Source: a virus. From it: 24,803 bases of DNA. The stretch is from IMG/VR virus record IMGVR_UViG_3300037070_004261, positions 1 through 24,803 of that record. The stretch is one strand, 5' to 3'. A program made the position numbers and the translations under genes. Position 1 is the stretch's first letter; each line of letters begins with the position of its first letter. Below the pieces are notes generated by a model. That model was given only the letters and a program-made list of their open reading frames with translations. It was not told the DNA's origin and ran no database searches. Below are positions 1-24,803 of this stretch, piece after piece.

Positions 1-51
1 GCTCTTGAACTGGCCCGTCACCGCCTCCGAGCGCGTGGCGTGGAGGTCTGA
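1..51 (+). CDS. 3' end of an upstream gene (partial)
   Basis: Frame 1 is open from the first base and stops with TGA at 49-51, giving a basic C-terminus ending LRARGVEV. It ends just before the capsid start at 59, which is the spacing expected of a preceding late gene. In HK97-type phages this position is usually the prohead protease or a ClpP-like protease, but 16 residues are too few to recognise a family. Confidence 0.4.
   Translation, partial: ALELARHRLRARGVEV
42..46 (+). promoter_or_regulatory. Ribosome binding site of the capsid gene
   Basis: GGAGG lies 12 bases before ATG 59. It favours initiation at 59 (or the ATG at 65) over the in-frame TTG at 5, which has no such site and would overlap the upstream gene. 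Confidence 0.5.
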
Positions 52-58
52 ACACATC

Positions 59-1378
59 ATGGCTATGTCAATTGCCGAGGCTCAAGGCGCGCTCAAGGAA
101 AAACTTGAGCAAGCCGACCTGCGCGAACGGAAGTATTCCGGCGATCCGGAGCAGATGCCCAACGAGGAGCGCGAAGAGCAACAGAAACTGCTCAACGATA
201 TCGCTGGCCTCGAAACCACGCTGAACACGCTCGAGGACGCAGAGCAGCGCAAGCAGCGGCTCGCCGACTTGTGGGAGCGTACGAAGCGACCGGCTAACGG
301 CGCGCGACCAACGTACGCCGGCGACGAGATGCTCGAAGGCAAGCGCTTCTCACCAGGTCGTCAGTTCCTCGAATCGCTGGACTATCGGTCGGCCAAACAG
401 CGCAATCTGTTCGACTCGAATCTGAGTCGTGTCGAGTTGAATGCGACGATGTCCGAGGGCACGAGCATGCTCGAGTGGGCGCAGTCGAAAGCGTTGCTGC
501 GCGGTGGCTCGACAACCTCTGGCGGCGCGTTCGTGCTCGAGGATCACCAGCCAGGGTTTCTCGACATTTTGCAGGCGCCGCTGAACGTCATCGACATTAT
601 TCAGCGCTCGCAGACATCGAGCGACACCATCGAGTACGTCCGTGAAGACACCTTCACGAACAGTGCAGCGTTCGTCGCTGAGGCAACGGGCTACACGGCG
701 TCGACGCTTGGCGGTACGGGCCTCAAGCCTGAGTCTGCGCTGGCCTACAGCACCCAGACGGCGACCGTTCGCACAATGGCTCATTGGATCCCTGTAACGA
801 ACCGCATGCTCCAGGACGCACCGGCGATCCGCGGCGTTATCGATGGCCGACTCTTGTTCGGGCTCCAGCAGAAGCTCCAGTCGCAGATTGTCTCGGGTGA
901 TGGCACCGGTGAGAACCTGACCGGCATCCTGAACTCGGGTATCGGCGTTGTGTCCAAAGGCTCAGACAGTGTGATTGATGCGCTGTACAAGGGCCGCACG
1001 ATGGTCACGTGGACGGGCTTCGGTCGCGCGACCGCGTTCATCCTGAACCCGACCGACTGGCAGACCATTCGTCTGGCGCGTGAAACCGCGATCACCGGCG
1101 TCAATCCTGGCGGGTACCTGTTCGGTCCACCGTCCGGCGTAGGCGCGCCCACACTGTGGGGCATCCCGGTCGTCGAAGATCCGAATATGACGCAGGGTAC
1201 GGGTCTGGTCGGTGACTTCCAGCAAGGCGCCACACTCTACGATCGCGAACAAGGCGCGGTCAGGGTCGGGACGGTGAATGATCAATTCATCAGAAATATT
1301 CAAACAATTCTGGCTGAGTTGAGAGTTGCATTCGTCGTGTGGAGACCGGCGGTCTTCGCGAGAGTGACCGGACTCTGA
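59..1378 (+). CDS. Major capsid protein, HK97 fold
   Basis: Predicted 439-residue protein that forms the icosahedral head shell. The N-terminal ~90 residues are highly charged and coiled-coil-like (Glu/Lys/Arg-rich), as in the delta/scaffold domain that HK97-type capsid proteins carry before maturation. After a Thr-Ser-Gly-Gly-rich junction near residue 155, the rest shows the family pattern: a stretch ending in FVAEATGY, the segment around VTNRMLQD, then SGDGTGENLTGIL near residues 279-291, and a C-terminal part with QFIRNIQTILAELRVAFVV. Length fits a precursor with a fused scaffold domain. The ATG at 59 is chosen because GGAGG precedes it; a TTG at 5 is in frame but less likely. No separate scaffold gene is visible inside the window. 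Family assignment is firm; the cleavage site is not determined. Confidence 0.93.
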   Translation: MAMSIAEAQGALKEKLEQADLRERKYSGDPEQMPNEEREEQQKLLNDIAGLETTLNTLEDAEQRKQRLADLWERTKRPANGARPTYAGDEMLEGKRFSPGRQFLESLDYRSAKQRNLFDSNLSRVELNATMSEGTSMLEWAQSKALLRGGSTTSGGAFVLEDHQPGFLDILQAPLNVIDIIQRSQTSSDTIEYVREDTFTNSAAFVAEATGYTASTLGGTGLKPESALAYSTQTATVRTMAHWIPVTNRMLQDAPAIRGVIDGRLLFGLQQKLQSQIVSGDGTGENLTGILNSGIGVVSKGSDSVIDALYKGRTMVTWTGFGRATAFILNPTDWQTIRLARETAITGVNPGGYLFGPPSGVGAPTLWGIPVVEDPNMTQGTGLVGDFQQGATLYDREQGAVRVGTVNDQFIRNIQTILAELRVAFVVWRPAVFARVTGL

Positions 1379-1381
1379 GTA

Positions 1382-1411
1382 TTTACGAACGGTACTGATA
1401 TGTAGTACACT
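1382..1411 (+). promoter_or_regulatory. Possible promoter for the first HNH gene
   Basis: In the 56-base gap after the capsid gene, TTTACG (1382-1387) and TACACT (1406-1411) are 18 bases apart and resemble sigma-70 boxes (4 of 6 bases each). A short inverted repeat GTACT/AGTAC (1392-1396 and 1404-1408) overlaps the spacer. No terminator-like T-run is present. Weak evidence. Confidence 0.25.
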
Positions 1412-1434
1412 CTCTCTGTGAGGGAGGGTGTCTC

Positions 1435-2331
1435 ATGAGAGGTGCCAGGGATACTCGGGCATGCGCGTGCGGTTGTGGCGAGATGGTGACGAAGTTGCTA
1501 TCGCAAGCCAAGGGCGAACGCTGGTTTGTCAACAACCAGCATCAGGCTCGCCACATGCCGCCGCCGGGCTCAGTTTCCAAGGAGTTCAATCCATACCGCG
1601 GCCAAAAGGAAACTCGGCCTTGTGCCGAGTGCGATAACCCGGTTACTCGCTATCTGACTCCTGAACGAGCCAGCAAGGCGTGGTATTGCACGCATGTTTG
1701 TCGTGGTAAGTGGCAGCAGAAGACACGACTTGAGAACGGAACTTTCGTTCGAGGAACAAAGCCACGACTCGGTGACACCATCCCGTGCGAGTGGTGTGGA
1801 GTCGAGTTCTATCGTCAGCCTGCGTACATCAAGCAGAATCGGCGCTTTCATTCAAGGGCGTGCGCTTACGCCTCATTTGAGAAAACCCGGCGTATGGTTG
1901 CGTGTCCGGTATGTGGCAAGGAGGTGCCGCGACGACCGAGTGATACGCGCAAGTACTGTTCACGAGCCCACGAGGCGATGTCAAAGATCAAGCGACCGAC
2001 TGGTCGTGAGCACAATGGGCGCCCTGTGATCATGAACGCGCATGGTTACATCACGATCTACGAGCCAACTCATCCGTCTTGCGGGATTAGCGGGCGAGTC
2101 CTAGAGCACCGCTGGGTCGTGGAGCAGTTTCTCGGTCGTTATTTGACCACGAGAGAGCAGGTGGACCATATCAACCAGGACAAAACGGACAACCGCATCG
2201 AGAACCTGCAACTGCTGTCGCCGGAAGCACACACGATCAAGACGAATGCCGACCGCAAACGCAAGGAACTCACTATGACGGAACGACTGGCCGAATACGA
2301 GCGTCGGTTCGGTCCACTCTCTGATGGCTAA
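1435..2331 (+). CDS. HNH homing endonuclease with four Cys-rich zinc modules
   Basis: Predicted 298-residue nuclease, probably a free-standing homing endonuclease. The C-terminal HNH domain has EHRW at 224-227, the metal-binding VDHINQDKTDN at 243-253, and RIENLQLLSPEAH at 254-266, matching the usual D-H...N...H layout. The N-terminal 180 residues carry four Cys clusters: C10/C12/C14, C63-x2-C66 with C85-x3-C89, C118-x2-C121 with H139/C143, and C157-x2-C160 with C175/H179. These look like serial zinc fingers for DNA recognition. ATG 1435 is preceded by GGAGGG at an acceptable distance. The gene lies between the capsid gene and a small gene whose ATG overlaps its stop by 8 bases, so it is now read through by late transcription. 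The nuclease class is secure; its target is unknown. Confidence 0.88.
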   Translation: MRGARDTRACACGCGEMVTKLLSQAKGERWFVNNQHQARHMPPPGSVSKEFNPYRGQKETRPCAECDNPVTRYLTPERASKAWYCTHVCRGKWQQKTRLENGTFVRGTKPRLGDTIPCEWCGVEFYRQPAYIKQNRRFHSRACAYASFEKTRRMVACPVCGKEVPRRPSDTRKYCSRAHEAMSKIKRPTGREHNGRPVIMNAHGYITIYEPTHPSCGISGRVLEHRWVVEQFLGRYLTTREQVDHINQDKTDNRIENLQLLSPEAHTIKTNADRKRKELTMTERLAEYERRFGPLSDG

Positions 2332-2512
2332 TCCTGCGCCTGCAGTCATGGAGGTTGTTCGCCGTCTAGGGCTGCGCTTACGCAGGATTGGAAACGGCGA
2401 GCCGGCAGCGGAGCATCCACCGCTGCCGGCCGTCGGCCAGAAACGCTGGAAGTTCTACTACGACAAGATGCGTCGTAACTTTGAAGACAAAGGAGCACCA
2501 CCGCATGGCTGA
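2324..2512 (+). CDS. Small hypothetical protein
   Basis: 62 residues, basic, with a Pro/Ala-rich centre and a C-terminal charged segment WKFYYDKMRRNFEDK. The ATG overlaps the HNH stop by 8 bases and its own stop overlaps the next gene by 8 bases, so it fills the interval exactly, which is the main argument that it is translated. It has no strong ribosome site of its own. An in-frame ATG at 2348 is an alternative start. I recognise no family. Confidence 0.55.
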   Translation: MANPAPAVMEVVRRLGLRLRRIGNGEPAAEHPPLPAVGQKRWKFYYDKMRRNFEDKGAPPHG

Positions 2513-2729
2513 TGGGTTCCTGGTGCAGCTCTACGACAGCAACGGCCAGTATGTGACCGATGCGCTCACCGATCAAGACTTGACTATGGCTGTCAACCGC
2601 GAGAACCACATTGACAGCGGCGGCAAGATCTACTGCTGGAAGCAACGGTACGCCCAGTGGCGCGAGTCACCAGGCGTCATCACTCTCGCCGGCAAGCCTG
2701 AGGTCGAGACGAAGGACAAGTCCGGCTAA
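2505..2729 (+). CDS. Small hypothetical phage protein
   Basis: 74 residues starting MADGFLVQLYDSNGQYVTD. The start is set by AAAGGAG at 2490-2496, nine bases ahead of ATG 2505; an upstream in-frame ATG at 2388 has no such site and would run through the preceding gene. The sequence is hydrophilic, with no membrane segment or cysteine pair beyond a single Cys. It sits directly before the sugar cassette. Function is not recognised; a small virion accessory protein is possible. Confidence 0.6.
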   Translation: MADGFLVQLYDSNGQYVTDALTDQDLTMAVNRENHIDSGGKIYCWKQRYAQWRESPGVITLAGKPEVETKDKSG

Positions 2730-2734
2730 CTCAC

Positions 2735-3322
2735 GTGGCGTCATTCAGTTTCATCGTGCCGACGCATCGCGAGGACCGGCCGCTTGCACGTTGCCTGTCC
2801 AGCATCCGGGATCAGCTCGACCCGTCCGACGAGGTGATCGTCGTTGGCGATACGCACGATGGTCCGTTACCTGGCGTCGAGGCGCGGGTGCGTGACTACG
2901 GGCCGCAGTTTCGCTACTTGAGTCTCGACGCCGGGCATCATTGTTTCGGTCATCACCAGCTTGACTACGGCATCAGTCAGGCACAAGGCGAGTACATCCA
3001 CTGCAACGACGACGATGACGTATGGACACCGGACGCCGTAGCGCACATGCGCAAGGGTGTGAACCTGTATCCCCAGTTTGCGCTCCTGTTCCGGTTCCAC
3101 TCGTATTTTGGCATCGACTTCTGGGACTTCGCGGGCAACATGGAACGTAACCATATCGGTGGTCACTGCCTGGTGACGCCGAATGTACCGGGCAAAGTGG
3201 CAAGCTGGACGTGCGACTACACCGGCGATTTCGAGTACGTGGCGAACACGGTTGCAGCGTTTGGCGGCCCGCAGAAGGCGATCTGGGTCAACGAATTCGT
3301 AGCGCGTGCTCGGCCGACGTGA
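2735..3322 (+). CDS. Glycosyltransferase-like protein (GT-A, family 2 type)
   Basis: 195 residues. The N-terminus FSFIVPTHREDRPLARCLSS is the nucleotide-sugar-binding start of family 2 glycosyltransferases. VIVVGDTHDG (35-44) gives the second beta strand, and NDDDDVW (91-97) supplies the DxD-type metal/nucleotide site. A C-terminal WTCDYTGDFEY motif may bind the acceptor. It would transfer a sugar from a nucleotide donor to an unknown acceptor. GTG 2735 is the only start that keeps the N-terminal strand, though no ribosome site is clear. It is a diverged tandem paralog of the next gene (shared DTH, DAGxHCxGHxQ, DDxVxxPxA, ERNxxGGHC-like). Its stop overlaps the next start by four bases. Confidence 0.78.
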   Translation: MASFSFIVPTHREDRPLARCLSSIRDQLDPSDEVIVVGDTHDGPLPGVEARVRDYGPQFRYLSLDAGHHCFGHHQLDYGISQAQGEYIHCNDDDDVWTPDAVAHMRKGVNLYPQFALLFRFHSYFGIDFWDFAGNMERNHIGGHCLVTPNVPGKVASWTCDYTGDFEYVANTVAAFGGPQKAIWVNEFVARARPT

Positions 3323-3930
3323 CCTGGCTCTCGATCGTCGTGCCGACCATCGGTCGGCCCACACTGGCGCGTATGGTCGCCTCAGTCCCAGATCCGACGG
3401 TCGAGATCGTGGTCGTAGCCGATACGCACCAGAATGATGTACGCGCCGAACTCAAGGCGGCGCGCAGACTGGTCAACGACCGCGTCGTATGGCTCAACCA
3501 TGACGCCGGCTATCACTGCTGGGGGCATCCACAACGTCAGAAGGGCATGAGCGAGGCAACCGGTCGCTGGCTGATGTTCTCGCAGGATGACAACGTGCTG
3601 GTGCCGGGCGCGCTAGACGTTATCCGCAGAGTGATCGCGCGTCAGGATGAGCCGCGGCCGTTGCTGTTCCAGGTTGATAACTGGTCGGCGGGCGTGGTGT
3701 GGAAAAAACCGGTCCTGGTCGAGCGGAACGTTGATGCCGATTGCATTGTGGTTCCGGCCGACCCGATGAAGTTAGGAACGTGGGGCGAGCGGTTCCAGGG
3801 AGACTATGACTTCATTGTTGACACGTGTCGAAAGTGGCCGTTCGTGAGTTTCTGTCGGGTGATCATCTCGCTTAGTCCAGAGCGTGACCCCGAGACGCGA
3901 CGCGCGATGCAGGCAGCATGGACACTCTGA
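3319..3930 (+). CDS. Glycosyltransferase-like protein, paralog of the preceding gene
   Basis: 203 residues starting at GTG 3319, which forms a GTGA overlap with the previous stop. An ATG at 3211 in the same frame would bury 36 extra residues inside the neighbour and shift the conserved IVVPTIGRPTLARM start away from the N-terminus, so it is rejected. EIVVVADTHQND (29-40) and SQDDN (88-92) are the second strand and DxD-like site. The segment HDAGYHCWGH (61-70) matches the upstream paralog closely, pointing to an old tandem duplication followed by change of donor or acceptor. A C-terminal GDYDF motif replaces the paralog's GDFEY. The substrate is unknown. Confidence 0.75.
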   Translation: MTWLSIVVPTIGRPTLARMVASVPDPTVEIVVVADTHQNDVRAELKAARRLVNDRVVWLNHDAGYHCWGHPQRQKGMSEATGRWLMFSQDDNVLVPGALDVIRRVIARQDEPRPLLFQVDNWSAGVVWKKPVLVERNVDADCIVVPADPMKLGTWGERFQGDYDFIVDTCRKWPFVSFCRVIISLSPERDPETRRAMQAAWTL

Positions 3931-4757
3931 GCGTACCGACGCCGACCAGCAATTACACGAGCTACCGTCAATGTCTGGCGGAAGCCGCTACGCAGCAGCC
4001 CGAGGATTGGACGTTCAAGACGGACATTCGATTCCAGCGGGTACTCGAGCACGTTGACCACTACCAGGGGTTTCGGTTTCTCGATCACGTTCAGCGTGAG
4101 TATGCCGCGTACTGGCCGCAGGTTCGCGAGTTGCTGCCGGGTCTCGTCGCGGACAACGATCGGTACGGCAAGCCATTCGGCGACATGTTCCACGAGGTCG
4201 GGCTGACGTGCTCGCCGTCGAACTTCCGCTACTTGAGTCAGGCATTACGCCTGCTGACGCACGCCGCAGAAGTTACCGATGGACGCATCCACATCATCGA
4301 GCTTGGCGGCGGCTACGGCGGGCTGGCGCTGTACGTGCATCGGCTGGCTCACCTGTTCCCGAGCGTAGAGATCGATGCTTATTCGATCGTGGACTTGCCA
4401 GAAGCCGGTGTGGTCCAGGCAAAGACAGCGGGCGCTCTGGGAGTGCCGATTAACGTGGTCAATGGGCTGAGCGAGATCGCCCTGGGTATTTGTCTGGATC
4501 TGAGTGACGCGTCGCGGTTCTTCTTCAGTGCCTACGCCTTCAGTGAGTTCGATGAGGACACGCGCAACTACTACGCCGAGCATGTCGCGAAGCATTGCGA
4601 GCATGGCGTGGTGATCTGGAATTTTGTCAATGGGGTGACAGGTGTTGCCGAGAAAGACCTCGGCGGGCCTGTCTATCAGTTCATCGATAAACCGCTACAT
4701 GCCGTGCTCGATCAGCCGGCTATGTACCCGGAGCCTATCCAGCTCGTGAGATTCTGA
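3918..4757 (+). CDS. Putative sugar O-methyltransferase
   Basis: 279 residues. The SAM-binding motif I is IIELGGGYGGLA (126-137), followed by DAYSIVDLPEA, where the Asp would bind the ribose of SAM. The N-terminal half (FRFLDHVQREY, CSPSNFRYLSQALRL) and the C-terminal SAYAFSEFDED match the pattern of proteins annotated as putative sugar O-methyltransferases in polysaccharide clusters. It probably methylates a hydroxyl of a sugar residue. The ATG overlaps the previous stop by 13 bases, and its TGA overlaps the next ATG by one base, so it is tightly coupled to both. The glycosyltransferase and PLP-enzyme neighbours support a sugar substrate rather than DNA. Confidence 0.72.
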   Translation: MDTLSVPTPTSNYTSYRQCLAEAATQQPEDWTFKTDIRFQRVLEHVDHYQGFRFLDHVQREYAAYWPQVRELLPGLVADNDRYGKPFGDMFHEVGLTCSPSNFRYLSQALRLLTHAAEVTDGRIHIIELGGGYGGLALYVHRLAHLFPSVEIDAYSIVDLPEAGVVQAKTAGALGVPINVVNGLSEIALGICLDLSDASRFFFSAYAFSEFDEDTRNYYAEHVAKHCEHGVVIWNFVNGVTGVAEKDLGGPVYQFIDKPLHAVLDQPAMYPEPIQLVRF

Positions 4758-5887
4758 TGGTGCTTGCCCCGGCGAAACGCTACCCGCTCGCCCACGTGAC
4801 GTACGGCGACGAGGAAATGGCCGCGGTCATGATGACGCTACGCGCCGGTCAGACCACGTGCGGGCCCCAGGTTCGGCAATTTGAACAATCTTTTGCATCT
4901 TATGTCGGCCGCGAGCACGCCGTGATGGTCAATTCCGGCTCGAGCGCTGACCTGTTGATTGCGTTCGGCCTCGGGCCAGCGCAGCCAGGTGACGAGGTGC
5001 TGGTTCCCGCGGTCACCTGGCCGACGCAGGTCTGGTCGTGCACGATGGCGGGCTACACGGTGCGGCTTGTCGATGTGGACCCTGCCACGTTGCAGATGGA
5101 CGTGGCCGATCTGAAACGGAAGGTCAACATTCATGCGCGCTGTGTGTTTCTTACTCACGTACTCGGTAACGTGGGTAATCTGGATGATCTCGACGACGTC
5201 GATATTCCGATCCTTGAGGATTGCTGCGAGGCGATGGGCGCTCGCTGGCGGGGCAAGCACGTCGGGACATTAGGTAGTGCCGCGGCCTTCTCGTTTTTCT
5301 TCAGCCACCTCCTGAACACGATGGAGGGGGGGATGGTGGTCACCGACGAGGTGCTCGATGCGCGTGACTACCGACTGTGGCGCTCACACGGTTGGGAGCC
5401 GAAGGCAGATTTTCCGTTCTGGTTCCCGACATGGGGCCTGAACGTACGGCCGACCGAGATCCAGGGCGCATTCGGCAACGTCCAGATGACTCGGCTCGAA
5501 AGTTTTCGTCAGGCTCGAGTGCGGAATTACGAGCGGCTCACGGCCGCCATCCCGTGGGGTTGGCTGCACGGCATCACCGTACTGCCCGAGTGCGAGCCGG
5601 CATGGCATGGCTTCCCGATGATGGTCGCGCCGGACGCGCCGTTCTGGAAAGCGGACCTGTGCCGCTTCCTGGACGCGCACGGTGTGGAAACACGGCCGAT
5701 TGTGGCGGGCAACTTCGCGGAGCAGCCGGTCGCTCAAGGTCACCCACAGATCATTGCCGAGCATCTGCCGGGCGCGGACCGTATCCATCGGGACGGGTTC
5801 TACATCGGGATCTCATCGTTCGACGACGAGGACGGCGCGGCCTACGTTGGCGAGGTCGTGAGCGAGTTCATGAGGCAGTGGGGCTGA
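4757..5887 (+). CDS. DegT/DnrJ/EryC1/StrS-family PLP enzyme, ColD-like sugar 3-dehydratase
   Basis: 376 residues, normal length for this fold-type I family. MVNSGSSAD (57-65) is the phosphate-binding loop, and PILEDCCEAMGA (151-162) holds Asp155, which contacts the pyridine nitrogen. The segment AFSFFFSHLLNTMEGGMVVT (177-196) aligns without gaps to the FSF...K...EGG region of aminotransferases such as ArnB, but His184 replaces the Schiff-base Lys. That replacement is known from GDP-4-keto-6-deoxymannose 3-dehydratase (ColD), which uses PMP to remove the C3 hydroxyl. It is therefore more likely a 3-deoxygenating enzyme than an aminotransferase. It lacks an obvious extra Cys cluster like that of the iron-sulfur E1-type dehydratases. 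A TGATG overlap couples it to the methyltransferase. The substrate is inferred. Confidence 0.8.
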   Translation: MVLAPAKRYPLAHVTYGDEEMAAVMMTLRAGQTTCGPQVRQFEQSFASYVGREHAVMVNSGSSADLLIAFGLGPAQPGDEVLVPAVTWPTQVWSCTMAGYTVRLVDVDPATLQMDVADLKRKVNIHARCVFLTHVLGNVGNLDDLDDVDIPILEDCCEAMGARWRGKHVGTLGSAAAFSFFFSHLLNTMEGGMVVTDEVLDARDYRLWRSHGWEPKADFPFWFPTWGLNVRPTEIQGAFGNVQMTRLESFRQARVRNYERLTAAIPWGWLHGITVLPECEPAWHGFPMMVAPDAPFWKADLCRFLDAHGVETRPIVAGNFAEQPVAQGHPQIIAEHLPGADRIHRDGFYIGISSFDDEDGAAYVGEVVSEFMRQWG

Positions 5888-5891
5888 GCGG

Positions 5892-6530
5892 TTGCTGATC
5901 GCCATGCGCGAGCTGGTGACTCGCTACGGCGTGAAACCGAAAGCGGTCTTGCACGTTGGCGCTCATCTGGGTGAAGAGGCTGAGGATTATCAGGAAGCCT
6001 GCGCCGAGCGCGTACTGTGGATCGAAGCGAATCGGGCATTAGTGCCGACGCTCCAAGCGCACGTGGCGGGGTTCCCAGGTCAGCGCGCCCTACAGGCCAC
6101 GATAAGCGACGTCAATGATGAGCCCGTGACGCTGCGGCTGACGACCTTCTCGATGGCATCATCGATTCTGCCGCTCAAGCGGCACCTCGATTTCTATCCG
6201 TCGATGCCTGAGATTGGCGGGCAAGCAGACATGACCACCACGGTTGACATGCTGCTCGAGCAGTACGGCGAGTCGCCAACGTTCGATATGGCCAACCTCG
6301 ACGTGGAGGGCGCCGAGTTGCACGTGCTGCGCGGCATGGCGTCGGTGATGCCGAGTTTGCGCTGGATCTATACCGAGGTCAACCACGAGGAGATGTACGA
6401 GGGCTGCGTGCTGGTGTCGCAGATGGACGACTACCTTGGTGGGTTCGGGTTCAAGCGGGTGGCCATTCAGGATGCGTATATCGGTGAGCAGATGATGGGG
6501 TTCGCGGACGCGCTCTATGCCCGAGCCTAG
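5892..6530 (+). CDS. FkbM-family methyltransferase
   Basis: 212 residues. LHVGAHLGEEAEDY (20-33) is the FkbM-type motif I, followed by WIEANRALVP. NLDVEGAELHVLRGM (135-149) is the hallmark LDVEGxE...LxG segment of the Methyltransf_21/FkbM family. Members usually methylate hydroxyls of sugars or small metabolites, which fits the neighbours. TTG 5892 starts four bases after the preceding stop and keeps the N-terminal helix usual before motif I; ATG 5904 is the alternative and would cost four residues. No ribosome site is clear for either. It ends in a 14-base overlap with the next gene. Confidence 0.85.
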   Translation: MLIAMRELVTRYGVKPKAVLHVGAHLGEEAEDYQEACAERVLWIEANRALVPTLQAHVAGFPGQRALQATISDVNDEPVTLRLTTFSMASSILPLKRHLDFYPSMPEIGGQADMTTTVDMLLEQYGESPTFDMANLDVEGAELHVLRGMASVMPSLRWIYTEVNHEEMYEGCVLVSQMDDYLGGFGFKRVAIQDAYIGEQMMGFADALYARA

Positions 6531-7302
6531 CTTGCAAGTGATCTGTTTCAGCAAGGATCGGCCGCTCCAACTTCACGGCTACCTGACCTCGTTCTATCGG
6601 CACTGCGAACAGAACGCGAGCGTGAAAGTCCTGGTGCAGTCTCAGCCGCAATGGTTCGCCGACGCGTACCGTCAGGTCGAGGCCGAGTTTCCTCAGGTCG
6701 AGTGGTGCCACGAGACGAACTTTCGGGCTGACCTCGAAGCGCTGATCGGTGATGCCGAGTACACCATGTTCGGCTGCGACGACGTGGTGTTCACGCGCTC
6801 GTTCGAGACGCGCGTCGATCCAGACGTGATTGGGCTGTCGCTAAGACTGGGGAACCACATCACGCGCGACATGTTCGGCAACCCGCTATCGCAGCCGGCC
6901 CAATTCCGCCAGGGCAATCAGTGGCCAGTGTCTGAGGGGGTCGGTGATTGGGGCTACCCGTGGGAAGTGCTCGGGACGATCTACGAAACCGACTTCGTCA
7001 AACGCATGGCGGCGCGTGTGCAGGCCAACTCACCCAGTCAGCTCGAAGAACGCGGCTCACGCTGCTGGTCAGAGGAAACAGACAAGCGCATGCTGGCGTC
7101 GTGGGCGTTGTCACGGCTCGTGGTGCCTACGGTGAACCTGGTGCAGCAAGAATTCCCGAATGGCATCTGTGGCAACGTGCCGCTTGACGTCGGCTACCTG
7201 CTCGACTGCTGGAACCACGGCATGCGCTTGGACGTGGACCGCTACGCGAATATGGCGCCTGAGTCGTGGCGCATCCCAGACTTCTTCCTGAGGCGAGCAT
7301 GA
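6517..7302 (+). CDS. Glycosyltransferase-like protein
   Basis: 261 residues beginning LQVICFSKDRPLQLHGYL, a GT-A style first strand and helix. FGCDDVVFTR (85-94) is a DxD-like acidic site. The centre contains GDWGYPWEVLGTIYETD and the C-terminal half NGICGNVPLDVGYLLDCW. This arrangement resembles uncharacterised phage and bacterial glycosyltransferase-like proteins found next to FkbM genes. No membrane segment is visible, so it should be cytoplasmic. ATG 6517 overlaps the FkbM stop by 14 bases, and its own stop forms an ATGA overlap with the DNA methyltransferase. The sugar donor and the acceptor are unknown; assignment beyond GT-A-like is weak. Confidence 0.6.
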   Translation: MPEPSLQVICFSKDRPLQLHGYLTSFYRHCEQNASVKVLVQSQPQWFADAYRQVEAEFPQVEWCHETNFRADLEALIGDAEYTMFGCDDVVFTRSFETRVDPDVIGLSLRLGNHITRDMFGNPLSQPAQFRQGNQWPVSEGVGDWGYPWEVLGTIYETDFVKRMAARVQANSPSQLEERGSRCWSEETDKRMLASWALSRLVVPTVNLVQQEFPNGICGNVPLDVGYLLDCWNHGMRLDVDRYANMAPESWRIPDFFLRRA

Positions 7303-7994
7303 CGCCGTATTACGAACAGGACGGCATCACTATCTACCACGGTGACTGCCGGGATGTACTGCCGCAACTTGGTTCCTTTGACCTTGTCGTTGCTGATCCA
7401 CCTTATTCGTTCGGTATGGCCTCGACATTCCAAGAATCCAAGGCTGGCAGTTGGGCCGATCTGATGAACGCGGCCACGTGGTACGCATCGTGGCTCAATG
7501 AATGCCGCAGGATTACGGCAAATCGGGCTGGAGCGGCTTGGGTGTTCAACTCATGGCGAAGTTTTCCGATTCTTGCCAGAGCCGCACATGAGAGCGGGTG
7601 GCCCATCGAGTCGCTATTGGTTTGGGATAAGCAGTGGATTGGCCCCGGTGGATTACGTGGCTTGCGTCCGTCCTACGAACTGGTTGCGTTGTTTGCTCAT
7701 CCTGAGTTCTCACTTGAAGATCGAGGATTGCCCGATATCTGGGCATCGAAATGGTCAGCGCTGAAACCACACGGCCATCCTGCTGAGAAGCCCCAAGCGC
7801 TTGTAGCGCGGCTGATTCGAGAGAGCAACGCTCACAATGTCCTCGACCCGTTCTGTGGTTCAGGCACGACATTGGCAGCGGCTAAGGGACTCGGCTACAC
7901 GGCTGTGGGTATCGAGGCTGAAGAACGCTACTGCGAGATTGCAGCACGTCGTCTTTCACAGGGCGTGCTCTTTGGCGAAGAGGCCGTGGCATGA
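7299..7994 (+). CDS. DNA methyltransferase, beta-type (N6-adenine or N4-cytosine)
   Basis: 231 residues. The catalytic motif DPPYSFG (33-39) precedes the SAM-binding motif DPFCGSGTTLAAA (183-195), the order of beta-class amino-methyltransferases; HPAEKPQALVARLI (160-173) is the usual segment ahead of motif I. DPPY allows adenine N6 or cytosine N4 methylation. The protein is short, with little room for a separate target-recognition domain, so the site may be short. ATG 7299 forms an ATGA overlap with the previous gene; an in-frame ATG at 7266 would overlap further and is less likely. No cognate restriction gene is nearby, so it looks like an orphan phage enzyme, for instance for protection from host restriction. 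It is the only DNA-directed gene in the sugar cassette. Confidence 0.88.
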   Translation: MTPYYEQDGITIYHGDCRDVLPQLGSFDLVVADPPYSFGMASTFQESKAGSWADLMNAATWYASWLNECRRITANRAGAAWVFNSWRSFPILARAAHESGWPIESLLVWDKQWIGPGGLRGLRPSYELVALFAHPEFSLEDRGLPDIWASKWSALKPHGHPAEKPQALVARLIRESNAHNVLDPFCGSGTTLAAAKGLGYTAVGIEAEERYCEIAARRLSQGVLFGEEAVA

Positions 7995-8716
7995 CCTGTT
8001 GGGCAATGACCATTGCTTACAACGAGGCGACGCTGATCAAGTACTGGGTTCGCGCATATCGCGCGTTCTGCGACAAGGTCATCGTCTACTGCGACCTGGG
8101 TTCAGACGACGGCACGGCTGCGCTGGCGCGTCGTGCGGGGGCTGAGGTGCGTCCTTACGGACCGAGCGGCCTGGACGACGTTGAGTTTATTGCGTTCGCA
8201 CAGGAGCACTACAGAGAGGCGCGTGGGCATGCGGATTGGGTCATCTGGACCGACGCCGATGAGATCCTGTACCACCCGAGCCTGTCTGAGCGATTGGCCG
8301 AGCTGCGTCAGTCTGGCGTGAACTATCCGACCATCACGGGATACAGCATGATGGCCGACCATCCACCGACCGGCCCAGGCCAGATTTACGACCAGTTGCA
8401 GTGCGGGTTTCAGTCTGACGCCTACTCGAAGGTCTGCATCTTCGATCCAGCGCTCGATGTGGCGTGGTCTACGGGTAAACACACGGCTGAGGTTTCAGGC
8501 GCTGTAGCCGACGACGGTTCCGATCCGCTCAAACTGCTGCATTATCGCTGGCTGGGGGAGGCGTATTTCCTCGAACGGAACCGGCGTAACTACGCCCGGC
8601 TCAACGCGATGAACAAGGCCATGCAGCACGGACGTGAGATCTACCCTGGAGCACAAGGCCCGTACAGCCCAACCTGGTATGCCGATCGCCGCGGTATCGC
8701 TGAGGTGTGTGTATGA
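7991..8716 (+). CDS. Glycosyltransferase family 2-like protein
   Basis: 241 residues. CWAMTIAYNEATLIKYWVRA (3-22) is the N-terminal strand and helix of the Glyco_tranf_2_4 type, YCDLGSDDGT (33-42) is the nucleotide-binding turn, and WTDADEIL (86-93) contains the DxD metal site. The C-terminal half has His-rich TGKHTAEV and LKLLHYRWLGE, common in this group. It probably transfers a sugar to a surface or protein acceptor. ATG 7991 forms an ATGA overlap with the methyltransferase gene, and the stop overlaps the next gene likewise. Of the four glycosyltransferase-like proteins here this has the clearest family pattern. Confidence 0.82.
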   Translation: MTCWAMTIAYNEATLIKYWVRAYRAFCDKVIVYCDLGSDDGTAALARRAGAEVRPYGPSGLDDVEFIAFAQEHYREARGHADWVIWTDADEILYHPSLSERLAELRQSGVNYPTITGYSMMADHPPTGPGQIYDQLQCGFQSDAYSKVCIFDPALDVAWSTGKHTAEVSGAVADDGSDPLKLLHYRWLGEAYFLERNRRNYARLNAMNKAMQHGREIYPGAQGPYSPTWYADRRGIAEVCV

Positions 8717-9114
8717 CTACGACCATGACGTCGCTCGTGCAGTTGTATGCCGAGGATCAGGAACGCGAGGTGGTGAGCCTGCTGGTCAAGTGCGGCTGGC
8801 AGCGCAGTGCTATTCCGTCTGTTGAGGTGCTGGCTGAGGCGGCCATGACCGGCTGTGCGTATGTCGCGCTCAGGGATGGTCGCGTGGTCGGGTTCATTCG
8901 GGTGATCAGCGATGGCGAGGTGGTGTCCTACGTGACGGAGTTGGCGGTGAACGAACGTGTACGGCACCAGGGGATTGGCCGAGCGCTGATCGACGCCGTG
9001 GCTGCTGAGTTTCCTAAAGCGCGTATCGATCTGCTGTCTACGCAACTGGCGCAGTCGTTCTACGAAGAGGTTGGGTTCACACAGAAGGCTGGGTATCGCC
9101 GATGGCCGACATGA
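8713..9114 (+). CDS. GNAT-family N-acetyltransferase
   Basis: 133 residues, typical of a single GNAT domain. VTELAVNERVRHQGIGRALI (74-93) is motif A, with R84-H-Q-G-I-G89 forming the acetyl-CoA pyrophosphate loop. SFYEEVGFTQKAGY (115-128) is the usual motif B region. ATG 8713 is favoured by its ATGA overlap with the previous stop; a GTG at 8707 is also in frame. Placed immediately before a sugar aminotransferase, it could acylate the new amino group of an aminosugar, though GNAT proteins also acetylate proteins and antibiotics. The substrate is inference from context only. Confidence 0.85.
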   Translation: MTTTMTSLVQLYAEDQEREVVSLLVKCGWQRSAIPSVEVLAEAAMTGCAYVALRDGRVVGFIRVISDGEVVSYVTELAVNERVRHQGIGRALIDAVAAEFPKARIDLLSTQLAQSFYEEVGFTQKAGYRRWPT

Positions 9115-10214
9115 TCCCGTTGTTCAAAGTGTTTATGGCTCCCGATGCCAAGGATCGAGTCGGGGCAACTCTCGATTCTGGGTACGTCGGCGAGGGGTCG
9201 CGCGTGCAGGAGTTCGAGGAAGCCTTCGGGCAACTAGTGGGATTCCCTCTTCCCTCCCCGCTAGCGCTCAACTCCTGTACGTCGGCGCTCGACCTGGCCT
9301 GTCACCTGATCGGTGTCGGGCTTGGCGACGAAGTGATCACCACGCCCATGACGTGTACGGCCACGAACGGCGTGCTCGTGAACCGCGGCGCCAAGATCGT
9401 CTGGGCTGATATTGATCCGGTTACGGGCCTGATCGACCCGTTAGATGTGAAGCGGAAACTGACGCACCGTACGAAAGCGATCATGGCAGTTGACTGGGCC
9501 GGTCGTTCGTGCGACTACTGGGCGCTACGTACGGCTAGCCATGAGTTGCGTCGTGTGCCGATCATTCAGGATGCGGCCCACAACCTGTTCGTCGATCCTG
9601 ACAACCGAGGCGACTACGTGGCCTGGTCGTTCGGGCCGATCAAGCACCTGACGTGCGGCGGCTACGGCGGCGCGCTGATGGTGCCCGAGAGACAGCACGA
9701 GCGCGGCCGGCTGCTGCGCTGGCATGGCTTGGACCGTACCAGCAAGGCCGACTTCCGCTGTGAGCAGAACATCACGGAGGTGGGTTACCGCTACCACATG
9801 ACCGACGACATGGCGTCCGTCGGGCTGGCCAACATTCCCCACGTTGCAGACCTCGTGGCCAAGCATCGCGAGAACGCAGCGTGGTACTCGCAGCGGTTCC
9901 AGGGCGTGCCGGGCATCACATCGCCTCCTGATGACCCGGCGTCGTCCTGGTGGCTCTACTGCCTCCTGGCTGATGACCGAGCGTCGTTGATCGAGCATCT
10001 GGCCAGCCGAGGCGTCGCGGCCAGCCCCGTCCATCGCAGGAACGATACCCACCCAGCATTCTTCTACCCGAACGGGCCACTGCCCGGCGTCGACCACTTC
10101 GCTGAGCAGGAATGCGCCATTCCAGTCGGGTGGTGGTGCTCACAAGAAGATCTCCAAGGCGTGGCTGACGCCGTGATCGAGTGGGCGTATTCACGCCAAT
10201 TGGTGGCCGCATGA
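9111..10214 (+). CDS. DegT/DnrJ/EryC1/StrS-family sugar aminotransferase
   Basis: 367 residues. ALNSCTSALDLA (52-63) is the phosphate-binding loop, DEVITTPMTCTATNG (73-87) the family core, VPIIQDAAHNLF (149-160) contains PLP-contacting Asp154, and AWSFGPIKHLTCGGYGG (171-187) carries Lys178 at the Schiff-base position. Unlike the His-bearing relative at 4757 it keeps the Lys and should be a genuine aminotransferase acting on a keto-sugar nucleotide. ATG 9111 gives the ATGA overlap common in this operon; ATG 9102 would add three residues. It is the last enzyme of the cassette and overlaps a micro-gene. With the GNAT gene before it, an N-acylated amino sugar is a reasonable product. Confidence 0.88.
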   Translation: MIPLFKVFMAPDAKDRVGATLDSGYVGEGSRVQEFEEAFGQLVGFPLPSPLALNSCTSALDLACHLIGVGLGDEVITTPMTCTATNGVLVNRGAKIVWADIDPVTGLIDPLDVKRKLTHRTKAIMAVDWAGRSCDYWALRTASHELRRVPIIQDAAHNLFVDPDNRGDYVAWSFGPIKHLTCGGYGGALMVPERQHERGRLLRWHGLDRTSKADFRCEQNITEVGYRYHMTDDMASVGLANIPHVADLVAKHRENAAWYSQRFQGVPGITSPPDDPASSWWLYCLLADDRASLIEHLASRGVAASPVHRRNDTHPAFFYPNGPLPGVDHFAEQECAIPVGWWCSQEDLQGVADAVIEWAYSRQLVAA

Positions 10215-10303
10215 CGCTCGTCCGATTCCCGACGAAACCTGACCGAGCTAAGCCGCCCATGAAGCCCAAGCCCAAGCCGAAGCCACCGAAGCGGCCCTAC
10301 TGA
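10211..10303 (+). CDS. 30-residue Lys/Pro-rich micro-protein
   Basis: This short frame fills the gap between aminotransferase and connector exactly: its ATG forms an ATGA overlap with the preceding stop, and its TGA overlaps the next ATG by one base. The product begins MTLVRFPTKPDRAKPP and continues as an alternating Lys-Pro tract ending KRPY, so it is very basic. No domain is recognisable. It could be a translational-coupling leader for the connector gene, or a small nucleic-acid- or capsid-binding peptide. The perfect overlaps at both ends are the reason to call it. Confidence 0.6.
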   Translation: MTLVRFPTKPDRAKPPMKPKPKPKPPKRPY

Positions 10304-10941
10304 TGAGCGCCAACCTCTACGCGACTGTTTCCCAATTGCGTGATCGGTTGGGCATCACTGACGTATCCCAGGACTTGATGCTCGACCAGGCGCTCCAGTC
10401 GGCTTCGCGCTGGATCGACAAGACACTGGGTCGGCGATTCTTCACGACGACCGCCGATGAGATCCGCTACTTTACGGCCTGCGATGCGTACTGGTATCTC
10501 GAAACGGGCGACCTGCTCAGTGTCACCACGCTCGCTACAGACGCGAATGGTGACGGGGTCTATGAGACAACGTGGACGGTCGCCACTGACTACTGGCTCG
10601 GGCCGCGTAATGCGCAGCTCGACAGCGAACCGTATACCTGTATCAACCGAACCTCGTACTCAGGCCGCTTCAGTTTCCCGGCCTATCCCGACGCGGTACA
10701 GGTTACCGGCAAGTTTGGCTACTGCACGCTGGCCAACGTCCCGCCGCAGATTCGTGAGCTGACCTTGTCTCTCGCTGAGACGGGCGCCGGCTCAGTCGGT
10801 GGCGGCGACCTCGCTATTCCTGGCGTCCAGAGTTACAAGATCGGCAACGAACTGTCCGTGACGATGGGTGGCAGTAATCGTGTGAACGATTCGACGAGGT
10901 CGGTGCTCGCACAATTCAGCCGCGGCGGATTCGTGACCTGA
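10303..10941 (+). CDS. Head-tail connector protein
   Basis: 212 residues. The N-terminal TVSQLRDRLGITDVSQDLML and the helical LQSASRWIDKTLGRRF (about residues 30-45) match gp6-like/Phage_connect adaptor proteins that form the ring under the portal. The middle holds a beta-rich insertion (WTVATDYWLGPRNA), and a helix near PPQIRELTLSLAE follows. It probably binds the portal and seats the head-closure protein encoded next. ATG 10303 overlaps the micro-gene stop by one base and the stop overlaps the next ATG by one base. The position between capsid and head-closure genes supports the call. Confidence 0.82.
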   Translation: MSANLYATVSQLRDRLGITDVSQDLMLDQALQSASRWIDKTLGRRFFTTTADEIRYFTACDAYWYLETGDLLSVTTLATDANGDGVYETTWTVATDYWLGPRNAQLDSEPYTCINRTSYSGRFSFPAYPDAVQVTGKFGYCTLANVPPQIRELTLSLAETGAGSVGGGDLAIPGVQSYKIGNELSVTMGGSNRVNDSTRSVLAQFSRGGFVT

Positions 10942-11309
10942 TGGCGATTCCTGGTCTGGCTGGCCAGGCTCGACTTCGAGCAGCTCTGGCACACACGTTC
11001 ACTGCGAGTGCGACCATCTTGCGCAAGACGCAGGTTGCGGATAGCACCGGCGGGTACACCGATACCTACGCGTCGGTTGCTACGCATATGTGCTCGTTCG
11101 CGCGGTCCCAGGTTACGCCGATCGAACGCGAGAACGCGGTGCAGGTCCGCTCCATCTCAATGTGGAACTTCGTGTTCGCAGCCGAGACAGATATCCGCAC
11201 GACGGATCGGATTTACATTTCCGCTGAGGACCGGACCTTTGAGGTCGTTTCGTCGGCAACCGGCAGCATCAAACTCGCGACCCGCGTTATCTGCCAGGAA
11301 ATCACCTAA
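10941..11309 (+). CDS. Head closure / head-tail joining protein
   Basis: 122 residues. FTASATILRKTQVADSTGGY (20-39), a mid-protein WNFVFAAETDIRTTDRIYI and DRTFEVVSS form the small beta-barrel pattern of SPP1 gp16/HK97-type head-closure proteins. It would cap the connector after DNA packaging and provide the tail-docking surface. The start overlaps the connector stop by one base. It is followed by a 91-base intergenic gap, the largest break in this run of head genes. Confidence 0.78.
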   Translation: MAIPGLAGQARLRAALAHTFTASATILRKTQVADSTGGYTDTYASVATHMCSFARSQVTPIERENAVQVRSISMWNFVFAAETDIRTTDRIYISAEDRTFEVVSSATGSIKLATRVICQEIT

Positions 11310-11400
11310 CCCCCAACCACGCCACAACCCGTGGCAGCTTGGCACGCGCCAGTCCTCTGGCTCCTGACAAGGACTTAGCAGAAGGAGTCAGGACACCGCT
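11310..11400 (+). promoter_or_regulatory. 91-base intercistronic region with two possible RNA hairpins
   Basis: The only sizeable gap between + strand head and tail genes. It contains a perfect 5-bp hairpin GCCAC-AACCC-GTGGC (11322-11336) and a 7-bp inverted repeat TCCTGAC/GTCAGGA (11362-11368 and 11387-11393). The ribosome site GAAGGAG (11381-11387) lies at the base of the second, so folding could limit translation of the next gene. No T-run follows either stem, so I do not call a terminator. Confidence 0.35.
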
Positions 11401-11760
11401 ATGGCCCGTTCACTTTTAACCCCAACTACTGTCGCTGCGACGGGCGTCGTGCTCGCATCCGCTGTTGCCGTTGACGCTGGTAACGGCAACGAGTGGACGA
11501 ACACTGGTCGCTCGCTCATCGAGATCTTCAACAACTCGGCGTCCGCAATCACTGCGACGTTCGTGACTAACGGCACGTACAGCGTCGGTACTCAGGCATA
11601 TGCCATTGCTGACAATACGGTGACCGTCGCGGCGAGTGCGACGATGGCGGCCGGTCCGTTCGATACCGCGCTCTATAACAGTACGACGTCTACGGTTCAG
11701 GTGAACTGGTCGAGCGGTACCAGCATTACCGCGCGTGTGATCCTGCTCGGCGCGTCCTGA
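11401..11760 (+). CDS. Hypothetical virion protein, possible head decoration
   Basis: 119 residues rich in Thr, Ser, Ala and Val with almost no charge, typical of an all-beta structural protein. It starts MARSLLTPTTVAATGVVL and contains WTNTGRSLIEIFNNSASAIT, a pattern I associate with small uncharacterised proteins near head-tail genes. The hydrophobic N-terminus is not a convincing signal peptide. It has GAAGGAG 13 bases ahead of the ATG and sits alone after the intergenic gap, suggesting expression adjusted separately. A decoration or head-fibre role is only a guess. Confidence 0.6.
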   Translation: MARSLLTPTTVAATGVVLASAVAVDAGNGNEWTNTGRSLIEIFNNSASAITATFVTNGTYSVGTQAYAIADNTVTVAASATMAAGPFDTALYNSTTSTVQVNWSSGTSITARVILLGAS

Positions 11761-11761
11761 T

Positions 11762-12238
11762 ATGCCCGGTCCAACGAAGAACGTTGCTTCGTTCAGGACC
11801 AGCGTCGTCGTCAGGTTTGACAACACGGGCAGGCTGGCGCAGCAGATGAGGCAGCGCATGCACGAGGTAGTAGACGCTGCCGCTGGAGCAGTGCAGACGC
11901 GCGCCACGCAACTGGCGCCTGTCGATACCGGTGCCCTTCGCAATTCGATCTATATCAACAATGGTGACGCCAGCGACTACACCCAGCGAGTCGGTACGGC
12001 GCAGAGTCTCAATCCCGATATGGTTGCGCTCGAGGAGATCGACCCGGAATTCGTCATCTCGGTGTCGACGTCGCCGGGTGTTGATTCTTATATCTCGGTT
12101 GTGGGCGTGGCGGCTGACTACGGCTTGTTCCAGGAGCTTGGTACCCGTCATAACCGGCCGCAGCCGTTCATGCTGCCGGCCGCTCTGGGTACGCAAGACG
12201 ACTTTGAACAGGCTATGACGCACATAGCTGATCCCTGA
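11762..12238 (+). CDS. HK97 gp10-like tail completion protein
   Basis: 158 residues. The family signature APVDTGALRNSI (52-63) and VGVAADYGLFQELGTRHNRP followed by QPFMLPAA are both present, with the expected helix between residues 20 and 50. HK97 gp10-like proteins help join the tail to the filled head. It begins one base after the preceding stop and is followed by the tail terminator gene, the standard order. Confidence 0.88.
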   Translation: MPGPTKNVASFRTSVVVRFDNTGRLAQQMRQRMHEVVDAAAGAVQTRATQLAPVDTGALRNSIYINNGDASDYTQRVGTAQSLNPDMVALEEIDPEFVISVSTSPGVDSYISVVGVAADYGLFQELGTRHNRPQPFMLPAALGTQDDFEQAMTHIADP

Positions 12239-12250
12239 GTTGGGTGGTAC

Positions 12251-12688
12251 ATGAGCGCCGACCTCTCGCGAATCGACCAGTGGATCATGGGCATTCTGGC
12301 CGGTGACATCACACTGGCGACATCGGTTAGTAGTCGCATCTATGGCGATATGGCGCCACAGGGCTCAAGCATGCCGCTGGTGCTGTTCTCGTATCTTGGT
12401 GGTGCCGACAAGGTGCTGACGCTTCGCACACGCTTCACCAACGCGATCTATCTGATTCGCGCTGTGGGTGGTGGATCGTCCTATAACGCGATCGAGTCCA
12501 TCGCGGACCGTATTGATGAGCTGTTGACAACGTCCTTGCCGGACCAGGGCACGATCGTCCGCGACATTCGCGTGTCTTCCTGTACGCGCGAGCAGCCACA
12601 TCAGCGGAAAGATATGGAGAATGGCGTGCCGACCATGTACCTGGGCGGGTTCTATCGAATTCGCTATCAGCCGCTCGTCGTTGTATGA
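12251..12688 (+). CDS. Tail terminator protein (DUF3168-like)
   Basis: 145 residues. IDQWIMGILAGDITLATSVS and SRIYGDMAPQGSSMPLVLFS at the N-terminus, followed by IESIADRIDELLTT and a C-terminal YLGGFYRIRYQPLV strand, follow the layout of small alpha/beta tail terminators such as lambda gpU-like and DUF3168 proteins. It should stop tail-tube polymerisation and form the head-binding end. Gene order between gp10-like and tail tube genes supports this. Sequence similarity is diffuse, so the family name is tentative. Confidence 0.65.
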   Translation: MSADLSRIDQWIMGILAGDITLATSVSSRIYGDMAPQGSSMPLVLFSYLGGADKVLTLRTRFTNAIYLIRAVGGGSSYNAIESIADRIDELLTTSLPDQGTIVRDIRVSSCTREQPHQRKDMENGVPTMYLGGFYRIRYQPLVVV

Positions 12689-12945
12689 AGGATGAGCGCG
12701 ACTTCTGGATTCAGGTGCGGCGCGGGTTGTCAATCGTTACCCACTCGGTCGATGCCGAGCGCGCTCGCGATCCGATGTGGGCAGAGTTCACACGCGGGAT
12801 GAACATCGCGGTAAGGGCTATTGAGGTCCGATGGCGGCTACCGCACAGCAGTATTCGCACCATCGGACAATTGATACCTAACGAGCCACCGGCTGAACCG
12901 CTCGCTCGATCTGAAGAAAGGATCGGGCAGACAGATGCCGTTTAG
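12685..12945 (+). CDS. Small hypothetical protein
   Basis: 86 residues, ATGA-overlapped with the terminator stop and overlapping the tail tube start by 11 bases. It begins MKDERDFWIQVRRGLSIVTH and is mostly helical and charged up to residue 50, then ends in a Pro-rich tail (IPNEPPAEPLARSEE). No known domain is visible. Its position suggests a minor tail assembly or accessory factor. Confidence 0.55.
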   Translation: MKDERDFWIQVRRGLSIVTHSVDAERARDPMWAEFTRGMNIAVRAIEVRWRLPHSSIRTIGQLIPNEPPAEPLARSEERIGQTDAV

Positions 12946-13330
12946 CTCAGGCAATATCGCGACCTTCTCGCTCGGGGGTAACGATCTTAGTGCATATGTG
13001 ACGAGTGCCAGTATCAGCATTGAACGTAACATCAGCGACATCACCCCAATCGGCGGCAATGCCGCTAGTAAGCTAGTTGGGGCTTACTCGGGCACGATCA
13101 GCCTGGAAGGAGGCTACGACCCGACGGTAGACGGCATCCTGTCAGCGATGATGCTCGCCGCGACGCCTGCATTGCAGGCTTTCGTGTATCGGCCATCTGG
13201 CTCGGGCGGCGGTACGCGTGCCATTGGCGGGAGTGGCTACCTGGCAAGTTACGAAGTGGATACGCCAGGCGATGACACGGCGACGTGGACTGCCGAGGTG
13301 GCAGTGGTCGGCACGATCACCGACGCTTAG
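12935..13330 (+). CDS. Major tail tube protein
   Basis: 131 residues, beta-rich. GGNDLSAYVTSASISIERNI, a DITPIGGNAASKLVGAYSG turn, TISLEGGYDPTVDGIL and a late ATWTAEVAVVGTIT strand match the compact tail tube fold seen in many siphoviruses. Subunits would stack as rings around the tape measure. An AAAGGA site lies 12 bases before ATG 12935. Its stop (13328-13330) overlaps the stop of the reverse-strand lipoprotein gene. The gene lies immediately upstream of the moron and the chaperones, as expected for a tube gene. Confidence 0.78.
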   Translation: MPFSSGNIATFSLGGNDLSAYVTSASISIERNISDITPIGGNAASKLVGAYSGTISLEGGYDPTVDGILSAMMLAATPALQAFVYRPSGSGGGTRAIGGSGYLASYEVDTPGDDTATWTAEVAVVGTITDA

Positions 13331-13785
13331 CGGACGTGCTCGAAGGCTACCCAGCCGGCCTTGCCGAACTGGGGGCCTTCCATCACGCGCACCTTGGTCA
13401 TGTCTCGGTACTGCTCCAGGACAAGGAGACGCGTTCCGTTAGCTACTGGAAAGATGCGCTCCTGGCGTATCAGTTCCTCTATGCCGATCTTGTCTTTTGC
13501 CGCGAGCGCCTTGGTGTATGCCTCTTGCCAGACTTCAGTTCCAGCGAGATACCACTCGCTGTTCCCTCCTGACCACAGGCGAGCATCTAGACCGACTGAT
13601 GGTCGTGTCTGCACCGGCGTGCTGGTAGGGCGCGGGGTCGGTTTGGGCGGCGGAAGAAGCGTGGGCGTTGGAAGTACCAGGCGCGCGGTCGGCGTAGCGC
13701 CCGTTATGGGTGGTGCTGCCGCTGAACAACCCACAACGAGTAGTACGGCAAGCATGCTGACGACTCCCACCAGCCATCGACGCAT
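13327..13785 (-). CDS. Secreted lipoprotein with SH3-like domain, reverse-strand moron
   Basis: 152 residues. MRRWLVGVVSMLAVLLVVGC is a complete lipoprotein signal peptide: two Arg, a hydrophobic core, and the lipobox VVGC with Cys20 as lipidation site. Residues 30-65 form a Pro/Thr linker. The C-terminal part from about residue 108 (RIFPVANGTRLLVLEQ, then TKVRVMEGPQFGKAGWVAF) matches bacterial SH3-like domains, which often bind cell-wall peptide. The protein should be anchored outside the cytoplasmic membrane. ATG 13785 fits the signal peptide; the frame opens further upstream but no better start lies there. It is opposite to all neighbours, ends tail-to-tail on the tube gene, and has its own promoter. 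Phage lipoproteins such as those of Streptococcus phage TP-J34 block superinfection; that role is inferred here. Confidence 0.82.
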   Translation of the reverse strand: MRRWLVGVVSMLAVLLVVGCSAAAPPITGATPTARLVLPTPTLLPPPKPTPRPTSTPVQTRPSVGLDARLWSGGNSEWYLAGTEVWQEAYTKALAAKDKIGIEELIRQERIFPVANGTRLLVLEQYRDMTKVRVMEGPQFGKAGWVAFEHVR

Positions 13786-13794
13786 AGCCGGCGC

Positions 13795-13823
13795 AGCGTA
13801 CGCGACAAAGGTCACCCTGTCAA
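13795..13823 (-). promoter_or_regulatory. Promoter of the reverse-strand lipoprotein gene
   Basis: On the reverse strand, a perfect -35 TTGACA (13823-13818) is followed after 17 bases by TACGCT (13800-13795), with ATG only nine bases further on. The predicted transcript would start within a few bases of the ATG, so it would be leaderless or nearly so; no ribosome site is present. Confidence 0.6.
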
Positions 13824-13845
13824 TCATCCCCCCTGAGGAGGGCGC

Positions 13846-14286
13846 ATGAGTTTCGATACCCAACCAACCCGCATTCTGACCGCAGATGAGATCTTCGCGG
13901 CCAAGGACATCGAAGAGCGAACGGTAGAGGTGCCCCAGTGGGGTGGTGCCGTGCGTATCCGAACGTTGAGCCAGAAGCAGTCCGCGGAGTTGCGTAGGAA
14001 GGCACAGCGCATCAACCCAGCAACGAAACAATCTGAGTTGGACAACGAGGCGCTCGAGCAGTTGCTGTTCATTGAGGGCGTCATCGAGCCGAAGTTCAGC
14101 ATGGCTGATTACGGGCGACTAGGCGACAAGTCGATGATGGCCATGACGACCGTGCTCAAGGCGATCATGGACGCGTCCGGATTCTCTTCTGAGAGTGTAG
14201 ATGAGGCGACCAAAAGCCCTATTGAGGGATCCCTCGTTGCGGTTCGAGTACACCCTGGCGAAGATGCTGGGGATGACGAGAGCTGA
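13846..14286 (+). CDS. Tail assembly chaperone (gpG-like frame)
   Basis: 146 residues. ILTADEIFAAKDIEERTVEV (10-29), a WGGAVRIRTLSQKQ strand, and the helical RRKAQRINPATKQSEL and LKAIMDASGF segments follow the first-frame (gpG-like) chaperone pattern of siphoviruses. It would bind the tape measure during tail assembly. GAGGAGG lies just before ATG 13846. The C-terminus after residue ~128 turns acidic and low-complexity, as expected of the zero-frame tail beyond a frameshift site. The second frame overlaps it from 14201. It lies directly upstream of the tape measure gene, apart from the inserted HNH gene. Confidence 0.75.
   Translation: MSFDTQPTRILTADEIFAAKDIEERTVEVPQWGGAVRIRTLSQKQSAELRRKAQRINPATKQSELDNEALEQLLFIEGVIEPKFSMADYGRLGDKSMMAMTTVLKAIMDASGFSSESVDEATKSPIEGSLVAVRVHPGEDAGDDES
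14201..14286 (+). other. Overlap window for a programmed +1 or -2 ribosomal frameshift
   Basis: The two chaperone frames overlap only here. Classic -1 slippery heptamers do not lead into the right frame, since the second frame is +1 relative to the first. The most plausible places are A-CCA-AAA-G (around 14209-14216) and GGA-TCC-C (14227-14233). Confidence 0.5.
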
Positions 14287-14431
14287 ACTCGTTACCCGAA
14301 TGAGTGGCGCGGAGTTCGCTCATTGGGTGGCGTACCACATCCTTGAGCGGCGTGACGAGGAGCGGGCTATGCGTCGCGCCAGGAATCGGCAGCAGGCAAT
14401 GCAGTTGAGCAAGCAGGCGAACCGGGGTTAG
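14201..14431 (+). CDS. Tail assembly chaperone, gpT-like frame (probably made by frameshift)
   Basis: 76 residues when read from ATG 14201. DPSLRFEYTLAKMLGMTRAE (10-29) and RMSGAEFAHWVAYHILERRD are the usual gpT-like module that recruits tail tube subunits. The frame is closed upstream by TAG at 14198-14200, so any join to the gpG-like frame must occur between 14201 and 14286. Relative to the first frame this is a +1 (or -2) shift. Candidate slip sites are AAAA (14212-14215) and TCCC (14230-14233). A shift at TCCC would join EGS directly to SLRFEY. Independent initiation at ATG 14201, 14265 or 14274 cannot be excluded. Confidence 0.72.
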   Translation: MRRPKALLRDPSLRFEYTLAKMLGMTRAELVTRMSGAEFAHWVAYHILERRDEERAMRRARNRQQAMQLSKQANRG

Positions 14432-14434
14432 TCG

Positions 14435-14443
14435 ATGCCTGTG
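14435..14443 (+). other. Possible remnant of the original tape measure start
   Basis: ATGCCTGTG, three bases after the chaperone stop, would encode Met-Pro-Val before being cut by the HNH insertion. The tape measure resumes at 15136 with ATT-CCG-GTT (Met/Ile-Pro-Val). The similarity covers only nine or ten bases, so this is suggestive rather than proven. Confidence 0.35.
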
Positions 14444-15106
14444 CTAAATGCCGAGAGGCAGGGTCGCCAACAATCGGTGTTGCTTGCTGAAGTTGCACGG
14501 CCCGCACGCGACGCGCAGATTCGCCGCAGTATGCGATCCGCCGCGAGCGAGCGGGATCACATGGTCAAGCGTGACCTCGCGCCATTTGAGTTTTGTGTTG
14601 CACAAGTAGCACGTGACTTTGTCGCGTTTGATAATTGCGTTGCGGTCGACCGGCTCGGTGGTGACGCCAGCGATCCTTGCGCGTCGGCGGGCGGCTTTAT
14701 CGGCTCCATGAGTACGCTCCCACTCACGTATATAGGCACGACCTTCTTCGGTGCTGCGTCGATGTTTAGCGTATTCACGCTTTCGCTCGGCGTTCTGCTG
14801 GTTATAGGTTTTCTGATACTCGTCGAGTCGGACCTTATTCGCTGCTCTCCACTTGGTCATCTTAACCCTGACTCGCTCCGGGTTGGCTATGGCATAGGCG
14901 CGCGCTGTCTCCCGATGGCGGCCAGCATTGGCTCTGGCTTGTGTTCGTGCCCGTTCTCGTGCACATGGCTTGCACAAGTTGCACAGGAATCGACCCTGAG
15001 CAAAGAACTCTGTCACAGGAACCCACTGCTTGCATTGACTGCAATCGCGTTCTTCGACACCGGTCGTTGGATTGAAGCGGTGTTCCTTACGCTCCCCGCG
15101 AGGCAC
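14444..15106 (-). CDS. HNH homing endonuclease, reverse strand
   Basis: 220 residues from GTG 15106. The HNH domain is C-terminal: CYLCN (166-170), LDHVIPLARGGSHTAANLRV (180-199) and CGPCNFSK (201-208), which gives the His182 general base, Asn196 and two zinc-binding CxxC pairs. The N-terminus has a further Cys cluster (C22, C25, C42, C45, C48), then a long Arg/Lys/Glu-rich helical region. GTG is chosen because a TACAAT promoter box lies six bases upstream; TTG 15148 would extend it by 14 residues but overlaps the tape measure start. It is wedged between the chaperone and tape measure genes, pointing backwards, which marks it as a mobile insertion. No ribosome site, so translation may be leaderless. 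Confidence 0.85.
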   Translation of the reverse strand: MPRGERKEHRFNPTTGVEERDCSQCKQWVPVTEFFAQGRFLCNLCKPCARERARTQARANAGRHRETARAYAIANPERVRVKMTKWRAANKVRLDEYQKTYNQQNAERKREYAKHRRSTEEGRAYIREWERTHGADKAARRRARIAGVTTEPVDRNAIIKRDKVTCYLCNTKLKWREVTLDHVIPLARGGSHTAANLRVACGPCNFSKQHRLLATLPLGI

Positions 15107-15112
15107 GGAACT

Positions 15113-15118
15113 ATTGTA
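15113..15118 (-). promoter_or_regulatory. -10 box of the second HNH gene
   Basis: Reverse strand TACAAT (five of six consensus bases) within GGTACAATA, exactly six bases before the GTG start. No good -35 is seen 16-18 bases upstream. The same box and spacing occur before the third HNH gene. Confidence 0.5.
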
Positions 15119-15120
15119 CC

Positions 15121-15126
15121 GGAGGG
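15121..15126 (+). promoter_or_regulatory. Ribosome binding site that points to an ATT start for the tape measure gene
   Basis: GGAGGG lies nine bases ahead of ATT 15136, ideal spacing. No ATG, GTG or TTG occurs in this frame between the upstream stop at 15073 and the conserved N-terminus, so the ribosome site decides for ATT. Confidence 0.6.
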
Positions 15127-15135
15127 AGCACTCTA

Positions 15136-17322
15136 ATTCCGGTTCCAATCAGCGAACTTTTCATCACGGTTGGCGCCGACGTTGCTGGTGCAACCGCTGG
15201 TCTGAACACGCTCAGCAATAACATCCAAAACTTCGGACAGCGCATACAACGTTCAGGGCGAGCCCTCACGACTGGGCTGACTTTGCCGATTGTGGGCGTG
15301 AGCGCGGCTGTGTTCTCGGCAGGCTCTGATTTTGAGCATGCTTTCACACAGGTCAGGCGCACCGTAGAGGGACTTGACGCCACGCAGCTCGAGGACTTGC
15401 GCCAGAGTCTGATCGACATGAGCAAGACGTCGGCTGGTGGGCTGAAGACGGCCAGTCAGTTGGCTGAGATCGCTGCGGTTGGTGGTCAGGTCGGTATTGC
15501 TGGCGAAGATATCAAAACCTTTACGAGTCTGGTTGCTCGTCTGAGTCTGGCAACAGATCTGCCATTCGGAGAGATCGCTGAAGATATCGGTCGTGCGATC
15601 AACGTCATGGGCCTGGCGAGCAAGGACTTTGAAGCTTTCGGATCGGTCATAACTGAATTGGGAAATAGGTTCGGTGGCACCGAGCGTGACATTCTGGAAT
15701 TTAGTCGAAGGTTGGGCGGTACGCTCACCGCTCTCGGTGTTAAGCCGGCACAAGTAGAGGCGATTGGTGCTGCATTGTCAGCAGCAGGTATTTTGCCAGA
15801 GGCAGGTGCGACATCGGTCAACCAATTCTTTGTAGATATGGTCAATGCCCTGAACGAGACAGGTGGGGCATCGGAGGAGGCGAAACAGAAGATCCAGAGC
15901 CTGAAGGATTCGATCTCGGATCTTTCAAGTAATCTTGCCGTTGCTGAGGCGCGGCAAAAAGAGTTTGGCCGTAACACTCCCAAGTCTGCGATATTGGCTA
16001 ATCAGGTCGCCATTGACAAGTACAAGCGTGAACTCGGCCAGGCCAATACGAAGATGGATGAGTTCTCGTCGTCGGCCGCGGGCGGTAAATTGAGTATTTC
16101 TGGAATGGCAAAGGTTGCCGAGATTAGTGAAGATGCCTTCCGCGGGCTTGTCAAAAACGATCCTGCTCAAGCATTTGCTAGTTTTGTAGCCGGCTTGAAA
16201 AACATTCAGAATACCCAAGGTCCGGCTGGGGTTACCAAGGCACTAGAGGATTTGGGTATTACTGGGGATCGTCAGCGCGAGACGCTTTTAGGGCTTGCGA
16301 ATGCACAGCAAGATCTGACATCGGCTCTGGATATCGCAAACACGGCATGGACTGACGCGACTGCCTTGCAGAACGAAGTCAATGCTGCCATGCAGGACAC
16401 CCAGAACCAATTCACGTTGACGGCCAACACTATCCAGTCCGATGCAATCCCGGTTTACGATAAGCAGAAAACTGCCATTCAGAAACTTATCGATCAGATC
16501 AATAAGAACTTTATCCCAGCGCTCGAGGGAATCGCCGATAAGATTCCAGCGTTATCGGATGATCAGCTCAAGGGATTTATTGCTCTTGCGGCGCTCGGCC
16601 CTGCGCTGATCGCGGCCGGCATAGCGGTTTCAGCCATAGGTGCGTTGGTCAGTCCACTTGGTCTTGTCATCCTTGGCCTTGTTGGGCTGGGGATCGCGTT
16701 CGATCAGATCGCCAACAACTGGGAGAACACAAAGGCGATTATGGACAAGATCCCGATGCTGTCTGGTGTTGCGTTCGCTATCGACTTCGTCAAGAAGCAT
16801 GGCGACGAGATCAAGGCTGTGTTGGGTGGCATCGTTACGGAGGCGGGAAAATTTGGCGAGGACTTCAATCGTAAGTTGACGTCAGCCGTCCTTGGGGTGG
16901 GCGCGATCTTTGAGGCGTTCGGCACGTTCCTGAGCAGTTTCTTCGATACGGTGATTTCGCCCATCCTCGACCGATTCAAGGGCTGGATTCAAGAAAAAAT
17001 TGTCGGCGCGTTTATTAGTATTCTGGAGTTCCTGCAAACACTGGGGGTCACATCGCTGCCGGGTGGTGCAGATATTGGGTCGACTATCAGTGGACTCAAG
17101 GCCGCACAGGCCACCGCGGCGGGTGGTGGTGGTGGCGGCGCAGGGGGCTTCGGAGACGTGAGCGTCACCATCAATAATCCGCAAGTGACCAGTCAGGCAC
17201 TGCTTGACCGGCTAGCGCAGCAGGTGTCGAATGCGGTGACAACTGCGATGGTGACCGCGGAGCGCAGCGTAGTTGTGCCGCCACAGCCACTGCCTGGCCA
17301 AGTGCCAGGGACACCCTTCTAA
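15136..17322 (+). CDS. Tail tape measure protein (ATT start proposed)
   Basis: 728 residues from ATT 15136. It sets tail length and is ejected with the DNA. The N-terminus PVPISELFITVGADVAGATA, a helix with GQRIQRSGRALTTGLTLPIV, the TMP-core pattern near residues 90-235 (TSAGGLKTASQLAEIAAVGG, AINVMGLASKDFEAFGSVIT), a coiled coil at about 247-311, a hydrophobic segment at about 480-520 (LGPALIAAGIAVSAIGALVS) and a Gly-rich stretch near 660 all fit the family. TTG 15283 would delete the first 49 residues, including the conserved start, so ATT is preferred. At about 0.15 nm per helical residue it would measure a tail of roughly 110 nm. Its stop overlaps the next ATG by one base. Confidence 0.88.
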   Translation: MPVPISELFITVGADVAGATAGLNTLSNNIQNFGQRIQRSGRALTTGLTLPIVGVSAAVFSAGSDFEHAFTQVRRTVEGLDATQLEDLRQSLIDMSKTSAGGLKTASQLAEIAAVGGQVGIAGEDIKTFTSLVARLSLATDLPFGEIAEDIGRAINVMGLASKDFEAFGSVITELGNRFGGTERDILEFSRRLGGTLTALGVKPAQVEAIGAALSAAGILPEAGATSVNQFFVDMVNALNETGGASEEAKQKIQSLKDSISDLSSNLAVAEARQKEFGRNTPKSAILANQVAIDKYKRELGQANTKMDEFSSSAAGGKLSISGMAKVAEISEDAFRGLVKNDPAQAFASFVAGLKNIQNTQGPAGVTKALEDLGITGDRQRETLLGLANAQQDLTSALDIANTAWTDATALQNEVNAAMQDTQNQFTLTANTIQSDAIPVYDKQKTAIQKLIDQINKNFIPALEGIADKIPALSDDQLKGFIALAALGPALIAAGIAVSAIGALVSPLGLVILGLVGLGIAFDQIANNWENTKAIMDKIPMLSGVAFAIDFVKKHGDEIKAVLGGIVTEAGKFGEDFNRKLTSAVLGVGAIFEAFGTFLSSFFDTVISPILDRFKGWIQEKIVGAFISILEFLQTLGVTSLPGGADIGSTISGLKAAQATAAGGGGGGAGGFGDVSVTINNPQVTSQALLDRLAQQVSNAVTTAMVTAERSVVVPPQPLPGQVPGTPF

Positions 17323-17651
17323 TGGCTAGCTTCGGCGCAGTGAGTTTCGTTGCTGGCATCGATTCGTTTCAGGAGAACCGGGAAGGCCGGGTGACCATCA
17401 TAGAGATTCCTGGCGGCGACAACTTCTACGTCGATCTGGCAGGGCGCACGCCGCTCAAGCTGAACCTGAACATTCTGCTTGCCAGCCTGGGCGCGTGGGC
17501 CACGCTGAACACGCTGCTGGGCACGGAAGCGTCGCTAGTCGTGGAGACGCTTGATACCCACGATGCGGTGCTGATGAGCCTGTCTCGGCCTGCACAGCAA
17601 CCCGATGGGCAGACCATCGCTACCGCTCAATTCGTGATTACTGACGCCTAG
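17322..17651 (+). CDS. Small tail protein following the tape measure
   Basis: 109 residues, TAATG-coupled to the tape measure gene. GGDNFYVDLAGRTPLKLNLN and SLGAWATLNTLLGTEASLVV suggest a compact beta fold like distal-tail or gpU-type proteins, which sit between the tube and the hub. Position fits a Dit-like role, but it is shorter than classical Dit proteins, so the name is left open. No cysteines or membrane segments. Confidence 0.55.
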   Translation: MASFGAVSFVAGIDSFQENREGRVTIIEIPGGDNFYVDLAGRTPLKLNLNILLASLGAWATLNTLLGTEASLVVETLDTHDAVLMSLSRPAQQPDGQTIATAQFVITDA

Positions 17652-18722
17652 ATGCCTGCCACGATCCGTGAAACCGAACTAGTAGTGACGGTCGGTGGAC
17701 ACATCGTCAGTAACGCCATCGCAGTAACGGCCAGTCTCGGCTATGACATGAACTACGGGCAGGCAACGGTCACGATAGCCGGCGAACAGCCTGACATGAC
17801 GTACTACGATACGGTCACCATCAGGGTGAGTGCAGGCGGCGATACGCATACGTGGTTCAGCGGGTTGCTCGTACAGGTTGAATTCACCTTGTACCCAAGA
17901 ACCCTGGCGCTTCAATGCCGTGGGCGTATGTTCATGCTGGAGCAGTTCAAGATGCAGGGTGAGATAAATCCTGCTGACGGCGCGGTGTTCCTAGACGACA
18001 TTACCGGCGGGCCAGCGACCGATCAGACTATCGTGAGTACGGTGATTGACACGGTGGGGCTGAGTTTGAACGGCGGCAGCATCGGCGGGACCGGGACGAT
18101 TATGGGCACGGTCGCACCGGAAGAGTTTGGCTGGAAGTCGGGCGAGTCGGCGCTTAGCTACATCCAACGAATTGACTCGATCTCGCTGGGCTACCGGACC
18201 TTTGAATCAACAGGCGGATCAATTTACCGTACGCAAGTCTCTAGCGTTCCGTCGGGCGGCACAGACATGAGTTTTACGGCAGGCGTAGACATCGCTGAAG
18301 GCAAGAACACTCGCAGCGTCACGGAAGCCTTCAACGCTGTTCGCGTGGGCGGCTACGCAGTGGGTGACTATGCCGACCCGCGTGTCTGGTACGCCGAGGG
18401 TAGCGCAGACGTAGTAACTGGCACTCAGGTCTACAGCTTCAACAGCCCGATGATCGAGCGCCGTGCCGATTCTTCACCAGGCCAGGGAATCTCTACTGAG
18501 GCAGTCGCAAACTACTGGCTGGGTGAAGTCAACAGGGAAATCATCAAACTCACCATGACGACGCCGCGCAATGACGACATTGGGCCAGGCCAGATTCACC
18601 AGATCAACAACGGCTCGCGACTGAACATCTCTGAGCGGTTGTGGGTCCAGCGGGTTGACAAGTCTTATACGACCAGTGGCGCAGTTAGCCAGAGCATTAC
18701 GTACATCGGCGGTGGCGGTTGA
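17652..18722 (+). CDS. Tail hub / baseplate protein (gpD-like)
   Basis: 356 residues. The opening beta strands (VTVGGHIVSNAIAVTASLGY), a DTVTIRVSAGGDTHTWFSGL strand, a LALQCRGRMFML stretch and the mid-region SGESALSYIQRIDSISLGYR resemble the gpD/gp27-like hub proteins that close the tail tube. C-terminal DIGPGQIHQINNGSRLN and ITYIGGGG strands fit. It starts directly after the preceding stop, and its end overlaps the next gene by four bases. A hub role is supported by order and layout, not by a specific signature. Confidence 0.62.
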   Translation: MPATIRETELVVTVGGHIVSNAIAVTASLGYDMNYGQATVTIAGEQPDMTYYDTVTIRVSAGGDTHTWFSGLLVQVEFTLYPRTLALQCRGRMFMLEQFKMQGEINPADGAVFLDDITGGPATDQTIVSTVIDTVGLSLNGGSIGGTGTIMGTVAPEEFGWKSGESALSYIQRIDSISLGYRTFESTGGSIYRTQVSSVPSGGTDMSFTAGVDIAEGKNTRSVTEAFNAVRVGGYAVGDYADPRVWYAEGSADVVTGTQVYSFNSPMIERRADSSPGQGISTEAVANYWLGEVNREIIKLTMTTPRNDDIGPGQIHQINNGSRLNISERLWVQRVDKSYTTSGAVSQSITYIGGGG

Positions 18723-19330
18723 CGTTCCAAGACGACTCGCGCATCACGGAAGAAGTGTCAACTGCGGTAAATGCAGATTTAGTCAACATGTGGCGTAGCG
18801 CCATCATGAAGGCGCGCCAACAAGACAGCGAGCGCAGGCCAGCCGACACCACTACAGCGCTTGTTATCAACTTTGATGGCGCCGGCTTGCCGCTCTCGAT
18901 TGGTATGGGCGGTGTGCCCCAGTTGCCGCCGGGCGCATACCGAATTGTTGGTTGTCACATGACTGCCGCTATATGGAACCCGGTCACCCGTTTATTGTCG
19001 CCAGTATCGGTGACTGCTAGCGTTGACTTGCGCCTGGCGAGCGTCGGCTTGTGGGCCAGCGGCGGAACCCCGTTGTATCCGCCCGGATTGCCGCCATCGC
19101 TTAGCAATCAGATCGAGGCAGAAATAGACTTGACCGGGTGGACAACCAGTCTCCAGCCTGGCGACCTGATCTCGTACGTACTCACGGATATTGCCGGTAC
19201 TGCCACGGTGCTGACGCTCACGCTTTCACTACGCCGCGTTGACCTGATCGGGGTTCAGGTGAACACTCTTGACGATGGCGACACGACTTTTACGGACGAA
19301 GACGGCGTCCCGTTTGAAGTGAGAGGTTAG
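18719..19330 (+). CDS. Tail-tip or fibre-associated protein
   Basis: 203 residues starting at TTG 18719 with a TTGA overlap on the hub stop. It begins MTFQDDSRITEEVSTAVNAD, followed by an amphipathic helix (MWRSAIMKARQQDSERR), then a beta-rich body (PGAYRIVGCHMTAAIWNPVT, LTLSLRRVDLIG). The N-terminal helix could attach it to the hub. No known family is recognised. Confidence 0.5.
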   Translation: MTFQDDSRITEEVSTAVNADLVNMWRSAIMKARQQDSERRPADTTTALVINFDGAGLPLSIGMGGVPQLPPGAYRIVGCHMTAAIWNPVTRLLSPVSVTASVDLRLASVGLWASGGTPLYPPGLPPSLSNQIEAEIDLTGWTTSLQPGDLISYVLTDIAGTATVLTLTLSLRRVDLIGVQVNTLDDGDTTFTDEDGVPFEVRG

Positions 19331-19975
19331 ATGCCACTACATTCAAGCGCTTCTGGGACAGAGCTGCATGAGAGTAAGCGGCAGAAGCAGCCAGTTCGCG
19401 CGGCGTCGATAGCCAATGTGACCATCGGCACGCCTGGTACGACGATGGATGGCGTCACGCTTGGCACTGGTGACCGCGTGCTGCTCAAGGACCAGAGCAC
19501 GTTGAGCGACAACGGGCCGTACGTTTGGACAGGTGCAGCTACTCCGCTTGCGCGTGCATCTGACGGGGCTCTCAGTTCCGACTTTGTCGCGCTGTTCATC
19601 ATCGGCGTCCAAGAGGGTACGGTCAACGCGGGCACGCACTGGGTGTTCACGTCGGACACAACGGGCTTCGCCATCGAAGTCGACGACATTGAATTCACCA
19701 ATATGACCAACCCGGTATTCGGGTCGGCTGTGACTGCGCCAAGCTTGACGGCTACAGGTCTGACTGGTGCGATCAATTCGAGCCGCTATGCAGGTGCAGT
19801 GAACGGAGCTGCACCGGCCAGCGGCTCGTTCCTGGTCGGGGACTACGTCGTTGATCGGACATACGGCGGCATGTGGATCTGTACCGTGGCTGGCTCGCCC
19901 GGCACGTGGCGATCTCTGGGCGCGCCGCCTGACGTGGCTGCTGCTCGTCTGTATCTAGCAACCAACTACTCCTGA
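19331..19975 (+). CDS. Tail fibre-type protein with repeat-like beta domain
   Basis: 214 residues, starting directly after the previous stop. VRAASIANVTIGTPGTTMDG (22-41), VTLGTGDRVLLKDQSTLSDN (42-61) and GPYVWTGAATPLARA are the well-known domain found near the N-terminus of many phage tail fibres. A later segment GDYVVDRTYGGMWICTVAGS suggests another small beta domain before a short C-terminal tail. It is probably a short fibre or fibre connector. Confidence 0.72.
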   Translation: MPLHSSASGTELHESKRQKQPVRAASIANVTIGTPGTTMDGVTLGTGDRVLLKDQSTLSDNGPYVWTGAATPLARASDGALSSDFVALFIIGVQEGTVNAGTHWVFTSDTTGFAIEVDDIEFTNMTNPVFGSAVTAPSLTATGLTGAINSSRYAGAVNGAAPASGSFLVGDYVVDRTYGGMWICTVAGSPGTWRSLGAPPDVAAARLYLATNYS

Positions 19976-19985
19976 AGGATGACCC

Positions 19986-20387
19986 ATGCCAGTCAATAAC
20001 TATCCCATCTTTATCGCTACGCCCAAGGTTGGGATGGTCCGCATCTCGACAGCCAATACGTTGCGTGATGGGACTGGCACGCTGGGCGACGTGATTACGG
20101 GTGCAACGTTCGGGACCAGGGTGGATCGTATCCACGTTCGGGCGCAAGGCACGACTACGGCGGGCATGGTGCGTCTGTTCATCTCGGACGGAACGAACAT
20201 CCGCTTTTGGGACGAAGTGTCGGTGACCGCAATCACGCCATCGGCTACGGTGCAAGCGTTCGAAGCGACGATCATCACGCCCGATGCAGCGAGTCCATTG
20301 CTGGTATTGCCTAACGCCTACGTGCTCAAGGCTGGGACGCACAACGCTGAGACGTTCGACGTGATCGCACATGCTGGGGATTATTGA
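19986..20387 (+). CDS. Beta-rich virion-associated protein
   Basis: 133 residues. GAAGGATG precedes ATG 19986. It begins MPVNNYPIFIATPKVGMVRI and contains RVDRIHVRAQGTTTAGMVRL, then VLPNAYVLKAGTHNAETFDV and a terminal AGDY. This is an all-beta pattern seen in small phage tail-region proteins of unknown role. The stop (20385-20387) abuts the stop of the reverse-strand HNH gene. A second copy of its last codons (YAGDY and stop) lies at 20944-20960 on the other side of that HNH gene. Confidence 0.6.
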   Translation: MPVNNYPIFIATPKVGMVRISTANTLRDGTGTLGDVITGATFGTRVDRIHVRAQGTTTAGMVRLFISDGTNIRFWDEVSVTAITPSATVQAFEATIITPDAASPLLVLPNAYVLKAGTHNAETFDVIAHAGDY

Positions 20388-20921
20388 TTACGTCAAGTGA
20401 CGCCAACTCTTACGGCGCACTATAAACCCGATCATGGTCTGGTTCACTCCGTATTCCCGCGCCAAGGCTATCTGCGTTACCGCGCCGGTTGCATACCTGA
20501 TACGGATGGCTTGTACATCGTGATCGGTCAGCTTAGCCCGGCCATTACGCACTCCTTGGTACTTCTCTGGATGCGTATGCGTAGGGTTTTTGTCACCAAA
20601 TCTACGGTGGTCGGCCCGCCGTCCTTTTCGAATCATGTCTGCGGTGTTGTGAGCCGCCGTGCCCAGGAACAAATGGTCCGGCCTGACGCACAGCCTCACG
20701 TCACAGTGGTGGCAGACGAACAGCCCTTCAGGGATTGTTCCAAAGTGAATGCTCCAAGAGATTCGGCTGGCTCGCTGGTTACGCCAAGCAGTTCCGTTCC
20801 AGACGTGAGTTACGCCATAACCGTGGCTGGCTGGGCCTGTCCAGAGCCAGCAGTCGGAGGTCTTATCAACGTGCTTCCAGAATCGTTCTTCCAGCGGCTC
20901 TCGCGTATACGTTCGTGGCAT
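20388..20921 (-). CDS. HNH homing endonuclease, reverse strand
   Basis: 177 residues from ATG 20921. It follows the HNH_3-type layout: CWLWTGPASHGYG (24-36), GTIPEGLFVCHHCDVRLCVR (61-80) and PDHLFLGTAAHNTADMIRKG (81-100), with His71/His72, Asp82-His83 and Asn92 as core residues. C-terminal residues 121-177 (KLTDHDVQAIRIRYATGAVT, IALAREYGVNQTMIGFIVRR) form a helix-turn-helix for target binding. Another ATG at 20927 and an upstream TTG/ATG-like region up to 21011 are in frame, but the TACAAT box ends right at the 20927 ATG and is six bases from the 20921 ATG, as in the other reverse HNH gene. It is inserted between two tail-tip genes. Confidence 0.85.
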   Translation of the reverse strand: MPRTYTREPLEERFWKHVDKTSDCWLWTGPASHGYGVTHVWNGTAWRNQRASRISWSIHFGTIPEGLFVCHHCDVRLCVRPDHLFLGTAAHNTADMIRKGRRADHRRFGDKNPTHTHPEKYQGVRNGRAKLTDHDVQAIRIRYATGAVTQIALAREYGVNQTMIGFIVRRKSWRHLT

Positions 20922-20927
20922 GGGCAT

Positions 20928-20933
20928 ATTGTA
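20928..20933 (-). promoter_or_regulatory. -10 box of the third HNH gene
   Basis: Reverse strand TACAAT inside GGTACAATA, six bases before ATG 20921 and abutting ATG 20927. The context and spacing match the box at 15113-15118. No clear -35 is visible, and no ribosome site lies between box and start. Confidence 0.5.
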
Positions 20934-20943
20934 CCCAATTCTT

Positions 20944-20960
20944 ATGCGGGCGATTACTGA
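20944..20960 (+). other. Remnant copy of the upstream gene's 3' end
   Basis: ATGCGGGCGATTACTGA matches 14 of 17 bases of 20371-20387, the end of the preceding + strand gene. Both encode AGDY followed by a stop. The copy sits between the HNH gene's start and the next gene, so the insertion appears to have left two versions of the gene end. Confidence 0.45.
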
Positions 20961-20962
20961 GT

Positions 20963-21487
20963 GTGCCTGGTTCTGGATTCGGCGGCATCCCTGTCCAGCG
21001 TGCTGCTGCAAGCGACACTCCGTACATCAACATTCAGGATCAAAAGGCAAATGCTACGGATGGCGGGACGTTTACGTCCGGTGCGTGGCGTACACGTGAC
21101 CTGAACACGATCCAATCGGATCTGTACGGACTGGCTCGCGTGAGCAGCAATCAGATTACCTTGCCAGGCGGTACCTACCGGGCGCACATCATGTGTCCGG
21201 CAACCAGCGTTTCGCGGCATATGGCTCGACTCCAGAACATTACTGCCGGTACGACGTTGTTATGGGGCAGTTCCATGCCAACTGTAGGTACGGCGACTGG
21301 AACTTCAGCGTATGGCTCAAATGCTATCGTGACTGGCCTGTTTATCCTGACCGATCAGACGGTGCTCGAAGTGCAGCATCAGTGCGGTTCGAGCAAGGGA
21401 ACGGATGGGTTTGGATTCGGAACCGGCAATTCGTTCACGGTTGATCATGAGACGTTCACAGTGGCGGAGTTCTGGAAGCTGCGATGA
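20963..21487 (+). CDS. Tail-tip / receptor-binding-type protein, paralog A
   Basis: 174 residues from GTG 20963. An upstream ATG at 20735 in this frame runs antisense through the HNH gene and is rejected. The body starts with PYINIQDQKANATDGGTFTS, continues GAWRTRDLNT and SNQITLPGGTYRAHIMCPAT, and ends with LEVQHQC and ETFTVAEFWKLR. This is a jelly-roll, C1q-like layout common in phage tail-tip proteins that touch the host surface. No ribosome site is evident. It is a tandem paralog of the next gene, which overlaps it by four bases. Confidence 0.68.
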   Translation: MPGSGFGGIPVQRAAASDTPYINIQDQKANATDGGTFTSGAWRTRDLNTIQSDLYGLARVSSNQITLPGGTYRAHIMCPATSVSRHMARLQNITAGTTLLWGSSMPTVGTATGTSAYGSNAIVTGLFILTDQTVLEVQHQCGSSKGTDGFGFGTGNSFTVDHETFTVAEFWKLR

Positions 21488-21978
21488 ACGGGCTGTTCGG
21501 GTTCTCGATGGCGCGCACGGTTCTTCAGCCGTACATCAATATCCAGGATCAGAAGGCGCAGAACACGGACGGCGGCACGTTCACCAGCGGGTCATGGCAA
21601 CAACGCGATATCAACACTGTCGTGTTTGATACCGCAGGGCTAGCTAGTCTGGCGAGTAACCAGATTACGCTCACGCCAGGCACGTACGCCGTGCGGATTG
21701 AGATGCCGGGCGTGCAGGTAGACGGTTTCAAGGTGCGCCTCCAGAACATGACGGACAGTACGACGGTGCCGCTCAAGAGTACCAACGGCTACAGCAGCAG
21801 CAGCGCAACTCAGGCGTGGGCTACGGCTGTACTCACTGGCAGATTTTCTATCACTACATACAAGACCTTCCAGATTCAGGGCCAGTGTCAAACGACGCGC
21901 CCCACATTCGGGCTTGGGCTAAAAGTGAACATTGACACTGAGGTTTACACCGTAGCTGAGTTCTGGAAAATCGCCTGA
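21484..21978 (+). CDS. Tail-tip / receptor-binding-type protein, paralog B
   Basis: 164 residues, ATGA-coupled to paralog A. It shares PYINIQDQKAxxTDGGTFTS, RDxNT, GLA, SNQITL, GTY and a C-terminal VYTVAEFWKIA, but the intervening loops differ (MPGVQVDGFKVRLQNMTDST, NGYSSSSATQAWATAVLTGR). The conserved core with variable loops is what one expects of duplicated surface-binding proteins. It ends directly before the large fibre gene. Confidence 0.7.
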   Translation: MNGLFGFSMARTVLQPYINIQDQKAQNTDGGTFTSGSWQQRDINTVVFDTAGLASLASNQITLTPGTYAVRIEMPGVQVDGFKVRLQNMTDSTTVPLKSTNGYSSSSATQAWATAVLTGRFSITTYKTFQIQGQCQTTRPTFGLGLKVNIDTEVYTVAEFWKIA

Positions 21979-24372
21979 ATGGTCGTTCTCGTCAGCCATA
22001 CCGAGGATTTTACGGTCGGTGCCGATCCTGTCGAGATCCTGCTCTCGGAGATGACGATCAGCGATCCGGGCGGCGCAGGGTTTCCCGACTTTCGGCTCTA
22101 CGATCTGCCCAACGTGACGTTTCCAGGCGTGACGAATATGCGAGCGGTCATCAATGTGCTAACGGGCACGGCAAGCAACGTTCGCATAACCGTCGTATGG
22201 AACGCATCATCTGACCCGGACAACCCGACCGCGGGCGGGGGAAATGTCTGGTTCAACAACTCGTTGCTTGGCAGTGCGCTCAGCCCAGGAACCGCGTTCA
22301 GTGTGGACGATCCGCAAGTTGGCGAGTTAGGCAACGCACGCGAGGTGCTGGTCAACAAGTTCGGCCAAGATCCGGCAATCTACGGGACTGACTATGGTGG
22401 CGTGGCTGGGCCGGGCAACCATCTGATCGTCCGCGACTATTCGACCGCAGCTAACTCGATTCTTGTCCAACTCTACGGCACGCCACGCGGCAAGACTCTA
22501 ACGGTCCCAATACCGCCAGGTACCGTGCCGGGCGACAGGGTGGTCGTGATCTTCATGAGCCAGCAGGCTGCTGGCGGTGACGACACGCTGCTGCTGCCTA
22601 GACTGCCGTTGGCGCACTTTCGAGGGGATAACAACAACGCGCCGTTCATCTCCAAGTGCTGGTTCTCTGATTACACCCACAACCACCAGTTCACCGGCCC
22701 GTATCCAGCGAATGAAGATTCCCCGTTTCCCTTGAGCGCCGGCGTGGACGATATCAGCGGCGAGTTCATCAGTCGTCCAGGCGAGACGGTGACATACCTC
22801 GATCCGGTCACTGGCGTGACGACTTCCGACCGTGCACCAGGTGACCAGCAGACGGGTGTCACCGGGTTCTTTTTCAGCCGGTGGCAGGGTGAGGACGCAA
22901 CAGACGGAAGCTCTGGCTCGACGGTGATTGTCGGTTCGACCGAGTACCGGCTCCCGCAGAACCCACCGGGCACGCTGCCAGGGACGCCACTCCCGCCGGC
23001 GCTCGACCACTACACGTTCTACATCGATGGCGGTCGCGTCAGGTTGGATATCGGCCACTTCTCGGCGTGTACGTTAGTGCTGCGGAATGAGTTTGGCGCA
23101 GAGTTGTACGGCCCGCCGTATCGACGTACCGCCACGCTGTTCGGCCTGGATCAACAGACCGGTCAAGACCTGAGCATTTCACACAATGGGATCACGCACG
23201 TCATCACGTACCCCGAGGTTCCGCCGCTGGAAATTGCGCCGGAAGACCCGACCGACCTGATCGTGACGGCCTACACGTATGAGGGGCGGTCAATCTGGGG
23301 CAATCCGAATGCCGAGTCGAGTACTACGGTGGTGGCGAACACCAGCAACATCCGTATGTTCAGTATGGGCACCTACGGCTATCAGCCCGATGGTGAGCCG
23401 CCAGGAACCACACCAGGCTGGGAGCCGATTCCGGGACAGGGGCCGACTATCTGGCCGGGCATCTATCCGACCGCTGTACCGCCCTTGCCAGATGGTTGGA
23501 CAAAACCGGGCTTCGATGACTCGGCCTGGCTAGTCCCAGTTACACGGCATTCGGTGGTCAATGGCGGCATCGACTACATCTCGACACCGTATGAAAGCGT
23601 TGAGCGCTGGTCACACTACGCCTTTGAACGCGCAGAGATCGTGTTGTGGCGGATGGAGTTCACCATCCCGAGTGACGGGTACGCCTTCAAAGACGGGACG
23701 ATTAACACCATCATGGCGCACAAGAGCGGCCCGGTGATGTGGGATGGGTGGGCGGTCACCGACGTGGCGACCTGGGATATGCCATTCTCACGCTGGTATG
23801 ACGCTACGTCGTACAGCAAGGTACCGCTGTACTCGATCACGTCGCGCAGCACTGTATACAACGGACGAGTGATCAACCAGTACTACTACGGCGGCTATAA
23901 CAGTCGCCATGCGGTGCCTGGACTGACACTCGATGAGACGCATTGCTTGTCGGGTTGGTTCTACTGCTGGAGCGGCCCGTGGGACATCAATCCTGCTGGG
24001 ATCAACGCGACGATCACGGTAAACAAGAGCCTGTTCGATGGGAATCGGATCGAGGGATTAATCGACACTAGTGCCAGCATGTCCGATCCGCCCCTGGTCA
24101 ATCTCATCAGGGCGCGCGAAACCGTGGTTGAGCCAACGCTCAATCGGCAGTGGGTTTTGGGCCGCGAGTTGTACGTTCAGAGGGCTGGTGCTCGAGCGGG
24201 TGGCGTTGGCACGTATGACTATGAGTTTGAGTCGGTACCGCCGTTCCTGCCGGTACCGCCGTCAGGCAAGGTGTACTCGGTCGGAACCGGGTTCAGGTTC
24301 GTGTGGCGAGATGCGGGGCCTGTGTTGGGTACTCGGACGCAAGGGCGCAGTTCGGTCCAATGGGTCGGATGA
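21979..24372 (+). CDS. Large tail fibre-like protein with galactose-binding-like region
   Basis: 797 residues, starting directly after the previous stop. The N-terminal 200 residues are beta-rich and Pro/Gly-rich (PDFRLYDLPNVTFPGVTNMR, PIPPGTVPGDRVVVIFMS). Residues from about 503 carry PDGWTKPGFDDSAW followed by a WRMEFTIPSDGYAF strand, the motif order of galactose-binding-like jelly rolls in glycoside-active proteins. The C-terminal part is Tyr/Trp-rich (NQYYYGGYNSRHAVPGLTLD). No catalytic signature is recognised. It probably forms the host-contacting fibre or tail spike. The length and gene position support a structural role. Confidence 0.65.
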   Translation: MVVLVSHTEDFTVGADPVEILLSEMTISDPGGAGFPDFRLYDLPNVTFPGVTNMRAVINVLTGTASNVRITVVWNASSDPDNPTAGGGNVWFNNSLLGSALSPGTAFSVDDPQVGELGNAREVLVNKFGQDPAIYGTDYGGVAGPGNHLIVRDYSTAANSILVQLYGTPRGKTLTVPIPPGTVPGDRVVVIFMSQQAAGGDDTLLLPRLPLAHFRGDNNNAPFISKCWFSDYTHNHQFTGPYPANEDSPFPLSAGVDDISGEFISRPGETVTYLDPVTGVTTSDRAPGDQQTGVTGFFFSRWQGEDATDGSSGSTVIVGSTEYRLPQNPPGTLPGTPLPPALDHYTFYIDGGRVRLDIGHFSACTLVLRNEFGAELYGPPYRRTATLFGLDQQTGQDLSISHNGITHVITYPEVPPLEIAPEDPTDLIVTAYTYEGRSIWGNPNAESSTTVVANTSNIRMFSMGTYGYQPDGEPPGTTPGWEPIPGQGPTIWPGIYPTAVPPLPDGWTKPGFDDSAWLVPVTRHSVVNGGIDYISTPYESVERWSHYAFERAEIVLWRMEFTIPSDGYAFKDGTINTIMAHKSGPVMWDGWAVTDVATWDMPFSRWYDATSYSKVPLYSITSRSTVYNGRVINQYYYGGYNSRHAVPGLTLDETHCLSGWFYCWSGPWDINPAGINATITVNKSLFDGNRIEGLIDTSASMSDPPLVNLIRARETVVEPTLNRQWVLGRELYVQRAGARAGGVGTYDYEFESVPPFLPVPPSGKVYSVGTGFRFVWRDAGPVLGTRTQGRSSVQWVG

Positions 24373-24406
24373 ACGCTATTAGAAAGGAGGACGGCACGGA
24401 CGCGCT

Positions 24407-24757
24407 GTGACTACCAAACTTGGAGGGCACAAGGGTTACCTGATCATTGATCACAGCAACTCGCCCGGTATCCCGGACGATCTGGCACCGCAAATAACCG
24501 CGGCCGGTGGCGTACCGGTGCCGGGTGGCGAGGTCGGGGAGTTCGACACGTACACGTGTGCCCACTGCAACGCAATCGTTGTGAGACGGCCTGAGCGCAC
24601 CAGGCCGCGGGAAGTGTGCCGCAAGTGCATGAAGGTCGTGTGTGACAACCACAATCTGTGGTGTGAGCCGTTCGCAAAGCTGGCGGATGCGATCTCAGAC
24701 GGCAAATTCCATGCGCTGCCGAGTAGCCCGCTCCTGATCCCCGGTAAGCCGCTATGA
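24407..24757 (+). CDS. Small zinc-ribbon virion protein
   Basis: 116 residues from GTG 24407. CAHCN near residue 51, CRKC near residue 71 and CDNHNLWC near residue 79 form a paired Cys/His zinc site, followed by EPFAKLADA. The pattern C-x2-C...C-x2-C...C then PF is shared with small Cys-rich proteins found near tail genes in many phages. AAAGGAGG (24383-24390) precedes it at a rather long distance of 16 bases. It overlaps the next gene by four bases. The exact role is unknown. Confidence 0.65.
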   Translation: MTTKLGGHKGYLIIDHSNSPGIPDDLAPQITAAGGVPVPGGEVGEFDTYTCAHCNAIVVRRPERTRPREVCRKCMKVVCDNHNLWCEPFAKLADAISDGKFHALPSSPLLIPGKPL

Positions 24758-24803
24758 CTGGCCTGACCGTCGAACAACGCACGTTGCTCGAGCAACGCTT
24801 CTG
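24754..24803 (+). CDS. Start of a further gene (partial)
   Basis: ATG 24754 forms an ATGA overlap with the Zn-ribbon gene and the frame is open to the end of the window, starting MTGLTVEQRTLLEQRF. The opening is helical and charged. Only 16 complete codons are present, so no family can be given. Confidence 0.5.
   Translation, partial: MTGLTVEQRTLLEQRF

Follow-up and report, generated by a model that had tools for sequence, protein, structure and literature searches.

Why would a soil-type tailed phage keep a ten-gene sugar-modification cassette between the genes for its capsid and head-tail adaptor, and on what would the products act? The locus lies in an IMG/VR virus record of 24.8 kb, which was analysed at full length and is called the window here. 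The window begins in the major capsid gene, so its own upstream region lies beyond the record, and the capsid gene is followed by neck, tail tube, tape measure and tail-tip genes. A near-DNA search for the window among phage records gave no match; its nearest relatives are L002 and similar contigs, at 92-95% nucleotide identity, and the major capsid protein has 26 relatives among viral contigs. When 84,980 species genomes were searched with the capsid protein, only distant matches of at most 37% identity were returned (Aureimonas, Pseudomonas and others), and hence no host call is made.

The cassette and its enzymes

The major capsid gene (59..1378, + strand; phrog_10, 4e-59), whose frame is open from position 5 with a likely ATG at 59, and the head-tail adaptor gene (10303..10941, + strand; phrog_442, 2.4e-22), which is the downstream border of the slot, enclose ten open reading frames at 2735-10214 that follow one another on the + strand as translationally coupled genes, with -14 to +5 nt between neighbours. 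The presence of a ten-gene cassette between these two genes is confirmed. In a comparison with the relative L003, the eight cassette genes tested had dN/dS values of 0.08-0.30 and structural genes had values of 0.08-0.15, so the cassette frames are not chance. An earlier note on this DNA had described ten coupled genes here and named their families; all of the frames were found, and profile matches and structure models agree with it. The note had also called the placement unusual, and the interval that separates the capsid gene from the adaptor gene bears this out: 8,924 nt in the window, versus 370 nt in Marchesin and 599 nt in Aussie, annotated phages with related capsid genes. Its description of the cassette as lying between capsid and connector holds as well, but an HNH endonuclease gene (1435..2331, + strand; phrog_1271, 2e-22) and a small conserved gene (2505..2729, + strand) separate the cassette from the capsid gene. 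The endonuclease gene, which is present in L013 and absent from L002 and L003, is probably a mobile insertion. The small gene, identified from gene maps of relatives, is kept after the capsid gene in L002, L003, L005, L006, L010, L013 and L019 and marks the start of the slot. Promoter and terminator scans remained at chance level, and an Rfam search of the window gave no match.

Four cassette proteins are glycosyltransferases (GTs) of the GT-A type. The first, GTa (2735..3322, + strand; 195 aa; Glycos_transf_2, 5.8e-15), was modelled with a pLDDT of 92.8 as a GT-A fold that matches the GT-A fucosyltransferase WrtF (TM 0.80). GTb (3319..3930, + strand; Glycos_transf_2, 4.3e-6) belongs to a sister family in the A1 alignment, and its GTG start at 3319, with a 4-nt overlap, is better than one at 3211. 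The third, g6517 (6517..7302, + strand), is an orphan by sequence, with no match in Pfam, PHROGs, NCBIfam or PDB; its model, in which residues 1-200 have pLDDT values of about 66-93 (most blocks above 75), matches TarP (Z 12.7, rmsd 3.4, 186 residues) and predicts a GT-A fold. The fourth is GTd (7991..8716, + strand; PF13704 (Glyco_tranf_2_4), 1.1e-11). None of the cassette proteins has a transmembrane-like stretch (maximum KD19 1.46), and the phage thus encodes soluble glycosyltransferases.

The enzymes encoded among these transferases would alter the sugar itself. The product of 4757..5887 (+ strand; DegT, 3e-69; best PDB match 2gms, ColD, 2.5e-55) resembles a ColD-like, PLP-dependent sugar 3-dehydratase. 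His184, in SFFFSHLLNTMEGG, replaces its PLP lysine and is aligned with ColD chain position 190, which we take to be His188 in native numbering, the known catalytic base. A DegT fold with histidine in place of the PLP lysine is the mark of the ColD/E1 type, and activity on an NDP-4-keto-6-deoxy sugar is predicted. The second DegT protein, DegT2 (9102..10214, + strand; PF01041, 3.3e-63), keeps the PLP lysine (Lys181), as DegT sugar aminotransferases do, and its nearest PDB entries are the sugar aminotransferases 4xau, 4zwv and 4zas; it is accordingly a predicted sugar aminotransferase. A GNAT N-acyltransferase gene (8713..9114, + strand, alternative start 8707; PF13508, 1e-14) precedes it. Two methyltransferases are of the sugar type: an FkbM-family member (5892..6530, + strand; PF05050, 1.2e-9; TIGR01444 above cut-off), and a probable sugar O-methyltransferase (3918..4757, + strand) with a weak TIGR04371 match (9e-6) below the curated cut-off, whose gene is conserved in L003, L013, L034 and L036.

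The remaining gene, for an N6/N4 DNA methyltransferase (N6_N4 DNA methylase; 7299..7994, + strand, alternative start 7266; PF01555, 1.5e-29), is absent from L149, a contig with 89% nucleotide identity around the gene, and from L003 and L013, with the ATGA overlaps kept. It is thus a recent and precise insertion outside the sugar pathway, so that the earlier note was right about its position but not about its membership in the cassette's pathway. DNA-modifying GTs are common in phages, and a DNA methyltransferase inside the cassette could suggest hypermodification, in which the sugar is placed on phage DNA bases against restriction. This is very improbable, given that the methyltransferase is of the N6/N4 type and separately inserted, that the genes lie in a late head operon, and that a search of 13 records (some of them fragments) for a hydroxymethylase of the thymidylate-synthase type gave no match in any of them, with the control responding in nine genomes. 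A search for Tet/JBP base oxidases also gave no match, but its positive control did not respond and this absence is not usable. Because the hydroxymethylase is missing from those records and the methyltransferase is a recent insertion, a role on DNA is the least likely of the three when compared with roles on the virion or the host surface.

The slot in relatives

The capsid-to-adaptor distance varies from 8,056 nt in L013, 6,719 nt in L003, 5,074 nt in L010, 3,676 nt in L019 and 3,589 nt in L006 to 1,909 nt in L008, 1,402 nt in L007, 92 nt in L016 and 59 nt in L014, and filled gaps are occupied mostly by sugar-type genes. L003 and L013 carry the same cassette as the window without GTb and without the DNA methyltransferase. 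The slot holds GTa, an SDR gene, a different GNAT and a DegT aminotransferase in L006 and L019, the same set plus another GT in L010, GTa, GNAT and DegT in L012, and a GTb-type transferase with a class I methyltransferase in L007 and L008. Gene maps therefore show that the slot and its end genes (the GTa family and the DegT aminotransferase) are retained while the middle genes change. A comparison of gene order had been proposed earlier as a check, and its outcome favours a link to the capsid genes: relatives carry some form of the cassette at this position, and the genes were not found scattered.

The distances of GTa and DegT2 follow those of the adaptor (r 0.91 and 0.89; exact Mantel p 0.011 and 0.006), and less clearly those of the capsid (r 0.66 and 0.65, p about 0.05). 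The variable middle genes, together with the HNH and DNA methyltransferase insertions in the same stretch, might be taken to mean that neutral or selfish cargo happened to settle behind the capsid gene, at a site that tolerates insertions. Strong purifying selection and the retained end genes speak against such cargo, as does the behaviour of the GNAT gene, which accompanies DegT at 19 of 22 DegT loci and was never seen without it; the same module set also stands in a different slot in L034. We consider cargo improbable.

The link to structural genes was also found outside the capsid-based sample. The GTa family was sought independently in 2.9 million viral contigs and gave 71 loci, of which 66 were kept, 52 of them not from the capsid query. 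In 40 of these 52, a head, neck or tail gene could be recognised on the same strand at a distance of up to 6 kb, and in 29 a capsid gene lies upstream, these figures being counts that include near-duplicate contigs and not independent events. A more distant lineage carries a GT, often with a methyltransferase, between the tail terminator and the major tail protein, adjoining a GT-B gene. L034 has a set of DegT, methyltransferase, g6517, GTd, GNAT and DegT in this tail slot, so the module set is known from two different structural-operon slots. L003 and L013 also carry a GT-like gene on the tail side. In a third clade (L040-L049), c24 and c30, which precede the GT block, were considered as protease and capsid; PHROGs and PDB searches with both gave no match, and the clade is not counted as head-linked.

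An upstream sugar module and a proposed route

In L002 and similar contigs, and in L003 and L013, genes for an NDP-sugar epimerase/dehydratase, an SDR, a GHMP kinase, a nucleotidyltransferase, a SIS isomerase and a transaldolase stand directly before the portal gene, and in L003 and L013, whose sequences extend to the terminase, this module lies between terminase and portal. All of these contigs also carry a GT-B gene between portal and protease. Terminase and portal were named by position and reading, and the protease by a PHROGs match. The single ten-gene cassette of the earlier note stands, but in relatives it is one of at least two, and usually three, sugar loci among the head genes, and the module before the portal is outside the window. 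Most genes of the upstream module recur together in phage contigs L129-L132, L134, L138 and L139. Of 18 related records, several of them fragments, only the three with long cassettes yielded the kinase.

The kinase is best matched by NF049969 (HddA; 1e-36), at 126.7 bits of an equivalog cut-off of 600, and its nearest PDB entries are the heptokinases 3k85 and 4n3o. The isomerase matches gmhA (1e-11; 44.6 bits of a cut-off of 209), and all eleven of its PDB matches are phosphoheptose isomerases. The nucleotidyltransferase has MurU as best match and HddC as fourth, below the equivalog cut-off, and the transaldolase gene is best matched by the TalC-type aldolase/transaldolase. As kinase, isomerase and nucleotidyltransferase all fall below NCBIfam equivalog cut-offs, their substrates are not fixed. 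Transaldolase makes sedoheptulose 7-phosphate, the GmhA substrate, and because it would supply this compound, a heptose route is the likeliest, as a guess at family level. No GmhB-type phosphatase was recognised on reading the open reading frames of G002 and G003. The head operon is thus interleaved with a seemingly whole nucleotide-sugar pathway.

A route can be proposed in which the enzyme steps are taken from family knowledge, and in which the order of steps, the identity of the sugar and the acceptor protein are what we infer. The upstream module would make a nucleotide sugar, most likely a GDP-type heptose. The ColD-like enzyme would strip a hydroxyl group and the DegT enzyme would add an amino group, after which the GNAT enzyme may acylate the sugar, and FkbM and the second methyltransferase may add methyl groups. 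The final sugar would thus be an acylated, methylated, amino-deoxy compound, probably derived from heptose. Soluble GT-A transferases would then attach and extend it, GTa first, followed by g6517, GTd and GTb, along with the upstream GT-B enzyme. The acceptor would be a cytoplasmic virion protein, most likely a capsid, neck or tail-tube protein, and the interleaving with head genes suggests that the glycosylation system would be made together with its substrate.

Virion or host surface

We regard virion glycosylation as the probable function of these genes in what is an uncultured tailed phage, with gene order as an indirect indication of location and the target and sugar as proposed above. 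The products could instead alter the polysaccharide of the host, either during lysogeny or at a late stage of infection, as a block to superinfection or an aid to release, a role proposed for cyanophage LPS clusters; phage clusters of the LPS type are usually read as host-surface modifiers (PMC9602691), and clusters with heptokinase, GmhA, epimerase and GT genes are present in Caulobacter phage Cr30 and in cyanophages. Two long-cassette relatives also have an integrase. The GtrA flippase that marks gtr-type O-antigen conversion was found in 0 of 13 records (some of them fragments), although its control responded in seven genomes. Neither an initiating sugar transferase (Bac_transf) nor a polysaccharide flippase (Polysacc_synt) was found in these 13 records, and their controls responded. 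Since these functions and membrane-like stretches in the cassette proteins were not found, a role on the host surface is less likely; the genes moreover lie inside the head operon and diverge along with the adaptor. We consider this role unlikely, though less so than cargo or a role on DNA. The earlier note had left the target as virion or host surface; the lack of membrane and lipid-carrier genes in the 13 records and of membrane-spanning cassette proteins favours the virion, the acceptor being predicted.

Virion glycosylation has precedents. Glycosylated proteins are known from mycobacteriophages Che8, Corndog and Myrna, and in mycobacteriophages phage-encoded GTs act on capsid and tail tube (PMC12363180, PMC12619734); Che8 gp110 and Corndog gp38 were reported to be essential for capsid glycosylation (Freeman et al. 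2023, as cited in PMC12363180, PMC12619734 and PMC11600133). Cluster O phages have an O-methyltransferase gene followed by three GT genes (PMC11600133). The cassette is similar in combining phage-encoded glycosyltransferases with O-methyltransferases. The Che8 GTs lie at the right genome end with no adjoining nucleotide-sugar pathway in the stretch covered, unlike the cassette GTs, which lie in the head operon with a dehydratase, an aminotransferase and a GNAT enzyme. Against the A1 profile, Che8 gp108-gp110 score 6-10 bits only, which is consistent with membership in the GT-A superfamily alone.

Cyanophage LPS-type clusters (P-SSM2/P-SSM5 and S-SRM01) are single blocks in which an FkbM homologue with 28-29% identity stands together with GTs, SIS genes and a GDP-mannose 4,6-dehydratase gene, but in the stretches covered these blocks stand beside ferredoxin, hli and photosystem genes and not beside head genes. 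Caulobacter phage Cr30 has an epimerase, a GT2, a D,D-heptose 7-phosphate kinase and a phosphoheptose isomerase in a row, but no transaldolase or head genes annotated alongside, and no DegT dehydratase or aminotransferase in that stretch. Mimivirus and other giant viruses make their own amino-deoxy sugars and attach them to particle glycans, with an activated viosamine formed through dehydratase, aminotransferase, acetyltransferase and O-methylation steps (PMC9614988); they are eukaryotic viruses, however, and use a UDP-sugar route rather than a heptose-type one.

Both virion glycosylation (in mycobacteriophages) and phage LPS-type clusters (in cyanophages) are thus already known, and the present case is unusual in how complete its pathway is and in having the pathway genes interleaved with those of the head. 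Glycosylation of phage virions is a recent finding, made mainly in mycobacteriophages with few transferases, and a near-complete pathway woven into the head operon suggests that a sugar of the phage's own making is part of particle making. In its fullest form this reading holds that the lineage makes its own 3-deoxygenated, aminated, N-acylated and O-methylated heptose-type nucleotide sugar from central metabolites for its capsid or neck proteins, with genes spread over three head-operon slots so that the sugar is expressed along with its transferase and substrate. This extension is put forward tentatively, as a possibility that we doubt somewhat more than we believe; if true, the glycan chemistry would be specific to phages and without a known example among isolates. 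GTa, whose family has 71 loci in viral metagenome contigs, gave no match in 50,697 phage records, so isolate-based surveys would miss the family, and its lineage allows the frequency of sugar-coated phage particles in uncultured communities to be tested directly.

A similar placement is seen in the uncultured podovirus MW202801 (Manatee Spring), in which the interval from the major capsid protein to the stabilization protein contains genes for a GT, PhyH, a methyltransferase, a NodB-like protein and a further GT. The enzyme families differ, neither heptose nor DegT genes occur in that stretch, and as this is a different kind of virus, the likeness in placement may be convergent. Streptomyces phage Zuko carries a UDP-glucose dehydrogenase gene and a GT gene directly before its terminase, and by analogy with these two phages, keeping sugar genes beside structural genes may be a wider habit.

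Insertions and probable insertions near the capsid gene and in the cassette

The N6/N4 DNA methyltransferase gene (window 7299-7994) is a precise single-gene insertion between two translationally coupled genes of the cassette, with ATGA overlaps retained at both flanks, and it is missing from the related contig L149, which is 89% identical. An HNH endonuclease gene downstream of the capsid gene (window 1435-2331) is present in the relative L013 and absent from the relatives L002 and L003, and this patchy distribution is as would be expected of a homing endonuclease. A group I intron splits the major capsid gene of the relative L019 (10746-10963; Rfam RF00028, 74.7 bits, E 3e-19), and one was likewise seen in the relative L018.

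Further sugar-related loci in the relatives

Directly upstream of the portal gene, L002 (2-4723) and L003 (515-5273) carry a putative heptose-type nucleotide-sugar module, and a similar gene set was found again in the phage contigs L129-L132, L134, L138 and L139. Between portal and head protease lies a GT-B glycosyltransferase of family phrog_7162 (L082:855-1967; L002:7799-8923), whose cluster was found at 36 loci. On the tail side, a glycosyltransferase-like gene with a weak Glycos_transf_2 match is located amid the tail-fibre genes of L003 (L111:14867-15586), and a similar region of the relative L006 encodes a methyltransferase and an adjoining unannotated 239-aa protein (L116:5785-7246); these genes may represent a second modification locus.

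Similar placement in a podovirus

In the uncultured podovirus MW202801 (L157:2759-11454), the capsid gene is followed by a glycosyltransferase/PhyH/methyltransferase/NodB-like/glycosyltransferase block and then by a stabilization protein gene.
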